Made by a program: the position numbers and the translations under genes
Assembly: GCA_021734325.1 (NCBI GenBank)
Contig: JAIPJF010000002.1
Coordinates: 62,001-126,000, forward strand
DNA from: Fidelibacterota bacterium
Lineage (GTDB): Bacteria > Fidelibacterota > UBA8477 > JABMPR01
Direction of reading: 5' to 3'
Length of the DNA: 64,000 bases
Part shown: positions 1 through 64,000 of the stretch, piece by piece
Layout of the letters: every line of letters begins with the position of its first letter
How positions within the stretch are numbered: position 1 is the stretch's first letter
Notes under the pieces: generated by a model
What the model was told of the DNA's origin: nothing
Seen by the model: the letters and a program-made list of their open reading frames with translations, nothing else
Database searches by the model: none

Positions 1-17
1 ACATGGGGAGCTTAATA

Positions 18-482
18 ATGAGATTTAGATATCTTGGTTTATATCTCACTTTATTGCCGTTCAGCATAATCGCTGGTGAAAAGATTTCCATAGACATAAA
101 AGTCCCTCTTCCAGAAACTGCTAATCTTGCTCCAGCGCAAACCGGGGCAAGCATCTTCTTGATGCGATCAGATTGGGCAGTTGCTACAGAACTTGGTGAA
201 GATGTGGCTGTGTGGCTTAGCGACTATGAGCGGAAAGAGAACATTATTGGTCAGCAGGTGATTTCCCTCTTAATTGAGATAAGGGAGCCATCAGTGTTGA
301 GGACTGGAAATTTAATTAATAAAGACAGGATCACGGTTAGATACTGGCCATCGCCAATTGAATCGGGTAGATTTAACCAGAAGATATTGAATGATTTGGA
401 CATGATCTCAAATGAGCTGAAGCAGGAAGCCTATCATTTAGGAAAAAAGATAGAAGCACACTTAAGATCCTCCCTTAAGTAG
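18..482 (+). CDS. Secreted protein of unknown function
   Basis: I do not recognise this protein. The ATG at 18 is preferred over the in-frame ATG at 3 because GGGGAG lies at 5-10, with about 7 nt to position 18. From that start the N-terminus is MRFRYLGLYLTLLPFSIIAG, a short basic stretch followed by a hydrophobic core and a plausible signal peptidase site, so export to the periplasm or beyond is likely. The mature part is about 135 residues, soluble-looking, with charged helices towards the C-terminus. No catalytic motif is visible. The next gene is about 190 nt away, so it is probably not in an operon with it. Its upstream context lies outside the window. Confidence 0.55.
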   Translation: MRFRYLGLYLTLLPFSIIAGEKISIDIKVPLPETANLAPAQTGASIFLMRSDWAVATELGEDVAVWLSDYERKENIIGQQVISLLIEIREPSVLRTGNLINKDRITVRYWPSPIESGRFNQKILNDLDMISNELKQEAYHLGKKIEAHLRSSLK

Positions 483-503
483 AGCTCCAACGTGTTGTGT
501 ATG

Positions 504-523
504 ATTCGACCACAATGTCGAAT
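504..523. promoter_or_regulatory. Inverted repeat in the 483-672 gap
   Basis: ATTCGAC (504-510) and GTCGAAT (517-523) form a perfect 7-bp inverted repeat with a 6-nt spacer. There is no T-run behind it, so it is not a clear terminator. It could be an operator for the DUF2202 gene downstream or part of the 3' end of the preceding transcript. The rest of the 190-nt gap is AT-rich and shows nothing else I can support. Confidence 0.25.
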
Positions 524-672
524 TTGTTACTCAATTGTCGAGAAATTCTAAATCCGAATCTCTCTATACTATTCATAACTCAATAACAAACAGTTAATTA
601 TTATCCTCACTGTAAAACGGCATATAACTTGAAAGTATGGTGTTGGAAATGAATAATACAGAGGAAATGAAA

Positions 673-1356
673 ATGAAAAAACCAATATCCATGACTATAA
701 CGATCTTAACCATGATGAGTATCACTTTTCTTGGTCATTGCAACATTGATGAGAACCCAAGCTCCAGTACGGAGGACCCATCTGCATTGGAAAGAGCCCA
801 AATTGAGGAGACCCTCTCCGTTTTTATGCCTGATTCGCTTAGTGAGACTGAGGTGAATGGCTTGGTTTGGATGAGAGAAGAAGAAAAACTTGCGCGGGAT
901 GTCTATATTCATTTTTATGAAACATGGGGACTACGAATATTTAACAATATCTCTCTCAGCGAATCAACCCATATGTATGCGATCAAGATCCTCCTGGATC
1001 GTTATGAGATAGAGGATCCAGTTGCTGAGGACGTTGTCGGAATATTTGAAAGCTCAGCACTTAGTGATTTGTACTCAATCCTCATAAACAGAGGCGATAG
1101 CAGTCTTGTCCAGGCTTTACTGGTTGGAGCTACCATCGAAGATCTTGATATTTTTGATCTGGGAGAAAATACTGATGCCGCTGACAATGAAGATATTCTT
1201 TTTGCATACGACAATCTTACCAAGGGATCAAGAAACCATATAAGATCATTTACTGCAAAACTCGATCAGTACGGAGAGGATTATCAGGCTCAATATATTT
1301 CAGAAGCATTATTGGACAGCATATTAAGTAGTCCAAAAGAAATCGGGCATTGGTAG
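673..1356 (+). CDS. DUF2202 ferritin-like lipoprotein
   Basis: The ATG at 673 follows GAGG at 661-664; ATG codons at 637 and 667 are in frame but less well placed. From 673 the protein starts MKKPISMTITILTMMSITFLGHC, a signal peptide ending in a lipobox-like LGHC, so it is probably a lipoprotein. The mature part matches the DUF2202 pattern: an EEEKLARDVY segment, then a second helix with SESTHMYAI, arranged like the E...ExxH iron-ligand helices of ferritin-like four-helix bundles, and a later helix with NHIRSF. DUF2202 members have no firmly established physiological role; metal binding is inferred from the motif. The gene is followed by a clear terminator, so it is probably monocistronic. 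Confidence 0.8.
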   Translation: MKKPISMTITILTMMSITFLGHCNIDENPSSSTEDPSALERAQIEETLSVFMPDSLSETEVNGLVWMREEEKLARDVYIHFYETWGLRIFNNISLSESTHMYAIKILLDRYEIEDPVAEDVVGIFESSALSDLYSILINRGDSSLVQALLVGATIEDLDIFDLGENTDAADNEDILFAYDNLTKGSRNHIRSFTAKLDQYGEDYQAQYISEALLDSILSSPKEIGHW

Positions 1357-1385
1357 ATATCTAGAGTATTAAAATTGGATGTATG

Positions 1386-1416
1386 AGCTCCTATTGAAAG
1401 ATGGGAGCTTTTTTTT
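1386..1416 (+). terminator. Rho-independent terminator after the DUF2202 gene
   Basis: AGCTCC (1386-1391) pairs with GGAGCT (1404-1409) across a 12-nt loop, and an uninterrupted T-run continues to 1416. It lies 30 nt after the DUF2202 stop codon and separates that gene from the converging minus-strand protease gene. Confidence 0.75.
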
Positions 1417-1422
1417 AAGCTT

Positions 1423-2046
1423 CTATTGCTGAGAAGGGGGATAGAGGAGGTATTCAAATTCTCGAATTTTTTTTCGATATTGTCGGACCATTTCTTTGCC
1501 CAGTATGCCATATAGTATTTCCCAGAATTGTGGCCCGTGGTTCTTTTGTTTTGTATGGGCGAGTTCGTGTAGAAGGACATAATCTGAAAGCTCAGTCGGT
1601 AAAAAGAATAATTTATGGTTTAGGCTGATATTGTTTTTGGCAGAGCATGAGCCCCAGCGACTCCTTTGATGACGGATACTGATTTTATTATAGCTGAATC
1701 CATACTGCTCTGCTAATACGCTCACTCGATCAACGAGTGAGCTTTTAATCTCAGATGATGAGATGTCAGTCTGAGCAGAAAAAAATTGTCGGGATCGTTG
1801 CTCTATCTCTTGGGCTCGAAACAGCGCTTTTTGGATCCAAGCACACTTTTTCCTGATAATGACATCCACTTCTTTGCGAGAAATTCCTGGACGCAGCAGC
1901 ACCCTGACTCCCTGAAAGGGGGTAACACTGATTGTAATGGATCGGATTTTGGGTCTTTCAAGCAGTTTGATCGAGCCAAAATCAGGGTGATCAAATGTTT
2001 GAAGTCTAGGTGTTTTTCCTGATTTAGTTTGGGAGAAAAAGCGCAT
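1423..2046 (-). CDS. YgjP/DUF45-type zinc metalloprotease-like protein
   Basis: This 207-residue protein has the two hallmarks of the YgjP (DUF45, SprT-like) family. One is the segment RSRWGSCSAKNNISLNHKL in the middle. The other is the zinc motif HELAH followed by KQKNHGPQFW, which supplies the third ligand region. The family is annotated as metal-dependent hydrolase or peptidase; the E. coli member has been linked to nucleotide pyrophosphatase activity, so the substrate here is uncertain. The length is slightly below the usual 230-240 residues but all core motifs are present. Its start overlaps the 3' end of the upstream TPR regulator by 23 nt, so the two are co-transcribed and probably translationally coupled. 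Confidence 0.85.
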   Translation of the reverse strand: MRFFSQTKSGKTPRLQTFDHPDFGSIKLLERPKIRSITISVTPFQGVRVLLRPGISRKEVDVIIRKKCAWIQKALFRAQEIEQRSRQFFSAQTDISSSEIKSSLVDRVSVLAEQYGFSYNKISIRHQRSRWGSCSAKNNISLNHKLFFLPTELSDYVLLHELAHTKQKNHGPQFWEILYGILGKEMVRQYRKKIREFEYLLYPPSQQ

Positions 2047-3583
2047 TAAGTTGAGTCAGTTCCCGTGTTTTATTAATAAGGGCCGGATAGCTTAATTCAA
2101 GAATATTTGCCATTCGCTGTTTATTATATCCATACTTTTCATAGAGGTAATGGATAATCTCTCTTTCAAAGATGGTATTGATTTCCTGCCAGGATAATTC
2201 CTCATGTTGAATGAAAAAATCATGGAGTTCGTGGGTGCTCACCTCGTGGTTTGTATTTCTCTCAGGTATGAGATAACCCCTTTCCCTCAGTCGGGTCTGA
2301 AGAGAGTACAGTGTGGTAGGTGGCATCACTAATTTATTGGCAAGGGCTCTGCTATTGGGAATGTTTTTGCCGTGATGGAGAATCAGTTGATGTTGAAATG
2401 TGTCGATGATATATCGCCACGATTTGCCTTCGGAGAAGGAAAATGGAGACTTTTTGTGCTTGGATTTTCCTTCGGAGTGTTTTCTGGATCGCAACACGTT
2501 AAGGTAAGCATCCACAACTTTCTTGCGCTCCCCGTTGAGCGGAATCCCGTGCTCTGCGTAGCGAATAGAATGCTCATAACCAATACGATAATAGTGTTCA
2601 GCTTGGTCAGGGTCATTTAAATGATTTTCAAAACATTGTCCCAGATAGTGAGCTTCGTCAGGGACCATGACCACATGATCCAATTCGAGACTAATATCCA
2701 GGGCTTTTTGAACCAGTTGGATGGATTTACGTATGTTCCCAGACTTCTCTTCAATAAGTGCCAAAACTTCAAATTTCGAACATAATATTTGATCATGATT
2801 ATCTATAGGATTAATCAAATTGAGTTGTTCTATTGCTTCATGGTAATTGCCACACTCAAATTTCAGAACGGCCATCGCAAGATATATTTGATTGACTAGC
2901 TGAGTAAGATTGTGGCGCCTAGCTATTGTAAGTGAATTTTCATAATAAGAATTTGCGCGAGAAAAATCTTTGTAGGTCTTAGCTATAATACCTATAGTAC
3001 GCCACCCAGCCGATGCTAGTGCATAGACTCCAGAATTCTCTAAGTTTAGAAGAATCTTTTCAGGGACACTAAAGTCAGAAGCAGAGTTCTTTAATTTTTG
3101 AGTCTCCAAATGCAATTCATATGCGAGTTTGAAGTTTCTAATATTTGTTAGTCTGCTTCCTACTTGGATACAAAAACTATATCGATCCAAATCATTCATT
3201 TTATTGGCAAGGAGGCATTGTTCGTAATAATAAAATGCATGAATCTCATTTTCTTGAGATTTTGATTGCAGTGGGTCAGAATTACTCATCATTTGGAAAA
3301 TATTTTTAAATAGAAGATTACTTTTAAAAAGTTGACCAGTGAGTGAAAGTAGTTTTGCCTTGCCGATTTCGATGATAGGAGTCTGCCAAGGAAGTATCTC
3401 GATTTTATCAAGATGATCATATAGAATTTGGGTCATTTTTACATCTCCAAAAGCTATAAAACTGAAGAACTCCCAGAAATGATCAAAAAATCGCTCGTTA
3501 TCCTTTGAAAAAATTTGGAGTGCATTTTGTATTGCAGCGTCTGTATGTGATTGGTTAGTATTCAATAAGGACAAAATAGCCAA
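2024..3583 (-). CDS. TPR protein with two C-terminal Fis-like HTH domains (regulator A)
   Basis: This 519-residue protein is mostly helical TPR-like repeats (about residues 60-380; for example the pairs around SRANSYYENSLTIARRH and AEHYYRIGYEHSIRYAEHG). Two segments resembling the Fis/NtrC DNA-binding helix-turn-helix follow. The first is at about 388-440 (SWRYIIDTFQHQL..., ending in LYSLQTRLRERGY). The second is at about 464-513 (FEREIIHYLYEKYGYNKQRM, then LELSYPALINKTREL). No receiver, AAA+ or kinase domain is visible. It is paralogous to the protein encoded at 4836-6329, sharing domain order and the linker AEHGIPLNGERKKVV. A transcription-factor role with the TPR part as sensor is inference. 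It is co-transcribed with the YgjP-like gene. Confidence 0.7.
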   Translation of the reverse strand: MAILSLLNTNQSHTDAAIQNALQIFSKDNERFFDHFWEFFSFIAFGDVKMTQILYDHLDKIEILPWQTPIIEIGKAKLLSLTGQLFKSNLLFKNIFQMMSNSDPLQSKSQENEIHAFYYYEQCLLANKMNDLDRYSFCIQVGSRLTNIRNFKLAYELHLETQKLKNSASDFSVPEKILLNLENSGVYALASAGWRTIGIIAKTYKDFSRANSYYENSLTIARRHNLTQLVNQIYLAMAVLKFECGNYHEAIEQLNLINPIDNHDQILCSKFEVLALIEEKSGNIRKSIQLVQKALDISLELDHVVMVPDEAHYLGQCFENHLNDPDQAEHYYRIGYEHSIRYAEHGIPLNGERKKVVDAYLNVLRSRKHSEGKSKHKKSPFSFSEGKSWRYIIDTFQHQLILHHGKNIPNSRALANKLVMPPTTLYSLQTRLRERGYLIPERNTNHEVSTHELHDFFIQHEELSWQEINTIFEREIIHYLYEKYGYNKQRMANILELSYPALINKTRELTQLNALFLPN

Positions 3584-3644
3584 TCATATAGGGGAAACGA
3601 AGATAATTATCTTCTATTTCATTTATCGTAATATTGATTAAGGG

Positions 3645-4025
3645 TTAGTCTTGATCTGTTTGGGCTAAAAATGCAGACTGCAAATATTTTTGGGGAACGA
3701 TGGCGATCAACTGTTCCTGGTCATTCTTGTCGACGATTTCGCATTCCAGGATTCTACCCACGATCTTTTTCTCAAGTTCCAGCTTTGCCAATATCCCTGA
3801 GAGGGTGGATATTGAAGGCTTGTTCATTCCTTGAATGCGAATGGTCTCTGAACGCTTCTCCTGCCCTGAAATGGATCCGTTATTATGGATACTCATTTCA
3901 AAAGTATTTCCATCTACAATATTCGTCACCAAGCCCTTGATTTTCAGAACCATGGGGAGGGATTGATCTGCTTGAATGGTCGATTGAAGAGGTACCTGTT
4001 GCTTGTTTGAATTGATTGTGCGCAT
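3645..4025 (-). CDS. Degenerate staphylococcal-nuclease-fold protein
   Basis: A 126-residue protein without a signal peptide. Its core reads like the SNase fold: KIKGLVTNIVDGNTFEM (residues 28-44), then ETIRIQGMNKP (60-70), then a helix (LAKLELEKKIVGRIL) and a strand ending EQLIAIV. Compared with staphylococcal nuclease, Asp21 corresponds to N40, Asp40 to N68, Glu43 to S71, and the second catalytic Arg (87) has no equivalent; only Arg35 (R63) is kept. If the alignment is right the protein cannot bind calcium for catalysis and is a binding or structural relative. It sits about 60 nt upstream of regulator A on the same strand, so it may share its transcript. Confidence 0.5.
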   Translation of the reverse strand: MRTINSNKQQVPLQSTIQADQSLPMVLKIKGLVTNIVDGNTFEMSIHNNGSISGQEKRSETIRIQGMNKPSISTLSGILAKLELEKKIVGRILECEIVDKNDQEQLIAIVPQKYLQSAFLAQTDQD

Positions 4026-4112
4026 ATTATCAACGTTCCCGTCAGACGATCAAAAGTGGTTGGTATGAATATCGTTCAACTTTCATATGCAGGATTAATC
4101 TACTCGAATAAA

Positions 4113-4151
4113 TTGACTGAACAATAAAATTTTTTACATATTGTAAAAAAT
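4113..4151 (+). promoter_or_regulatory. Putative promoter with palindromic operator between divergent genes
   Basis: ATTTTTTACA (4129-4138) and TGTAAAAAAT (4142-4151) form a perfect 10-bp inverted repeat around TAT. A candidate -35 TTGACT (4113-4118) and a weak -10 CATATT (4137-4142, 18-nt spacing) place the palindrome over the -10 of a rightward promoter, about 75 nt before the lipoprotein start at 4217. It lies between divergent transcription units, so a bound regulator could affect both. The palindrome is directly visible; the promoter is a weak prediction. Confidence 0.4.
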
Positions 4152-4216
4152 ATTGGGATTCAGTGGTTTTTTTATTTTATATTGATAGTGGAGGATATAT
4201 TAATATGGAGGAAAAA

Positions 4217-4777
4217 ATGAGAATAATTGTAATTGTACTTCTGAGTGTATTTCTGATGACTGGTTGTGAGAACCCCATGGAACCAGCATCTGAAAGCAGC
4301 TCCTACATGGGAAAGATGGTCCAGGATACTGAAGCTCCTTTCCTGTTGAATAACGGAAATCTGGCCAAGATTAGTGACGGTTTTGTGGTTATAAGTGAGC
4401 ATTCAGCCGAAGGTACTGTTTTTGGATCGCAGGACAATGATGTGGTCTACGCCGCCAAGGGGGGAGAGATCCTTCCCACAAATACCTGGATCGGGACCCA
4501 GAATGCTTCGGCGTATCAATTCGAAGTTGCGCCCAAGGTGGTTGTCAGGTTTAAGGTTCTTACAACGGTAAACCTGATAGGTGCCGATAATGTGACTTAT
4601 CTTGACGAAAATGGCCAGGAGGTCTTATTCTCGGGTGATGGTACCATTGTCACATCGGCCATATCCACCAAAAAATCCAGTGCAAGCAAGCTTGGTAAAA
4701 CCTCAACGCAAATAGGCGTGGTCATTGTTGCCGACGTGGAGTGTAAAATTGGTGGAGATGGTGGTGAAATAGGTTAA
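4217..4777 (+). CDS. Small lipoprotein of unknown function
   Basis: The ATG at 4217 follows GGAGG at 4207-4211; the in-frame start at 4163 has no such site. The N-terminus MRIIVIVLLSVFLMTGCENP is a classic lipoprotein signal with lipobox MTGC, so the 186-residue product is predicted to be lipidated and anchored in the envelope. The mature part is rich in beta-prone segments (VVVRFKVLTTVNLIG, YLDENGQEVLF) and has no recognisable domain. It stands between the two TPR-Fis regulators and is followed 58 nt later by regulator B on the same strand, so a link to that regulator is plausible but unproven. Confidence 0.65.
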   Translation: MRIIVIVLLSVFLMTGCENPMEPASESSSYMGKMVQDTEAPFLLNNGNLAKISDGFVVISEHSAEGTVFGSQDNDVVYAAKGGEILPTNTWIGTQNASAYQFEVAPKVVVRFKVLTTVNLIGADNVTYLDENGQEVLFSGDGTIVTSAISTKKSSASKLGKTSTQIGVVIVADVECKIGGDGGEIG

Positions 4778-4835
4778 TGGTGCATAGTATAGATTGAATT
4801 GCACAAGGCTTATCAACCAGGATCTAGGGTATTGA

Positions 4836-6329
4836 ATGAAAAATGCTTTGATTAAAAATCCACAACACCATGAATGGTTGGCGTTCATAAGTCGACTTGG
4901 TCTTGTGAATATCAATAATGCCCGAGAAATATTTCTTTCTGGTGATTATACACAGTTGATGGATTTAGGCCAGAAGGCACTCTATACAACTGGTCGAGGC
5001 AAGACCCTTTCGCTGGAAGGAAACCTCCTTGGTTCGAAGATAACCTTTGATGAAGCGCAATTGATTGCCGAAACGAGGAACGCAGAAGGAAATTATCCAC
5101 CAAAGGACGAAATCTTGGCGTACGTCCATTATGAAAGAGCAGTGTTCTGGGAAAAATATAGCGAGCATCTCAGCAGTCTCAGTCTTTTTCGATCGGCAAA
5201 ACGAATGGCTGTGTCGGATTCTTTGAATTCTATAATTGATTTTCAAATATTTGCATTACAGCTACGCAATGGAACTGGAGGCACGATCGCTGAGGCCATT
5301 AGATGGTTAGATTATTTTTCTAAAAATGAAATGCCAATTATGGAGCTAGTTGCAACAAGAGAGTTAGCCAAATATTATCGCAACAAAGGAGAATTTAACA
5401 AAAGCATTACACTGCTTGTAGGTGCTTTAGAAAGAGCGATTGATTACAACTATTCATTTATGGCAGAACAAATCAAGAACTCTTATGGTTTTACTCTTTA
5501 TAAGATAGGTAAAATTAGGGAAGCTCGTGAAATATTTGATTCACTGTTGTCAGGGGTCGAGAGCAAGCATTTGAGATCAACGATATTGGAAAATATGACT
5601 TTATCTTATTATGATGAAGAAAAGTATGATGAAGCTTCAGAATATATAAGTAGAGCGATTGAAAACAGTCAAAAATATGACATTCTCTCCCAGCTTCCAG
5701 ATGAGTGCCTGTTTTTAGGAGATCTCTATCGTGAGAAGCTGCAGCAGCCAGAGTTGGCTACTTATTATTATGATATTGGTTCTGCGGCTGCTTTAAAGAT
5801 GGCAGAACACGGATTTAGCCTGAAGGGTGAACGATTACAGGTCGTAAAACGCTTTGAGAATAGATCAAAGATTGGATACAGTATTCCAGAATCCCTTGGA
5901 ATTGTCATGGAGCCCTTTGCCTTTGCTATTGGTCGTTCATGGAAAGAGATCAACGATTTGTTTCAGTACCATTTAATTAAGGCTCAGTTAAGCTCAGGTA
6001 CAGATATATCTGATTTACCTGATAAATTTGACCTGAAATCAAGTACCTATTACGCAATCAAGCGTCGCCTGGGACAACACGGTTACCACCTAGATCAGGA
6101 TAACTCCGATACACTTGATCCCCTCGGGAAAAACCATCTCTCAGCATTAAAAAAGTACGTTCTAAGCTTTCTGGATCTTAATTGGGCCGAGGCGAATCAG
6201 CGATTTGAAAAAGAGATCATTGAATATTTGTTTAAACATGTGGGCTATCAGAAGACCAAATTGGCTGATGAACTTGATGTAAGCTATCCCACTATATTGC
6301 AAAAAACGCGATCGCTAATACACGGATAA
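4836..6329 (+). CDS. TPR protein with two C-terminal Fis-like HTH domains (regulator B)
   Basis: A 497-residue paralogue of the protein at 2024-3583. Helical TPR-like repeats cover about residues 95-330 (for example GEFNKSITLLVGALERAI and KYDEASEYISRAIENSQK). The linker MAEHGFSLKGERLQVV aligns with AEHGIPLNGERKKVV of the partner. Two Fis-like HTH segments follow: about 367-415 (SWKEINDLFQYHLIKAQL, ending YYAIKRRLGQHGY) and about 448-497 (FEKEIIEYLFKHVGYQKTKL, then LDVSYPTILQKTRSL). There is no phosphorylation or ATPase domain. The domain order is TPR then HTH, the reverse of RRNPP-type peptide-sensing regulators. The two regulators are encoded on opposite strands around the SNase-like and lipoprotein genes. 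Function is inferred from domains only. Confidence 0.7.
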   Translation: MKNALIKNPQHHEWLAFISRLGLVNINNAREIFLSGDYTQLMDLGQKALYTTGRGKTLSLEGNLLGSKITFDEAQLIAETRNAEGNYPPKDEILAYVHYERAVFWEKYSEHLSSLSLFRSAKRMAVSDSLNSIIDFQIFALQLRNGTGGTIAEAIRWLDYFSKNEMPIMELVATRELAKYYRNKGEFNKSITLLVGALERAIDYNYSFMAEQIKNSYGFTLYKIGKIREAREIFDSLLSGVESKHLRSTILENMTLSYYDEEKYDEASEYISRAIENSQKYDILSQLPDECLFLGDLYREKLQQPELATYYYDIGSAAALKMAEHGFSLKGERLQVVKRFENRSKIGYSIPESLGIVMEPFAFAIGRSWKEINDLFQYHLIKAQLSSGTDISDLPDKFDLKSSTYYAIKRRLGQHGYHLDQDNSDTLDPLGKNHLSALKKYVLSFLDLNWAEANQRFEKEIIEYLFKHVGYQKTKLADELDVSYPTILQKTRSLIHG

Positions 6330-6387
6330 TTGACAGACTAGTACCGGCAATTTGTCGGGATGAACTTTAATCCTCCACGATCCTCCA

Positions 6388-6411
6388 TGAGCCCCGAGAA
6401 TTCGGGGCTCA
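6388..6411. terminator. Strong GC-rich hairpin after regulator B
   Basis: TGAGCCCCGA (6388-6397) and TCGGGGCTCA (6402-6411) form a perfect 10-bp stem with a 4-nt loop, 58 nt after the regulator B stop. There is no T-run, so it is either a Rho-dependent or atypical terminator, or a processing/stability hairpin. The rest of the 262-nt gap (6330-6591) is AT-rich; a short imperfect 10-nt tandem (TCCTCCACGA/TCCTCCATGA, 6371-6390) precedes the hairpin and nothing else is recognisable. Confidence 0.4.
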
Positions 6412-6591
6412 ATATCTTACTCGCCTGATCCTAAAGCGGAGTTGGACATGAGTAGCTGGGCATGATTCTGGTATTAGATCTTAATTCAGGTTAAATTAAA
6501 CTGATTTTGACGATGATAAGTTAAAGAGATAATAAGAATTGAGCACTCTTAAATTTATTATCAAAACAAAAGGGATGCAGCTGGACTCACC

Positions 6592-6957
6592 ATGAAATCA
6601 AAAAAAATACTGATAGTTGATGACGAAAAGTTTTTCATCGAACCAGTGAAACGTCTGCTCGAAACCCAAGGATATGAAATCTTCGAGTCCTATGACGGTA
6701 TATCGGGACTTTCATTGGCAAGGGAAATTCTACCGGATCTGATCATGTTGGACCTCATGCTTCCAGGAATGAATGGATACCAGGTCTGTCGATTGTTGAA
6801 ATTTGATGACCAGCTGAAGAATACCCCTGTTATTATTGTGACGGCGAAAGATAGTGAAAGGGATCGTGAAGTTGGTTTACAAAGCGGGGCTGCCCTTTAT
6901 CTTACAAAACCGTTAAACTATAAAACATTTCCATCAGAGCTAAAAGCTCTTCTCTAA
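6592..6957 (+). CDS. CheY-like single-domain response regulator
   Basis: The 121 residues cover exactly one receiver domain with no output domain. Visible key residues are the acidic pair D10-D11 (VDDE), the phosphoacceptor D54 in LDLMLPG, T84 in VIIVTAKD and K106 in LTKP. Such proteins act as phosphorelay intermediates or bind targets when phosphorylated. The gene ends 4 nt before the prepilin peptidase gene, so the two are probably co-transcribed, and an HPt gene lies convergently just beyond. No sensor kinase is present in the window, so the phosphodonor is unknown. Confidence 0.9.
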   Translation: MKSKKILIVDDEKFFIEPVKRLLETQGYEIFESYDGISGLSLAREILPDLIMLDLMLPGMNGYQVCRLLKFDDQLKNTPVIIVTAKDSERDREVGLQSGAALYLTKPLNYKTFPSELKALL

Positions 6958-6961
6958 TCAA

Positions 6962-7732
6962 ATGATCATAACTATTTATGTTGTCATTATGGGATTACTT
7001 CTGGGAAGCTTTTTAAATGTTGTCATCTACCGTTTACCCCGTGGAGAATCAGTCATTTTACCCACTTCCCATTGTCCACACTGTAATCATCAGATCAGGC
7101 CCTGGGAGAATATCCCAGTAATTAGCTATCTCTACCTCAGAGGAAAATGCTCGTCGTGCAAGTCAGGTATCTCACTCCAATATCCCCTGGTAGAAATATT
7201 GACAGGATTGGTATTCTATTTGACTTATTACAAATATGGTCTTAGCTGGGATCTGGTTCTTTTTTCTCTCTTTGGCGCACTTTTAATTGCAATAGCGTTT
7301 ATCGACATCCACCATATGATCATCCCAGATTCCATGATTATCATCGGTTTGATTCCTGGATTTTACCAATGGATCACCAGAGGCCATGATGTTTTCATAT
7401 CTCAGATCACTGGACTGGTTGGACTAGGGTTCGCTTTTTTGCTCATCCGACTTGTTGGCACTCGGGTATTTAAAAGGGAAGCCATGGGATTGGGAGATGT
7501 AAAATTTGCCGCTATGGCTGGTTGGGTTCAGGGGTGGAGCATTAGTATTGTTTCAATGTTTTTGGCATTTCTTTCAGCGACCCTGTTATTCACCCTGCTT
7601 ATCCCAATTGGAGTTATCAAACGTAAACAACAGGTACCCTTCGGACCATTTCTATGTTTGGGTATCTGGCTTGGCTCGATGTGGGGACGAGAGATAATTG
7701 ACTGGTACCTCACTCTGTTCATCGCCCTTTAG
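6962..7732 (+). CDS. pilD: Type IV prepilin peptidase / N-methyltransferase
   Basis: A 256-residue polytopic inner-membrane protein of peptidase family A24. It would cleave leader peptides of type IV prepilins or pseudopilins and N-methylate the new N-terminus. Visible features are an N-terminal membrane helix with the GSFLNVVIYRLPRG motif, two CxxC pairs (C38/C41 and C63/C66) of the cytoplasmic zinc-binding methylase loop, and the two catalytic aspartates D115 (FIDIHHMIIPD) and D179 (GLGDVKFAA). The length is typical of the full two-domain form. No pilin or pilus assembly gene is in the window, so its substrates are encoded elsewhere. It follows the CheY-like gene after 4 nt. Confidence 0.93.
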   Translation: MIITIYVVIMGLLLGSFLNVVIYRLPRGESVILPTSHCPHCNHQIRPWENIPVISYLYLRGKCSSCKSGISLQYPLVEILTGLVFYLTYYKYGLSWDLVLFSLFGALLIAIAFIDIHHMIIPDSMIIIGLIPGFYQWITRGHDVFISQITGLVGLGFAFLLIRLVGTRVFKREAMGLGDVKFAAMAGWVQGWSISIVSMFLAFLSATLLFTLLIPIGVIKRKQQVPFGPFLCLGIWLGSMWGREIIDWYLTLFIAL

Positions 7733-7769
7733 TATCACAAAAATTAACAATCGCTATGATATTACCATT

Positions 7770-8057
7770 TCAGGAGATCGCGTCCTGGATAATAGACTCG
7801 ATTTCATCCAGGTGTTTCTCCAGTTCCTCCATTTCTTTTGCATTGATCAATCCGCAGATATCAGTGCCTAATTGAGTCAAATTTGGAAATCCGTAACTGG
7901 TTCCAGTACCTTTAATGTTGTGGGCAAATTTATATACTTCCTGATACAGACCGTCGCTTAAACTTATTTTGACTGCGGGCAGAGTAGAACTTAAATATTC
8001 CAAATACTCTTTGATCAGCGCCTGAAATTCGGGAGATTGCATAAAATCTTCGGTCAT
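7770..8057 (-). CDS. HPt (histidine phosphotransfer) domain protein
   Basis: A 95-residue all-helical protein with the HPt signature FAHNIKGTGTSYGF; the likely phosphoaccepting histidine is H46. The conserved K and G after the histidine and the following helix (FPNLTQLGTDICGLI) fit the four-helix HPt fold. It would carry phosphoryl groups between receivers in a multistep phosphorelay. It converges on the prepilin peptidase gene, 38 nt away, which is preceded by a CheY-like receiver. That makes the receiver a natural, unproven partner. Confidence 0.85.
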   Translation of the reverse strand: MTEDFMQSPEFQALIKEYLEYLSSTLPAVKISLSDGLYQEVYKFAHNIKGTGTSYGFPNLTQLGTDICGLINAKEMEELEKHLDEIESIIQDAIS

Positions 8058-8276
8058 GAATTAAATTCCTTCCTATGAGATCCCTAAAATAATACAAACA
8101 TTAATCTTATTGACATCCTTAGACAAGCTCTCATTTAGCCATCATGCGAAATGTTGCTATCTTTTCCTTCTACATTAATCCATAATCAGATCCGTTTTAT
8201 ACATATTCCCCTTTGGATAATATCATTTTTGTCTCTTTATTATAAGTCGTATGAGAATCAAGCAATAGATTATAGT

Positions 8277-11200
8277 ATGTTGAAGCATCCCACCCCAATC
8301 TCAGACGACAAACAAAACCCCGCTCGCTATCCTACGCTTGAGTTTCATCTCCGCCGGGCATTGTCTGAAGCTCACGATCTCCATCTACCAATTTTCTCCC
8401 TTGAGAACGGCAAATTCAATATCGCCTACCGTGAATTACAGGAGTTGGTGCAAGACCTGAATGAATCTGATGCATCATTGAACTTGAGTGTGAGCGAACT
8501 TCACGGGATGGGATTGCTCTCCCTTATCTACCACAAGGTCATCCGCTTATATCGGAACCAGATCGATCCTGAGTACATCGCTGTACTCAAAGATAGTTTG
8601 ATCGAAAATTTAGGACAGCAGGAATATGAGGAGCTATTGGAAGGCTTTCTCACAGCTCTTCCATCGCAAAGTGTTCAATCTACCTCCCTTGTTATTAGAG
8701 ACTATTTGAAACACCAAAGCGGTAATATTTCCAATGAAAATATTGTGGTCGAGGAGTTACTGATTCACCTGCTGGCCTTGCAAAACCCGGCCTTTGAGAG
8801 TCAAAATGTGGTCTTTAAGGAAGATTTTCATAAGGAGATCAAGAATCCCGGCAAATTATTAGCCATCATTAAAAAACGCTCAAATGATCTTCATGGCTTT
8901 GGCAAAGAGAATCAAAATTTGATAGATCTTCTGATGGAACCCATGAGGTCAGCTCCGTCTTCCATTCGGGATCAGTTGATCTGGATAAAATCGAACTGGG
9001 CCAACTTCATGGGCTCTCATCTTTTTGAGCTCCTGAAGGGATTAGATCTTTTTGAGGAGGAATATCGATTCAGAGGTCCTGGACCTGGTGAAACGAAAGC
9101 CCCCAGCTATTCAGGCGATCTGTTGGATGGTGAGTTCTACAGTGAGGATAGTGCCTGGATGCCCAGTGTGGTGATGATTGCACGAAATTCTCTTGTCTGG
9201 CTTGATCAACTATCAAAAAAATATAAGTATGACATCAGAACCCTGGATGCTATTCCTGACAGGGAATTGGATTTGCTGGCGGCGCAGGGATTCACTGTAC
9301 TGTGGCTCATTGGACTTTGGAATCGAAGTGATATCTCAAAAAAGATTAAACACTGGTGTGGTAATCCCGATGCCGAATCATCAGCATATTCTTTAAAGGA
9401 GTACAAAATTGATCCTTCCATCGGGGGAGCCGAGGCACTAGAGAATTTAAAACGACGTGCCTGGAAACGTGGAATTCGTTTGGCCAGTGATATGGTTCCC
9501 AACCATACAGGTCTCGATTCAAACTGGCTGAAATATCACTCCGATTGGTATGTAACCTCCGACTATGCACCCTTTCCTGCCTATACATTCAATGGAGGTG
9601 ATCTCTCTGAGGATCCAGATGTCAGCATCCATCTTGAGGATCATTACTATGTCCGCAGTGATGCGGCAGTCGTGTTTAAATATGAGGATCATCGGAGTGG
9701 TCAAACACACTACGTTTATCACGGAAATGATGGCACCTCAATGCCCTGGAATGATACGGCGCAATTAAATTATTTAAACCCAGAGCTCCGGGAGCACGTG
9801 ATTCAAACAATTCTAGATGTGGCCCGACAATTTAAGGTAATACGCTTTGATGCTGCCATGACTTTGGCCAAACGTCATATCCAGCGTTTATGGTATCCTG
9901 AACCTGGCTCAGGGGGCGACATCCCATCCCGGTCTGCATTTAATATGGATGGGGCCTCTTTTAACGCAGCCATGCCTGCAGAATTTTGGCGTGAGGTTGT
10001 GGATCGGGTCGCTAAAGAAGTCCCGGACACACTTTTATTGGCAGAAGCTTTTTGGATGATGGAAGGCTATTTCGTCAGAACGCTTGGAATGCACAGAGTT
10101 TACAATAGTGCATTTATGAACATGCTCAAGATGGAAGAGAATAAAAAGTTCTTTGATATGATCGCGAGCACTCTCGAATTCGATCCCCGTATTCTACAGC
10201 GATTTGTAAATTTCTTAAGCAATCCTGATGAGGATACAGCAATCGCTCAATTTGGCAAAGGGGATAAATATTTTGGTGCAACCATCCTTATGGTAACACT
10301 ACCTGGATTGCCGATGTTCGCCCATGCTCAAATAGAGGGATTTGAGGAAAAATATGGGATGGAGTATCGTCGGGCATACTGGGATGAATCGCCGGATCAC
10401 CAGCTTGTAAAACGTCATGAAGACCAAATATTCCCCCTTATGAAAAAACGCTACCTGTTCGCCGGTGCAGGTAATTTCAGATTGTTCCCAATGTATGATT
10501 CGGGAGGGAACAGAGTGGACAGCGTCCTGGCCTATACCAACCGCTTTGAAAGTGAACGATCTTTTGTGGTTGTGAATAATTCGTACTCAAGCCATGCAGG
10601 CTGGATTAATAATGCCGTCCCTTTCAATAGTAATCCTACTGCCGACCAGGCAGAGCTATTGAATGACAATTTGATTTCTGCCCTCGCTTTCGAGGATGGA
10701 AATATGGAATATATCATCTTCCAGGAGCAGATAAGCAGGCTTTGGTTCATCCGGCGGCTTGATGACATAAGAGACCATGGACTCTTTTTGGAATTATCAG
10801 GATACGCGTCTCAGATTTATCTGAATTTTCAGGTAGTCAATGATAATGATAGCATCCCCTGGAGCAGAGTGCTGGAGAGGCTGAACGGGGAGGGAGTTAT
10901 AGATTTTGCTATTGTCCATCGAACTCTTGAACTTGAACCAATTCATAAATTATTTAAAGCGGTGTTGAAGAAACTGGTACCTTTTAATGAGCCCATCCAT
11001 ATTGCCAGATTCGGACCTCTTTTTGAAGCCATGTTGGATTATTACAACCTCTCACTGGAGGTAGAGGAAATTGAGAATTTTACATCAGCCTTCGATGAGA
11101 CCTCAAAAAATATGAAGGAAATATTCAGTTCCTCTGGAAACGCAATTGATATAAAAGAAAGTATAATCTTTGCTGTATTGGCTTTGTCAAATCAAGTGAA

Positions 11201-11588
11201 TATAGCTATTGATCCATCTAAGATCTCGATAGTGAATGCTTTTGAATTGCATCAGAGCATCATTGAATTAGCGGCACCATTATTTGATGAGGAGCTACCG
11301 ACATTAATTTCTGCCCTGGAAATGGTTTATCTCTCCAAAGCTGATCCGTGTGGAGATCTGAAAGGATACTTCACCCAGCTTTTTTCTATTGACGAAGTGA
11401 ATACTTATTTACTCATAAATGAGGCCGATGGAGTAGTGTGGTTTAATAAGGAAAGGATGGAGGCATTCCTGAAGTATTTTATGATCCTGAATTCTGGACA
11501 ATTATCCAGAGAGGATGCAAGACAATTGCATTTAGCACTGGATGATTCGAATTATCAAATACACAAATTCTTAAAAGCTTTAAACTGA
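8277..11588 (+). CDS. Large GH13 (alpha-amylase superfamily) protein
   Basis: The reading frame is open from ATG 8151, but the first 42 codons encode an unremarkable hydrophobic stretch. Neither start has a good ribosome site; 8277 is chosen because the next residues (YPTLEFHLRRAL) look like the start of the conserved part. The 1103-residue product has an N-terminal helical region of about 300 residues, then a GH13 TIM barrel: SDMVPNHTG (region I, near residue 405), IRFDAAMTL with the likely nucleophile D525, LLLAEAFW with acid/base E590, and NPDEDT with D651. The usual His of the region IV NHD motif is replaced by Pro. A C-terminal helical region of about 300 residues follows. No signal peptide is evident, so it probably acts on an intracellular alpha-glucan or sugar; substrate unknown. 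Confidence 0.8.
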   Translation: MLKHPTPISDDKQNPARYPTLEFHLRRALSEAHDLHLPIFSLENGKFNIAYRELQELVQDLNESDASLNLSVSELHGMGLLSLIYHKVIRLYRNQIDPEYIAVLKDSLIENLGQQEYEELLEGFLTALPSQSVQSTSLVIRDYLKHQSGNISNENIVVEELLIHLLALQNPAFESQNVVFKEDFHKEIKNPGKLLAIIKKRSNDLHGFGKENQNLIDLLMEPMRSAPSSIRDQLIWIKSNWANFMGSHLFELLKGLDLFEEEYRFRGPGPGETKAPSYSGDLLDGEFYSEDSAWMPSVVMIARNSLVWLDQLSKKYKYDIRTLDAIPDRELDLLAAQGFTVLWLIGLWNRSDISKKIKHWCGNPDAESSAYSLKEYKIDPSIGGAEALENLKRRAWKRGIRLASDMVPNHTGLDSNWLKYHSDWYVTSDYAPFPAYTFNGGDLSEDPDVSIHLEDHYYVRSDAAVVFKYEDHRSGQTHYVYHGNDGTSMPWNDTAQLNYLNPELREHVIQTILDVARQFKVIRFDAAMTLAKRHIQRLWYPEPGSGGDIPSRSAFNMDGASFNAAMPAEFWREVVDRVAKEVPDTLLLAEAFWMMEGYFVRTLGMHRVYNSAFMNMLKMEENKKFFDMIASTLEFDPRILQRFVNFLSNPDEDTAIAQFGKGDKYFGATILMVTLPGLPMFAHAQIEGFEEKYGMEYRRAYWDESPDHQLVKRHEDQIFPLMKKRYLFAGAGNFRLFPMYDSGGNRVDSVLAYTNRFESERSFVVVNNSYSSHAGWINNAVPFNSNPTADQAELLNDNLISALAFEDGNMEYIIFQEQISRLWFIRRLDDIRDHGLFLELSGYASQIYLNFQVVNDNDSIPWSRVLERLNGEGVIDFAIVHRTLELEPIHKLFKAVLKKLVPFNEPIHIARFGPLFEAMLDYYNLSLEVEEIENFTSAFDETSKNMKEIFSSSGNAIDIKESIIFAVLALSNQVNIAIDPSKISIVNAFELHQSIIELAAPLFDEELPTLISALEMVYLSKADPCGDLKGYFTQLFSIDEVNTYLLINEADGVVWFNKERMEAFLKYFMILNSGQLSREDARQLHLALDDSNYQIHKFLKALN

Positions 11589-11630
11589 TTTAAACCTGCA
11601 ATTCTTCTATAATTATAAATATCCGATTGA

Positions 11631-13019
11631 TTAATTCAGACTAACCATTATCTGGGGCAAAATAGAAGCGTTTAATTTTTCCGCAGCGTTGCTTAATGCT
11701 TTATTTGCAGCATTGGCGTAATTCAGATCAATGCCTTTTATTCGAGAGATCGAATCTTTATAGATTTCCTTCCCTGTTGTGCGGTCCACGACATTCAAAC
11801 TCACATCAGCAAAAACTGTGAACATTCCACTGTACTCAATACCTGGGGTGGCCGTTGCTTTTAAGTTCATGAGCCAGTCTGCCTTTGATGGTTGATCAAC
11901 AAAGTGAAATCCTTTCTCAATGAAGTGATGCTTTAATTTGGGCTCGATTTGGGCCTGTGCAATTGTCTGACCATCAAAGATCTCACTCGCTGACAAATAA
12001 ATTGTTGGATTTGTGACCTCAATAATGACTTGTGTTGCAGCCAGGGGGATACTCCCAATGATACTTTGCAGGATGGGTGATACATCTTTTGACATATGCC
12101 TGATATCAACCGATACTTCAATAATCTGTGTTTTTTCTCCTGATTTAATTGCTCCTACCAGTATTGGGGCAGATCCAGATTTGTCTGTGATGGATGCATT
12201 TACAAGATCACCTGCGCCCGTTATAAATACTGCCTTTAGAGGTAAATTATAAATTCCATTTCCCATACCATCTTCAGCCTGTATCAACAATTTCTGATCC
12301 AAGGCTTTACCCAATTTACCCTTGACTGATGAATGATTTGGTGAGAGCTTGATATCAGTCAACAGATCATTTAATTGCTGGTTTATCTCATTGCTCATGA
12401 TCAAGGTCTTTCCATCGAGTTCTATCTCCAAGGCTTCATTAAGATAGGGGACCAGGGGAATGAAGGCCTGGATAGAAGCGTTAAATGCTCCAGAGAAGTC
12501 ACGGGAGTCATTGTAGGATAGGCTTTTCAGAAAATAATCTTTTGCTAAACCCATTGCCGCAGCTCTTTTCTTTGCCTGAATTGCAGCATATTTGGCCTTG
12601 GATAAACGATAATAGGCGTAGTAGTAATTTTGATCCTGCCAGCTATCTACGAGCTCGTGGCCCTCAAGATCTGCGACTGCTTGCGAACGAGCTGTTGCCA
12701 GATACTCTTCCTCGGTAAGCGTTCCTTTTTCGATCAAGCGGGTGACAATATCGCTGGTGATGGTCACGGTAATTTGTGATGCAAGATCTGCCAGGGCCAG
12801 GTCTTGGGCACTTTTTTGAGCTTCCGAACCAATCTGGGTCTTTGAAGCTGATCCGATACCGATGTAATAGCCCGGGTCCACAGGGTATGATTTTAGCCAG
12901 GCTGGCTTAGGCCCGCTTGATGTTTGATCACCTGCGCTTTCACTCACACCTGCAGAGCTACAGGCCAATATTATTCCCAGGGACAATATCACAAAAATCG
13001 ATTTAATGCTATTTACCAT
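11631..13019 (-). CDS. LPP20-domain lipoprotein
   Basis: The start at 13019 is preferred over 13079 because GGAGAGG precedes it at suitable spacing and the N-terminus then reads MVNSIKSIFVILSLGIILAC, a lipoprotein signal ending in lipobox ILAC. The 462-residue protein contains an LPP20-type segment (KPAWLKSYPVDPGYYIGIG, then the conserved pattern of helices with A-x-x-D-L-A). LPP20-like lipoproteins are outer-membrane or periplasmic proteins of largely unknown role. The C-terminal part (about residues 330-460) is a second alpha/beta segment with no clear assignment. It converges with the GH13 gene; the 42-nt gap holds no terminator I can see. Confidence 0.7.
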   Translation of the reverse strand: MVNSIKSIFVILSLGIILACSSAGVSESAGDQTSSGPKPAWLKSYPVDPGYYIGIGSASKTQIGSEAQKSAQDLALADLASQITVTITSDIVTRLIEKGTLTEEEYLATARSQAVADLEGHELVDSWQDQNYYYAYYRLSKAKYAAIQAKKRAAAMGLAKDYFLKSLSYNDSRDFSGAFNASIQAFIPLVPYLNEALEIELDGKTLIMSNEINQQLNDLLTDIKLSPNHSSVKGKLGKALDQKLLIQAEDGMGNGIYNLPLKAVFITGAGDLVNASITDKSGSAPILVGAIKSGEKTQIIEVSVDIRHMSKDVSPILQSIIGSIPLAATQVIIEVTNPTIYLSASEIFDGQTIAQAQIEPKLKHHFIEKGFHFVDQPSKADWLMNLKATATPGIEYSGMFTVFADVSLNVVDRTTGKEIYKDSISRIKGIDLNYANAANKALSNAAEKLNASILPQIMVSLN

Positions 13020-13261
13020 AAGTGCCTCTCCATCAGTGCAAAAAAAATAGCTTCCAACAGGGGAAGATGAAAGTTTCATTCTTGAATAATCTATGTCACA
13101 TATCTGAAGCGAGGATAGATTAACATGAAGCCTGTTTTAGGAATCATGTAATTTTGATTTAATTTCGTGGCCTGAAACAGATTGGAGTGAACTTTGCTAG
13201 GGGGTATGAGTTAGAAGGCAAGAGTTGTTTTCACGCGAAATTTAGAATGAAGGAAATAGAA

Positions 13262-14380
13262 ATGCAGTTTATTGATTTGGCTAAGCAACAAAGTTTGATT
13301 AAAGCGTCGCTGGATGAACGTATTCAGGCGGTCCTTTCACATGGGAAATACATTATGGGACCTGAAATCGGTGAAATGGAAGCACAACTGGCCAACTATG
13401 CAGGCACAAAACACTGTGTTAGTTGCGCCTCGGGAACTGACGCCTTGCTGATGCCGCTGATGGCCTGGAACATTGGACCTGGTGACGCTGTATTTACAAC
13501 TCCTTTCACATTTATTGCGACGGCTGAAGTTATTCAACTTTTGGGCGCAACTCCTGTTTTTGTTGATATCGATCCCAAGACCTACAACATATCACCATCC
13601 TTGTTGGATAAGGCTATTGACTCCGTCCTCAAAGAGGGCAAACTGATTCCTAAAGTCATCATCCCGGTAGATCTATTTGGACTGCCTGCAGACTATCCTG
13701 CTATCGAGGCTATTGCTAAAAAACATGGACTGAAAGTGTTGGAAGATGGAGCTCAAGGGTTTGGCGGAATGATCGGTGATAAACGAGCAGGTAGTTTTGG
13801 AGATGCCGCTTCAACCTCATTTTTTCCCGCAAAGCCTCTGGGATGCTATGGAGATGGAGGGGCTATCTTTACCGACGATGATGAATTATATGAAATACTG
13901 ACCTCAATTCGGGTTCATGGAAAAGGCTCAGACAAATATGACAATGTGCGAATTGGGATCAACGGGCGAATGGATACTCTCCAGGCAGCCATTGTCCTTG
14001 AAAAATTTACACTATTCCCAGGTGAAATCACCTTGCGAAATAAAGTGGCTGATCAATACAGTGCCCTGCTGACGGATCGTGTGGTAACACCTTTTGTCCC
14101 GGAAAATTACACGTCTGTTTGGGCGCAGTACTCTATTCTGGCAAAAGATGAGTCAGATAGACAACACCTGATGACCCAATTAAAGAATGCCGGAGTTCCA
14201 ACAGCCGTTTACTATCCCAAATCACTGCATCAGCAGACAGCCTTCAATCATTTGGGGTATAAGGAGGGGGATTTTCCTGTAAGTGAAGAAATGAGTCAGC
14301 GAATATTCAGCCTACCCATGCACCCCTATATGGAATCTGCTGATATCCAGATGATTGCTGAAGTACTGACCAGTAAGTAA
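13262..14380 (+). CDS. wbpE: DegT/DnrJ/EryC1 aminotransferase, WbpE/WlbC-like
   Basis: ATG 13262 (AAGGA at 13250-13254) gives MQFIDLAKQQ, the usual family start; an upstream GTG at 13187 would add residues without homology. The 372-residue PLP enzyme has GKYIMGPEIGEME, the CASGTDALLMPL cofactor loop, LEDGAQGFG with the PLP-stacking region, and the Schiff-base lysine K191 in SFFPAKPLG. The overall pattern matches WbpE, which aminates UDP-3-keto-GlcNAcA in the route to UDP-2,3-diacetamido-2,3-dideoxy-glucuronic acid. The next gene encodes a WbpB-WbpD-like fusion, supporting that assignment. A 6-dehydrogenase (WbpA) is not in the window. Confidence 0.82.
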   Translation: MQFIDLAKQQSLIKASLDERIQAVLSHGKYIMGPEIGEMEAQLANYAGTKHCVSCASGTDALLMPLMAWNIGPGDAVFTTPFTFIATAEVIQLLGATPVFVDIDPKTYNISPSLLDKAIDSVLKEGKLIPKVIIPVDLFGLPADYPAIEAIAKKHGLKVLEDGAQGFGGMIGDKRAGSFGDAASTSFFPAKPLGCYGDGGAIFTDDDELYEILTSIRVHGKGSDKYDNVRIGINGRMDTLQAAIVLEKFTLFPGEITLRNKVADQYSALLTDRVVTPFVPENYTSVWAQYSILAKDESDRQHLMTQLKNAGVPTAVYYPKSLHQQTAFNHLGYKEGDFPVSEEMSQRIFSLPMHPYMESADIQMIAEVLTSK

Positions 14381-14398
14381 AAATTACAGGGACAAAGG

Positions 14399-15979
14399 AT
14401 GAATATGAAACCGAACAAAAAAATTTGTGTTGTTGGTGCTGGTCGTTGGGGTACGAATCACATTAAAACATTACATAATCTAGGTGCTCTTGCCGGGATA
14501 GTTGAAAGTAGTGAGAATCGGCGTGAGGAGTTACGCACTCTTTTTGCTGATGTGAAATTGTATCATAGTATCAGAGAGGTCCCTTTGGATCAATTTGACG
14601 GGTTCACTGTAGCCACCCCCGCTGAAACGCACTTTGAAGTTGGATCCTATCTGCTCTCACACAAGAAGCATGTATTAATTGAAAAACCAATCGCCCTCAA
14701 TACGGGTGAAGCAAGTCGCCTCAAACAACTCGCAGAAGCCAACAATGTCAATCTCATGGTAGGTCATGTGCTCCTGTTTCATCCTGCCATCATAAAAATT
14801 AAAGAACTCATCGATTCCGGAAAGATCGGAAAGCTTGAGTATATTTATAGTAATCGATTGAATCTCGGGACTGTGAGGACTGAAGAAAATATTCTGTGGA
14901 GTTTTGCTCCCCACGATATTTCAATATTTCAATATTTTATTGGCTCAAAACCTGATGAGGTTGTCAGTCGAGGAGGCGCATTTCTACAGCCGGGAATTCA
15001 CGATACGACAATGACCACCCTGACCTACCCGAACAATGTCATCGGTCATATTTTTGTCAGCTGGCTCCACCCTTTTAAAGAACATAGAATGGTGATCATT
15101 GGCTCCCAGGGTATGGTTTCATTTGAAGACAGCTCTCAGGAAAAGGACATTCTTTTCTACGAAAAAGGAATTGACTGGATACAGGGTGAACCGATCAAGC
15201 GCGATGGGCCAACAGAATCCATCCCCTATGAGAAGGGTTTTCCCCTCACCAATGAGCTCCAATACTTTCTTGATCACCTTAATGGGGAACCAGTCAAGAT
15301 TGCTGATGGACAGAATGCCTTTGATGTTCTTGAAGTGCTTGAAAAGGCGACCCGGTCCCTGCAGGGACAATCTGAACGAAGTGCAAAAAGAGTCACCTCA
15401 GGGGATGAAAAATTCTTCGTCCACGAGACCAGTGAGGTGGATGATGGCGTTGTGATAGGACAAGGCACCAAGATCTGGAATTATTCGCATGTTCAATCTG
15501 GATCGAGTATTGGTGAAAAAGTCTCCATCGGACAGAATGTGAACGTTGGCAATAATGTCAAGATCGGAAATGGAGTCAAGATCCAGAACAACGTATCTGT
15601 TTATGAAGGTGTTGAACTGGAGGACTATGTATTTTGTGGACCTTCCATGGTCTTTACCAACATTATCCGACCTCGATCAGAATTTCCTCAGAGGGGTGCA
15701 GCGTTCTATGCCAAAACGTTGGTCAAAAAAAGTGCCTCCATCGGAGCAAACGCGACCATTGTCTGCGGGACTACTATTGGTCGATATGCCTTTATTGGGG
15801 CTGGTGCCGTGGTGACAAAAGATGTTCCTGATTTTGCCCTGGTCGTAGGTAATCCAGGTAAAATCATTGGCTGGGTGGATATGCAGGGACACAGATTAAA
15901 GTTTGATGAGGAAGGTCTGAGCGCCGATAAGAAATATCGATTAATTGGAAATAATCGTGTTGAACATCTAGGTGCTTAG
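14399..15979 (+). CDS. Fused oxidoreductase / hexapeptide acetyltransferase (WbpB-WbpD-like)
   Basis: The 526-residue product joins two enzymes usually encoded separately. Residues about 8-330 form a Gfo/Idh/MocA oxidoreductase: Rossmann motif VVGAGRWG, ATPAETHF, and the catalytic-site motif EKPIAL. Residues about 340-510 form a left-handed beta-helix acyltransferase with hexapeptide turns (VVIGQGTKIW, VSIGQNVNVG, ASIGANATIV). This matches the C3 dehydrogenase (WbpB/WlbA) and N-acetyltransferase (WbpD/WlbB) steps on either side of the WbpE aminotransferase encoded 18 nt upstream. With WbpE these would carry UDP-GlcNAcA to UDP-GlcNAc(3NAc)A. ATG 14405 is an equally plausible start. Confidence 0.85.
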   Translation: MNMKPNKKICVVGAGRWGTNHIKTLHNLGALAGIVESSENRREELRTLFADVKLYHSIREVPLDQFDGFTVATPAETHFEVGSYLLSHKKHVLIEKPIALNTGEASRLKQLAEANNVNLMVGHVLLFHPAIIKIKELIDSGKIGKLEYIYSNRLNLGTVRTEENILWSFAPHDISIFQYFIGSKPDEVVSRGGAFLQPGIHDTTMTTLTYPNNVIGHIFVSWLHPFKEHRMVIIGSQGMVSFEDSSQEKDILFYEKGIDWIQGEPIKRDGPTESIPYEKGFPLTNELQYFLDHLNGEPVKIADGQNAFDVLEVLEKATRSLQGQSERSAKRVTSGDEKFFVHETSEVDDGVVIGQGTKIWNYSHVQSGSSIGEKVSIGQNVNVGNNVKIGNGVKIQNNVSVYEGVELEDYVFCGPSMVFTNIIRPRSEFPQRGAAFYAKTLVKKSASIGANATIVCGTTIGRYAFIGAGAVVTKDVPDFALVVGNPGKIIGWVDMQGHRLKFDEEGLSADKKYRLIGNNRVEHLGA

Positions 15980-15988
15980 GTTTTTGTT

Positions 15989-17050
15989 ATGTCCAGAATA
16001 ATTATTACCGGTGGGGCAGGATTCATAGGGAGTAATTTTATCCTCAAGCAGATAAGTGAAACGGATAATCATATTCTGAATCTGGATAAATTGACCTATG
16101 CAGGGAATCTGAATAATCTCAAATCTGTTGCTGATCATGAGAGGTACGGATTTGTCGAAGGTGATATTGCCGATTCTCAGTTGATCGATACAATCATTGA
16201 GGAATTCAAACCGGATGGTATTATCCATTTTGCGGCTGAAACCCATGTGGATCGCTCAATTGACGGCCCCATGCCATTCATTACGACGAATTTGCTTGGT
16301 ACAGCTGTCCTCTTAGACCGGATGACACAATATTGGCAAGGTCTGAAAGGGGAAAAGAAGGACAATTTCAGATTTCTCCATGTATCCACTGACGAAGTTT
16401 TTGGATCCCTTGGGTCTGATGAAAAATTTCAAATAGATACACCCTACGATCCAAGCTCACCCTACTCAGCATCCAAGGCAGGTGCAGACCATTTGGTTCG
16501 AGCCTGGGGCAGAACATTCGATACGCCCGTTCTCATTACGAATTGCACGAATAATTACGGGGCATACCAGTTTCCGGAAAAACTGATCCCCCTGATGATC
16601 ATCAACGCCATTTCAGGGAAATCTTTGCCCGTCTACGGAAGTGGTGAAAATGTCCGTGACTGGTTGCATGTTGAGGACCACTGCGATGCCATCTATACGG
16701 TATTTCGAAAGGGTAGAATAAAGGATACCTACCTTATTGGTGGTGAGGAAGAGGTCACCAACATCAGGGTGGTCGAAACCATTTGTAATATATTGGATGA
16801 GCTCAGACCCTCACTCTCGGGTGGGAGTTATCTAGATCAGATATCGTTTGTTGAGGATCGTCCAGGTCATGATCACCGATATGCAATGGATATCAGTAAA
16901 ATTCGTGGGGAATTGGAATGGACTCCGCGAAAGGATTTTAACTCCGGTTTAAGGCAAACCATTGAATGGTATCTGGAACATGAGTTATGGTGGAGGGACC
17001 TCCACGACAAGAAAATCTACGAGCAGGAAAGGTTGGGCAAAAAAGTATGA
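15989..17050 (+). CDS. rmlB: dTDP-glucose 4,6-dehydratase
   Basis: A 353-residue short-chain dehydrogenase/reductase of typical RmlB length. Visible are the NAD-binding [10 protein letters not shown] at the N-terminus, [15 protein letters not shown] (diagnostic for RmlB), STDEVFGSL with the catalytic Asp-Glu, and the YSASK active-site motif, followed by [17 protein letters not shown]. It converts dTDP-glucose to dTDP-4-keto-6-deoxyglucose. Its stop overlaps the rmlA start (ATGA), so the two are translationally coupled. It feeds RmlC downstream. Confidence 0.95.
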
Positions 17051-17838
17051 AAGGGATAATTCTAGCCGGAGGTTCCGGGACAAGGTTGCATCCCCTCACC
17101 AGGGTCGTTTCAAAGCAATTATTGCCAATCTATAACAAGCCAATGGTCTATTACCCACTTTCCACCTTGCTGCTGGCAGGGATCAAAGAAATTTTAATAA
17201 TCTCGACGCCGGAAGATCTCCCTCGTTTTGAGGACCTGCTTGGTGATGGTCGTCGATTTGGTGCCCAGTTCTCCTACGTTGCTCAGCCAAGTCCTGACGG
17301 TCTGGCACAGGCATTCATTCTGGGAGATGAATTTATTGGTACTGATGATGTGTGTCTGATCCTTGGTGATAATATCTTTTTTGGCCATGGTCTTATTGAT
17401 ATGCTTAAGGAAAGTTCAAGAATTGTGGCTCAGGAAAAAGACGCCGTTGTTTTCGCCTACCACGTTGAGGATCCACAACGTTATGGAGTGGTTGAATTTG
17501 AACCCTCTGGTAAAGTTCTATCCATTGAAGAAAAGCCGGATGCACCCAAGAGTCATTATGCCGTCGTTGGACTTTACTTTTACCCTAACTCCGTTGTGGA
17601 AGTGGCAAAAAAGATTAAACCCTCCGCCAGGGGCGAGCTGGAGATAACCAGCGTCAATCAGCATTACCTGAATGCAGGTACATTGCAGGTTCAAATCATG
17701 CAACGTGGATTTGCCTGGTTGGATACGGGGACCTTTGATTCCCTCCTTGAAGCTTCCCAATTTGTCCAGACACTTGAGCGACGACAGGGTTTGAAAATAG
17801 CTGATATTGAAGACTTAAGTTACAGGTCAAATGTCTAA
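17047..17838 (+). CDS. rmlA: Glucose-1-phosphate thymidylyltransferase, C-terminally short
   Basis: ATG 17047 overlaps the rmlB stop; the protein starts [18 protein letters not shown], the nucleotide-binding signature. Further motifs are [25 protein letters not shown] and the sugar-site EEKPDAPKS. It makes dTDP-glucose for RmlB. The product is only 263 residues, whereas most RmlA proteins have about 290. Homology runs to IEDLSYR, where relatives continue for roughly 30 more residues, but here the frame reads SNV and stops directly before the S23 gene. The missing tail is therefore at the exact junction with that gene. The catalytic core is complete, so activity is likely retained. Confidence 0.93.
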
Positions 17839-18204
17839 ATGTCAAAGGTGCTGAGATTTGAAGATCTGCGGATTTGGTCAAACACTAGATTGTTAGTCCG
17901 AGAAGTTTATTCGAAACTGGACTCAAGTGAAAATGGTTCGAAAGATTGGGGCTTTAGAAATCAAATTCAGACTGCAGCTATTTCTATTATGAATAATATT
18001 GCTGAAGGTTTTGAGAGATCCACCGATAAAGAATTTGCACGATTTCTTGATATTGCTAAGGCATCCTGTGGAGAAGTTAGAAGTATGTTATATCTTGCTG
18101 AAGATCTTGCATATATTGATTCAGGTACAGCCCAACAGATGCGAGAGAGTGCTGTAGATATATCAAAAGGTATCTCCACGCTTTCTAAACATTTACGGCA
18201 ATGA
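17839..18204 (+). CDS. Four-helix-bundle protein of the S23 (23S rRNA intervening sequence) family
   Basis: The 121-residue product has the family pattern: LRFEDLRIWSNTRLLVREVY, a DWGFRNQIQTAAISIMNNIAEGFER core, then EFARFLDIAKASCGEVRSML and a final helix. S23 proteins were first found in intervening sequences of 23S rRNA genes and form homopentameric four-helix bundles; their molecular function is not established. The ATG follows the rmlA stop without a gap, so it is coupled to rmlA. It interrupts the rmlA-rmlC order and stands where rmlA is truncated. It is only distantly similar to the other S23 protein (20585-20932), so the two are not a recent duplication. Confidence 0.9.
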   Translation: MSKVLRFEDLRIWSNTRLLVREVYSKLDSSENGSKDWGFRNQIQTAAISIMNNIAEGFERSTDKEFARFLDIAKASCGEVRSMLYLAEDLAYIDSGTAQQMRESAVDISKGISTLSKHLRQ

Positions 18205-18231
18205 GTGAGGAAATTTATATGATAGCATTCA

Positions 18232-18255
18232 ACTTTCTGACCTTCAGACTTTGGA
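18232..18255 (+). repeat. Three degenerate 8-nt repeat units after the first S23 gene
   Basis: ACTTTCTG (18232-18239), ACCTTCAG (18240-18247) and ACTTTGGA (18248-18255) are successive 8-nt units, the last close to a rotation of the TTTGGAAG unit found before the second S23 gene. They fill the short gap between the S23 gene and rmlC. Degenerate and short, so periodicity could be partly chance. Confidence 0.4.
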
Positions 18256-18262
18256 CTGTACA

Positions 18263-18817
18263 ATGAAATTCACTGTAACTCCGCAAAAAATATCAGAGGT
18301 ACTTCTCATCAAACCCACTGTTTATGGAGATGATAGGGGATATTTTAAGGAAAATTATCAGCAGTGCGATTTTGATGAATTCTTGCCCGGTGTAAGATTT
18401 ATACAGGACAACCAATCTTTATCCAAAAAGGGTGTGATCAGGGGACTTCACTTCCAAAAAGAACCTCATGGTCAGGCCAAACTGATCTGGGTTGTCAAAG
18501 GATCTATCTGGGATGTGGTTGTGGACATTAGACCGAACTCCCGTTCCTATAAGCAATATGTTTTCGCAGAGCTCACTGAAGCAAATCATCATCAACTTTT
18601 CATACCAAAAGGTTTTGCCCATGGCTTTATCGTCACCAGTGACGAAGCGATCGTACAGTATAAAACCGATGCTTTTTATAATCCGGAATCTGATGGAGGC
18701 ATCCATCCAAAGGATCCTGATTTAAATATTCCCTGGCCTCTCAACGACTCAGAACACCATCTTTCTGGTAAGGATCAGGCGCTCCCTTTCTTTGCTGACT
18801 TGAAACCCACACATTAA
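18263..18817 (+). CDS. rmlC: dTDP-4-dehydrorhamnose 3,5-epimerase
   Basis: The 184-residue cupin starts at ATG 18263; a TTG at 18251 is also in frame but lies in repeat-like sequence. Diagnostic RmlC motifs are VYGDDRGYFKENY, FIQDNQSLSKKGVIRGLHFQ with the catalytic His, KLIWVVKGSIWDVVVDIR and IPKGFAHGF. It epimerises the RmlB product. No rmlD (4-keto reductase) is in the window, so the final sugar (L-rhamnose or another 6-deoxy sugar) depends on a gene elsewhere or on another branch. Confidence 0.93.
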   Translation: MKFTVTPQKISEVLLIKPTVYGDDRGYFKENYQQCDFDEFLPGVRFIQDNQSLSKKGVIRGLHFQKEPHGQAKLIWVVKGSIWDVVVDIRPNSRSYKQYVFAELTEANHHQLFIPKGFAHGFIVTSDEAIVQYKTDAFYNPESDGGIHPKDPDLNIPWPLNDSEHHLSGKDQALPFFADLKPTH

Positions 18818-18843
18818 ATAAGACCATGCTGGAGGGTTAATTC

Positions 18844-19434
18844 TTGTCACACATCACCTATCATCCACAATCTATCTCCCTGGAAGAGAGAGAACACAAA
18901 AATGGTCACAGGGCAGCAGTTCTTTGGTTTACAGGGCTTTCAGGGTCAGGAAAATCAACAGTGGCCATGGCATTACAGGAAGAATTGTTCAAGAGAAACT
19001 GCCAGGTTTCCACACTTGATGGAGACAATGTGAGACAGGGTCTTAACGCCGGATTGGGTTTTACTGATGCTGACCGGGTCGAGAACTTGCGACGTGTTTC
19101 GGAGGTCTCGAAGCTATTTGCTGAATCTGGATTCATTGTGCTGACTTCCTTTATTTCCCCATTCAAAAATGAGCGGGAGCGGGCCAGGGAAATTATTGAG
19201 CCCCTGAATTTCTTTGAGATCTATGTGAACGTGGATCTGGCGACGGCAGAAGAACGCGATCCAAAGGGCTTGTACAAAAAAGCGAGAGCTGGTGAGATAA
19301 AAAACTTCACCGGTCTGGATTCCCCCTATGAAGCCCCTGAAAAGGCCGATCTTGTGATCTCGAATGCAGGTCAGAGCGTTCAAGAAGGTGTGGAACAGCT
19401 GATCAGTTTCCTGGAATCAAAAAAAATAATCTGA
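18844..19434 (+). CDS. cysC: Adenylylsulfate (APS) kinase
   Basis: The start is a TTG at 18844: GGAGGG at 18831-18836 is ideally spaced, and the upstream in-frame ATG at 18826 is cut by a stop. The 196-residue protein has an intact P-loop GLSGSGKS (31-38), the APS-site DGDNVRQGL, DRVENLRRV and the KGLYKKARAG lid. It phosphorylates APS to PAPS, the sulfate donor for sulfotransferases. A second kinase-like domain with a damaged P-loop is fused to CysN downstream, so this gene is probably the working kinase. It stands directly upstream of cysD. Confidence 0.95.
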   Translation: MSHITYHPQSISLEEREHKNGHRAAVLWFTGLSGSGKSTVAMALQEELFKRNCQVSTLDGDNVRQGLNAGLGFTDADRVENLRRVSEVSKLFAESGFIVLTSFISPFKNERERAREIIEPLNFFEIYVNVDLATAEERDPKGLYKKARAGEIKNFTGLDSPYEAPEKADLVISNAGQSVQEGVEQLISFLESKKII

Positions 19435-19466
19435 ATTTAGAACTTAACCCATCAGCAATCTCTTGT

Positions 19467-19493
19467 TTGATACGGGATTGATCAGGTTATAAT
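19467..19493 (+). promoter_or_regulatory. Candidate sigma-70-type promoter upstream of cysD
   Basis: TTGATA (19467-19472) and a perfect TATAAT (19488-19493) are separated by 15 nt, shorter than the preferred 17. They lie in the 110-nt gap between cysC and cysD, about 50 nt before the cysD start. If real, sulfate activation can be transcribed independently of the upstream sugar genes. Confidence 0.4.
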
Positions 19494-19544
19494 GCGTGAT
19501 GGATAGCACATTGTTAAATAAATAATCATTGATATTGGCACCCT

Positions 19545-20462
19545 ATGGAAACTATTGAATCATATAAATTAACCCATCTTGAAGAACTGGAAGCCGAGAG
19601 TATCCATATTATCCGCGAAGTTGCCGCTGAATTTGAAAACCCGGTGATGATGTACTCCATCGGCAAGGATTCTTCGGTTATGGTAAAGCTGGCGCAAAAG
19701 GCTTTCGCTCCAGGAAAAATTCCATTCCCACTATTGCATGTGGATTCAAACTGGAAGTTTCAGGAGATGATCAAATTTCGCGATACCTTTTGTGCTGAGA
19801 ACAAGATCGACCTGATTGTATACAAGAATGAGGAGGGTGTGAAAAGGGGGGTCGGACCCTTCACCCACGGCAGCAAAGTTCATACTGACATCATGAAGAC
19901 CCAGGCCTTGCTCCAGGCGCTTGATAAATACCACTTTGATGCCGCATTTGGCGGTGCCCGGAGAGATGAAGAAAAATCCCGCGCCAAAGAAAGGGTCTTC
20001 TCTTTCAGGGACCGTTTCCATCAATGGGATCCAAAGAATCAAAGACCGGAATTATGGAACCTGTATAATACTGAAGTCCATAAAGGGGAAAGCATTCGCG
20101 TCTTTCCCATCTCCAATTGGACTGAGCTGGATGTATGGCAATATATCAGGAAAGAAAAAATACCTATCGTTCCTCTCTATTTCGCAAAGGAGAGGGAAAT
20201 CGTAGATATGGATGGACAGTTCATCCTGGTTGATGATGAGCGTATGCCAGCTGAGATCGCAAAGCGTAAAGAAATGCGCACGGTTCGCTTTAGAACCCTG
20301 GGTTGCTATCCTCTCACAGGCGCTGTTGAATCAACAGCGGCGACCATTGAGGAGATCATCGAAGAAATGATGGTCGAGACAAAATCTGAGCGTACCACAC
20401 GGGTTATAGATTTTGATCAGGATGGTTCAATGGAGCAAAAAAAACGCGAGGGGTATTTTTAG
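19545..20462 (+). CDS. cysD: Sulfate adenylyltransferase subunit 2
   Basis: A 305-residue N-type ATP pyrophosphatase. Visible are the PP-loop-like [11 protein letters not shown] near residue 36-46, [31 protein letters not shown] and the C-terminal EQKKREGYF typical of CysD. With CysN it makes APS from ATP and sulfate. The stop codon TAG runs straight into an 8-nt tandem repeat and then the second S23 gene, which separate it from its partner cysN. No cysH, cysI or cysJ is present, so the pathway here points to PAPS for sulfation, not cysteine synthesis. Confidence 0.96.
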
Positions 20463-20550
20463 TTTGGAAGTTTGGAAGTTTGGAAGTTTGGGAGTTTGGG
20501 AGTTTGGGAGTTTGGAAGTTTGGGAGTTTGGGAGTTTGGGAGTTTGGGAG
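20463..20550 (+). repeat. Tandem array of eleven 8-nt units
   Basis: Eleven consecutive units of TTTGGAAG or TTTGGGAG (88 bp, only one variable position) start one base after the cysD stop codon and end 34 nt before the second S23 gene. Such a pure short tandem repeat is expected to vary in copy number by slippage. Its reverse complement CTTCCAAA recurs in degenerate form after the S23 gene, so the two flank that gene in opposite orientation. Confidence 0.95.
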
Positions 20551-20584
20551 TTGAAAAACTCGGAAGTTGGGGTGAGGTATACAG

Positions 20585-20932
20585 TTGGCAACTCATAAGG
20601 AATTGGACGTCTGGAAAGAAGCAATCGATCTTGTGACTAAAATATACAAGATGACAGCTGATTTTCCTGACAGAGAACAATTCGGACTTGTATCCCAGAT
20701 GACTCGCGCTGCTATTTCTGTACCAAGTAATATTGCTGAGGGTGCAGCAAGAGGCACAAGTAAGGAATATGTCCGTTTTCTAAACATTAGTTTAGCTTCA
20801 CTCTCAGAATTGGAAACTCAATTAATCATTTCACAAAATCTCGGGTATTCTGTGACCCTCGAGATATTTTCGGATGTAGAAAATATTCAAGCGAAATTAT
20901 ATAAACTTCGCAATTACTTAAACACGAAATAG
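20585..20932 (+). CDS. Second four-helix-bundle protein of the S23 family
   Basis: A TTG start at 20585 is preceded by GGTGAGG (20571-20577) at good spacing and gives MATHKELDVWKEAIDLVTKIY, the standard S23 start. The core QMTRAAISVPSNIAEGAARGTSKEYVRFL is highly typical of the family. The 115-residue product is all helical. Its function is unknown beyond the family's association with rRNA intervening sequences. It is inserted between cysD and cysN, which are normally adjacent, and is bordered by 8-nt-periodic repeats on both sides. It belongs to a different subgroup from the S23 protein at 17839-18204. Confidence 0.92.
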   Translation: MATHKELDVWKEAIDLVTKIYKMTADFPDREQFGLVSQMTRAAISVPSNIAEGAARGTSKEYVRFLNISLASLSELETQLIISQNLGYSVTLEIFSDVENIQAKLYKLRNYLNTK

Positions 20933-20945
20933 GCATATTTAATTT

Positions 20946-22853
20946 ATGGGCATTGAAAACCTCCAAACTTCCCAACCATCTAACCTCACAACTGCGAAAA
21001 TTGAAGATTTTCTGGCTCAGGATGAAAAAAAAGATCTTCTCAGACTGCTGACGGCAGGCTCAGTTGATGATGGAAAATCGACCCTGATCGGACGCTTGCT
21101 CCATGACTCCAAGCGACTCTATGATGATCAGCTTGAATCACTTAAGCGAGATTCCAAGCGAGTTGGCAATGCCGGAGAGGAGATCGACTATGCATTGTTG
21201 CTGGACGGATTGAAGGCCGAGAGAGAGCAGGGGATAACCATTGATGTCGCCTATCGGTATTTTGCCACCTCCAAGCGCAAGTTCATCATTGCTGACACAC
21301 CCGGCCATGAGCAATACACCAGAAATATGGTGACAGGGGCTTCTACCGCCCACCTGGCGATTGTACTCATCGATGCCCGCAAGGGGGTTATCACCCAGAC
21401 CAAGCGGCATTCCTTTCTCATTTCACTGCTGGGAATCAAGCATGTTATTATTGCTGTAAACAAGATGGATCTGGTAGATTATGACCAGGCAATATTTGAC
21501 AATATCTGTCAGACCTACATGGAATTTACTACCCGATTGAACATCCCTGACATGCGTTTTATACCCTTGTCTGCCCTGAAGGGGGACAACATTGTGGATG
21601 CAGGTCCGAACATGCCCTGGTATCATGGCCCCAGTATCATGCATCTTTTGGAAACCATTCCTGTGTCGGCGGATAGGAATTTTGTGGATTTCAGGTTCCC
21701 GATCCAGTATGTCTCAAGACCGGATCTTGATTTTAGAGGCTACGCCGGTCGCATTGCTTCAGGTATACTCCGCAAGGGAGAAGAGGTCGTAGCCCTGCCA
21801 ACAGGAAAAACAACACGAGTTGCCACCATTGAATCAATGGGCAAACAGGTTGATTATGCTTTCCCACCCGCGAGTGTCATGGTCACGCTTGAAGACGAAA
21901 TCGATATAAGTCGTGGCGATATGCTCGTGAGGAAAAACAATCAGCCTCATGTTGGTCGTCATTTCGAAGCCATGTTGGTCTGGATGGATGAAACACCAAT
22001 GGACCTGAACCAGCAGTTTATCATTAAACATACGACGCAAAAAGTGAAAGCTCGGCTCGATCTGGTCCGATATCAGATTGATGTCAATACAACCCATCGA
22101 TCAGAATCAGCCGTACTGAAATTGAATCAGATAGGTCGGGTAGTACTTACCGCTTCACGCCCGCTTCTCTTTGACAGTTATCGAAAAAACAGGCAAACGG
22201 GCAGTTTCATCCTGATTGATCCAATCACAAATAATACTTCAGCAGTGGGAATGATCGTTGATCGTATTGATGCAGAGAAACTCCCGTCTCGAATATCATC
22301 ACGTTCCGGGAAGGAATTGGGTCGAACTTTGATTTCCCGTGAAGAAAGGGAAAAGCAGATCGGTCAAACAGCGAAGACCTATTGGATCACCGGTCTGCAT
22401 GCTTCCGGGAAAAACGAGCTCGCCTATCGTCTTGAGCATACCTTGTTCGATCAAGGTAAAACGGTGGTCGTTTTGGATGGAAATGAGCTGAGGACAACGC
22501 TTAATCAAGAACTGGGATTCAATAAGGCTGATCGCGATGAAAATTTGCGCCGCGTGGCTGAAATTGCCAAATTATTGAATAATCAGGGACTGATCGTCAT
22601 TGCAGTATTTATTTCACCTGATAAAGCAACCCGGGAGCAGGTCAGAGAGATCATTGGTGCACAGCGATTCAAAGAAATATTTGTTGATACACCGCTGGAA
22701 GTCTGTAAGAGTCGGGATAAAAAAGGTCTGTACCAAAAGGCAGATGATGGATTGTTGGATCATTTCCCCGGTGTTGATTTTGAGTATGAATCAGGGACTG
22801 CAGATCTTGTCGTAGCCGATATTGAGACCATTGAAATAAGTGATCTGATATAG
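20946..22853 (+). CDS. cysNC: Bifunctional sulfate adenylyltransferase subunit 1 / APS-kinase-like protein
   Basis: The 635-residue protein starts with about 16 residues that look repeat-derived, followed by the CysN GTPase: P-loop GSVDDGKS (38-45), [12 protein letters not shown] (G3), NKMD (G4), and elongation-factor-like domains II and III to about residue 450. It drives APS synthesis with CysD. The C-terminal domain (about 478-635) is APS-kinase-like ([29 protein letters not shown]), but its Walker A is GLHASGKN (483-490) with Asn in place of the Ser/Thr that helps bind magnesium. A separate intact CysC is encoded upstream. The kinase domain may therefore be inactive or regulatory. Confidence 0.94.
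20960..20999 (-). repeat. Degenerate 8-nt units in inverse orientation within the cysN 5' end
   Basis: CCTCCAAA, CTTCCCAA, CCATCTAA, CCTCACAA and CTGCGAAA follow each other with 8-nt period from 20960. The first two differ by one base each from the reverse complement of the TTTGGAAG/TTTGGGAG unit. They encode residues about 6-18 of CysNC ([13 protein letters not shown]), an N-terminal extension that typical CysN proteins do not share. Units three to five are increasingly degenerate. Confidence 0.6.
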
Positions 22854-22977
22854 CTTTGAGGACTGTTCTCCAAATCGATTAATCCATTCGTTCTAGGCTT
22901 CTGAGTGACCTGATTCTCCCTTTGGACCTAAATCATACGTCCCTTGTCCCTTGTCAGATAAAGACTTATCTTTTACG

Positions 22978-23778
22978 ATGCTTATTACGCGTACTAAATC
23001 CAAGAGAAACAACAGTTGGAAATGTCTGCTGAACAAACATGCATGGATACCAGGTGCCATGATCCTGCTCGCTTCCTGTCCCGGTGTGAATGTTGAGGAT
23101 CCAACTCCACCTTCAAAACCGGAATGGGTTCAAAAATCGCTGCCTGAAGAATGGCCTGAACGTGGTATAGATGCTCACGAATCGGGAGGAATATATTTAG
23201 AATGGCAGGCGAATTTCGATGAAGATATTGTTGCCTATACCATTTATAAGACAGTCTATTATGAAGCTAAGGATAGTCTGGGTGATTATTCAGTGTTAGC
23301 CAGATTGGGAATAAACTCGTACCCGGACCCTGAATATATTGACGGATTTGTCGATGTAAATACGATATATTACTATAAAATAATGGCGGAGGATGCCACT
23401 GGCAACACGAGTGAACTATCCGAAGCCGTTAGCTATAAACTTCTGCTACAGATAAAAAATGAATTTATGACACCCAGTGGACAATCCACACCACTTGGAT
23501 CAAGTCGGCAGCTCACATGGTTTACTTTAACTCAAATCGACCTGGAAGATTACCATATTACCTTGCTCTCTCAGGAGAACGAATTTCTCAGCCGGGTGTG
23601 GAAACAACCGGGAAGCTATACAGGGGATCCTGAATCGTGGCAGATTCCAGAGGATATCATACTTGAGCCAGGAAGTATTTATAAATGGAAAATCGATGTT
23701 GGAGCAAAGTATATTGACGAACGAGAGACAGAGGGGTCAGAGTCTCCCTGGGCATATTTTATTTATACTGGTAATTAA
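22978..23778 (+). CDS. Fibronectin type III-like lipoprotein
   Basis: An in-frame TTG at 22951 exists, but ATG 22978 is the more conventional start. A hydrophobic stretch ends in the lipobox-like LLASC about 30 residues in, so a lipoprotein is predicted. Residues about 55-160 resemble a fibronectin type III domain (YLEWQANFDEDIVAYTIYK, then VDVNTIYYYKIMAEDATGN). The C-terminal 100 residues look like another beta-sandwich. It lies between the sulfate-activation genes and wzc on the same strand. A structural role at the cell surface is inference. Confidence 0.6.
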   Translation: MLITRTKSKRNNSWKCLLNKHAWIPGAMILLASCPGVNVEDPTPPSKPEWVQKSLPEEWPERGIDAHESGGIYLEWQANFDEDIVAYTIYKTVYYEAKDSLGDYSVLARLGINSYPDPEYIDGFVDVNTIYYYKIMAEDATGNTSELSEAVSYKLLLQIKNEFMTPSGQSTPLGSSRQLTWFTLTQIDLEDYHITLLSQENEFLSRVWKQPGSYTGDPESWQIPEDIILEPGSIYKWKIDVGAKYIDERETEGSESPWAYFIYTGN

Positions 23779-24024
23779 AGGCAGAGACTCTGGTGCAGCC
23801 CTTGGTGAAAACTTGCCAAAAACACTTGAATATTTGTGATATAAGGGACTTTATAATTCTTACTAAACAGTATTTAATCAAGGAAAAGGACTGCATTGGG
23901 AGTATCTTAATCTAGCTTTTCAGTATGAAAATATTGATTATTGTATTGAAGTCGGCCATGTTTAACTCAGTGAATAGTCATTTGTCAATTGTTGAAGCGA
24001 ATTTATTGGGGTGAGATAAAATAT
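23779..24024 (+). promoter_or_regulatory. Intergenic region upstream of wzc
   Basis: This 246-nt AT-rich gap contains a perfect TATAAT at 23852-23857 with TTGAAT 20 nt upstream (23826-23831), a suboptimal spacing. No hairpin terminator is evident. It is the largest gap between the nucleotide-sugar/sulfate genes and the export genes and is a reasonable place for the wzc promoter, but the prediction is weak. Confidence 0.25.
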
Positions 24025-26391
24025 ATGAGAGATTTGAACAAAGATTTGTTTAGCGAAAAAGAAATTAATATCAAAGAGATATGGAGAATCTTACATAATT
24101 ATCGCAAATCTATTCTTGCCATCTTCTTTCTCGCCATACTCGCCTCCATTTTCATCTCGTCGACAACACAGCCCATATACAATGCCGTAACATCTGTTAT
24201 GCTCAAACAGAGTGCCGCTGAACCGAGTTCCTTTGTTTTTGATTTTGGGATGGGCAGTTCACAACAACGCCTGCAAAATGAAATTGAATTATTGAACAGC
24301 TATAATCTTCATGACCAGGTAATACAATCCCTGATTGATGACAGGACTTCGGATGAATTGTCACTGTTCGGCAATCGTTTGGTTAAAAAACGTTTTCAGA
24401 TCTTGAAAAGTCTGGGAGAGTGGGTCGGGAATGGATCGAAATCAGAAACCCACAGAAAGATCATCTCACCTGCTCAACGAATAAAAATCGTAAACCGCTC
24501 TCGGAGAAATACGACAATTTCAAAGGTTAGAGAAGCTGATGTCTTGAAAATTTCTGTGAACTCAGCAAACCCAGATGAAGCAGTGTTTTTAGCTAATCGC
24601 ATCTCGAAAGTGTACCGAAACCTTGATCTGGCTGGTGGGCAGGGCGAACTGCATTTTGTGCTCACCTTTCTCGACAGCCAAATTACTCAACATAAGCAGC
24701 GTCTCGTCAAGGTCGAGGAAGAACTAAGAGAATTTCAGTCAAGCAATATGATCTATTCTCTGGATGGCTCCGCTGATTTACTCCTAGCTGATCTGACAAA
24801 GTATGAAAGTACATATTACATAAATATTGCCGAGCTGAAGGTCGCCCAGCAAAGAGTCACCTATCTAGAAGGTCAACTCTCGGAGAGCGAAAAAGCGCTC
24901 ATGACTGAGATCACCAATACAAATAATCCCATGATTGTAGCTCTGCGGAGTAAAATCGCAGAACTCGAAGCGCAAAAAATCCAGCAAATGGTCGATGAAG
25001 GATGGAATAACCAATCACTTCAGGCAAAGAACTTTGATCGCCGAATTGCTGAAATGAAATCACAACTTACGGACATTACTGAATCTATGATCCTCTCTGG
25101 ATGGAGCGATAGTGATCCATTTGCCGCTTCGCAGGAAATTTTCAATAGAATTGTTGAACAGGAAGTTGAGGTGTATTCAGCCAGGGCCAGGTCTATTGAG
25201 TACAAAAAATTGGTTGATATCTTATCCGATCGTCTGAAAGAATTACCCAACCAGACCTTGGAATATGCAAGGTTGGAACGTGAGTTAAGGCTCAGCGAAA
25301 ATCTCTACCTCACCATGAAGCAGAAATACGAGGAGTCCCGTATCACCGAAGCTGGTCAGCGGGGGAAAGTTAGAATACTGGACCCAGCTGTATCAGCCTC
25401 CAAGATAAAACCTGATAGAAATAGAAATCTGATTTATGGGATAATGTTTGGTCTCAGTCTGGGTGTAGGTCTGGCTTTCTTGAGAGAGTTTCTTGACAGC
25501 ACGATAAAAGCAGTTGAACAACTTGAGAGGAAAGGTTTAACAATTCTTGGCATTATCCCAGATATGATGCAGAAGGGAGGGAAGCCAGCAGTCTCACCAA
25601 CAGGAGTAAGTCCATCCAAGGGTGGGGCGTCCTTTAAGAGACGTCTCATTACACATGAGGATCCGAAATCTCCCATATCGGAAAGTTTTAGATCGCTTCG
25701 AACAAATGTCAACTATGCCTCGGCAGAAGGGAAGATTAAAAGTCTGGTCATCTCCAGTCCACAACCTGGAGAAGGTAAATCTACGACTACAGCCAACTTG
25801 GCAATTGCTTTTGCCCAGTTGCGGAAGCGCACCTTGCTTGTTGATGCAGATCTCCGCAAACCAGTGCAGCACAATGTGTTTGATTTTCCCCGAGGTCCCG
25901 GTTTATCAGAGTATCTGATAGGTGATGTTATTGACTTAAAATCGATTATACAGCAAACGGAAATCGATAATTTATTTTTAATCACCGCTGGCAGTCTACC
26001 CCCGAATCCATCAGAGCTTGTAGGTTCTGATCAAATGCGGAAACTGGTTGATAATTTGACAGCAGATTTTGATGTTGTCCTCTTTGACTCTCCACCAATA
26101 GTAGCTGTAACTGATGCCTCTCTTATTGCTGCAGTAACAGATGGCCTGGCCCTGGTAGTAAAAGCGGGTGTAACAGACAAGTCTGCTGTTGATCGAGCAT
26201 TAGATACAGTGAAGAATGTGAGGTCAAAACTTACTGGTGCTATTCTTAACAGTGTGAATCCAGAGACACTGTCTGGAAAATATTCATACTATTATTCCTA
26301 TTATCAATATTATTATCATGCTGAGGATGGCACAAAAAAAAGTAAATCTTCCAAGAAATTAAAGAGTATTAGAAAGCTATTTACATCCTGA
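24025..26391 (+). CDS. wzc: Polysaccharide co-polymerase / tyrosine autokinase (Wzc-like)
   Basis: ATG 24025 follows GGGGTGAG; a TTG at 23989 is in frame but less likely. The 788-residue protein has a Wzz-type N-terminal domain with membrane helix at about 29-45, a long periplasmic coiled region, a second membrane helix at about 466-485, and a cytoplasmic BY-kinase. The kinase shows Walker A PGEGKSTT (about 582), Walker A' LLVDADLRKP (about 605) and Walker B VVLFDSPP (about 690). The C-terminal tail has nine tyrosines in YSYYYSYYQYYYH (about 752-764), the autophosphorylation cluster. Wzc proteins control chain length and assembly of capsule or exopolysaccharide at the inner membrane. Confidence 0.95.
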   Translation: MRDLNKDLFSEKEINIKEIWRILHNYRKSILAIFFLAILASIFISSTTQPIYNAVTSVMLKQSAAEPSSFVFDFGMGSSQQRLQNEIELLNSYNLHDQVIQSLIDDRTSDELSLFGNRLVKKRFQILKSLGEWVGNGSKSETHRKIISPAQRIKIVNRSRRNTTISKVREADVLKISVNSANPDEAVFLANRISKVYRNLDLAGGQGELHFVLTFLDSQITQHKQRLVKVEEELREFQSSNMIYSLDGSADLLLADLTKYESTYYINIAELKVAQQRVTYLEGQLSESEKALMTEITNTNNPMIVALRSKIAELEAQKIQQMVDEGWNNQSLQAKNFDRRIAEMKSQLTDITESMILSGWSDSDPFAASQEIFNRIVEQEVEVYSARARSIEYKKLVDILSDRLKELPNQTLEYARLERELRLSENLYLTMKQKYEESRITEAGQRGKVRILDPAVSASKIKPDRNRNLIYGIMFGLSLGVGLAFLREFLDSTIKAVEQLERKGLTILGIIPDMMQKGGKPAVSPTGVSPSKGGASFKRRLITHEDPKSPISESFRSLRTNVNYASAEGKIKSLVISSPQPGEGKSTTTANLAIAFAQLRKRTLLVDADLRKPVQHNVFDFPRGPGLSEYLIGDVIDLKSIIQQTEIDNLFLITAGSLPPNPSELVGSDQMRKLVDNLTADFDVVLFDSPPIVAVTDASLIAAVTDGLALVVKAGVTDKSAVDRALDTVKNVRSKLTGAILNSVNPETLSGKYSYYYSYYQYYYHAEDGTKKSKSSKKLKSIRKLFTS

Positions 26392-26428
26392 CTAAGGTGA
26401 ATATATACAGATAACTATAGCCGTTCTG

Positions 26429-26464
26429 CTCGTAAAAATATCTTGAACAATGTTGTATTACGAG
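26429..26464 (+). promoter_or_regulatory. Inverted repeat in the leader before the antiterminator genes
   Basis: CTCGTAA (26429-26435) and TTACGAG (26458-26464) form a 7-bp inverted repeat with a 22-nt spacer in the 105-nt gap between wzc and the winged-helix gene. No T-run follows. It may be a weak wzc terminator, an operator, or a leader element for the operon's NusG-like protein. None of these is proven. Confidence 0.25.
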
Positions 26465-26496
26465 TAATTTATTTACACAATTAGAGGTAAGTAATA

Positions 26497-27063
26497 ATGC
26501 TCGAATCGTTAATCACATCCAAGACAAGATTAAAGCTGCTGCTTAAATTCTTCCTGAATCCGGGAACACGCGCCTACTTAAGGGAGATCTCGGCTGAATT
26601 CGGTGAATCCAGCAATGCCATCCGTGTAGAGTTGAATCGACTTTCGAAGGCAAAACTCCTTAAATCAGAACCTGCCGGGCGTACTATTCAGTATCAGGCG
26701 AATACTGAACATCCCATGTTTGGCGATATCGAAAATATTGTAAAGAAATACATCGGTCTGGATAAGCTGGTAGAGCATCTTTTTTCTGAGCTCGGTGGTG
26801 TGGAACGAGCATTTATCACAGGTGATTATGCAAAAGGTATTGATTCAGGTTTGATCGATCTTGTTCTGGTGGGCGATGTGGACAGCGAGGTTTTAGAACG
26901 ACTGGCCAATAAGACAGAGCTGTTGATCAAACGCAAAATTCGCGTCCTTGTTCTGCGGGTAGATGAATATGAAACACTGGAGAGCAGATTACTGAAGGAT
27001 CGAATACTTTTACTGTGGGTAAATGATATTGAGGCTAAAATTCAGCCGATTACAAAGTTGTAA
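26497..27063 (+). CDS. Winged-helix protein with a degenerate nucleotidyltransferase-like domain
   Basis: Residues about 1-70 form a winged helix (KLLLKFFLNPGTRAYLREIS, then SSNAIRVELNRLSKAKLL, then a beta-wing PAGRTIQYQAN). Residues about 95-180 resemble a minimal nucleotidyltransferase fold: FITGDYAKGIDSGLIDLVLVG is in the place of the usual G-S-x-A-x-G...D-x-D motif, but the Ser and the acidic pair are not properly kept. A transcriptional regulator with a non-catalytic NTase module is the best reading. It is the first gene of the large export/glycosyltransferase run, 27 nt before the NusG-like gene. Confidence 0.65.
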   Translation: MLESLITSKTRLKLLLKFFLNPGTRAYLREISAEFGESSNAIRVELNRLSKAKLLKSEPAGRTIQYQANTEHPMFGDIENIVKKYIGLDKLVEHLFSELGGVERAFITGDYAKGIDSGLIDLVLVGDVDSEVLERLANKTELLIKRKIRVLVLRVDEYETLESRLLKDRILLLWVNDIEAKIQPITKL

Positions 27064-27090
27064 GAGTGTTGAGGGGTTGGCGTAATTCTT

Positions 27091-27645
27091 ATGAATGATG
27101 GATTCAAAGCGACTATGAAAGCGATGCATGATCCTGTCCACTGGTATGCAGTCCAGGTACGATCTCGCCATGAAAAAAGCGTATTTAAGGAGCTTGAAAT
27201 AAGCGGTATCAAAGCTTCTTTGCCACAGATCCTGTCCATACGTCAGTGGAGCGATCGTAAGAAGAAAATTAAGGTTCCTCTATTCCGGGGATATGTGTTC
27301 GCAGAGCTGAGCTTGAACCTTGACCGATTTACTGTCTTGCAGATTCCAGGTGTGGTGAGATTTGTTGGATTACAAGGTAAACCGGTTCCCATCCCGATTG
27401 AGCAAATGTACTGGTTGGACATTATCCTGAAACAGGAAAATATTGGTCCCCATCTGGAGTATCCGAAGGGTGCTGTCGTGACGGTTGCACAAGGACCTTT
27501 GCGTGGTTTACAGGGAACTGTCATAGAGACAAAGTCCCAATCTCGCCTGATCGTCTGGTTTGACGTGATCATGCAGGGCCTGGCAGTTGATATTGACCAG
27601 AATTTATTAAAACCCCAGTCAGTGAAAGTTGTATTAGCTACCTGA
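27091..27645 (+). CDS. NusG-like transcription antiterminator (UpxY/RfaH type)
   Basis: The 184-residue protein has the NusG N-terminal domain (WYAVQVRSRHEKSVFKEL, then PLFRGYVFAEL and IPGVVRFVGLQGKPVPI) and a C-terminal KOW-like domain (YPKGAVVTVAQGPLRGLQGTV). Specialised NusG paralogues such as RfaH and UpxY bind RNA polymerase at the start of long polysaccharide operons and prevent premature termination. Its position at the head of more than 30 kb of closely packed + strand genes fits that role. ATG codons at 27115 and 27124 are alternative starts; none has a strong ribosome site. Confidence 0.88.
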   Translation: MNDGFKATMKAMHDPVHWYAVQVRSRHEKSVFKELEISGIKASLPQILSIRQWSDRKKKIKVPLFRGYVFAELSLNLDRFTVLQIPGVVRFVGLQGKPVPIPIEQMYWLDIILKQENIGPHLEYPKGAVVTVAQGPLRGLQGTVIETKSQSRLIVWFDVIMQGLAVDIDQNLLKPQSVKVVLAT

Positions 27646-27751
27646 TGTTGAGCAAGCCAGGAGCGTCTGGCTGGAGTACATAGTGTTGAGTTGCCCACTT
27701 AGTTCGAAAATGGGACTGAGAGGGCGGAGCCATATCAAAACGGAAGTGAAG

Positions 27752-28597
27752 ATGTCTCAAAAAAATGATCATACGACAATAATTAAAGCCCACAGCGGGT
27801 GGCAGATCCTGGATTGGAGTGAACTTCTCCATTACAAGGATCTGCTCTATTTCATGGTGATGCGCGAAGTCACCGTTCTGTATAAGCAGACAATTCTTGG
27901 GTTCTCCTGGGCAGTCATTCGCCCAGTCCTTTCCATGATCATTTTTTCCATCATCTTTGGCGGGCTCGCAAAGATGCCCAGCGACGGAATACCCTATCCG
28001 GTGTTTTCTTACACAGCCCTTGTGCCCTGGCTGTATTTTTCAACTGCAATGACCAAATCAACACAGAGTCTGATTGGTGGCGCAAATATTTTTACCAAGG
28101 TGTATTTCCCAAGAATTATTATCCCGCTGACACCCGTCCTAGCTGGTCTGATTGATTTCTTTATTGCCCTTGTAGTTGTTGGTGTTCTTATGGCCTATTA
28201 CTCCATTATGCCAACTATAAACATTATTTGGTTACCCTTATTGATTTTAATCATGATCATGACATCGGCTGGCATAGGTATGTGGCTTTCATCCCTGGCC
28301 ATACAATATCGGGATATTCGATTTGCGGTTCAGTTCTTGTCCCAGCTACTCATGTATGCAGCACCTGTTGTCTGGCCTGCATCACTGATTGCCGAGAAAT
28401 ATGGACAAAAAATTCATCTGATATATGGACTATACCCCATGGCTGGTGTAATCGAGGGATTCAGATCAGCGTTGCTTGGACAGCTTGAGATGCCCTGGGA
28501 TTTGATAGGAATGGGATTCATTTCCGGATTCATCCTGTTTATTTCAGGAGCCCTTTACTTCAAACGGAAAGAACGGATCTTTGCAGATGTGGCATAG
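27752..28597 (+). CDS. wzm: Polysaccharide ABC exporter, permease subunit
   Basis: ATG 27752 follows GGAAGTGAAG and gives MSQKNDHTTIIKAHSGWQILDW; an upstream start at 27683 would add residues without homology. The 281-residue ABC-2-type permease has an amphipathic N-terminus, the motif YKQTILGFSWAVIRPVLSMIIF and about six membrane helices. It pairs with the ATPase 73 nt downstream. Together they would export an undecaprenol-linked polymer across the inner membrane. Confidence 0.92.
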   Translation: MSQKNDHTTIIKAHSGWQILDWSELLHYKDLLYFMVMREVTVLYKQTILGFSWAVIRPVLSMIIFSIIFGGLAKMPSDGIPYPVFSYTALVPWLYFSTAMTKSTQSLIGGANIFTKVYFPRIIIPLTPVLAGLIDFFIALVVVGVLMAYYSIMPTINIIWLPLLILIMIMTSAGIGMWLSSLAIQYRDIRFAVQFLSQLLMYAAPVVWPASLIAEKYGQKIHLIYGLYPMAGVIEGFRSALLGQLEMPWDLIGMGFISGFILFISGALYFKRKERIFADVA

Positions 28598-28670
28598 CAT
28601 ATACAGAATGGAAGTAAAATCCCTTGACCTTTGCCAAATATTCTTAACAACAAAATTGAATTAAACGATT

Positions 28671-29957
28671 ATGAACAATATTGCGATCAAAGTTGACCAA
28701 ATCTCAAAACGATATCGTATAGGCAGTAAAGTGGAGAAGCATGACACCCTCGGAGGTGCTTTGGCTTCCTGGCTCAAGTCTCCCCTGAATAATTATAAAC
28801 GGGTAAAAAAACTGAGTGATTTTAAGAGCAGTGCAGAAGATGATATCATTTGGGCCTTGAGGGATATTTCATTTGAAGTCAAAGAGGGCGAAGTACTTGG
28901 TATCATTGGTAAGAATGGAGCCGGTAAAAGTACGTTGCTCAAAGTTCTTGCCCATATCATTGATCCAACATCTGGTTCTGCGACAATCAATGGTCGGGTT
29001 GCCAGTCTACTGGAAGTTGGGACAGGCTTTCATCCTGAACTTACTGGAAGAGAAAATGTCTTTTTAAACGGCACCATTTTGGGAATGACCAAGAGTGAGA
29101 TCAGTTCAAAATTTGACGAGATCGTTGAATTCTCAGGTGTGGAAAAATTTCTGGATACCCCGGTCAAAAGATATTCAAGTGGGATGCGCGTTCGCCTGGC
29201 ATTCTCAGTGGCTGCACATCTTGAACCGGAAATATTACTCGTTGATGAGGTCCTGGCCGTTGGGGATACTGGTTTTCAACAAAAATGTATCGGAAAAATG
29301 GGGGATGTTGCCAGTCAGGGAAGAACCGTTCTTTTTGTAAGTCATAATATGGCAGCTGTCCAATCTCTCTGTTCCAGAGGGATTCTATTGAAGAATGGAG
29401 GCGTGCAGACAGATGCTGAAATTGCCAGTGTCGTTAAGCAGTACATTGTTGATGTAACCACCAAAATTGAGCAGGAAAAATTATCCGATCGCCCTGACCG
29501 TCAAAGTGGGGATAAGCTCCGAATACGATCGGTTGAGTTTTTTGATGCAGAGACAAGATCCCCCATCAATAGCGCACTTTCAGGGCAAGCCATTTCCATC
29601 AAGATCGCGTTCGAGAATCTTACCAATTCAGCTATTGGAGATGTAAATTTTGGTCTGGCATTTTATACAGACCATGGGAGCTTTTTGTTTGCCTGTGGCA
29701 GTCGTCCATCTGGAAGAACTTATACAATTCAATCTGGTGGAGGTGTTGTCTGGTGTGATATCCCAAAACTACCTCTCAATGCAGGTAGGGTTCGTTTCAC
29801 AGTTCATTGCGATACAAAAAAAGATACGCTGGATAACGTCAGCGATGCTGGTTATCTGGATGTCGAAATGGGTGATTATTATGGAACGGGTCTTGTACCG
29901 GCCAAACATTTACAAGGCGTGTTCATTGATTATGAATTCAGAGCGAGCAACAAGTAG
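28671..29957 (+). CDS. wzt: Polysaccharide ABC exporter, ATPase subunit with C-terminal glycan-binding domain
   Basis: The 428-residue protein has an ABC ATPase domain in residues about 1-250: Walker A GKNGAGKST, signature YSSGMRVRL, Walker B ILLVDEVLAVGD, H-loop FVSHNM. It is followed by a beta-sandwich of about 170 residues of the Wzt C-terminal type (for example RSVEFFDAETRSPINS and the later AGRVRFTVHCDTKKD). In O-antigen systems such as E. coli O9a this C-terminal domain recognises the modified end of the finished polymer. Its presence suggests export of a chain whose end is chemically marked. Confidence 0.93.
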   Translation: MNNIAIKVDQISKRYRIGSKVEKHDTLGGALASWLKSPLNNYKRVKKLSDFKSSAEDDIIWALRDISFEVKEGEVLGIIGKNGAGKSTLLKVLAHIIDPTSGSATINGRVASLLEVGTGFHPELTGRENVFLNGTILGMTKSEISSKFDEIVEFSGVEKFLDTPVKRYSSGMRVRLAFSVAAHLEPEILLVDEVLAVGDTGFQQKCIGKMGDVASQGRTVLFVSHNMAAVQSLCSRGILLKNGGVQTDAEIASVVKQYIVDVTTKIEQEKLSDRPDRQSGDKLRIRSVEFFDAETRSPINSALSGQAISIKIAFENLTNSAIGDVNFGLAFYTDHGSFLFACGSRPSGRTYTIQSGGGVVWCDIPKLPLNAGRVRFTVHCDTKKDTLDNVSDAGYLDVEMGDYYGTGLVPAKHLQGVFIDYEFRASNK

Positions 29958-29963
29958 AATAGA

Positions 29964-30971
29964 GTGGTGAAATCCCTTTCCCAGAATCCCATTTTTGTCG
30001 TCGGTTTTCCTCGATCTGGGACAACCCTCCTTCAATCAGTGCTGGCAACGCAGACAAACCTATTTTCTTTTCCAGAAACTCATTTTTTTACATCAACTAT
30101 CAGACTGATCAAGACAGGTAAGTCAGGTTTCGTGCTTCCTGGGTGTCTGGGTTCCGTTATCTCGGATATGAGATTGCACACTGGCCACACTCTCGCAACG
30201 CAGACGATTGAAAAATTGAATAGCCAGGCAAAGGCCGACACCTTGTCGGTGAAGTGTATTTTTGAAACTCTGGTCATAGAGCTTTTAAACAAACAGCAGG
30301 GAGAGGAGGATTTAGCATCAATTCGCTGGATTGAAAAGACGCCAGGACATATCAAGCATCTCGAAACAATCCAATCTTTTTACCCTGAGGCCAAATTTAT
30401 CGAGATCATTCGCAACCCGCTTAATGCGATCTATTCCTTTAGAGAAAAACTGCCTGACAGTAAACTCCATACCCTGCCGGCTCTGGCTCACCAGTGGAAG
30501 AATTCCAGAGAGCTTTTCAAAAAATATAGTGCAGCGAATCCCGATCGCGCTTATTCGACCAGATACGAGGATCTGCTCACGAAGACAAACTCATCCCTGG
30601 CAGGGATGTCGGATTTTCTTAATATTCATATCGATGTTAATAAGTTGAATAAGCTTCCTCTGGTTGCCCGGAACATTGTCCTGGATCAGGAAACCTGGAA
30701 AACACAAAATATTGAGCAGGGTATCTCTGAAGATATTGTTGATTATCAGTGGAAGATTGGTCAAAGATTGCAGCTGGGTTATCTGCTCCAGGATGATCTA
30801 AGGGAGAATGAATACCAAAAAAGGCTCAACCTCCTGCAGTATAGCTATAATATTTGTCTAGAATCCCTAAACCGTCTGAGTCGATCGATAATACTAGCCC
30901 CTTTTAAGAAAACAGTGAGGACGATTCTCGAAAAAACTGGGCTTTGGCCTTATTCGGGATCCGAAAGTTGA
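29964..30971 (+). CDS. PAPS-dependent sulfotransferase
   Basis: GTG 29964 (or the adjacent GTG 29967) starts a 335-residue protein with the 5'-phosphosulfate-binding loop FPRSGTT (15-21) after a hydrophobic beta strand, and the 3'-phosphate-binding motif region FIEIIRNPLNAIYSF (about 143-157). This is the Sulfotransfer_3 pattern. The donor PAPS can be supplied by the cysD, cysNC and cysC products encoded 7-11 kb upstream. The acceptor is probably the polysaccharide made by this operon, given its place directly after wzt, but that is inference. Confidence 0.88.
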   Translation: MVKSLSQNPIFVVGFPRSGTTLLQSVLATQTNLFSFPETHFFTSTIRLIKTGKSGFVLPGCLGSVISDMRLHTGHTLATQTIEKLNSQAKADTLSVKCIFETLVIELLNKQQGEEDLASIRWIEKTPGHIKHLETIQSFYPEAKFIEIIRNPLNAIYSFREKLPDSKLHTLPALAHQWKNSRELFKKYSAANPDRAYSTRYEDLLTKTNSSLAGMSDFLNIHIDVNKLNKLPLVARNIVLDQETWKTQNIEQGISEDIVDYQWKIGQRLQLGYLLQDDLRENEYQKRLNLLQYSYNICLESLNRLSRSIILAPFKKTVRTILEKTGLWPYSGSES

Positions 30972-30973
30972 GC

Positions 30974-32272
30974 ATGAAAAAGGTGCTATATTTTTATGAG
31001 GCAGGTCATTACCCGAATCCGAGCAAAAGTGGTGCGGACAGGATATTTTTTGTCAATGCTCAAGGTCTGAAAAAAGCGGGTTATGAAACTGTGCACATTG
31101 AGATTGGTAATTCAATCGAAAGCTCGAGTGGCAAACAGCACAAATTTATTCTTGTTCCAGAAGTCAAGAATCAAATAACTGACTCCTGGTTGGGACAACA
31201 ATACAGGAGATGGCTGTACCCTGTTCTTCATCCTGGTCAAAATAACTATTCAGACTTTCTTGCCTGCGGAACCGTGAAATTGTGGACCGAATTGATTGAC
31301 GAATATGAGCCCGAATTGCTATTCTTCGAAAATATTCGCTCGTTTCTGGTGTTCGCCAAATTCAAATCCGATGTCCCTAAAATCGTCTGCATTCATGATC
31401 TGGACTACGTGCTGAATTATGGAAAAAATCGCCTCCGTATCGGGATCTCCAAGTCCGGTAGTATGATAAAACTCTTCAGGTATATACAAATAAAACTCCA
31501 AAACACTGCCGAAAGATTGTATACGCATAAATTATTAAAACGGGCAAGCCTGCTTTATGTGATAGGTCAGAATGATTATAAACGCTTGATGAAAATAAAT
31601 CATCGGATCCGATACATCAAGTGCCCGGTAACAATAGCTCCGAATGAAAGGCAGTTGGACAGGATCAGGCAAAGGCTCTCAGAGCCGATCTCTGATCCGG
31701 TAAGAGTACTTCACGTAGGAAAGATGAATGCCAGTCACAATAGAAAGGGTCTTGTCTGGTTCCTAAGTGAGTGCTGGCCAATACTTCGTGATAAAAAACT
31801 GTCCGAGGAATTTGAAATACATTTTATTGGTTCAACAGCTGGCTTTTCTGAAGAATTAGAAAAATTTCAAAATGATCCTCAGCTCCATTTTCGTGGCTTT
31901 GTTGATAATCTGGAGGAAGAACTGATTGCTGCAAGTTTCATGATCGTTCCACCGGGCTTTCCGACCGGTGTGAGAACCAAGCTCCCTGAGGCATTGGCCT
32001 GGGGTTTGCCTGTGATCACTGGCAAGGACGATGCAAATGGAGCGGGTCTCGACAAGGAGGACCCCCGGATTCTGATCGCTGATTCAGCATACTCGTTTGC
32101 AGGTCATATCAGCAAGCTGATCACGGATCTGAAAATGAGAAATTCAATGAGTCATCAGGCTCTGGCTACATGGCAGGAAGATTTTGATGCTGAAACGGCC
32201 TATGATCATGTCAGCGATATGGTCTCTCACGTTCATTCTCCAATTCCTCACCGTTTGTTTGAACCACTGTAA
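30974..32272 (+). CDS. Glycosyltransferase, GT4-like
   Basis: ATG 30974 begins 3 nt after the sulfotransferase stop, giving MKKVLYFYEAGHYPNPSKSGADR. The 432-residue protein has a GT-B fold: an N-terminal Rossmann half and a C-terminal half with VRVLHVGKMNASHNRKG, HFRGFVDNLEEELIAASFMIVP and PTGVRTKLPEALAWGLPVI, where the last corresponds to the GT4 nucleotide-sugar-binding region (E-x7-E is only partly matched). It would add a sugar to the growing repeat unit on the cytoplasmic face. Donor and acceptor are unknown. Confidence 0.78.
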   Translation: MKKVLYFYEAGHYPNPSKSGADRIFFVNAQGLKKAGYETVHIEIGNSIESSSGKQHKFILVPEVKNQITDSWLGQQYRRWLYPVLHPGQNNYSDFLACGTVKLWTELIDEYEPELLFFENIRSFLVFAKFKSDVPKIVCIHDLDYVLNYGKNRLRIGISKSGSMIKLFRYIQIKLQNTAERLYTHKLLKRASLLYVIGQNDYKRLMKINHRIRYIKCPVTIAPNERQLDRIRQRLSEPISDPVRVLHVGKMNASHNRKGLVWFLSECWPILRDKKLSEEFEIHFIGSTAGFSEELEKFQNDPQLHFRGFVDNLEEELIAASFMIVPPGFPTGVRTKLPEALAWGLPVITGKDDANGAGLDKEDPRILIADSAYSFAGHISKLITDLKMRNSMSHQALATWQEDFDAETAYDHVSDMVSHVHSPIPHRLFEPL

Positions 32273-33706
32273 ATGAAACCAAAAGTACTTATACCCATTT
32301 CCATACAATTCAGTATCCGGTATGTGATTCGCACTGGATTTTTAGATAGAATTCGAAAGTTTTGTGATCCCGTTATTTTGTTACTAATGGAAAACAAAGA
32401 CCTTGAAGCTGAGCTGAAGGATTCAAACGTACCGTACTTAATAACTGAACCCGTTCAGTTCTCCCAGGACTTTACGCATACTCGCAACAAAATAAATTAT
32501 TGGTGGCAACGGAAATATTTACGAAGCTCGAATACAGCAATCGATAATTACCGAAATGCTCTGATCGATAATAAAAGCCTGGCGAAAAGGATCAGAATAA
32601 TCGTCATGCATGCATACTATATCATTAAGTATGGATGGTTCGGGGGAATCGAGCTACTTATCAAAGAGGAGGAGGAAAAGTTTACTTCTCATACACAGAT
32701 ATTAGATCTAAGAAATAAATTGCTCGAACTAAAACCGGATGCCTATATCAGCTTTGCACCCTTCCTGCAGGGGGAAGAGATTATTGGGCGTTTGGTCAAA
32801 TCAATGGGCCTGCCCATGTGTGCTTCCATTTTGTCCTTCGATAATCTCCTGAGGAAGAACAGGATCCCTATCCGCTTTGATAAATATTTTCTATGGAATA
32901 AGGATATGGAGACCCAATTGTTGCGCAGCATTCCGGGTGTATCAATTGAAGATGTGAGCATCATTGGTGCCCCTCAATTTGATTTTTACTACGATGAGAC
33001 TTACATATGGACCGAGAATATCTGGAGGGAAAGATTGGGGCTTCCTCCTGACAGACCTGTCATATTGTTTGGTGCTGGTTTTTATAAGATAGTTCCGAAC
33101 GAGCACGATTGGCTCAGACAATTGGATAATGCGGTTGAGGCAGGGGATATAAAAGGGAAGCCTATAATACTGTTTAGAATTCATCCAAATGATCCACTGG
33201 ACCGCTGGATGCCGATCCTGGACAAGGCGAAACATATTGTTCTTGATAAACCCTGGGATACTGGAGCAAGCGGAAATCTGGGTGGCACGAATATAACTCG
33301 CTATGATATTGAAAAATTGGTTTCGACCTTAAAACATTCACATGTTCATGTGAATGCAAGTTCAACCATGACAGTGGATGGTGCTATCTTCGATAGACCA
33401 CAGATCGGTCCAGCATATGATGATCAACCTGGTCGGAAATATGCACGTGTGGTGAAAGAATTGTATGAACGAGAACATTTCCTTCCAATCACTACTTCTG
33501 GTGGCTTGGAGATTGCTTATTCGAAGGATCAATTGATAGCGTTAGTAAACGCAGCATTTATAAATCCTGAAAAACTTTCTCTGAAGAGGAAGAATCTAGT
33601 TTCCAAAGTATGTACCTTTAGTGATGGTCAATCTACCAACAGACTGGAAAAGGCATTCATAATGTTCTTAACTGATTCAAAAACAAAAATGCGGGGTTTG
33701 AAATGA
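32273..33706 (+). CDS. GT-B-like polysaccharide biosynthesis protein
   Basis: A 477-residue protein that I recognise only by fold. The C-terminal half resembles GT-B transferases of the CDP-glycerol transferase/sialyltransferase-like type: RPVILFGAGFYKIV, KPIILFRIHPNDPLDRW, then STLKHSHVHVNASSTMTVDGAIFDRPQIG, where the S/T-rich turn typically contacts a nucleotide phosphate. The N-terminal 200 residues contain a basic helical insertion. It starts directly after the previous stop and overlaps the next start (ATGA), so it is embedded in the operon. A transferase role is inferred from context and fold. Confidence 0.5.
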   Translation: MKPKVLIPISIQFSIRYVIRTGFLDRIRKFCDPVILLLMENKDLEAELKDSNVPYLITEPVQFSQDFTHTRNKINYWWQRKYLRSSNTAIDNYRNALIDNKSLAKRIRIIVMHAYYIIKYGWFGGIELLIKEEEEKFTSHTQILDLRNKLLELKPDAYISFAPFLQGEEIIGRLVKSMGLPMCASILSFDNLLRKNRIPIRFDKYFLWNKDMETQLLRSIPGVSIEDVSIIGAPQFDFYYDETYIWTENIWRERLGLPPDRPVILFGAGFYKIVPNEHDWLRQLDNAVEAGDIKGKPIILFRIHPNDPLDRWMPILDKAKHIVLDKPWDTGASGNLGGTNITRYDIEKLVSTLKHSHVHVNASSTMTVDGAIFDRPQIGPAYDDQPGRKYARVVKELYEREHFLPITTSGGLEIAYSKDQLIALVNAAFINPEKLSLKRKNLVSKVCTFSDGQSTNRLEKAFIMFLTDSKTKMRGLK

Positions 33707-34704
33707 TAGAGAATAAATTATTCCAGCGGGCTATTCGTGAAGATGATCGTGCATTCAGATGCCCAATATCAAAAGATATGTTGGCAAAGGATGAAAAGGG
33801 CTATCATTCTAAGAAGTTGCACAATACTTATTTGTTCCATGATGGAATTCCCGATTTTGCTCAGGCTTCAATCAACGATACACCTAAAGAGGACATCCAG
33901 TTATTTTGGGATAATTGTCCTAATGAATCAATTAAAAGTGAAGCGGTAATTGGTTCTCATGAATACTATAGACAAACAGAACAAAATCGATTTGATATTC
34001 ACCTTGATTTTAGCAAACCATTTCTGAAAGATGCGATCCAATATGACTCCGTTCAGGGCAAGAAAATATTGGAGATTGGCTGTGGAATAGGATTGGATGC
34101 GATCCAATTTGCCAGATCAGGCAATGAAATGTATCTTTTAGATTTATCCTTGAATAGTATGAAAATTGCTTTAGGTAGATTCCAAAGTGAAGGGTATAAA
34201 GCTGTGCCCTGCATAGGTGATTCAGAAAATCTACCTTTTGGAGATAACAGTTTTGATATGGTTTATTCTTACGGGGTTATTCACCACTCACCCGATACTG
34301 AAAAAAGTATTGATGAAATACATAGGGTTTTAAAACCTGGCGGTCAAGCTATTATCATGCTGTACTCCAAATGGTCTGCAAATACCTTATTCAGGACACT
34401 GTTCCACAATGGTCTCCTCAAAGGAGAAATTTTCAGGCTGGGCTCGATAAGAAAAGTATTGAGCAATTGGACTGAATTGCAGTCAAAAACAGATTCTTCA
34501 GTCAACCCAATGACTAGAGTATTTTCTTTTCGGAAAATAAGAAAAATGTTAAGAGCGTTTGAATCGGTTGAGTTGGAAAAGCATTTCATCAACAGATACC
34601 AGATGGCTGAATTCAGGTTGATCCTGCGATTTATCCCAGAAAAAGCGAAAATGAATCTACACAAGTATTTAGGATGGAATACAATTATCAAGGCGAAGAA
34701 ATAG
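33703..34704 (+). CDS. SAM-dependent methyltransferase
   Basis: A 333-residue class I methyltransferase. Motif I is ILEIGCGIGLDAIQFA (about 122-137), the acidic ribose-binding residue follows in LLDLS, then IGDSENLPFGDNSFDMVYSYGVIHH (shown in parts: SENLPFGDN and YGVIHHSPD) and VLKPGGQAIIML are motifs II-IV. The first 90 residues include PISKDMLAKDEKGYHS, like the short degenerate metal-site domain at the N-terminus of some sugar methyltransferases, but cysteines are mostly missing. It probably methylates a sugar of the polymer or a chain end. Overlaps the upstream gene by 4 nt. Confidence 0.82.
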   Translation: MIENKLFQRAIREDDRAFRCPISKDMLAKDEKGYHSKKLHNTYLFHDGIPDFAQASINDTPKEDIQLFWDNCPNESIKSEAVIGSHEYYRQTEQNRFDIHLDFSKPFLKDAIQYDSVQGKKILEIGCGIGLDAIQFARSGNEMYLLDLSLNSMKIALGRFQSEGYKAVPCIGDSENLPFGDNSFDMVYSYGVIHHSPDTEKSIDEIHRVLKPGGQAIIMLYSKWSANTLFRTLFHNGLLKGEIFRLGSIRKVLSNWTELQSKTDSSVNPMTRVFSFRKIRKMLRAFESVELEKHFINRYQMAEFRLILRFIPEKAKMNLHKYLGWNTIIKAKK

Positions 34705-34730
34705 CCTTTTAGAATATCCACACGCCTCTT

Positions 34731-35729
34731 TTGAGCTTCTCCTCATCACTTAGGATCATTCCCATTACCAACAAGAATTTGAATATGTTGGAAAAGCTGC
34801 TTTTTGAACGGGATCGAGTACAAAAGAGCTATGTCAGATGGAAATATGGTCACAGTGATGAGATGTTCAGGGGTGTTCTGGCGGAAATCGATAGCAAGGC
34901 CGTAGCTTGCTTTGGTATGATTCAGAAAGAATTGCTAATGACTGATGGATCACTCTTGAAATGCGGCTGGTTTGCCGACTGGTATGTTGTGCCAGAGGCA
35001 AGAGGTCATAAAGTTGGTGAGATCATGTTAAATGCCCTGTCTGAGCATGAGCAAATCGTCTTTGGCCATCCCGGACCTCAGCAGGCACAAGAGCTCTGTT
35101 TGAAAAATGATTATCATCCGATCGGTTTCCACTCTCGCAGACGATTTGTATTACGCCCCTGGTCCTACAACTGGAAACGGAGATCTCTGCTTTCCAGCAT
35201 AAGTGGCGGCATCAAAAGCAGGGTGCAAAAGATAGACTCTCACCGGCCTATTGACACGGTTGGTGCCAATGAAATATTAGATGATGGGTCTAAACAGTCA
35301 GGGAAAGAAGAAATACTTTCTTTTAGAGTCTCGAGAGACATGGAAGAAATGATCAAGCATCAGCCCATCACCAGGCATTTCAAACGGAACTATGATGAGT
35401 GGCATGGAAAGAGTGTTTGCATAAAATATTTTGACGAGACCCTGGAAAATGGAGAACGAAGACGGTCTGTATTATTCTTTTCCGGTTCTGATCTAGTTGA
35501 TCGGGAATTGTGGATGGCATTTATCCAGGATACCCGATTGTTAAAACTGGATTATATCGAATTATTCACCAGCAATCAGAAACTTGATGCACTTTTTCAG
35601 CAGCTGGGAGCCTGGCTGATCTACGAACCACCCATTCTGGTGAAGGGGCTTGACCAACGAATCCGCGTTAACATCCAGGCCTGGGACCGGGAAAACTGGA
35701 CCTATTTGGCCGGGAATCAGGAAGCGTAG
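34731..35729 (+). CDS. GNAT-fold acyltransferase-like protein
   Basis: The start is taken as TTG 34731: the next ATG (34785) would remove the first beta strand LRIIPITNKN, and a stop lies just upstream at 34710. No clear ribosome site is seen. Residues about 1-150 have the GNAT layout, with WFADWYVVPEARGHKVGEIML containing the acetyl-CoA pyrophosphate-binding R-G-x-x-x-G-like turn (ARGHKVGE). The remaining 180 residues look like a second, divergent GNAT-like half. Such proteins occur in exopolysaccharide loci, where they may acylate amino sugars; the substrate is unknown. Confidence 0.6.
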   Translation: MSFSSSLRIIPITNKNLNMLEKLLFERDRVQKSYVRWKYGHSDEMFRGVLAEIDSKAVACFGMIQKELLMTDGSLLKCGWFADWYVVPEARGHKVGEIMLNALSEHEQIVFGHPGPQQAQELCLKNDYHPIGFHSRRRFVLRPWSYNWKRRSLLSSISGGIKSRVQKIDSHRPIDTVGANEILDDGSKQSGKEEILSFRVSRDMEEMIKHQPITRHFKRNYDEWHGKSVCIKYFDETLENGERRRSVLFFSGSDLVDRELWMAFIQDTRLLKLDYIELFTSNQKLDALFQQLGAWLIYEPPILVKGLDQRIRVNIQAWDRENWTYLAGNQEA

Positions 35730-35743
35730 AACTGCTCACTCAA

Positions 35744-37588
35744 ATGATCTCAAATAGTGAATTCAAAGCTTTTACTCGAGTGGCATGGAGAGAAAGAGAG
35801 TTTTTCCTTCTAATCAAGTTGGCTCTCAATCTTTATTCTGATGCTTTCAGAAAGTGGCGCTGGAGAAAGGGCATTTTTCTGAGTCGATCTTCAGCCGTGA
35901 AAAGCGAGGAATCTGATTCTGTTCAATCGCGAAAGAATAAAGGTCCAGATAAATGGAGTGGTAGTTACCGGGCTATTCAAAAAAATGCACAGTCTTTTTT
36001 TAAACCAGGATTCACATTCGCCCCCAAATATGAAGACGGGACTTTCCGAGCTGCAGGAGGGAAAAGACTTCCCCTGAATAATCCTTCGGATGATGTACAG
36101 GACAAACATGCCTGGCATCGTCTTTACTGGCTATTGGACAGCTCAGCTGAACAAACAGACGCATTTTTGGAACATTGGTTGAAAGAGGACCTTGATCAAA
36201 TCGCCATGCACCCCTATACAGTCAGTGAACGCATTCACAATATGTGCGAATGGATTGGTGGAAATAAAGTCTCGGACGATTTACTTGAGCCGCTGATCGA
36301 TCAGATATTCAATGATGCAGCTTGGTTGAACAGTCATGTTGAAAGCAAGCTTGGCATTCACAACCATCTCTTGAACAATGCCAGAGCCCTGTACATAGCG
36401 GCTACTATTTTTGAGGAGGATGCACGCTCAAGAATCTGGCTGGAGACGGCAAGATCTCTGTGGGTGACACTTTGGCCCAGGCTAATATTGGCTGACGGTT
36501 GCTTCGCTGAGCAAAGCAGCTATTATCATATTCTCATGACGAGAACGGTCCTCGAATTCCTGGCTGCAGCCCAATTGCATGATTGGATATTGCCTGACAA
36601 TTTCATGGAAAAAGCTGAACGGATGGGCCGAATCACGAATCTACTCATGCGGACTGATGGGTCCTTCCCGATCTTTGGTGATGCCTCACCCGATATGCCC
36701 AGTGTCTGGCTCCGTGGTCTGCCTCAGGTCTGTTTTGATGCTGGGCTGATGACTGACTCAGTTAGAGACGGGATCAGAGCTTATGCTGGCGGCGTCAGTC
36801 ACATTGGGAGCGCTATTCTGACTTCACAGAAGAATGGAGTGGAGAATTCAGGTGGTCCGAGTGGTTGGTCACACGAACACTTCAACGAGGGTGGATTCCT
36901 TTTTTGCAGAAACGATAAGCTGGGATTGGAATTATCGGCTTATGGTTTCACCGGCAGTGAACTTCATGGCCATAGCGATACTGGTCAGGGAAGCTTTGAG
37001 ATCTGGTGGAAGGGAAGAAAAATTGTCATAGACGGAGGGGTTCCCGTTTATGGAACAAGTGAAGCTGCGTTATTTTTTAAGGGAGGGAGGGGGCAGAATG
37101 GCATCACGCTTGATGGTATCCCTCCTGTACCATTGAAAAGTGATAGCGTTCATCTACCGACCTGGTACACGTTCCTCCATAAACAGGGTGAGTGGAAGGT
37201 GATTGATGGCGAAGCTGAATTCACCTGCTTTGGATTTTCACGGTATCATTCTGAGATCATTTGGCGAAGAACCTGGAAATGGGAAGCCCAATCCATATCC
37301 ATTATTGACTATATCTGTGGTTTAAATAGAAAAACAGCATTCCGCGCATACCTGCATTTTGGAGAAAACGAGTGGGAAGTGATCGGGAAGGATCGGTTTC
37401 AAAATAAAAACTGCATTTTGAATATTGCCGGTGCTGATTCTACAAAGAGTTCACTCGTGAAAATGTCCCATTCACCTGACTATGGAAATATTAAAGAATC
37501 TCAGGGAATCATTGTGAGCGATCAAATCAAATCATCCCTTTCGCTTAGGTGGACCTTTGATTTTAGTTCCGGGAATACAAATAGCTGA
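35744..37588 (+). CDS. Heparinase II/III-family protein
   Basis: A 614-residue protein with an alpha/alpha-toroid half (about 100-360, including the AEQSSYYH motif with likely catalytic Tyr/His and DASPDMP) and a beta-sandwich half. The junction has the family signature HGHSDTGQGSFEIWWKGRKI, followed by VIDGGVPVYG. Heparinase II/III enzymes cleave uronic-acid-containing polysaccharides by beta-elimination. No signal peptide is visible: the N-terminus is basic and helical. In exopolysaccharide operons such lyase-like proteins are common and may edit polymer length. The TGA stop overlaps the ATG of asnB by one base. Confidence 0.85.
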   Translation: MISNSEFKAFTRVAWREREFFLLIKLALNLYSDAFRKWRWRKGIFLSRSSAVKSEESDSVQSRKNKGPDKWSGSYRAIQKNAQSFFKPGFTFAPKYEDGTFRAAGGKRLPLNNPSDDVQDKHAWHRLYWLLDSSAEQTDAFLEHWLKEDLDQIAMHPYTVSERIHNMCEWIGGNKVSDDLLEPLIDQIFNDAAWLNSHVESKLGIHNHLLNNARALYIAATIFEEDARSRIWLETARSLWVTLWPRLILADGCFAEQSSYYHILMTRTVLEFLAAAQLHDWILPDNFMEKAERMGRITNLLMRTDGSFPIFGDASPDMPSVWLRGLPQVCFDAGLMTDSVRDGIRAYAGGVSHIGSAILTSQKNGVENSGGPSGWSHEHFNEGGFLFCRNDKLGLELSAYGFTGSELHGHSDTGQGSFEIWWKGRKIVIDGGVPVYGTSEAALFFKGGRGQNGITLDGIPPVPLKSDSVHLPTWYTFLHKQGEWKVIDGEAEFTCFGFSRYHSEIIWRRTWKWEAQSISIIDYICGLNRKTAFRAYLHFGENEWEVIGKDRFQNKNCILNIAGADSTKSSLVKMSHSPDYGNIKESQGIIVSDQIKSSLSLRWTFDFSSGNTNS

Positions 37589-39462
37589 TGTGCGGTATTG
37601 CAGGAATATTTGATCCAGGAGCAAAGCCATTGCTTGACGAGCTCCTTCCCATGGTCGAGATCCAAGAGCATCGTGGACCGGATCACCAGGGAACCATGGT
37701 CGATGGATCTGTTGCCCTGGGCATGCGAAGACTTGCAATCATCGATCTCAGCACGGGGAATCAACCCATCTCCAATGCCGACAACTCAATCTCCGTCATC
37801 TGTAATGGAGAGATATATAATTATCTGGAATTGCGCCGAGACCTGATAGCTAAGGGCTATCCGTTTAAAACCAATACAGATACTGAAGTCCTGGTTCATT
37901 TGTATTCTGACCAGGGAGTCGAAATGCTTCAGAAGCTCAATGGGATGTTTGCCTTTGCCCTCTGGGATAAAAAGAAGCAGACGCTCTTGCTTGCCAGAGA
38001 TAGAATGGGGATTAAACCCCTGTATTATACCAAAATGGGAGACCGGGTCCTGTTTGCGAGTGAGTTGAAGGGTCTTTTAACTCAGGAGAATGTTGATCGA
38101 ACATTGAGTCAGAACTCAATTTCAGATTATTTGCGTTTAGGATACATACCTCGCAGTGCCACCCCTTATCATTCTATCCACAAACTTTTACCTGGTCACT
38201 ATCTCCAGATCACGGAAAATCAATTGACCCTCGTTCAGTGGTGGGATATTAAGGCTTTACACAGCAAGGCAGATATACGGTCATTGAATTTTGACCAGGA
38301 AACAGAGCAGATCTTTGATGAATCTATCAAACTTCGCATGCGAAGCGATGTACCGGTAGCCTCATTTTTAAGCGGTGGCCTGGATTCAAGTCTTATTTCC
38401 GTAACGGCCTCTAAAATGTCTTCCATTCCACTCAGTACCTATAATGTGAAATTTGAAGATTCCATGTTTGATGAATCACCGTTTGCAGAAATGGTGGCCA
38501 AACACGGAGGAACGGAGCATCATTCAATTGAGGTACGTAGTGCTGATATTCTGGATAAGCTACCCCTGTTGCTCTGGCACATGGATGAACCCATCGCAGA
38601 CTCTGCATTGATTCCGAATTTCCAGGTTAGTGCCTTTGCACGGGAGCATGTAAAAGTCTGTCTCTCAGGTTTGGGTGGAGATGAATTGTTTGGCGGCTAC
38701 TCACGATATCTCGATAGTCCCCTGGGGCCCTATCGTAAACTTCTGTTAAAACTCCCTCTGCTCACAAGAATCTTGTTACCCCTTGTCAAATTATTCAGTC
38801 CGAAATATGCAGCACGAATAGCTCCCATGGCGAGCGAAGGCGAAAAATGGCGAAGTTACTTAAATCTAATTGAGATCTTCAGACCAGAGGATCTAAAGAA
38901 ACTCGGGCTGAAAGAGTTGGGTGAAACAGAAAAAATCATCTCTGGACTATGGCGTGATTATCCAGGGGATGACACCATCGGTCAAAGACAGTTTATTGAT
39001 CAGCACACCTATCTCCCGGACCAGATCCTTGCCCTGACAGACCGTATGTCCATGGCAGTCTCCCTGGAGGTGAGGGTTCCCTTTCTGGATCACTCGTTGG
39101 TTGCCCGGGCTGCTCAATTACCTGGCAAAGAGAAACAATCAGAGAATGGTGAGTTTAAAATCTGGCTGAAAAACAAGTTGGGGAACAGGGTGCCACCTGA
39201 GATACTAAACAGAAAGAAGTGGGGATTTGATGCACCTGTAAAAAAATGGATCCACAGCCCACACCTAAAGGACATCATCCCGAAGCTCTCCTCCCAATTA
39301 AAGGATATTCTTGATGAGGAATATGTAAGCAAACTGATCTTGGACAAAAACGACCCGAGATACCACAATTTGGTCTGGTCCCTTCTCGTCCTGGCTGTCT
39401 GGCTGAAGGTTCATGAACTGCCTCATCCGCCAACCAGTTCCCTCACTGAGTTATTCCAATAA
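37588..39462 (+). CDS. asnB: Asparagine-synthase-type glutamine amidotransferase
   Basis: A 624-residue enzyme with an N-terminal class II glutaminase domain (nucleophile Cys2 in MCGIAGIFD, with RRLAIIDLSTGNQP and CNGEIYN) and a C-terminal ATP-pyrophosphatase domain (SFLSGGLDSSLISV, LSGLGGDELFGGY). The family makes asparagine, but members inside polysaccharide operons often amidate uronic acids. A uronic-acid pathway (WbpE and the WbpB-WbpD fusion) is encoded in this window, so amidation of a sugar carboxylate is a reasonable inference. The start overlaps the preceding heparinase gene. Confidence 0.92.
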   Translation: MCGIAGIFDPGAKPLLDELLPMVEIQEHRGPDHQGTMVDGSVALGMRRLAIIDLSTGNQPISNADNSISVICNGEIYNYLELRRDLIAKGYPFKTNTDTEVLVHLYSDQGVEMLQKLNGMFAFALWDKKKQTLLLARDRMGIKPLYYTKMGDRVLFASELKGLLTQENVDRTLSQNSISDYLRLGYIPRSATPYHSIHKLLPGHYLQITENQLTLVQWWDIKALHSKADIRSLNFDQETEQIFDESIKLRMRSDVPVASFLSGGLDSSLISVTASKMSSIPLSTYNVKFEDSMFDESPFAEMVAKHGGTEHHSIEVRSADILDKLPLLLWHMDEPIADSALIPNFQVSAFAREHVKVCLSGLGGDELFGGYSRYLDSPLGPYRKLLLKLPLLTRILLPLVKLFSPKYAARIAPMASEGEKWRSYLNLIEIFRPEDLKKLGLKELGETEKIISGLWRDYPGDDTIGQRQFIDQHTYLPDQILALTDRMSMAVSLEVRVPFLDHSLVARAAQLPGKEKQSENGEFKIWLKNKLGNRVPPEILNRKKWGFDAPVKKWIHSPHLKDIIPKLSSQLKDILDEEYVSKLILDKNDPRYHNLVWSLLVLAVWLKVHELPHPPTSSLTELFQ

Positions 39463-39471
39463 TGTATTTCG

Positions 39472-40449
39472 ATGCCTGAAGTGACTGTACTCACCGCCGT
39501 TAAAAATGGGGCAGCCTATCTGGCTGAAACCATTGATAGTATTTCCGGGCAGACCTTTACAGACTGGGAGTATATCATCGTCGATGATCATTCCAACGAT
39601 AGCAGTGTGGAGATTATAAAGAAATATCAGGAAACAGATGCCCGTATCAAATTGATCCAGTTGAGCAGCTCGCTGGGACCATTTGGAGCAGCGAATGCGG
39701 GCCTTAAAGAAGCAAAGGGAAAGTATATCATTCGGAACGACGCCGATGATGTTTCAGTCCCTGAGAGGATTGAAAAACAAATTGGCTTTCTGAAGTCTAA
39801 TCCCGCACTCAAAGCGTGCGCCAGTTATGCGCAAAGGATGGATGAGCATTCCAGAATATTACCAGATAAACTGGTCAAGGCGACACTTGGCCCTGGGAGT
39901 TTAAAGTGGTATTTATTCTTAAGATGCCCCCTGGTGCACAGCACCGCATGTGTGGAGCGTGAGGTTTTTGAAGAGATGGGTGGATACGATCCATCTTTTG
40001 CAGCACAGGATTATCGTATGTGGTCGTATCTGGCAAGACGCAATATCTTGGCTCAGATACCAGAAATATTGGTCTATTTCAGACTTACCCCTTCTGGCAT
40101 AACCTTTACAAAAAAGAGTGTCCAGCAAGAGAAGGGTTTTAAAGTTGCCCAGGATCATATTTTTGAGTCCATTGGCGAGAGTTGGTCAATGGATGTTGTT
40201 GCTGCCCTGAACGCCTTCGGGCTGGTAAAAAAGGGTTACCCGGTCTCGAAAGCAATGGCCGCATCAAGACTATGGGATAGTTTCTGGTCTAAGGATGAAC
40301 AGCTCACCGATAATGAGCGGAGTGAATTGAAGCTATTATCCAGCTCCCTCAGAAAAACTTTTCTAAGGCGGAATCGGAGAACTCAGCCGCTTTCCGTAGC
40401 AATGAGCGTCTGGGATTATTTCTTCCCAAATCCTAAGATGGGTCGATGA
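39472..40449 (+). CDS. Family 2 glycosyltransferase
   Basis: A 325-residue GT-A enzyme: VTVLTAVKNGAAYLAETIDS at the N-terminus, DWEYIIVDDHSND, a metal-binding-site-like RNDADDVS (DxD-equivalent), and GGYDPSFAAQDYRMW, the acceptor-site motif with the catalytic-base region. It would transfer a sugar from a nucleotide donor to the repeat unit; donor unknown. It follows asnB after 9 nt and precedes the next transferase by 1 nt. Confidence 0.9.
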   Translation: MPEVTVLTAVKNGAAYLAETIDSISGQTFTDWEYIIVDDHSNDSSVEIIKKYQETDARIKLIQLSSSLGPFGAANAGLKEAKGKYIIRNDADDVSVPERIEKQIGFLKSNPALKACASYAQRMDEHSRILPDKLVKATLGPGSLKWYLFLRCPLVHSTACVEREVFEEMGGYDPSFAAQDYRMWSYLARRNILAQIPEILVYFRLTPSGITFTKKSVQQEKGFKVAQDHIFESIGESWSMDVVAALNAFGLVKKGYPVSKAMAASRLWDSFWSKDEQLTDNERSELKLLSSSLRKTFLRRNRRTQPLSVAMSVWDYFFPNPKMGR

Positions 40450-40450
40450 A

Positions 40451-41623
40451 GTGATTGAGCGGAATCGCAAATCAAAACGACAATTAAAGCGCATTCTCTT
40501 TATCACGAATGGGTTCCCGTTTTGGGGTGACCAGGGAGCTGGAGGGATAGGTGAATTTACATTTACCCTGGCGAGTGAGCTATCAAAAGCAGGAATAAAG
40601 GCTTATGTACTGGGCTGTAGTAAGGATGTGCAGGAAGCCGAACACAAAGAAGCAAGCAATTTAGTTACTCATGTGATCCCTTTTTTGCAGTTTAGAATTG
40701 GCTCTGAGTATTTGAATCGGATAAGATTAAATATTCTCATCTTTAAATATGTTTTACTAAAGAGAATCCAGATCGTTGAAACAGCCAGCTATCTGGGTTG
40801 GGTTTGGCCTTTCAGACCACCAATCCCAATGGTAGTTAGGTTACATTCGGCTTCAACCATAGACGTGATTAATGATCAGCACTTAAATACAAAGATTCCC
40901 CAGCGAATTACCTTTGAATTGAAACTCATTGATCGAGCTTCAATTCTTGTGAGCGTGTGTGATTATGTAAAATCAGGCTTTCAAACAAGTCAGCACATAA
41001 CATCGAAGAATAATATCATTACCATTTATAACGGGATTGATACTGAAAAATATCGACCCGATCCCAGCCGCAGAAGCCCTTATCATGTATTGCTAGTCGG
41101 TAATGTCGTACGTGCAAAAGGTATAGAAGATGCTCTCCTTGCTTGGGGAAAAGTAATAGAAATGATACCCGAAGCTAGATTGACGGTTGTCGGTTCAATA
41201 CAATCAGCTTATGCCAGAGCTATAATCGAGAGATATAAGACTGGGTTTGGAGATAACATATCTTTTGTAGGGGTGGTTGCTAATTCTGACCTGCCTAAGT
41301 ATTATGGTGTTGCCAGTGTATTTATTTCAGCCTCCCACTATGAGGCAAACCCACTTGTGATTTTGGAAGCCATGTCCAGTGGATGTGCCGTGGTGTGCCC
41401 CGACCATACAGGGTTTCAAGAGATCATCAGTCAGGGGCTTGATGGAATTCTTTGTGATACGACAGACGCCATAGTATTTTCGCAGGTGATTATTAAATTG
41501 CTGCAGGATACAAACCTCAGGGAAAAGTTGGGCATAGCAGCTAGAAATACCATCCTCGAGAAATTTAATTTTTATAAACAGTTGAAACAAAATATCGATC
41601 TTTATGAAAACTATCTTAAATGA
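40451..41623 (+). CDS. Family 4 glycosyltransferase
   Basis: GTG 40451 starts right after the previous stop; the 390-residue GT-B protein has ILFITNGFPFWGDQGAGGIGEF (shown partly: GDQGAGGIGEF) as the N-terminal acceptor-side loop, VLLVGNVVRAKGIEDAL at the start of the C-terminal Rossmann half, and FISASHYEANPLVILEAMSSG containing the E-x7-E-like donor-binding motif. A retaining transferase of GT4 type is expected. Its stop overlaps the start of the following deacetylase-like gene. Confidence 0.88.
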   Translation: MIERNRKSKRQLKRILFITNGFPFWGDQGAGGIGEFTFTLASELSKAGIKAYVLGCSKDVQEAEHKEASNLVTHVIPFLQFRIGSEYLNRIRLNILIFKYVLLKRIQIVETASYLGWVWPFRPPIPMVVRLHSASTIDVINDQHLNTKIPQRITFELKLIDRASILVSVCDYVKSGFQTSQHITSKNNIITIYNGIDTEKYRPDPSRRSPYHVLLVGNVVRAKGIEDALLAWGKVIEMIPEARLTVVGSIQSAYARAIIERYKTGFGDNISFVGVVANSDLPKYYGVASVFISASHYEANPLVILEAMSSGCAVVCPDHTGFQEIISQGLDGILCDTTDAIVFSQVIIKLLQDTNLREKLGIAARNTILEKFNFYKQLKQNIDLYENYLK

Positions 41624-42630
41624 ATGATCCCCATTTTATCGTTACCATAGATGTGGAAGCAGACAATGTCTGGGAAGATCAGAGTAATCTATCCCTTTTG
41701 AACTTAAGTAGGTTATCAGCTTTCCAGGAACTCTGTAATGAATACAGTATCATTCCAACTTACTTGCTAAGTTATGAGACACTCGCTGAATCAACGTTTG
41801 TATCATTTATAAAGAAAAACATAAAGCAGGGAAAAGCAGAGATAGGAATTCATCCCCATGTCTGGACCATTCCCCCCTTTGACAATCCAGATCAACAGAT
41901 TGATTATAAACATCTCGGTCACTATCAGAGCATGCTTCCAGAAAATCTTCTGCAAGAGAAACTTGAAAATATCCACAATCGATTCTCAGATGTGCTGGGA
42001 GTAGTGCCAAAAATTCATCGTGCCGGAAGGTGGGGTCTTTGCACCAGGACAGTCAGTTGGCTAGAGACTATGCAATACCAGGTTGACAGCTCCGTGGTTC
42101 CACTCAAGTCTTACCCTGATAGTTCATTTACCTCCAGCTCTCACCCAGATTTTTATCATGCTCCGAGATCACCATACAGGCTGTCCAGAGATCACATACT
42201 TAAACCCGGGGGTTTGGATTTGGTAGAATTCCCCACCACCTGTCTAAATAGTTTTAATAATTCAGGACTAATAAAACTTACTGATAGACTTGGTAGCAGT
42301 CTGCATCTGGACGTATTGAAAAAGATTCTAATTAAAACTAACATGTATCCTCTAGAATTAAGACCTTTCCCTGGGTATGTACACGGTACGCTTCCTCACA
42401 TTATGCAAATGGGTTTAAAGCAAAAGCTTCCTGTTTTGAATTTAATGTTTCACTCATCTGAGTTGCTGGAGGGCGCCAGCCCGTATTCATCAACAGCAGC
42501 CCAGGCCGACAGGATATGGAAACATATACAGGAATCTTTCGAATTTATTCACAGCAGAAACATACTGACCACTGGGATACTCGGGGCACTGGCAGGATTA
42601 AAGGAGGCTGATTATTTTGCATCGTCCTGA
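41620..42630 (+). CDS. NodB-like polysaccharide deacetylase-family protein
   Basis: The 336-residue protein begins FIVTIDVEADNVWEDQ, the D-x-E/D-A-D motif 1 of the CE4 barrel, and has EIGIHPHVW with a metal-site H-x-H, HRAGRWG (the motif 3 Arg) and LPVLNLMFHSSEL near the C-terminus. CE4 enzymes remove N-acetyl groups from amino sugars. Usual members have H-x3-H in motif 2; here it is H-x-H, so activity may differ. No signal peptide, so it would act in the cytoplasm on precursors. ATGA overlap with the previous gene. Confidence 0.7.
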   Translation: MNDPHFIVTIDVEADNVWEDQSNLSLLNLSRLSAFQELCNEYSIIPTYLLSYETLAESTFVSFIKKNIKQGKAEIGIHPHVWTIPPFDNPDQQIDYKHLGHYQSMLPENLLQEKLENIHNRFSDVLGVVPKIHRAGRWGLCTRTVSWLETMQYQVDSSVVPLKSYPDSSFTSSSHPDFYHAPRSPYRLSRDHILKPGGLDLVEFPTTCLNSFNNSGLIKLTDRLGSSLHLDVLKKILIKTNMYPLELRPFPGYVHGTLPHIMQMGLKQKLPVLNLMFHSSELLEGASPYSSTAAQADRIWKHIQESFEFIHSRNILTTGILGALAGLKEADYFASS

Positions 42631-43582
42631 TTCCCGGGAGAATGTCTCCCTGATCATCTGTACCTATGACCGGAAGTTTTGGATTGACCAGCTGCTGGTC
42701 TCCATCGCCAGTCAAACTATTCAAGCGAGAGAAATATTCATTGTAGATGCCAGCCCTCAGGAGATCGACTACGACATCCCATCGGGATTGAATGTAGAGA
42801 TTCTCAAGTCAGATAAAATGCAGCTGACCTATCAGAAAAATATGGGTGTTGATGCAGCCCATGGAGATTTCATTTTTTTTCTGGACGATGATCTGCTTCT
42901 GGAAGACGACTATATTGAAGAGACTATCCTGGTCTTCAAAAGGGATAAAGAATCAATAATAGGAGCAGTTAGTGGGTATATCACCAACGAATGGGGTAAG
43001 ATATCTGGCAAACCCACACTCTTGATGCAATTCATGAAAGTAGTTGGAATCTATGACGGCAATTATTCGCCTGGCTCAGTCTCGCCATCAGGTGTGTTCA
43101 CTGAGCTAACCAGTTTAAAGCCGTTTACAGGCTGTCTAAATGTTGATTTTGTACCTGGGGGTGTGACTGCTTTTCGAAAGGTTGTTCTAGATAAATATCG
43201 CCCCCCCCTAGAGATTACAAACTATGGAGGCGAGGATAAAGCCTTGAGTCGGATGATTGCTGCAGAGTGGTGCATGCAAATATGTGGTGATGCTCGAACG
43301 CAACATTTTAGCGCTAGTGATGGTGCACGAAGGTCATTCTACGAACAGCGCAAATCTCGAGTGCTCATTACCAGATTTATTCATAGAATAGATTCTAGTG
43401 GAAGTAAAGGCACTTTTAAACTAAGATTATATTTTGCAATAATCGCCCTCAGATTGTGTGCAATCTCAGTGCTGATGTTCCTCTCAATAATAAAATTCAA
43501 GAGGGGTATGACTTGGTTTATGAGCGCCGCAGGCACTATGGCTGGAGCAATTTGGCTGAAAGAGATTGATGCAGATAGGTGA
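42617..43582 (+). CDS. Family 2 glycosyltransferase
   Basis: The start is TTG 42617, with AAGGAGG at 42601-42607. The 321-residue protein shows VSLIICTYDRKFWIDQLL, REIFIVDASP, FIFFLDDDLLLEDDYIEE with the DxD metal-binding motif, and a GGEDKALSRM acceptor-site motif. A hydrophobic segment near the C-terminus (about 270-300) suggests membrane contact. Overlaps the deacetylase gene by 14 nt and the following ligase/polymerase gene by 17 nt. Confidence 0.88.
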   Translation: MHRPDSRENVSLIICTYDRKFWIDQLLVSIASQTIQAREIFIVDASPQEIDYDIPSGLNVEILKSDKMQLTYQKNMGVDAAHGDFIFFLDDDLLLEDDYIEETILVFKRDKESIIGAVSGYITNEWGKISGKPTLLMQFMKVVGIYDGNYSPGSVSPSGVFTELTSLKPFTGCLNVDFVPGGVTAFRKVVLDKYRPPLEITNYGGEDKALSRMIAAEWCMQICGDARTQHFSASDGARRSFYEQRKSRVLITRFIHRIDSSGSKGTFKLRLYFAIIALRLCAISVLMFLSIIKFKRGMTWFMSAAGTMAGAIWLKEIDADR

Positions 43583-44855
43583 AAAAGTAGGCGCCACAAG
43601 TAGTCCTTTAACGTTCAATATATGGGAGTATCCCATATTTGCTATGCTGTTAGGCTATGTGTGGTTGGAGTTGATCAATCCAGAAATTGGAGCTGCACTG
43701 CAGCTTATACCAAAAATTCCCAATTCAGCTTTTGCCCTAGGGCTATGTTATTTTTTCATACCGGATGAGGTCAGAAGAATTAAGGTACCATTTAGCATGC
43801 TTAAATGGAGCCTTCCATTTTTACTCATTGCTACTATAAATCTTCCATTAGTTCAATACGCCAAATTCGATTCCACTGTTGCGGTAATTAGCACTTGGTA
43901 TTGGGCAGTCATGCTACCACCGCTTATGATGAGGGTGGTTGCCTCTGAAACAGGAAGAAGGCACTTCGCAATGATCAGTCTTGTGGGAGTGCTGATTATT
44001 TGTATCCAATACTACTACTCTCTTAACTCGAGTATTGGGGATGTGCAGAGGGGTAATATGGCAATTGGTGTTATTACTGTTCTTCCAATGACCATAGGAT
44101 ACATATACCTTAGTTCTGGGATTAAAAGAAATATCTTGATCATTTCATTTTTAATAATGAATATGGCGATAATTCCTGCTGGATCACGTTCAAGCTGGTT
44201 GATTCTTCCAGTCGAACTCCTACTTCTGATGCTTTTTGTGCTGCCCAAAGCACGCATAATGTTCAGTGCAGTTACTGTAGGAATCTTAGTCTTGACAATG
44301 TCGTTGCTAATAGACATAAGTGATATCTATTCCAGCGAGGCCCTTAGCCATTTTGAAACTCGTTTAAGAAAAGCAAGAGAATGGGAAGAGGACAATACCA
44401 TTTGGAAACGAGCGGGTATGTTAGTAAAAACTAAGAAAATATTGGAAGAGTCTCCTCTGTTTGGGATTGGGTATAGCAATAGAAGCTTCGCTATGTTTGA
44501 GGGGGGTGACATTGAATTTATGGGCCGGTTAGCTAAAGTGCGACAGATAGACGCTCACAATACATTTTTAAATATTCTCGGCGGGACTGGAATACTTGGA
44601 TTTTTAGCGTTTTTATACTTTATGTTTCAGGTATTAGTTAGAATGAAAGATCTAGATCAAGATGCATGGAGGCGCTTAGACGTTGGTCCTTTTATTGTTG
44701 GATCCATCGGCATGTTTTTACGCTATGCTGTGAACACCCATAGCTTTTCACATATTGTTTATACATGTTCCATTATAATGGCACTCTATGTGATGCAATT
44801 CAATAATAAACTTGATGAGACAGTATTGGCAGACGAAAACAAAAGATCAATTTAA
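43566..44855 (+). CDS. O-antigen ligase / polymerase-like membrane protein (Wzy_C type)
   Basis: A 429-residue integral membrane protein with about eleven hydrophobic helices and a larger loop in the second half. Features of the WaaL/Wzy superfamily are IIPAGSRSSWLILPVELL before the loop, and ESPLFGIGYSNRSF with IDAHNTFLNILGGTGILGF after it; the H-N segment is the conserved catalytic-region motif. It would either polymerise repeat units (Wzy) or ligate finished chains to a lipid acceptor (WaaL). Sequence alone does not distinguish these. The start is TTG 43566 or ATG 43569, overlapping the previous gene. Confidence 0.8.
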   Translation: MMQIGEKVGATSSPLTFNIWEYPIFAMLLGYVWLELINPEIGAALQLIPKIPNSAFALGLCYFFIPDEVRRIKVPFSMLKWSLPFLLIATINLPLVQYAKFDSTVAVISTWYWAVMLPPLMMRVVASETGRRHFAMISLVGVLIICIQYYYSLNSSIGDVQRGNMAIGVITVLPMTIGYIYLSSGIKRNILIISFLIMNMAIIPAGSRSSWLILPVELLLLMLFVLPKARIMFSAVTVGILVLTMSLLIDISDIYSSEALSHFETRLRKAREWEEDNTIWKRAGMLVKTKKILEESPLFGIGYSNRSFAMFEGGDIEFMGRLAKVRQIDAHNTFLNILGGTGILGFLAFLYFMFQVLVRMKDLDQDAWRRLDVGPFIVGSIGMFLRYAVNTHSFSHIVYTCSIIMALYVMQFNNKLDETVLADENKRSI

Positions 44856-44949
44856 AGAGCAAATTTTTTTGACCATAAGTTATAAACACCAAGAACTTAC
44901 AGACGTCTCTGCTCATTCGTCCCTGTGATTATGAGATGAAAAATTAGGC

Positions 44950-46143
44950 TTGACTAAAAAAATCATAGCAATCTACTATCATATGCCCTTCGTTATAGGG
45001 AAAGATGGTACAGTTGGGTGTAATCCAGTAATTGGAACATTTATTGAATCACTTCTTCCTTGTTTTGAGCGAATGATAGTTTTCGGTTTCGAAGCAGTGA
45101 TTAACCCAAAACTGGCAAGCTATACTATTCCAACTGGTCCTGCACTTGAATTTGTGAGTTTAGGTCCCGAAGGTAGATTTTGGGATCACTTTTCTACAAA
45201 TAAACGACTAAGAACAGCCATCCGGAAACAATCATCAAAGATAGACATGCTATTACTCCGGGTCCCATCACACAAAGCCTATTTCATTTGGAAATATCTG
45301 GGGAAGCCGAAAAAGACCCTCCTCTTGTTTGTAGGAAATCAGTACTACAACAATGCTTATTCTAACAATGGCCTCTGGATGCACATTTTTAGAACCATTC
45401 GCTCAAACCTGCACGATCATAGGATGAATAAAATATCCAACCACGGTTCTGCACTGATCTTCGCCAACAGTCCTGCCCTTGTGACTTTATGGGAAGGTAT
45501 CCTCAATAAACAAGTTCGATTAATAAAAACAAGTTCTATTTCTGAGACTGACATTGTGAGCGTTATCCCGGAACGAGAGGAAACCCAAGATTCAATGAGA
45601 TTGCTGTTCGTTGGCAGGGTTTGCAATGACAAAGGGGTTAGGGAATTGCTTGATGCCATGGCTCTGCTTAATCAACAGAAGGCCAATGGATATTTTCTGG
45701 ATATTGTTGGCCCAGAGGGAGATTTGGGAGGCTATACTATATCAGAATTGATGGAGAAGAAAGGAGTTAGCTCCCAATGTAAACACCACGGGGTTGTACC
45801 CTTCGGTGACCAACTCTTTGAGTACTACTCGCGGGCAGATGTATACATTCTACCCTCCTATCATGAGGGTATGCCCCACACTATTTGGGAAGCGCTGGCG
45901 CAGGGAACACCGGTTATATCAACTCCTGTTGGCGGGGTTGGAGATTTTTTTATTGACGGTTTTGATATTCTATTGATCCCGGTAAGGGACCATAAATCAA
46001 TTGCGGAGGTCGTAATCAGCCTTGAAAGTAATAAATTATTAAGGGGATCACTTATACGCAATGGTTTAAAGAAAGTCCGCACAGTTACTCGAGAAGGGCA
46101 GGCAAAAGCATTAACCTCTACTATTTCTAGAGTGTGGAAGTGA
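44950..46143 (+). CDS. Family 4 glycosyltransferase
   Basis: TTG 44950 is used because the protein then begins TKKIIAIYYHMPFVIGKDG, a proper first beta strand. The 397-residue GT-B enzyme has MRLLFVGRVCNDKGVRELLD, YYSRADVYILPSYHEGMPH and IWEALAQGTPVISTPVGG, the standard GT4 donor-side motifs. It follows a 94-nt gap after the ligase/polymerase gene that contains no recognisable element. Donor and acceptor unknown. Confidence 0.88.
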   Translation: MTKKIIAIYYHMPFVIGKDGTVGCNPVIGTFIESLLPCFERMIVFGFEAVINPKLASYTIPTGPALEFVSLGPEGRFWDHFSTNKRLRTAIRKQSSKIDMLLLRVPSHKAYFIWKYLGKPKKTLLLFVGNQYYNNAYSNNGLWMHIFRTIRSNLHDHRMNKISNHGSALIFANSPALVTLWEGILNKQVRLIKTSSISETDIVSVIPEREETQDSMRLLFVGRVCNDKGVRELLDAMALLNQQKANGYFLDIVGPEGDLGGYTISELMEKKGVSSQCKHHGVVPFGDQLFEYYSRADVYILPSYHEGMPHTIWEALAQGTPVISTPVGGVGDFFIDGFDILLIPVRDHKSIAEVVISLESNKLLRGSLIRNGLKKVRTVTREGQAKALTSTISRVWK

Positions 46144-46153
46144 TCAAATCCAA

Positions 46154-47191
46154 ATGACAATTAAGCTCGCAACAATTAATGATCGATCTCTCTGGAATAT
46201 ATATTGCCAGAGGCAATCCACTTTGCCTCCGTTGCCCAATTATGAATGGTTGCAGATATTTGAAGATACTTATGGAGTAAAAATCTTTCCAATATTTGCA
46301 CTTGATGAGAAGAATGATATTAAAGGCTTGCTTCCCATATACCAGATCTTTGACTATAGGGGTGTCCCCAATCTGTACTCATTGAAGAATAGTCTTATTG
46401 CTGATGATACAGAAACCCTAAATGAGTTATTTGCCTACGCTGGAAAATTAGCTAGAGATTTAAACGCAAAACAATTGATAGTTACCTCAGGCTATCATCA
46501 ACTTGATTTGGAAAATCACTTTATACCTATCCAGACTGTGACCCTCGAGATCGCTCCAACTGAAGATGAGATGTGGAAGCTCATGAGAGGTAAAGCTCGA
46601 AATATGATTAAGCGAGCGACGAGGGACGGCATAATCACTGAACAAGGTATTCATCATTTGAATGAGTTCTACGAGATGTATTCCAACCGCATGCTACAAA
46701 AAGGAGTTCGAATTCATTCATTAACCTATTTTGAAAATATCGTAAAGTATCTCGGGAATCAAACTCAATTCTTTATAGCAAAAAGGGCAGGAGAAACCAT
46801 TGGGGGAATGCTCCTCATCTATAGTAGGGATACAGGTGCATATGTTTTCGGTGGGAGCCTAGTTGGTCAAGGTGTCTCACCCAACCAGTTACTACTATGG
46901 GAAATGATTCGGTTCAGCATAAAGCAGGGAATCAAGAATCTTGATCTAGGAGAATCAGCCAAGGGTAGCGGTGTATTTAATTTTAAGGTATGGTTTGGTG
47001 GAACGCCCAGAGATGTACATTACTATAAATGTATATACGAGCCACATGAGACACTCAAAATTCTTCAATTGATGAGTGTTTTGCGGGGGCAGTTTCTTAG
47101 GTTTACATCCTACGCGCTTCTAAAGTATGGAACACCTGGGCTTAAAAGGAAAGCTGCAATATGGAAACGGCAAAAAGGTCCTTTGCAATAA
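46154..47191 (+). CDS. FemAB-like GNAT-superfamily acyltransferase
   Basis: The 345-residue protein resembles FemAB-related/BioF2-like GNAT proteins: WLQIFEDTYGVKIFPIF at the N-terminus, WKLMRGKARNMIKRATRDG (the basic helix typical of this family), GGMLLIYSRDTGAYVFGGS and NLDLGESAKGSGVFNFKVWFGG near the C-terminus. These proteins transfer aminoacyl or acyl groups and are frequent in exopolysaccharide operons; in this context acylation of an amino sugar is likely. The acyl donor cannot be read from the sequence. Confidence 0.78.
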   Translation: MTIKLATINDRSLWNIYCQRQSTLPPLPNYEWLQIFEDTYGVKIFPIFALDEKNDIKGLLPIYQIFDYRGVPNLYSLKNSLIADDTETLNELFAYAGKLARDLNAKQLIVTSGYHQLDLENHFIPIQTVTLEIAPTEDEMWKLMRGKARNMIKRATRDGIITEQGIHHLNEFYEMYSNRMLQKGVRIHSLTYFENIVKYLGNQTQFFIAKRAGETIGGMLLIYSRDTGAYVFGGSLVGQGVSPNQLLLWEMIRFSIKQGIKNLDLGESAKGSGVFNFKVWFGGTPRDVHYYKCIYEPHETLKILQLMSVLRGQFLRFTSYALLKYGTPGLKRKAAIWKRQKGPLQ

Positions 47192-47204
47192 AAGACTTAC
47201 CAAT

Positions 47205-48344
47205 ATGACAACACTTCCGCCAGAGATTTACGAGCAAGATAAGTGTACATTCTTTGCTCTAGGTCGGAATGCTATGTACGCTGCTTGTCAATCTTTGGGC
47301 TTGGGCGAAGGTGATATTGTCCTAACACCAGTTTTTGACTGCGATTCGACACTAAATCCATACAGAGTTTTGAACTTATCATTAGATTTCTACAAGTCGG
47401 ATCCGTATACATTTGAAGTTGATGTGACGGACATTAAAAAGCGTATTAACAAAAATGTAAAACTGGTTCATATAATTAATCATTTTGGATTTCCCCAGCC
47501 ATGGGATGCAATTCTAAAACTTTGTGAGGAAACCGGCATTCCCATAATTGAGGATAATGCGTATACTTTATCTTCAAAGTATAAAGGTAGAATGCTTGGC
47601 ACTTTTGGAGATTTCTCGTTTTTTTCCTTGTACAAAATGATTCCCATGATTGACGGTGCGATGTTACGCATTAATAACCCACAGTATTCACTCGACATCT
47701 CAATGGACAAACCGAAATGGTTTTATCCACCAGATTGGAAAAAAGTCTTCAGCCTAGTCGCAGTTAAAATGGGGTATGAATATCTTCCTGATGCCATAAA
47801 GATGAGAATTTTAAAGGCTGAGAAACCACTTCCTCCTCTATATTCTGATAAATCCGGATATCCGGAATGGCATCTACGTGATGCAATTCTCTCTAATTTC
47901 TCCTATGACTATTATCGTCCCATGTCACGGATTGCCAGATACCAAATGAGTAATTTTTTAAGAAATGATCGTATGGTATTAGAAAAAAATATTAGACGAT
48001 ATTATAGACAAATTGTAAACAGGTTAACTGGAGTAAAGAGGTTAAAAGTTCTGTGGCCAATAATTACTGATGAGCAAGTCCCCACATGTGTTTCAGTATT
48101 AATCAGGTCTCACCGAGATGAAGTACTATATGGATTAAAAGCAAAAAAGTACGCTGTTATTGCATGGCCAACATATTCTGGTGCGGTTATTGACCGAGGG
48201 CTGGAGTTTCCTGAAATAGAGATTATTGGGAAGCAAATTCTTCAGTTGATGATTCCGGCACATCGTGTATTAAAACCAACCGCCGATTCATATTTTATGA
48301 GTTTAGTCAGGGATTTCATAACACTACATAAGAGATTTGATTAA
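47205..48344 (+). CDS. DegT/DnrJ/EryC1-like PLP protein
   Basis: ATG 47205 is chosen; an upstream in-frame start at 47127 would overlap the FemAB-like gene with non-homologous residues. The 379-residue protein has the aminotransferase layout: LGRNAMYAACQSLGLGEGD, PVFDCDST, HIINHFGFPQPWDAI, IIEDNAYTLSS and a likely Schiff-base lysine K144 in FFSLYKMIPMIDG. It is more divergent than the other two family members in the window. It may be a sugar aminotransferase or a dehydratase-type relative. A PIG-L deacetylase gene follows after 1 nt. Confidence 0.72.
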   Translation: MTTLPPEIYEQDKCTFFALGRNAMYAACQSLGLGEGDIVLTPVFDCDSTLNPYRVLNLSLDFYKSDPYTFEVDVTDIKKRINKNVKLVHIINHFGFPQPWDAILKLCEETGIPIIEDNAYTLSSKYKGRMLGTFGDFSFFSLYKMIPMIDGAMLRINNPQYSLDISMDKPKWFYPPDWKKVFSLVAVKMGYEYLPDAIKMRILKAEKPLPPLYSDKSGYPEWHLRDAILSNFSYDYYRPMSRIARYQMSNFLRNDRMVLEKNIRRYYRQIVNRLTGVKRLKVLWPIITDEQVPTCVSVLIRSHRDEVLYGLKAKKYAVIAWPTYSGAVIDRGLEFPEIEIIGKQILQLMIPAHRVLKPTADSYFMSLVRDFITLHKRFD

Positions 48345-48345
48345 G

Positions 48346-49203
48346 ATGATCAGAGAAATGTATAGGGCTTTTCGTAAGCTCATGATTGGTAGACCCTCAA
48401 TGCGACTATACAAATTCATGATTACCGATTGGGTTAAATTAACTGACCTACAATCTTGTAGCAATGTGCTGAACACTAAACGGTTTAATCGCAACCTTCA
48501 GCCACTTGAAATAGAAGTCCCTGATGCTAAGCGAATACTTGTCATCGCACCTCATCCAGATGATGATATTATTGGCGCAGGAGGAACCCTGATCAAAGCC
48601 AAAGCGATCGGAGCTGATATTCATGTACTTTATGTAACAAATGGTTTGCCAGAGCATGCAGAGGCGATAAGAAAAGAAACATTATCTGTCTGTGAACAAA
48701 TTGGGACAACTCCTCATTTTTTGGATTGTCAAGCCCGAGCGATTCCAATAAATGACCGTGACGTTAATAGCAAGGTTCAGAAGATAGTAACTGAGTTGAA
48801 ACCAGATCTAATATTTACAAGCTTCTTGTTGGATGATCATGATGATCATCGTCGTGTTAATCACTTGCTTCTAGAGGTGCTAGACAATAAAAAACTGCCT
48901 AAGTGTGAGATATGGGCATATCAGATATACTCATCAGTAATTCCAAATGTTGTAGTAAATATTTCCGAGCAAGTGACCAGAAAAAAAGAATTGATTGATA
49001 TTTGGGAAAGTGTGGGGAAGCTAGGTGATCTTGCACATTATATTCTTGGCGTTAATGCATCAAATAGCAGGTATCTAAAAACAAAGGAAATAGCTTGGGC
49101 TGAATCTTTCTTTGTAGTTCCAATTGAAGAGTATTTAAAGCTATGCAGAATTTATTTTAGAGAGTCAAATGGGAAAAGCTATTATTTTCCCGATTACAGT
49201 TAG
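48346..49203 (+). CDS. PIG-L-family N-deacetylase
   Basis: ATG 48346 lies directly after the previous stop; TTG 48337 is also in frame. The 285-residue protein carries the zinc-site motif APHPDDDIIGAGGTL (about residues 66-80), LYVTNGLPEHAEAIRKE and a downstream HDDHRRVNH (about 164-172) that supplies the remaining ligand. PIG-L-type LmbE enzymes deacetylate N-acetylglucosaminyl compounds. With the CE4-like gene 41620-42630 it suggests free amino groups in the polymer or its precursors. Confidence 0.85.
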   Translation: MIREMYRAFRKLMIGRPSMRLYKFMITDWVKLTDLQSCSNVLNTKRFNRNLQPLEIEVPDAKRILVIAPHPDDDIIGAGGTLIKAKAIGADIHVLYVTNGLPEHAEAIRKETLSVCEQIGTTPHFLDCQARAIPINDRDVNSKVQKIVTELKPDLIFTSFLLDDHDDHRRVNHLLLEVLDNKKLPKCEIWAYQIYSSVIPNVVVNISEQVTRKKELIDIWESVGKLGDLAHYILGVNASNSRYLKTKEIAWAESFFVVPIEEYLKLCRIYFRESNGKSYYFPDYS

Positions 49204-49374
49204 AGCAGATTTTTTCTCACCGCAGCAAACTGGCCAAAACAAGCTTTATACTTTTTATCACTTATTACTAAATACATACTAAAAGATAGAATAATATTAA
49301 ATATTCTAAGGAATATAATTATCAAATTGCAGTCCTTATATATCTATGAATCCTGAACACTCTAGGAAAAGACT
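49204..49374 (+). other. Short intergenic gap without recognised features
   Basis: These 171 nt between the PIG-L-type gene and the next glycosyltransferase are AT-rich. I see no convincing hairpin or promoter; the only functional-looking element is AGGAA at 49364-49368, which serves as ribosome site for the CTG-started gene that follows. Confidence 0.3.
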
Positions 49375-50559
49375 CTGAAGATTCTCTATATAGATCCGTT
49401 CACAATCAGTGACTATCTTGGTGGATCACATAAAAGTCTATTGGCGATCATGTGGAGTATGAAACAAAATAACCACGAGGTATTACTAGCTACTCCTGGT
49501 AAGAGCCTTCTGGTTTCTGAAGCCGAAAAATTGGATATGGAAATAGCTACTTTTTCTCTCCCTGCACTCAAGGAAACAAGATATATCAAAGAGGGGAAAA
49601 ACAAATTCAGCATTCTGGCTGCTCTCTATGATATCCTTGCTTTAATGAGTGCAGGCTTGTCTCTGTTCACTCTGATCCGTAAAAGCAAACCTGATATCGT
49701 TTATGCCAATCAGATGCTCATATCCATTTCCAGTGGAATAGCCAGCACACTTGCCGGAACTCCCTCAATCTGGCACATAAGAGAAAACCCCTCAAAACAT
49801 GTTCCTGGATTCATTAAAAAGATATACGGTCTCCTTGCATTTCTGTTTGCCGATCAAATAATTGTGAATTCGCAATATTCGGCAAATCTGTTTCAGGACA
49901 CTCTGGCCCGGGAAAAAGTGGTGGTGGTCCCAATTGGTATTCAAGAAGATCAAGCTTCTTATTCTAAAAAGAATCGTAATAATTCATCTGAGATTGTGAT
50001 TGCGGTATTCGGACGAGTAATTCCTATGAAAGGTCACGATGTTTTAATCAGATCAATGGAGCATCTTAACAACGGGGATGTATCTGATATTAAACTGAAA
50101 TTATACGGCTATTTCGATCCCATGGACTCATACTATCTGCAGCTTACCTCCCTGATTAAAAAATTAGGCTTTGGTAAAAAGATCGAATTCTGTGGATATG
50201 TCACGGATATAAGTCTGGCGCTCAATGATTCAAGTATTGTTGTTTCCCCATCAACAGAGTCAGAATCTTTTGGCCGGACCATCACTGAAGCAATGGCTGC
50301 TGGAAGACCAGTGATCGCTTCTCGTATCGGTGCCCATCCGGAAATTGTGCAAGATGGAACAACAGGTATCTTGGTGGAGCCAAATGACCCGCAAGCTCTG
50401 GGTGAAGCTCTTGCTAAACTCATTGGTGATGAAGAACTGCGCGGTAGAATGGGGCGTGCAGGTAGAGAGAGATACCTTAAAGCATTCACTCTGGAAAAGT
50501 ATCATCAAAATCTTTTTGATGTCTATACTAACCTTTTGGAGGGTGCAGAATCTCTATGA
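49375..50559 (+). CDS. Family 4 glycosyltransferase with probable CTG start
   Basis: The reading frame is open from a stop at 49363. The first conventional start, TTG 49441, falls inside the conserved N-terminus: the frame upstream encodes KILYIDPFTISDYLGGSHKS, exactly the first strand and glycine-rich loop of GT4 enzymes. The only start-like codon before that strand is CTG 49375, with AGGAA at 49364-49368 and 6 nt spacing. The 394-residue product also has IVIAVFGRVIPMKGHDVL, SSIVVSPSTESESFGRTI and the donor-site EAMAAGRPVIASRIGAHPE. Function: retaining sugar transfer; donor unknown. ATGA overlap with the next gene. Confidence 0.85.
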   Translation: MKILYIDPFTISDYLGGSHKSLLAIMWSMKQNNHEVLLATPGKSLLVSEAEKLDMEIATFSLPALKETRYIKEGKNKFSILAALYDILALMSAGLSLFTLIRKSKPDIVYANQMLISISSGIASTLAGTPSIWHIRENPSKHVPGFIKKIYGLLAFLFADQIIVNSQYSANLFQDTLAREKVVVVPIGIQEDQASYSKKNRNNSSEIVIAVFGRVIPMKGHDVLIRSMEHLNNGDVSDIKLKLYGYFDPMDSYYLQLTSLIKKLGFGKKIEFCGYVTDISLALNDSSIVVSPSTESESFGRTITEAMAAGRPVIASRIGAHPEIVQDGTTGILVEPNDPQALGEALAKLIGDEELRGRMGRAGRERYLKAFTLEKYHQNLFDVYTNLLEGAESL

Positions 50560-51683
50560 CGAAGGATAAGCCCAAAATCAGAGTGTTACATCTCATAGGC
50601 AGTATGGGCTTAGGAGGAGCTGGAAAACTTGTCAAATATGACGTGGAGAATGCTGACCCGGAGATTTTTGAAGTGGGTGTTGCCTGTCTGGAGTCCCTGG
50701 GTGAGTATGGGCACGAATTATTGACCAAGGGATATTTGGTAAAAAGATTCGATTTTTCAAGATCCTGGAAAATGACATGCAAAAATCTTAAGGCACTTCT
50801 GAACTTATTCAAGTTCTTGAAATACCACAAAGTGGATATTGTTAGCAGCCATTTGTTTATCCCAGGAATTTTGGCCAGGATCTACGGGAAAATTTTGAAT
50901 ATTCACGGCATTCTGCATACGACGCACAATATTATGTATCCAAGAATAGAACCATTTGTAGATAATTTCCTACAGCGGTTCACGAATAAAGTTATTGTTG
51001 ACTCAAATGCTGTCAAGTCCAAGCTGATTGAGTCGGGGATACATTCTGAGAACATCGAAGTCATATATAATGGTATTGATGACAGGGAATTCAGTCAAAC
51101 GCTTCAAATGGAAACAGAAAAGGAAGCCCTGAATATTTCATCCGATAATTTCATACTCGGGAATATATCAGGTCTGCAATATTACAAGGGTCATGATTTT
51201 CTTCTTGATATATTTGCACAAGTCGAAGCTAAACATAAAAACGTACACCTCGTGCTTGTCGGAGATGGAGAGTTAAAAGATCAGCTGATTGAGCAGGTCA
51301 CGGATCTGAAACTTAGTGATAAAGTCCATTTTCTTGGTAAAAGATCTGATATTCAATCCCTGATCGCGGCCATGGATATCATGGTACATCCCGCCAGGTG
51401 GGAGGGCTTTGGGATAATACTGGCTGAAGCCATGTATTGTGGCGTCCCTGTAGTATGCTCCGATAGGGGAGGAATTCCGGAAGTGGTCCAGGACCAGGTC
51501 AGTGGATTTGTTCACCCGTTTGGAGATAAAGATGCTTTTGTGGGATCCATTTCAGCTTTGATTAATGACAATAAATTGCGTCAAAAGATGGCTAATGCAG
51601 GAACCCTTCGGGCACGGGAACTATTTTCAATGAAACAGATGATGGCAAACTACTCTAGAGTGTATAAAGCGCTTGTGGAATAA
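50556..51683 (+). CDS. Family 4 glycosyltransferase
   Basis: A 375-residue GT-B protein starting with RVLHLIGSMGLGGAGKLVKY (acceptor-side loop). The donor half has FILGNISGLQYYKGHDFLL, VHLVLVGDGELKDQLIEQV and MVHPARWEGFGIILAEAMYCG, where E-G-F-G-x5-E is the GT4 signature. It starts inside the stop of the previous transferase gene, so the two are translationally coupled and may act in consecutive steps. Confidence 0.92.
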   Translation: MTKDKPKIRVLHLIGSMGLGGAGKLVKYDVENADPEIFEVGVACLESLGEYGHELLTKGYLVKRFDFSRSWKMTCKNLKALLNLFKFLKYHKVDIVSSHLFIPGILARIYGKILNIHGILHTTHNIMYPRIEPFVDNFLQRFTNKVIVDSNAVKSKLIESGIHSENIEVIYNGIDDREFSQTLQMETEKEALNISSDNFILGNISGLQYYKGHDFLLDIFAQVEAKHKNVHLVLVGDGELKDQLIEQVTDLKLSDKVHFLGKRSDIQSLIAAMDIMVHPARWEGFGIILAEAMYCGVPVVCSDRGGIPEVVQDQVSGFVHPFGDKDAFVGSISALINDNKLRQKMANAGTLRARELFSMKQMMANYSRVYKALVE

Positions 51684-51745
51684 TTTAAATTCAGGTCAGA
51701 TCAATAATTTCACCTTGGAAAAGCGAAAGAATTCGATAATCGATC

Positions 51746-53170
51746 GTGCTATTCAATAGTCTCATATTCCCGGTCTTTTTTCTCATTGTAATACTTGTTT
51801 ATTACCAACTCAACTTGAGAGGGCAAAATAAGTCGTTGCTGTTGGCCAGTTATTTTTTCTACGGCTGGTGGGATTGGCGTTTTTGCTCATTGCTCGTGTT
51901 TTCAACCATTCTGGATTGGTATGTTTCCCATGCAATAGATCGCTCTGATGATAGTCGTAGGCGAAAGTCTTTACTTCTACTGAGCGTTTTCGGTAATCTT
52001 GGTGTACTCGGTTTCTTCAAATACTTCAATTTTTTCGCCGGCTCAATGGAGCAGCTTCTGAATGCTGCAGGGTTTCACCCGGATATGTTCACGCTGCATA
52101 TCATTCTGCCCATGGGCATATCCTTCTACACCTTTCAGACCATGTCCTATACTATCGATATTTATCGCCGAAAACAAAGGCCGGCAGAAAATTTTATCGG
52201 TTTTGCTCTCTATGTCTCATTTTTCCCCCAACTTGTGGCCGGTCCTATTGAACGGGCCAAACGTTTACTGCCCCAGCTGATGAATCGCAGGGCTTTCAGC
52301 TTTGAAAATATTCGAGGCGGTGTGCCACTCATTTTATTCGGATATTTTAAAAAGATCGTCATCGCAGATTCGCTGGCCGCCATCGTCGAATCCTGTTTTC
52401 GCGATCCAAACGCTTACTCTGGACTTGATCTGCTGCTGGGAGTTTATGCCTTTGCCATTCAGATCTACTGTGACTTTTCCGGATATACGGATATTGCCCG
52501 GGGGATATCAAAAACATTGGGAATCAGTCTGATGCCTAATTTTTCAGCACCCTATTTTTCCAGAAATATCACAGAATTCTGGAGACGGTGGCACATTTCA
52601 CTTTCAACCTGGCTCCGCGATTATCTTTACGTTTCCCTTGGGGGGAATCGTAAAGGGAGGATAAGAACCTATATGAATCTCATGCTCACAATGCTCCTCG
52701 GTGGCCTCTGGCATGGAGCTGCCTGGACATTTGTTATTTGGGGTGGAATCCACGGTCTTTACCTGGCTGTTCATAAAATTATACTGAGGGGGGTAAAACC
52801 TGAGATCGACGCATGGATCAGCAATCCCGGAGCAATCATAAGCGATCTGTTAAAAATGTTCCTTACCTTCAATCTGGTCAGTTTCTCCTGGATATTTTTC
52901 CGGGCCGATTCATTATCAGATGCAATGCAGTATATCTCAGGGATGATGCATAATGGGGGATCCGCACTGTTTCTAAAACCTGTGCTATTCGCCCTGGTTG
53001 CCTCGGCCCTGATCGATGTGGGGCAACGGTATTCTGAGGATTACTCATGGTTGGATCGCTGGCCTTTGTATTGGCGGTATGTACTTTCAGGAAGTCTGCT
53101 GATCGCATCAGTCCTGGTGTTCGGCTGGCACTACAGCAGTCCAACACCCTTTATTTACTTTCAGTTCTAG
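51746..53170 (+). CDS. MBOAT-family O-acyltransferase (AlgI-like)
   Basis: GTG 51746 starts a 474-residue polytopic membrane protein with LASYFFYGWWDWRF, FFPQLVAGPIERAKRLLPQ, FWRRWHISLSTWLRDYLY and the catalytic-site LGGLWHGAAWTFVIWGG, whose His (about residue 323) is the conserved MBOAT histidine. AlgI-type enzymes move acetyl groups across the inner membrane for O-acetylation of exported polysaccharide. The next gene encodes an SGNH-like partner, as in alginate and cellulose acetylation systems. Confidence 0.93.
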   Translation: MLFNSLIFPVFFLIVILVYYQLNLRGQNKSLLLASYFFYGWWDWRFCSLLVFSTILDWYVSHAIDRSDDSRRRKSLLLLSVFGNLGVLGFFKYFNFFAGSMEQLLNAAGFHPDMFTLHIILPMGISFYTFQTMSYTIDIYRRKQRPAENFIGFALYVSFFPQLVAGPIERAKRLLPQLMNRRAFSFENIRGGVPLILFGYFKKIVIADSLAAIVESCFRDPNAYSGLDLLLGVYAFAIQIYCDFSGYTDIARGISKTLGISLMPNFSAPYFSRNITEFWRRWHISLSTWLRDYLYVSLGGNRKGRIRTYMNLMLTMLLGGLWHGAAWTFVIWGGIHGLYLAVHKIILRGVKPEIDAWISNPGAIISDLLKMFLTFNLVSFSWIFFRADSLSDAMQYISGMMHNGGSALFLKPVLFALVASALIDVGQRYSEDYSWLDRWPLYWRYVLSGSLLIASVLVFGWHYSSPTPFIYFQF

Positions 53171-53183
53171 TTGATGATCATTC

Positions 53184-54344
53184 ATGATTAAAACCAAATT
53201 ACGCTCAGCAGTCATCTTCCTGCTAGCCATTCCAGTTATTCTACTGCTGATTGAGGTGGGAATTAGAATCATTATTCCCCAGGCCGTGGATGAGATCGAT
53301 TTTGGAGATATCTATACCATAAGCTATTCACCAAGCCTGGGAAAAAATATCAAGTCCTTAAAACCGGGAATAAGCAGAATAAAAAATGGAGCCGAAGTAC
53401 ACATAAATTCTATCGGAACCAGAGATAATGACTATACCATTCAAAAGCCTGATAGCGTACGAAGGATCGCCATAGTTGGGAGTTCGATTGCCTTTGGATT
53501 GAATCTGGAATTGGATGATACTTTTGGCAAGAAAATGGAGACGTTGTTCGAAGCTGATTCGGGAACAGTTCAAACTGAAGTGCTGCTTTTTGGGCGACCG
53601 GGATTCAAGGCAAGGGAGACTTACGCTTGTATCGTGGACAAAGTGTTGGCTTTCGAACCAGACTTGATCATCTATTCTTTTGTCCAGAATAATTATGAAG
53701 ACGAATCTGCCGATGAATATTTTTCCAGACTAACCGCACCGCCGATCATTCAACACCAGGATGCAGCGAAAGGTGAGATCTCCATACTTGCAAAACTGCG
53801 CAACGGCTGGGAGGAAATGAAAGATCATCAATTAAGTCGATATGTCAGATCCAGATTTCATCTTTATTTGTTTAGTGCCAATTCCATTGCCAGGATTCTC
53901 AGAGAGGTTTCGCAAATCGAAAAAGAGAAAGCTCAAAATATTGCAGCACTAAATCCGAATTTGCCGTCATTCAGAAAAAAAATCATCAACACAGAATCCT
54001 GGATATCCCTTATGAATGATGCCTGTCAGGGAAAAGGGGTGAAATTTGCCATACTGATGCATCCCTATGAGATGCAGTTGAATGAGCGGGGGGGAGAAAA
54101 GTGGCGTTTGAAAGGGATAGATATTCCAACGAATAACCTTAATTTTGAAACTCACCAGATCATGAAGAACTATGCCCAATCAACGGGGATTTATTTTGTA
54201 GATATTCTACCAGAGCTGCGGAATAGGATGGAGAGTGATCGCAACTATTATTTGGAAGGCGACTATGGACACTTCAACGCAGCCGGTCACAGTCTCATTG
54301 CAGAAAATTTATTTAAAGCTGTGAATCAAATACTGGCTGATTAG
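53184..54344 (+). CDS. SGNH-hydrolase-like protein, partner of the MBOAT enzyme
   Basis: The 386-residue protein has one N-terminal membrane helix (AVIFLLAIPVILLLIEVGI) and a predicted periplasmic domain. SGNH features are the block I IAIVGSSIAFGLNLELDD (Ser near residue 98), YSFVQNNYEDE (block III N), and the C-terminal YGHFNAAGHSLIAE with the catalytic Asp/His region. Such proteins take the acyl group passed by the MBOAT enzyme and put it on the polysaccharide. The DxxH is atypical here (D-Y-G-H), so the call rests on block I and position. Confidence 0.75.
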   Translation: MIKTKLRSAVIFLLAIPVILLLIEVGIRIIIPQAVDEIDFGDIYTISYSPSLGKNIKSLKPGISRIKNGAEVHINSIGTRDNDYTIQKPDSVRRIAIVGSSIAFGLNLELDDTFGKKMETLFEADSGTVQTEVLLFGRPGFKARETYACIVDKVLAFEPDLIIYSFVQNNYEDESADEYFSRLTAPPIIQHQDAAKGEISILAKLRNGWEEMKDHQLSRYVRSRFHLYLFSANSIARILREVSQIEKEKAQNIAALNPNLPSFRKKIINTESWISLMNDACQGKGVKFAILMHPYEMQLNERGGEKWRLKGIDIPTNNLNFETHQIMKNYAQSTGIYFVDILPELRNRMESDRNYYLEGDYGHFNAAGHSLIAENLFKAVNQILAD

Positions 54345-54355
54345 CGATTTAAAAG

Positions 54356-54997
54356 ATGTCAAATTCATTAAAGATCAAAATTATTGATCACGAAGACTTG
54401 CTGGATGTTGCCGGAATCCACCTGCTGGCCTTTCCAGAAAGCATATTCAGCAAGTTGGGCATTGATTGCGTGCGCAGATACTATGCCTGGCAACTCATCA
54501 GCTCTGATCAGGTCTATGCCATTGGGGCTTTTCGTGGATCGGAGCTCATTGGCTACTGTTTTGGCGGGGTCTTTCGCATGGCCTTAGGTGGATTTATCAG
54601 GAAAAATAAAGGGTTTCTGATCAAGCGCCTGGCCAGGAAACCCTGGTTGATCTTCCATCCTGCGTTTACAGGAAAGATTCTACAGGGGATCAGGCTCCTC
54701 CTGAAATTTACCTTTCTCAAAAGAAGTGTCTCAACATCAGTGCTGCAGGAGGATAAAGTACACTTTGGAATCTTAGCCATCGCTTCGCATCCCGCGTCCA
54801 GAGGTCTGGGTGTGGGTCAGCTGTTAATGGAAGATTCAGAACGCTTTGCCCGGGAGCATGGTTTTGCTCGGATGAGATTGACCGTAAGCCCAAAGAATCA
54901 AAACGCCATTCAATTCTATGAGCATATCGACTGGAAAAAAGATGCTGCTGCTGGGAAATGGCAGGGTGGCATGGTTCGGGACCTGGATCATGTTTAA
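54356..54997 (+). CDS. GNAT-family N-acetyltransferase
   Basis: The 213-residue protein has the GNAT core in its C-terminal half: GILAIASHPASRGLGVGQLLM contains the R-G-x-G-x-G/A acetyl-CoA loop (RGLGVG), followed by RMRLTVSPKNQNAIQFYEHIDW. The N-terminal half also matches (LDVAGIHLLAFPES). It could acetylate an amino sugar precursor; if so it may take the place of a PglD-type acetyltransferase, which is not seen in the window. It overlaps the start of the next gene by 8 nt. Confidence 0.85.
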   Translation: MSNSLKIKIIDHEDLLDVAGIHLLAFPESIFSKLGIDCVRRYYAWQLISSDQVYAIGAFRGSELIGYCFGGVFRMALGGFIRKNKGFLIKRLARKPWLIFHPAFTGKILQGIRLLLKFTFLKRSVSTSVLQEDKVHFGILAIASHPASRGLGVGQLLMEDSERFAREHGFARMRLTVSPKNQNAIQFYEHIDWKKDAAAGKWQGGMVRDLDHV

Positions 54998-56303
54998 AAG
55001 CCTGTTCGAACTGTATATGCGTCTGACCGGTTACAATATCCAGCTTGCAGCAAAATACTTGAAGCAGATCCAGCAATTCGATCCTGAGCAGTTTCAGGCC
55101 TGGCAGGACAAACAAAAATGGAAGATCGCCCGCTATCACTATGACCACAATCCCATGTATCGCCAAAAGGTTGGATCGCATTTTCCTGATGAGTGGGAAG
55201 CCTTACCCATCATGAAGAAATCAGATTATCAGCTGGATTTGGAGCAAATGCTCTCAGAAGGGTTTCAGCGTAAGAATTTGTATACTGCCAATACTTCCGG
55301 ATCCTCGGGACATCCCTTCTTCTTTGCCAAGAACAAGGCAGCCCATGCCATGGATTGGGCACTGATAAAGGATCGCTATCAATGGCATGGTCTTTCACTG
55401 TCTTCGAAACAGGCGCGTTTTTATGGTATTCCCCTGGGCAAATGGTCCTACGGGAAGGAAATACTGAAGGACAGGCTCATGAATCGGGTGAGATTTCCGG
55501 TTTTTGATCTTTCAGATGAGATGTTGACACAGTATGCATCAATTTTCCAGACAAAGAAATTTGAGTACGTCTATGGATATGCCAATTCACTGCTCCTTTT
55601 CGCACAATATTTGCTCAAAGAGCACTCGGTGTTAAAAAATATCTGTCCCAGTCTGAAGCTTTGTATCTCCACTTCAGAGGTGCTCTGGCCTGAAGATAGA
55701 GAGACCCTCTCTCATGCTTTTGGTGTCAAGGTGATTAATGAATATGGTGCTTCGGAAGTAGGGCTTCTGGCCTTTGAGGATCAAAACGCAGACTGGCTGC
55801 TCTGCGAAGAGACCTTGTTCATGGAAACAATCGGTGAAGCTGAACAGCAGGAACAGGGACTTGGCAGTATTGTAGTGACCGATCTTGATAATCTGGCCAT
55901 GCCCTTTATCAGATACGACATTGGGGATGTGGGTGCATTTGGAGAAGCGGATAAAGCCACTCCCAATTATCGCAAGCTCGGATCACTTTTTGGCAGGGAA
56001 AATGATACCATAAGACTCCCCAGCGGAAAAATCTCTCCCGGCCTGACCTTCTACTATGTATCCAGATCGATCCTGGAATCTTCAAATGCCTTCAAAGAAT
56101 TTATCATCAGACAAACAGCACTGGATAGCTTTGTGTTTGATATTGTCTCTGATCGGGAACTCAGCCCTGATGAAGTCCGAGAGATAAAAAATAAAATGGA
56201 AACCTATCTGGAGCCTGGACTCAAGCTGGAGATCCGCAGGGTGAGCAAAATTGAGAGACCCGCTTCGGGCAAGAGAAAGCATTTCTATTCGGAGCTCAAC
56301 TAA
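54990..56303 (+). CDS. CapK/PaaK-like adenylate-forming enzyme
   Basis: ATG 54990 is preferred over an earlier in-frame start at 54918 that would overlap the acetyltransferase gene deeply. The 437-residue protein resembles phenylacetate-CoA ligase-like proteins such as CapK: ANTSGSSGHPFFF is the phosphate-binding loop, INEYGASEVGLLAFE the adenine/substrate motif, and PFIRYDIGDVGAF a hinge-region motif. CapK-type proteins occur in capsule operons with unclear substrates; acyl activation for polymer decoration is possible. The stop shares a base with the next start. Confidence 0.85.
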   Translation: MFKSLFELYMRLTGYNIQLAAKYLKQIQQFDPEQFQAWQDKQKWKIARYHYDHNPMYRQKVGSHFPDEWEALPIMKKSDYQLDLEQMLSEGFQRKNLYTANTSGSSGHPFFFAKNKAAHAMDWALIKDRYQWHGLSLSSKQARFYGIPLGKWSYGKEILKDRLMNRVRFPVFDLSDEMLTQYASIFQTKKFEYVYGYANSLLLFAQYLLKEHSVLKNICPSLKLCISTSEVLWPEDRETLSHAFGVKVINEYGASEVGLLAFEDQNADWLLCEETLFMETIGEAEQQEQGLGSIVVTDLDNLAMPFIRYDIGDVGAFGEADKATPNYRKLGSLFGRENDTIRLPSGKISPGLTFYYVSRSILESSNAFKEFIIRQTALDSFVFDIVSDRELSPDEVREIKNKMETYLEPGLKLEIRRVSKIERPASGKRKHFYSELN

Positions 56304-57517
56304 TGCACCTTTGCATTCTCACCCAATATTATCCACCTGAGATAGGGGCCCCCCAGGCCAGACTTTCTGAGCTGGCAAAATTTATGGTCAAGAGCGGGCA
56401 CCAGGTGACCGTGCTGACCGCCATGCCTAATTATCCAACCGGTCAGGTCTTCCAGGGGTATGGAGGATTCGTCCGTAAAGAAACTCGGGATGGAGTCAGC
56501 ATCATCCGCGCGTACATCTACCCGACTAAAAGTGTAGGAATGATTCCCCGCCTGGCGAATTACTTTTCGTTCGTTAAGTCCTCCTTGATCGTGGGACTGT
56601 TATTGCTGCCCCGGCATGATGTATTGATCACTGAAAGTCCACCGCTGTTTTTAGGTATATCCGGCTATCTCCTCAGTCGGTTGAAACGAGCTAAATGGAT
56701 TTTTAATGTCTCTGACCTCTGGCCTGAATCGGCTGTAAATCTTGGCATTATCGGTGAGGGGCTCCCCCTGAAGATGTCCAAAAAGTTGGAGCGATTTTTC
56801 TATTGCCATTCATGGCTGGTAACTGGTCAAAGTCATGAGATCATTCAGAATATCAATGCACGTTACCCCGACATCAGCACACATCACCTGTCCAACGGGG
56901 TCGATATTGAGAAATTTAAGCCGGAGATGAAATCTGATATTCTTTCGCCATGGAAAGCATGCAAGAGATATACTGCTGTTTATGCCGGTCTCCATGGTAT
57001 TGCCCAGGGGCTGGACCAGATCGTCAAAGCCGCAATTGAACTTGAGCGTAAAGCACCGGAACTGCAGATCATATTCATTGGCGATGGCGCTGAAAAGCAG
57101 CAGCTTATGAAGGATGTTGAGGTGAACGGAATTTCAAATATCAGTTTTGTTGGTCCACAAGCCAGTGAGACCATGCCTCAAATATGGGCTTCTGCTGATA
57201 TTGCCCTGGTTCCCTTAAAACAATACATTCCTGGTGCCGTACCCTCAAAATTGTATGAGGCCATGGCATCTTCAGTCCCGGTTATGCTTATCGCTGAAGG
57301 TGAAGCAGCAAAGATCATTAAGGACAGTGGGGGCGGAGTTGCAATTCAACCCAATCAGATCGGAGACATTGTGAGTAAAATGGTGTTCCTGCTGAATGAT
57401 GAAAAGTCAAGAATATCGATGGGAATCTCGGGCAGAAGATTTGTTGAATTGAATTTTAACCGATATACGATTCTAAAACGTTTCACACAATTTCTTGAGG
57501 GGAAAGCTCATGATTAA
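56303..57517 (+). CDS. Family 4 glycosyltransferase, WbuB-like
   Basis: The 404-residue enzyme starts LCILTQYYPPEIGAPQARLSE and continues VLTAMPNYPTGQVF, both characteristic of the WbuB subfamily of GT4, then WIFNVSDLWPESAVNLGII. The donor half has YTAVYAGLHGIAQGLDQIV and PSKLYEAMASSVPVML. WbuB adds N-acetyl-L-fucosamine in E. coli O26; the actual donor here is unknown. Position next to the initiating sugar transferase suggests it adds the second sugar. Confidence 0.88.
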   Translation: MHLCILTQYYPPEIGAPQARLSELAKFMVKSGHQVTVLTAMPNYPTGQVFQGYGGFVRKETRDGVSIIRAYIYPTKSVGMIPRLANYFSFVKSSLIVGLLLLPRHDVLITESPPLFLGISGYLLSRLKRAKWIFNVSDLWPESAVNLGIIGEGLPLKMSKKLERFFYCHSWLVTGQSHEIIQNINARYPDISTHHLSNGVDIEKFKPEMKSDILSPWKACKRYTAVYAGLHGIAQGLDQIVKAAIELERKAPELQIIFIGDGAEKQQLMKDVEVNGISNISFVGPQASETMPQIWASADIALVPLKQYIPGAVPSKLYEAMASSVPVMLIAEGEAAKIIKDSGGGVAIQPNQIGDIVSKMVFLLNDEKSRISMGISGRRFVELNFNRYTILKRFTQFLEGKAHD

Positions 57518-57547
57518 TATACGGACTGAGATTCAAGGGGTGCACCC

Positions 57548-58720
57548 ATGTCAATAAAGGTACCTTTTCACAAGCCAATCTTTCCAGAGGACCTGAATGC
57601 CTTTCTCAAGGAATCAACTGATTCCGGCTGGGTGACCACCGGCCCAAAAGTTTCCGAGTTCGAAGCAAAGCTATGCGACTATCTGGATGCAGAGCATGTG
57701 GTTGCCGTCAATTCATGTACGGCCGCTCTCCATCTTGCCCTGGCAGCCAGAGGAATTGGGGCCGGCGATAAATTTATTGTCCCCACCTTTACTTTTGTCG
57801 CTTCGGTTGAGGTCGGCGAGTATCTCGGTGCTGAACCTGTCCTGATTGACACGGATCCACTGACATTCAATCTTGATCTTGATCTGGCTGAAAAATGCCT
57901 GAAGGAAGATATTGAGGGAAAGATCAAGGCCATCATCCCGGTTCATTTTGCCGGCCTGGCAGTGGACATGGTTCGCGTTCACCAACTGGCTGAAAAATAT
58001 CATTTATTTGTTCTGGAAGATGCAGCCCATGCCATCGAAACGGTGTCCACTTACGGCAAGGTTGGTCACACGCCACATGCTGCTGCCTTCTCGTTTTATG
58101 CCAACAAGAATATCACCACCGGTGGAGAGGGAGGAGCCCTGGCCACTAACGATGCTGAGCTTGCAGATAAAGTTCGTAAATTATCACTCCATGGTATGTC
58201 AAAAGATGGCTGGAAGCGCTTTGAGACCGGTGGGAAATGGGCCTATGATGTTTCTGAATTGGGCTACAAATACAATATGACCGATATTGCAGCAGCCTTT
58301 GGTCTGGAACAATTATCCCATATCAGTGACTGGCATGCCCGTCGCCTAGAAATTGTGGAGAAATACTGTAAAAAATTCTCTCCCATCAAGGGCCTCATAC
58401 TGCCAACCCACCTCCCAGGTGAAGTGCATGCCTGGCACCTGTTCGTGATTCAGATGATACCGGAATTGTGGCGTATAGACAGGAATACCTTGATTGGAAA
58501 GATCAATGAAAAGGGCATTGGGACATCTGTTCATTATATTCCGATTCACATGCATTCCTATTATTCAAAAAAATATGGATACAAGCCTGGTGATTTTCCG
58601 GAGGCCCAAAAACTTTCGGAGACAGTGATCACCTTGCCACTCTACCCGGGGATGCGTGAGGAGCAGGTGGAAGCCGTTCTCAGGACATTATCAGAATTAT
58701 GGCGAACGTATAAAAAATGA
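57548..58720 (+). CDS. DegT/DnrJ/EryC1 aminotransferase, PglE/PseC-like
   Basis: The 390-residue PLP enzyme has WVTTGPKVSEFEAKL, VAVNSCTAALHLAL, PVHFAGLAVDM, LEDAAHAIET and a Schiff-base lysine K187 in FYANKNITTGGEGG, the signature of UDP-4-amino-4,6-dideoxy sugar aminotransferases. It stands just before the PglC-like transferase and is followed downstream by a PglF/WbpM-like dehydratase. That points to amination of a UDP-4-keto-6-deoxy-HexNAc. ATGA overlap with the next gene. Confidence 0.88.
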   Translation: MSIKVPFHKPIFPEDLNAFLKESTDSGWVTTGPKVSEFEAKLCDYLDAEHVVAVNSCTAALHLALAARGIGAGDKFIVPTFTFVASVEVGEYLGAEPVLIDTDPLTFNLDLDLAEKCLKEDIEGKIKAIIPVHFAGLAVDMVRVHQLAEKYHLFVLEDAAHAIETVSTYGKVGHTPHAAAFSFYANKNITTGGEGGALATNDAELADKVRKLSLHGMSKDGWKRFETGGKWAYDVSELGYKYNMTDIAAAFGLEQLSHISDWHARRLEIVEKYCKKFSPIKGLILPTHLPGEVHAWHLFVIQMIPELWRIDRNTLIGKINEKGIGTSVHYIPIHMHSYYSKKYGYKPGDFPEAQKLSETVITLPLYPGMREEQVEAVLRTLSELWRTYKK

Positions 58721-59373
58721 TCAGTATTTTTTCCCGACTGGTAGCCCTCATTTTACTGCTGCTGTTATCACCTCTTCTCATCGTCATCAGTTTGGGGTCT
58801 TTCATATTTCAGGGGCTTCCCATTCTTTTTAAACAGGAAAGAGTCGGTTATAAATTTAAGGCTTTTCAACTCTATAAATTCAGATCCATGCGGAGTGATG
58901 ATCGGAAGTCAAAGATCACAGCAGCCAATGACAGTCGGGTCACTGCCTGGGGTGAGATCCTGCGAATGACCAAGCTGGATGAATTACCACAACTGTGGAA
59001 TATCGTCAAAGGTGAGATGCGCTTCATCGGACCACGCCCTGAGGTTGATGAATTCTTTACACTGGAAGATTTTTCTTTCCTCAAGAACATCAAACCTGGA
59101 TTGACGGATTTCTCCTCTATCCTGTTCAGGCAGGAAGCCTCCATCCTGACAAACAAGGGCGGAGTCGAGCGTTATCCGGAACTGCTCCAGCTAAAATTGA
59201 AATTGGGCCATCTGTATGAACAGCATAAATCTCTCTGGCTGGATCTGGAACTGGTGCTTCTGACCATCCTCTCAATTATTTCTGCCCGATTGGCAGCGAA
59301 TATGGTAAAAAAGTATTTTATCCAGGGTTACGACCCAAGTTTGATCACTGAGATCGATGGATGGCTTGATTGA
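58717..59373 (+). CDS. PglC-like undecaprenyl-phosphate sugar phosphotransferase
   Basis: A 218-residue monotopic phosphoglycosyl transferase: one N-terminal re-entrant hydrophobic segment (ALILLLLLSPLLIVISLGS), PILFKQERVGYKFKAFQLYKF (shown partly: QERVGYKFK), MTKLDELPQLWNIVKGEM and the catalytic-loop RFIGPRPEVDE. These enzymes move a sugar-1-phosphate onto undecaprenyl phosphate and start repeat-unit assembly. The size is that of the minimal PglC/WecP-type core, without the WbaP membrane extension. It is the last gene of the closely packed run; a repeat-rich gap follows. Confidence 0.95.
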   Translation: MISIFSRLVALILLLLLSPLLIVISLGSFIFQGLPILFKQERVGYKFKAFQLYKFRSMRSDDRKSKITAANDSRVTAWGEILRMTKLDELPQLWNIVKGEMRFIGPRPEVDEFFTLEDFSFLKNIKPGLTDFSSILFRQEASILTNKGGVERYPELLQLKLKLGHLYEQHKSLWLDLELVLLTILSIISARLAANMVKKYFIQGYDPSLITEIDGWLD

Positions 59374-59784
59374 GGATATGAGAATATACGCTAAGTGTCT
59401 TCGAACCCGAACTCACTTCCGAGATTGCTTCTCCCGATCCCGACACAGGTGTCGGAATCGGGATCGCAAAGACACGAAAAGTATATGGTTTTGACCCGGA
59501 TCGTCTTCGCGAGGAAGCCCCGACAAGGATGTCGGGGGTGACGTGGCGATCTCTGTCCCTGGATCCGCTGGGAAAGTTACCTTTCGTCATCCTGCCTGCC
59601 GGCACCTCGATACATCCCTTACGGGACACTCGGTGACCGGCACCAGACCGAACCCTGAGCACCTCATCCCGAGCGTCACTTTGAGCCCTTCGGTTTCGCT
59701 CAGGATAAACTCCGACGAAGTGTGAGGGATCTCTGATCAGCATTTAGCCGGCAAACACAAGCAGACAAATATTCAGGAATAAAA
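59374..59784. repeat. Repeat-rich intergenic region with hairpins
   Basis: This 411-nt gap has no credible gene. It holds an imperfect hairpin at 59433-59462 (CCCGAT and CCGACAC arms, one mismatch), a copy of a 53-nt dispersed repeat (59501-59553) with a perfect CCCCGACA/TGTCGGGG hairpin (59518-59537), and a segment GGCACCTCGATACAT...CTCGGTGACCGG (59601-59640) that recurs at 62191-62235. CCCGAGCGTCAC at 59671-59682 recurs near 61903. Antisense and sense reading frames here are by-products of the repeats. The hairpins may also terminate the long operon. Confidence 0.7.
59501..59553. repeat. Dispersed 53-nt repeat, copy 1
   Basis: The segment from TCGTCTTCGCGAGGAAGCCC through GGCGATCTC matches 62723-62775 with two differences (T/A and A/C). 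It contains a perfect 8-bp hairpin, CCCCGACA (59518-59525) and TGTCGGGG (59530-59537). The conserved flanks and internal hairpin resemble the small palindromic repeats scattered between genes in many bacteria. Confidence 0.85.
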
Positions 59785-61152
59785 ATGCTAAATAAACTCT
59801 ACAAACCACTCTTTCTCATGGTGGTGATATTTCAAACCCTCCAAGCCGGAGAATCACCAGCACATATCCTCCTCCAGGGCCAGTCAGCCTTGATGCCCTA
59901 TCTCATGTGGGATGAGATCCAGCAGGATGAGATCCAATACGGTTATTATTTGCCGGCAATGGAGCGACCATCCCCTTATCCGTCCATGGGGGCATTTTAT
60001 CAGAACTGGCTCAGTCGCTCCGATATTCCCATTTCCCTCAGGCTTCATGCAGACCTCCTGACCCAGAATGGGCAGGGAGCAAGACAAGTCATCCAGGGAA
60101 CAGCTCAGCTGCAGTTGAGCGAGCGCATAAGCTTTCAGAATGATTTTGAATTTGACAGTGACGGATATGCAGATTCTCACTTCAGAGGGGCCAAGACACA
60201 GGCCTTTGGTGATTGGACCTTCTATGCCCAGAATGCCACAATTAGCTACATCTATGAACAAGGCCATTTTGTTGCAGGCAGGGGCAATGTGTTTACTTCA
60301 GTATTTGGCGAAAGTGTGCTTCTGAATCAAAATTATACGCCTGCTGAAAATCTCTGGTGGCATCATACCGTTAGTAAACTCTCCTTTGACTGGGTGGTTA
60401 CATCTCTTGAGCCTGTGAATGGCAATAACCGCTTTTTAACCCTCCATCGCTATGCCTATGAGGCGAACAGATGGCGTATCGGATTTTCGGAGATGGTCAT
60501 GGTTGACTATATTTCGCTGGGGGCACCTCAGATCCGCTACCTCATGCCGGCGTCCATCTTTTATGAGACCGAAGTGAATGGCGGGAGCAATAACAATATG
60601 ATGTGGGCTTTTGATTTTATCAAAAAGCTCCGGAAGATGACCTTGAATGGTGAATTGCTGGTTGATGACTATGCTCTGGACAAGGGGACGCCGCCAAAAT
60701 TAGCTGTGAAGCTAGGGATTGGGTATACCCATGCCCTTGCTGATGTATATGCAGAATATGTGCGCGTTAATCGCTGGACCGGTAATTTTTACGATCCTGA
60801 ATTGAGGTTCGTCGAAAATGGGACCTTGATCGGGTCTCCTCTCGGGCCTGACTCCCATGGGATCAGAATTCTGGTCTTTAAGGAGGTGAAAGACCGGTTC
60901 TTTACCAATCTCACCCTGCGATGGACCGAATCAGGGTCAGGAAATATCGATGAATGGCCTGACTATATTGGCAACAGCGCCAATTTTGGGTATAATTCTG
61001 AACCTTTCCCCAGTCGACCGATTTCAACAGAATATCAGGCTCAGCTGAAACTTGACTACTTTTACAATGCCCATCTCAATGCGGCCATGTCCATGGATGT
61101 ATCCTCGAGCAAGGGGCCAGTATTTCAATTTCATCTGCGCTTTGCATTGTGA
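59785..61152 (+). CDS. Wzi-like capsule assembly outer-membrane protein
   Basis: A 455-residue secreted protein: N-terminal signal KPLFLMVVIFQTLQAG, then alternating beta strands and a terminal aromatic-basic strand ending FHLRFAL, as in outer-membrane barrels. Motifs typical of Wzi-family proteins are FLTLHRYAYEANRWRIGFSE, IRYLMPASIFYETEVNG, LNGELLVDDYALDKG and TLIGSPLGPDSHGIRI. Wzi anchors capsule at the cell surface. The gene follows the polysaccharide operon after the repeat-rich gap and may have its own promoter. Confidence 0.72.
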   Translation: MLNKLYKPLFLMVVIFQTLQAGESPAHILLQGQSALMPYLMWDEIQQDEIQYGYYLPAMERPSPYPSMGAFYQNWLSRSDIPISLRLHADLLTQNGQGARQVIQGTAQLQLSERISFQNDFEFDSDGYADSHFRGAKTQAFGDWTFYAQNATISYIYEQGHFVAGRGNVFTSVFGESVLLNQNYTPAENLWWHHTVSKLSFDWVVTSLEPVNGNNRFLTLHRYAYEANRWRIGFSEMVMVDYISLGAPQIRYLMPASIFYETEVNGGSNNNMMWAFDFIKKLRKMTLNGELLVDDYALDKGTPPKLAVKLGIGYTHALADVYAEYVRVNRWTGNFYDPELRFVENGTLIGSPLGPDSHGIRILVFKEVKDRFFTNLTLRWTESGSGNIDEWPDYIGNSANFGYNSEPFPSRPISTEYQAQLKLDYFYNAHLNAAMSMDVSSSKGPVFQFHLRFAL

Positions 61153-61231
61153 GATGATTCAATGAAAGGGTGGCGGTCAGGTGTTAAGAGAAAAGCATAC
61201 GTAGTGCTAGACCCTTCATAAGAACCATAGG

Positions 61232-61256
61232 AATATAATTATATTATAATTATATT
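61232..61256 (+). promoter_or_regulatory. Perfect AT-rich palindrome, likely brnTA operator
   Basis: AATATAATTAT (61232-61242) and ATAATTATATT (61246-61256) form a perfect 11-bp inverted repeat around a 3-nt spacer, ending 6 nt before the brnT start codon. BrnT-BrnA complexes are known to repress their own promoter, so this is the natural operator. The element also contains TATAAT-like hexamers that could be the -10 box. Confidence 0.6.
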
Positions 61257-61262
61257 AGCAAT

Positions 61263-61550
61263 ATGAATGATATCAAGTTTACATGGGATAAAATTAAGGC
61301 CAAGAGCAACCATCGTAAACATGGAGTATCATTCGAGGAGGCAACGACAGTATTTTATGATGATTTTGCATTGGAATTCTACGATCAATCACATTCACAG
61401 CTTGAAGAGGATAGGTTCCTCATGCTTGGAATGAGTGGAAAGACACGACTTCTTATTGTCTGTCACTGCTTCAAAGAAGATGATTCGACGATTCGAATTA
61501 TTTCTGCAAGGGAAGCAACGAAGGATGAAGCAAAGTTTTACAAAAGGTGA
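61263..61550 (+). CDS. brnT: BrnT-family ribonuclease toxin
   Basis: The 95-residue protein matches BrnT throughout: FTWDKIKAKSNHRKHGVSFEEA at the N-terminus (shown partly: NHRKHGVSFEEA), EEDRFLMLGMSGKTRLLIV, and the C-terminal IRIISAREATKDEAKFY. BrnT is a RelE-fold ribonuclease that inhibits translation. The antitoxin gene follows after 4 nt in the usual toxin-first order. A palindrome overlaps the promoter region. Confidence 0.95.
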   Translation: MNDIKFTWDKIKAKSNHRKHGVSFEEATTVFYDDFALEFYDQSHSQLEEDRFLMLGMSGKTRLLIVCHCFKEDDSTIRIISAREATKDEAKFYKR

Positions 61551-61554
61551 CATT

Positions 61555-61770
61555 ATGAAAAAAGAATATGATCTTGGGGCAATGAAAAGTCGAAAGAACC
61601 CTTATTCAAAGCACTTGAAAAAGCAGGTGACAATACGTTTAGGTGTTGATGTAATTGATTATTTCAAGAGCCTGGCTGAAGAAACAGGCGTTCCATACCA
61701 GAATCTTATCAATTCCTACCTTCTGGATTGTGCTCAGCATAAGAAAAAGCCCTTAATGACCTGGTCATAA
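61555..61770 (+). CDS. brnA: BrnA-family antitoxin
   Basis: ATG 61555 follows AAAAGGTGAC; a start at 61435 would overlap brnT deeply. The 71-residue protein has a basic N-terminal half and a ribbon-helix-helix-like C-terminal half (VTIRLGVDVIDYFKSLAEET, then GVPYQNLINSYLLD). BrnA neutralises BrnT and represses the operon. The pair is complete; no frameshift is visible. Confidence 0.92.
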   Translation: MKKEYDLGAMKSRKNPYSKHLKKQVTIRLGVDVIDYFKSLAEETGVPYQNLINSYLLDCAQHKKKPLMTWS

Positions 61771-62268
61771 GATTCAAGGCCGAGGGTCTAACAGGCGTAG
61801 GTAACCGTTTCAACGGTTTCTAAAAAGGCATGCTCGTCGAATTACCTCACACGACAGGGCCTACCTTCGTCGGTGCGACGTGTGTGGGGCCGTAGCGCGT
61901 CAACCCGAGCGTCACACTGCTTGCTGGGGCGTAACCGACAGGCGAAAATCGGAGCGGAGTCGAAGTGCGAGGGGGAAGGATCTCAGAATTTGGCGGGTTG
62001 GCAGGAATCAGAGAGGGAGCCTGCCCCTCCCCGTCTTCGCGAGCGAACAGAGTGAGTGCGGCGATCTCGGATTCGGAGATTGCCACGTCGTTCCAGCTTC
62101 GCTGTAACCCCTCGCAATGACACAACAGGATTTGATTGGGGAATGAATGATACACAGGGAAAGAATTAAAACGGAAGGTATCGCAGACCCGGCACCTCGA
62201 TACATTCGACGCCAGCGCCGAATACTCGGTGACCGGGTTGACTCGATAAAAGAATGGAATGAAGCTTA
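61771..62268. repeat. Repeat-rich intergenic region after brnTA
   Basis: The 498-nt gap contains a perfect hairpin AACCGTT/AACGGTT (61803-61809 and 61812-61818), CCCGAGCGTCAC near 61903, a TCTTCGCGAG segment near 62034 shared with the 53-nt repeat, GAGATTGCCACG (about 62076-62087) and CGCAATGACAC (about 62114) related to the segment at 62664-62695, and the GGCACCTCGATACAT...CTCGGTGACCGGG block at 62191-62236. A long antisense open frame here has repetitive, repeat-derived composition and is not considered a gene. Confidence 0.65.
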
Positions 62269-62691
62269 ATGGAAGGATATCTCTACATTCTGGAATGCGC
62301 CGACGGCACCTTCTATACAGGGAGTACGAACGATCTTTCTCGGAGGATGGAAGAACATAATACTGGTAATGGAGCCAATTACACCAAAAGACGCCTGCCT
62401 GTGAAATTGGTATACACTGAATCATTTGACCGGATTGATGCTGCCTTCTATCGAGAGAAGCAGGTCCAAAACTGGAATCGTAAGAAGAAAATTGCCTTGA
62501 TTGAAGGCGGACTCAATGAACTTCCGAAATTATCAAAGAAAAAGTTCACCTCGATACACCCCGATGAATCGGGGTGTATCGAAACGGAAGGTATCGAAGG
62601 GTTCGGTGATAGTCATAAGATGGTTCGAAGGGCTCAGTCTCGAGCAGAAGGTAAAAAGTGGGGATTGCCACGCACTTCGTGCTCGCAATGA
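62269..62691 (+). CDS. GIY-YIG nuclease-domain protein with repeat-derived tail
   Basis: Residues 1-85 form a complete UPF0213/YhbQ-type GIY-YIG domain: GYLYILECADGTFYTGSTND (with Y-I-L and Y-T-G for the two halves), the catalytic-region Arg in RRMEEHN, and FYREKQVQNWNRKKKIALIEG with the conserved Glu. Such small proteins normally end at about 85-95 residues. Here the frame continues about 50 residues through a perfect hairpin (62551-62582) and other dispersed-repeat sequence before stopping. The tail is probably an accident of repeat insertion. The family's role is unclear; DNA-repair-related nuclease activity has been proposed for YhbQ-like members. Confidence 0.88.
   Translation: MEGYLYILECADGTFYTGSTNDLSRRMEEHNTGNGANYTKRRLPVKLVYTESFDRIDAAFYREKQVQNWNRKKKIALIEGGLNELPKLSKKKFTSIHPDESGCIETEGIEGFGDSHKMVRRAQSRAEGKKWGLPRTSCSQ
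62551..62582. repeat. Perfect 15-bp hairpin inside the GIY-YIG gene
   Basis: TCGATACACCCCGAT (62551-62565) and ATCGGGGTGTATCGA (62568-62582) are exact reverse complements separated by 2 nt. The arm begins with the CTCGATACA core that also occurs at about 59606 and 62196, so it belongs to the dispersed repeat family. It lies in the 3' third of the GIY-YIG reading frame and encodes residues about 95-105. Confidence 0.95.
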
Positions 62692-62722
62692 CGGGATTCG
62701 AGAACACGAGAATAGACCCTAA

Positions 62723-62775
62723 TCGTCATCGCGAGGAAGCCCCGACAAGGATGTCGGGGGTGCCGTGGCGATCTC
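62723..62775. repeat. Dispersed 53-nt repeat, copy 2
   Basis: This segment matches 59501-59553 with two substitutions and keeps the CCCCGACA/TGTCGGGG hairpin. It occupies the gap between the GIY-YIG gene and the dehydratase gene; the rest of that gap (62692-62899) is AT-rich and shows nothing else. Confidence 0.85.
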
Positions 62776-62899
62776 AAATCTTTGGCTAGATGCCGCCAAA
62801 GGATCTTTTCTACAAATAAAATTTAACGCCTTGGCTGAAAATGACTATCTTGACTGATCTTGAAATAGAATGTTACGAAATTAAAATTGTGACGAATCC

Positions 62900-64000
62900 A
62901 TGTACCGCATATTAAATAATTATAATCGACTTCTCATCTTCCTGCTGGCGGACACAGCCGCCATACTCCTCAGCATCGTCGGTTCTATCCTGCTACGTTT
63001 CGATTTCGCCTTTCCTTATATCGGTCTGGCCAGCGAATTCCTTTCCTGGTTGCCGGTGATCCTCCTGGCAAAATTGGGTAGTTTTTTATTTTTTAACCTG
63101 TACAAAGGAATGTACCGATTTACCTCCCTGTGGGATATCGGCAATGTCATTAAGGCCAACTTTATTGCCTCCATCAGTATCGTTCTCATCATTGGACTTT
63201 TTCGAGGATTTCAAGGTTTTCCCCGCTCCCTGCTCATTATCGACCTGATCCTCACCACCCTGTTCATCAGTGCAAACCGCATTCTGGTTCGACTCTATTA
63301 TTCCCACTTCTCGCCAACAGCCAGAAAAATTCAGGCCAGCCTGGTGGGGAGGACAAAGAAACGCCTGCTGTTGATCGGTGCCGGTTTTACTGGGGAAAAG
63401 ATCGCCAGAGAGATCATTGGCTCTCCAGAATCTCCCTACCAGATTATCGGTTTTCTTGATGACAACAAGCGCAAGCATGGCACGACCATGCATGGCAAAA
63501 AAGTATTTGGAAATGTGGCCAACCTTGAGAGCTATCATCTGGATTTTGATGAATTATTGATCACGGCCCCCTCAGCGACCGGTACTCAGATGCGGGCGCT
63601 GGTTGAACTTTGCAAACTGACAGGGAAACCCTACAAGACCGTTCCCAATCTGTCTGAGATCATTGACCGGGACGTCAGTGTCAACATGATCAGGGAGGTT
63701 TCTTACGCCGATCTCCTGAACCGGGCAGAGGTGAGCCTGGATACAGGTGGTATAACAAAGTTTCTCAAAGGCAAACGGGTCCTCATTACCGGTGCCGGCG
63801 GCTCCATTGGCTCTGAACTGGTTCGCCAGTGTTGCCACTTCGACCCGGCGACCTTGATCTTGTTCGATATCAGTGAGTATAATTTATTCTCTGTACAACA
63901 GGAATTATCGCAGCAGAACCATAAAGGGAAGGCAACATTTGTCCTGGGCAGTGTCCGTGATAAGAATACCCTGCATAAGTTGATGTTGGATCATAGACCC
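62900..64000 (+). CDS. WbpM/PglF/CapD-like UDP-HexNAc 4,6-dehydratase, 3' end outside the window
   Basis: ATG 62900 opens 367 codons without a stop to the window edge. The N-terminal 140 residues hold about four membrane helices (LLIFLLADTAAILLSIVGSIL first). A CoA-binding-like Rossmann segment follows (RLLLIGAGFTGEKIARE), and then the catalytic SDR domain begins with VLITGAGGSIGSEL (about residues 294-307). This is the WbpM/PglF type that converts UDP-GlcNAc to the 4-keto-6-deoxy sugar. The catalytic triad lies beyond the window. It would feed the PglE-like aminotransferase and the PglC-like transferase. Confidence 0.93.
   Translation, partial: MYRILNNYNRLLIFLLADTAAILLSIVGSILLRFDFAFPYIGLASEFLSWLPVILLAKLGSFLFFNLYKGMYRFTSLWDIGNVIKANFIASISIVLIIGLFRGFQGFPRSLLIIDLILTTLFISANRILVRLYYSHFSPTARKIQASLVGRTKKRLLLIGAGFTGEKIAREIIGSPESPYQIIGFLDDNKRKHGTTMHGKKVFGNVANLESYHLDFDELLITAPSATGTQMRALVELCKLTGKPYKTVPNLSEIIDRDVSVNMIREVSYADLLNRAEVSLDTGGITKFLKGKRVLITGAGGSIGSELVRQCCHFDPATLILFDISEYNLFSVQQELSQQNHKGKATFVLGSVRDKNTLHKLMLDHRP

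Follow-up and report, generated by a model that had tools for sequence, protein, structure and literature searches.

S23 genes as probable cargo of small mobile hairpin cassettes between operon genes in a Fidelibacterota genome

The STRR repeats of heterocystous cyanobacteria are tandem heptanucleotides. The 23S rRNA intervening sequence (IVS) of Coxiella burnetii is described as having a 28-bp terminal inverted repeat and tandem heptamers (GACAGAT) ahead of its S23 ORF, and as being cleaved by RNase III in vitro (PMC4990558). The GGGNATC heptamer repeats of Xanthomonas and Nostoc prefer runs of four units, form inverted pairs in convergent orientation (70 and 75 cases) and are located near stop codons (PMC4692102). 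REPIN/RAYT systems, as described in PMC3116915, consist of dispersed hairpins of two inverted repeats and a single-copy partner gene located next to the same repeats. At the protein level, PF05635 and Avd are given as homologous in PMC10053308.

The window analysed here (the whole 64-kb stretch of DNA) contains two S23 genes, and all the features described below are given on its forward strand. S23-a (17839..18204) separates rmlA (17047..17838) from rmlC (18263..18817), and S23-b (20585..20932), encoding a four-helix-bundle protein, separates cysD (19545..20462) from cysN/C (20946..22853), which confirms the two splits pointed out in an earlier sequence-only reading of this DNA. The stop codon of RmlA ends at 17838 and S23-a starts at the next base, while S23-b is located between the CysD stop codon (20460-20462) and the CysN/C start (20946) and begins with TTG, its relatives in genomes G014 and G018 using ATG. 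The neighbours of both genes are protein genes, not 23S rRNA. Both ORFs belong to the S23 / 23S_rRNA_IVP family (PF05635, TIGR02436), above the curated cut-off, with PF05635 scores of 102.6 and 118 bits for a cut-off of 33.8. The two proteins are only 28% identical, in line with the divergence claimed previously, and the duplication of a single S23 gene is ruled out by this identity together with their different repeat units.

The sequence-only reading had also described 8-nt-periodic repeats at the borders of both genes; the repeats are present, but they are inverted from left to right, as expected for the two arms of one hairpin, and their unit changes from locus to locus. In cassette b, the left arm (20461..20552) is an array of the octamer AGTTTGGG/AGTTTGGA repeated 11.5 times, with a TRF score of 156 for AGTTTGGG, the top of the 21 TRF rows in the window, and a second scan recovered it as the only array of period 5-12 over threshold. 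It starts inside the CysD stop codon, at 20461 and not at 20463 as first read. The right arm (20957..21002), a degenerate reverse complement of the left one, pairs with 20476-20521 with a flank-complementarity score of 30 (26 being the 99th percentile of random positions). In cassette a, the left arm (17821..17849; GTCAAAT/GTCTAAAT) overlaps the end of RmlA and the start of S23-a and pairs with the right arm (18232..18260), with a score of 20 that, alone, is not above chance; a same-subfamily relative at rmlA-rmlC in G018 likewise reaches only 20. The putative hairpin of cassette a, the weaker case, gains support from three same-subfamily relatives located elsewhere in this cluster, between DegT and Gfo, which score 36-39 with GTCNAAA arms. 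Because the right-hand repeats are degenerate reverse complements of the left-hand ones, each S23 gene appears to lie in a hairpin loop, with complementary ends around the ORF as in the 23S rRNA IVS, clearly so at cysD-cysN and weakly, when taken alone, at rmlA-rmlC. The whole-cassette RNA folding was not exceptional (z of -1.9 and -0.02). The neighbours are indeed altered at the junctions, as had been noted, since on reading the sequence the arms encode the terminal YRSNV of RmlA and the N-terminal residues of CysN. The S23 ORF fills the loop of both window cassettes, leaving no space for a second gene, and therefore a transposase gene within them is excluded.

Comparisons with relatives show that these sites are not fixed, as alleles without S23 exist at both rmlA-rmlC and cysD-cysN. 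The latter junction, which contains a sequence gap in relative G015, holds S23 genes of three types with three different units, the types sharing 25-32% identity where their sequences match. The DegT-Gfo junction, located at 14381..14398 and without a cassette in the window, is occupied by such a cassette in 7 of the 17 loci listed, the allele lacking S23 being found there too. At accB-accC, 15 genomes of the Rhodanobacter group present S23 (three), an S23-less hairpin (one) or a short linker (11). On cyanobacterial plasmids, where S23 genes are bracketed by tandem 7-nt arrays resembling STRRs, six sites (A-F) have alleles lacking S23, and one S23 subfamily (79-84% identical) is found at three plasmid sites with such alleles. 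Site A, with flanks 96-99% identical and the cassette present or absent, shows a GTAAT overlap corresponding to a 5-nt duplication; a TTCTA duplication at site E was judged by eye, and sites B, C, D and F gave no clean duplication. The cassettes are about 440-540 nt long in the measured cases and lie where two genes meet, in many cases directly at a stop codon or a few bases past it. Their presence and absence at the same junctions in relatives therefore point to a widespread small mobile element without a known transposase, and their mobility is well supported, as judged from filled and empty sites rather than from movement observed directly. The interpretation of the sequence-only reading, that S23 genes move outside rRNA as a small repeat-carrying unit, is thus supported by the alleles lacking S23 at these four junctions and six plasmid sites, with further amendments: the usual period is 7, and there are also hairpins without S23.

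In our opinion, both window S23 genes are probably the cargo of small mobile hairpin cassettes, with S23 as the array-binding partner, and the best reading of the family is that of mobile hairpins similar to REPIN/RAYT, without a recognised transposase. Each cassette would form one hairpin whose loop carries the S23 ORF, the left arm being a G-rich tandem array of 7-nt units (8-nt in the window) and the right arm the reverse-complement array, and S23-less hairpins with the same ends would be non-autonomous or decayed members. We infer a role of S23 in the spread of the cassettes, where an S23 homopentamer would bind its own array, either in RNA or in single-stranded DNA and perhaps with one repeat unit per subunit, and would be needed both in cis and in trans, strand cutting and copying being left to host or other enzymes. 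A relative of S23, 2gsc, has five chains per entry. Pairing of the arms in the transcript could be followed by excision of the cassette by RNase III, as in 23S rRNA intervening sequences, so that an insertion between operon genes would stay tolerable.

In the Rhodanobacter group, each of four genomes that possess a single S23 gene has in addition 4-16 dispersed hairpins lacking S23; 40 of the 70 fetched array loci are hairpins (the other 30 fail the hairpin rule), and the pooled consensus of their inner and outer ends is found again in the S23 cassette of locus L185. In G149, the lone S23 cassette and the dispersed hairpins have the same ends, and in G154 and G156 they match by unit; in G152, the unit differs, with GGGACTC in the S23 arms and GGGATTC/G-type units in six fetched arrays, themselves chosen by pattern. 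GGGAWTS arrays at several loci occur in four of five S23-positive and none of ten S23-negative genomes (Fisher p 0.0037), one S23-negative genome having such an array at a single locus, and the association is not significant when GGGAWTS and AGTGAG arrays are pooled (p 0.089). Further exceptions are G153 and G155, where AGTGAG arrays occupy 4 and 2 loci, respectively, and S23 was not detected, and G164, whose S23 has AGTGAG arms, yet with only one further AGTGAG locus; a strict need of S23 for arrays is unsupported for the AGTGAG arrays of this group.

Such arrays in genomes without detected S23 would fit an explanation in which S23 and its arms are passengers and the hairpin is moved by another enzyme, either the host's or an unrelated mobile one (an integrase, an IS200/IS605-like transposase or, as in the case of Avd, a reverse transcriptase), S23 being at most accessory. 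The four S23 proteins scanned against Pfam matched PF05635 only, with no catalytic family and no tyrosine (HUH) transposase domain, and S23-b matches the Avd model NF033474 weakly (E 0.0013, 19 bits for a cut-off of 80; S23-a is not listed among its matches), which agrees with this explanation, as does the homology given in PMC10053308. The shared ends in G149 argue against it, together with the more similar units of S23 proteins that are more than 55% identical, and we regard it as unlikely. Over all loci, unit and S23 protein distances are uncorrelated (Mantel r -0.02, p 0.71; 78 loci), so that global co-variation is rejected, and a nearest-neighbour test is positive (p 0.001) for 124 of 185 loci, 61 being left out for weak or short arms, with genome relatedness not controlled and same-site pairs removed by blastn only, so that some sites of ancient orthology may still be included.

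Hairpins adjoin a gene end in 38 of 40 cases (825 of 2000 for random positions), and the stop-to-array distance is 4 or 5 nt in 20 of the 52 measured. This placement could instead reflect selection for the hairpins as regulatory RNA (attenuation sites, RNase III sites or protection of 3' ends), bound by S23 and rarely spread by ordinary recombination, without any meaningful mobile element, and the Xanthomonas and Nostoc arrays, described as transcribed for the most part, close to stop codons and in general not linked to IS elements (PMC4692102), would agree with it. Nevertheless, the unlike S23 types with unlike units at cysD-cysN, the single subfamily at three plasmid sites having S23-less alleles and the clean duplication at plasmid site A make this explanation improbable.

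The mobile-cassette reading is also consistent with the S23 flanks of 80 named loci, spread over many phyla, and of 66 loci belonging to the genus of the window, which tend to complement each other rather than the flanks of other loci. Their complementarity exceeds that of mismatched pairs (5.8% of which also reach the threshold, same-site orthologues being kept), of random positions and of other ORFs of the same loci; 44 named and 38 genus loci lie beyond the 95th percentile of control ORFs, and only 15/80 and 14/66 beyond the 99th. Repeats are in excess at lags 7 and 14 and less so at lag 8; the enrichment beside S23 genes expected by the sequence-only reading exists, with 7, not 8, as the commonest period, the 8-nt units of window array b being a minority. 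The left arm has more G than C in 70 of 78 loci (C over G in 2, equal in 6). For the same-strand arrangement, an excess over background is confined to the genus of the window (55 of 58 loci having both neighbours), the named sample showing no bias beyond it (52/71 loci vs 189/257 control ORFs). None of the loci examined contained an exact match to any of four 23S rRNA motifs, and S23-b had no match in phage records at E 1e-3. S23 genes were also encountered within cas operons, with cas6 on one side and cas4 on the other. It is common for arrays to have no S23 gene beside them (AGTTTGG arrays of the window's genus lie mostly away from S23, among the matches listed), but chance simple-sequence repeats near S23 genes are not a credible explanation, because the mismatched-pair, random-position and other-ORF controls contradict it, as do the properties of the repeats at S23 genes, which are enriched and inverted there, show strand polarity and are specific for lag 7.

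On a larger scale, we tentatively suggest, as a possibility somewhat short of even, that S23 proteins are trans-acting partners of bacteria-wide (and archaeal) heptamer-array mobile hairpins, whose ring-shaped pentamer would read the cognate array, and that the 23S rRNA IVS, the cyanobacterial STRRs and the GGGNATC repeats are one system spreading without its own transposase. If true, a common protein family whose function is so far unknown and which is annotated as "four helix bundle protein" would acquire a role, repeat phenomena described separately would be united, the S23 genes in cas operons would have a possible reason, and a mobile element would be at hand that lacks a recognised transposase and is open to mechanistic tests in laboratory cyanobacteria or E. 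coli.

Our limited literature search found no paper connecting S23 with such arrays outside the rRNA intervening sequence, and none linking it to STRRs. The Rhodanobacter arrays are of the same unit class as the GGGNATC repeats, which are read as G-quadruplex repeats in PMC4692102, unlike the S23 hairpins proposed here; the terms S23, 23S and four helix are absent from the main text of that paper. Avd of diversity-generating retroelements shares homology with PF05635 (PMC10053308), although S23-b falls far under the Avd cut-off. Compared with the 23S rRNA IVS described in PMC4990558, our cassettes similarly hold an S23-family ORF within an insert with complementary ends, but they sit between protein genes, have repeat arrays as arms and come with dispersed S23-less copies. 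Finally, the pattern of one partner gene and several dispersed hairpins sharing its flanks, which G149 shows and G154 and G156 share at the level of the unit, with G152 differing in unit and G153, G155 and G164 as exceptions, resembles REPIN/RAYT as described in PMC3116915, with the difference that the partner is a four-helix-bundle protein instead of a tyrosine transposase and that the arms are heptamer arrays instead of REP palindromes.

The two S23 genes of the window are placed as the sequence-only reading had it, splitting rmlA from rmlC (S23-a, 17839-18204) and cysD from cysN/C (S23-b, 20585-20932), and both match the profile of the four-helix-bundle family PF05635/TIGR02436. Their claimed divergence is upheld by an identity of 28%. 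S23-b is preceded by the strongest repeat array of the window, 11.5 copies of AGTTTGGG (20461-20552) beginning within the CysD stop codon, and its right border (20957-21002) is a degenerate reverse complement of 20476-20521, with clear arm pairing. The right border of S23-a (18232-18260) is likewise a degenerate reverse complement of 17821-17849, with a score of 20 that, taken alone, is not beyond chance (99th percentile of random positions, 26). The period-8 borders noticed earlier hold for the array of S23-b and not as a rule, 7 nt being the usual unit.

PF05635 matches number eight in the window's own genome (G000) and 79 in the window's genus, with at least one in each of the 19 genomes. 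We assembled 67 of these, 66 with usable flanks (the 12 omitted were mostly partial or low-scoring), and scored the best local complementarity between their 400-nt flanks. The median score was 27.5 (n = 66); 1623 mismatched pairs gave 18 and 1500 random positions 19. The random-position 99th percentile was reached by 40/66 loci versus 5.8% of mismatched pairs. A genome scan with the pattern S[IV][PMS][AS]NIAEG, representing one kind of S23, gave at least 574 relatives; the 80 loci kept come, per their records, from Bacteroidetes, proteobacteria, Planctomycetota, Chloroflexi, Methanophagales archaea, candidate phyla and others. In this broad set the median was 30, with 2369 mismatched pairs at 18 and 2000 random positions at 19, and 42/80 loci reached the 99th percentile of random positions. 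Against other ORFs in the same loci, the 95th percentile was exceeded by 44/80 broad-set and 38/66 genus loci and the 99th by 15/80 and 14/66, respectively (rank test, p = 8e-19 and 1e-13). Repeat arms are therefore enriched beside S23 genes relative to all three controls, the earlier reading having expected period-8 repeats there. The low-scoring genus loci include the GLDVFQRAILMAKYIY S23 subfamily of six genomes (L023, L025, L033, L034, L068, L073), whose flanks fall below the threshold and which is possibly domesticated.

As a rule, the repeat unit of S23 arms is 7 nt: at lag 7 the best window averaged 13.6 in the broad set and 14.0 in the genus versus 9.5 at random, lag 14 echoed lag 7, lag 8 showed a smaller excess and the remaining lags were close to random. 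Left arms contained more G than C in 70/78 cases (more C in two, equal in six). Both neighbours lay on the S23 strand in 55/58 genus loci, 52/71 broad-set loci and 189/257 control ORFs, so that an orientation preference is demonstrated in the genus only. Unit and S23 protein distances were uncorrelated over 78 loci (Mantel r -0.02, p 0.71). Among the 124 of 185 loci in which unit similarity was analyzed, its mean cosine was 0.05-0.08 below 55% protein identity and rose only above this value (0.21 at 55-70%, 52 pairs; 0.20 above 70%, 2 pairs), and nearest-neighbour proteins shared units more than permuted ones (p 0.001). These comparisons suggest a repeat unit that accompanies S23 across short distances and changes rapidly.

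Within the genus, cysD was detected in 8/19 genomes, at 10 loci, five of which carry S23 between cysD and cysN. In G000, G014 and G018 the S23 is of the window's type and its arms are AGTTTGG; G007:C42 has a second type, flanked by TAGTTGCTGG arms, and G002 a third, flanked by GGAATGTG arms. Pairwise, the three types share 27-34 identical positions over 105-107 aligned. G003 and G004 are without such an insert and two G007 loci have a different one. Leaving aside a locus cut by a contig end, the ten rmlA-rmlC junctions comprise three with S23, one with a GIY-YIG gene, one with an S23-less hairpin of the S23 cassette's repeat and five with other or short spacers. Thus, the comparison of relatives recovered alleles without the S23 gene at both junctions. 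A further junction, DegT-Gfo, showed seven S23 cassettes among 17 loci, together with five GIY-YIG genes (three called by profile, two by eye, one of the latter cut short), four loci with neither, including the window, and one off the contig. AGTTTGG arrays occur in 7/19 genomes, including all three with the window's S23 type (Fisher p 0.036).

Several other features of these loci deserve mention. At cysD-cysN in L102 (G015:C304), the assembly has a gap filled with Ns that may hide a cassette. In L109, rmlA and the S23 gene are separated by a run of AGAAGTTAGAAGTCA-type units that, at several hundred nt, is much longer than usual, and an S23-less hairpin of AGTTGGG/AGTTTGG-like units lies elsewhere in the window's genome (L137, G000:C2:163731). 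The GIY-YIG genes at rmlA-rmlC and DegT-Gfo (L112, L121, L122, L123, L125, L128; PF01541 profile in the four tested, L125 and L128 by eye) are mostly flanked by TTTCGAG..GAGAAAACCC and GGGATTTCTC..CTCGAAA and represent another kind of cassette whose ends are inverted. In L101, L105 and L115, inserts whose ends resemble CGAG..GAGAAAACCC, and in which no GIY-YIG gene was recognised by eye, are perhaps decayed cassettes.

Plasmid records matching S23-b number 25, of which 23 bear cyanobacterial names; no phage record matched. Arm scores were 30-63 in seven of the 12 plasmid loci fetched and 16-22 in five, some of the latter having a clear array on the left only. Of the insertion places distinguished (A-F), site A, near virB10, carries the cassette in three plasmids, two from Trichormus and one from Scytonema, while six plasmids (H76-H81) match it in two pieces without S23; the three empty alleles read show 96-99% identity across 800 nt to either side. 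In 3/6 comparisons, GTAAT is common to the left-hand and right-hand matches; in the other three, a one-base difference close to the following start codon ends the exact right-hand match. A similar array without S23 occupies site A in a seventh plasmid (L406), and L408 has an S23-less array pair at site B. A TTCTA duplication is suggested, by eye, at site E; at sites B, C, D and F, S23 is absent in relatives and a clean duplication was not found. At site F, the upstream gene appears shortened, its stop being supplied by the cassette. Sites A, E and F have S23 proteins with 79-84% identity to one another and the same unit type. Cassettes also separate cas6 from cas4 in type I-D CRISPR loci on plasmids of Anabaena sp. 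90 (L396) and Pseudanabaena (L402), which may explain reports of genes for S23-family proteins (IVPs) in cas loci (18 genes in PMC3936711).

In the Rhodanobacter group, S23 lies between accB and accC in two broad-set loci (L185, L220), with GGGATTC/GGGAATC arms. Among the 15 genomes of the L185 group, this junction holds an S23 cassette in three, an S23-less GGGACTC hairpin in one (G152) and a short linker in 11 (5-18 nt in the 10 measured; G157 read by eye). The S23 of G152 is at carA-carB, likewise with a GGGACTC arm, a unit differing from that of the six arrays fetched from this genome. S23 was detected in 5/15 genomes. GGGAWTS array matches number at least 63 in G149, 15 in G152, 30 in G154 and 52 in G156, all S23-positive, and six, at a single locus, in the S23-negative G155; the remaining 10 genomes have none, S23-positive G164 among them, whose S23 arms are AGTGAGA. 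AGTGAG arrays occur at one locus in G164, four in G153 and two in G155, the latter two genomes without detected S23, which argues against a strict dependence of arrays on S23.

Of 70 array loci fetched among the matches listed for G149, G152, G154 and G156, 36 passed a strict hairpin rule (16/24, 4/6, 7/11 and 9/29, respectively) and 40 satisfied another. Pooling gave the consensus GGAGCC-(GGGATTC)4-GGAAAAGC-loop-GCTTTTCC-(GAATCCC)4-GGCT, with four units in 52/80 arms. A gene end adjoins 38/40 hairpins versus 825/2000 random positions under our own ORF rule, and the stop-to-array distance is 4 or 5 nt in 20/52. The L185 cassette has ends and an inner motif of the kind found in these dispersed hairpins; therefore, S23 occupies the loop of one member of the hairpin family.

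The architecture, the controls and the filled and empty alleles in three unrelated groups make it well supported that S23 genes are mobile cassettes, and the earlier proposal that they move as a small unit outside rRNA gains support from the same evidence. S23 could drive this movement, might bind its array as a ring, and RNase III would remove the cassette from RNA. A broader reading, with S23 proteins as trans-acting partners of mobile heptamer-array hairpins across bacteria and archaea, would, if true, define a new class. Among the literature matches listed, mostly without subscription journals, none linked S23 genes to such arrays outside 23S rRNA intervening sequences (IVSs). In the portions available, GGGNATC repeats are described with no mention of S23 (PMC4692102), TAACTGA heptamers are reported in Beggiatoaceae (PMC4679880), an S23 gene is listed with guanylate kinase on one side and a nicotinate-nucleotide adenylyltransferase on the other (PMC5524665), PF05635 and Avd are called homologous (PMC10053308), and two sources only mention the family (PMC8700078, PMC10910872). 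The REPIN/RAYT system (PMC3116915) served as a comparison. The Coxiella IVS is reported to have terminal inverted repeats and GACAGAT heptamers, and older ideas of IVSs as transposition remnants or mobile elements are mentioned in the same source (PMC4990558). The rRNA IVS thus already unites an S23 ORF with complementary ends, as the cassettes described here do.
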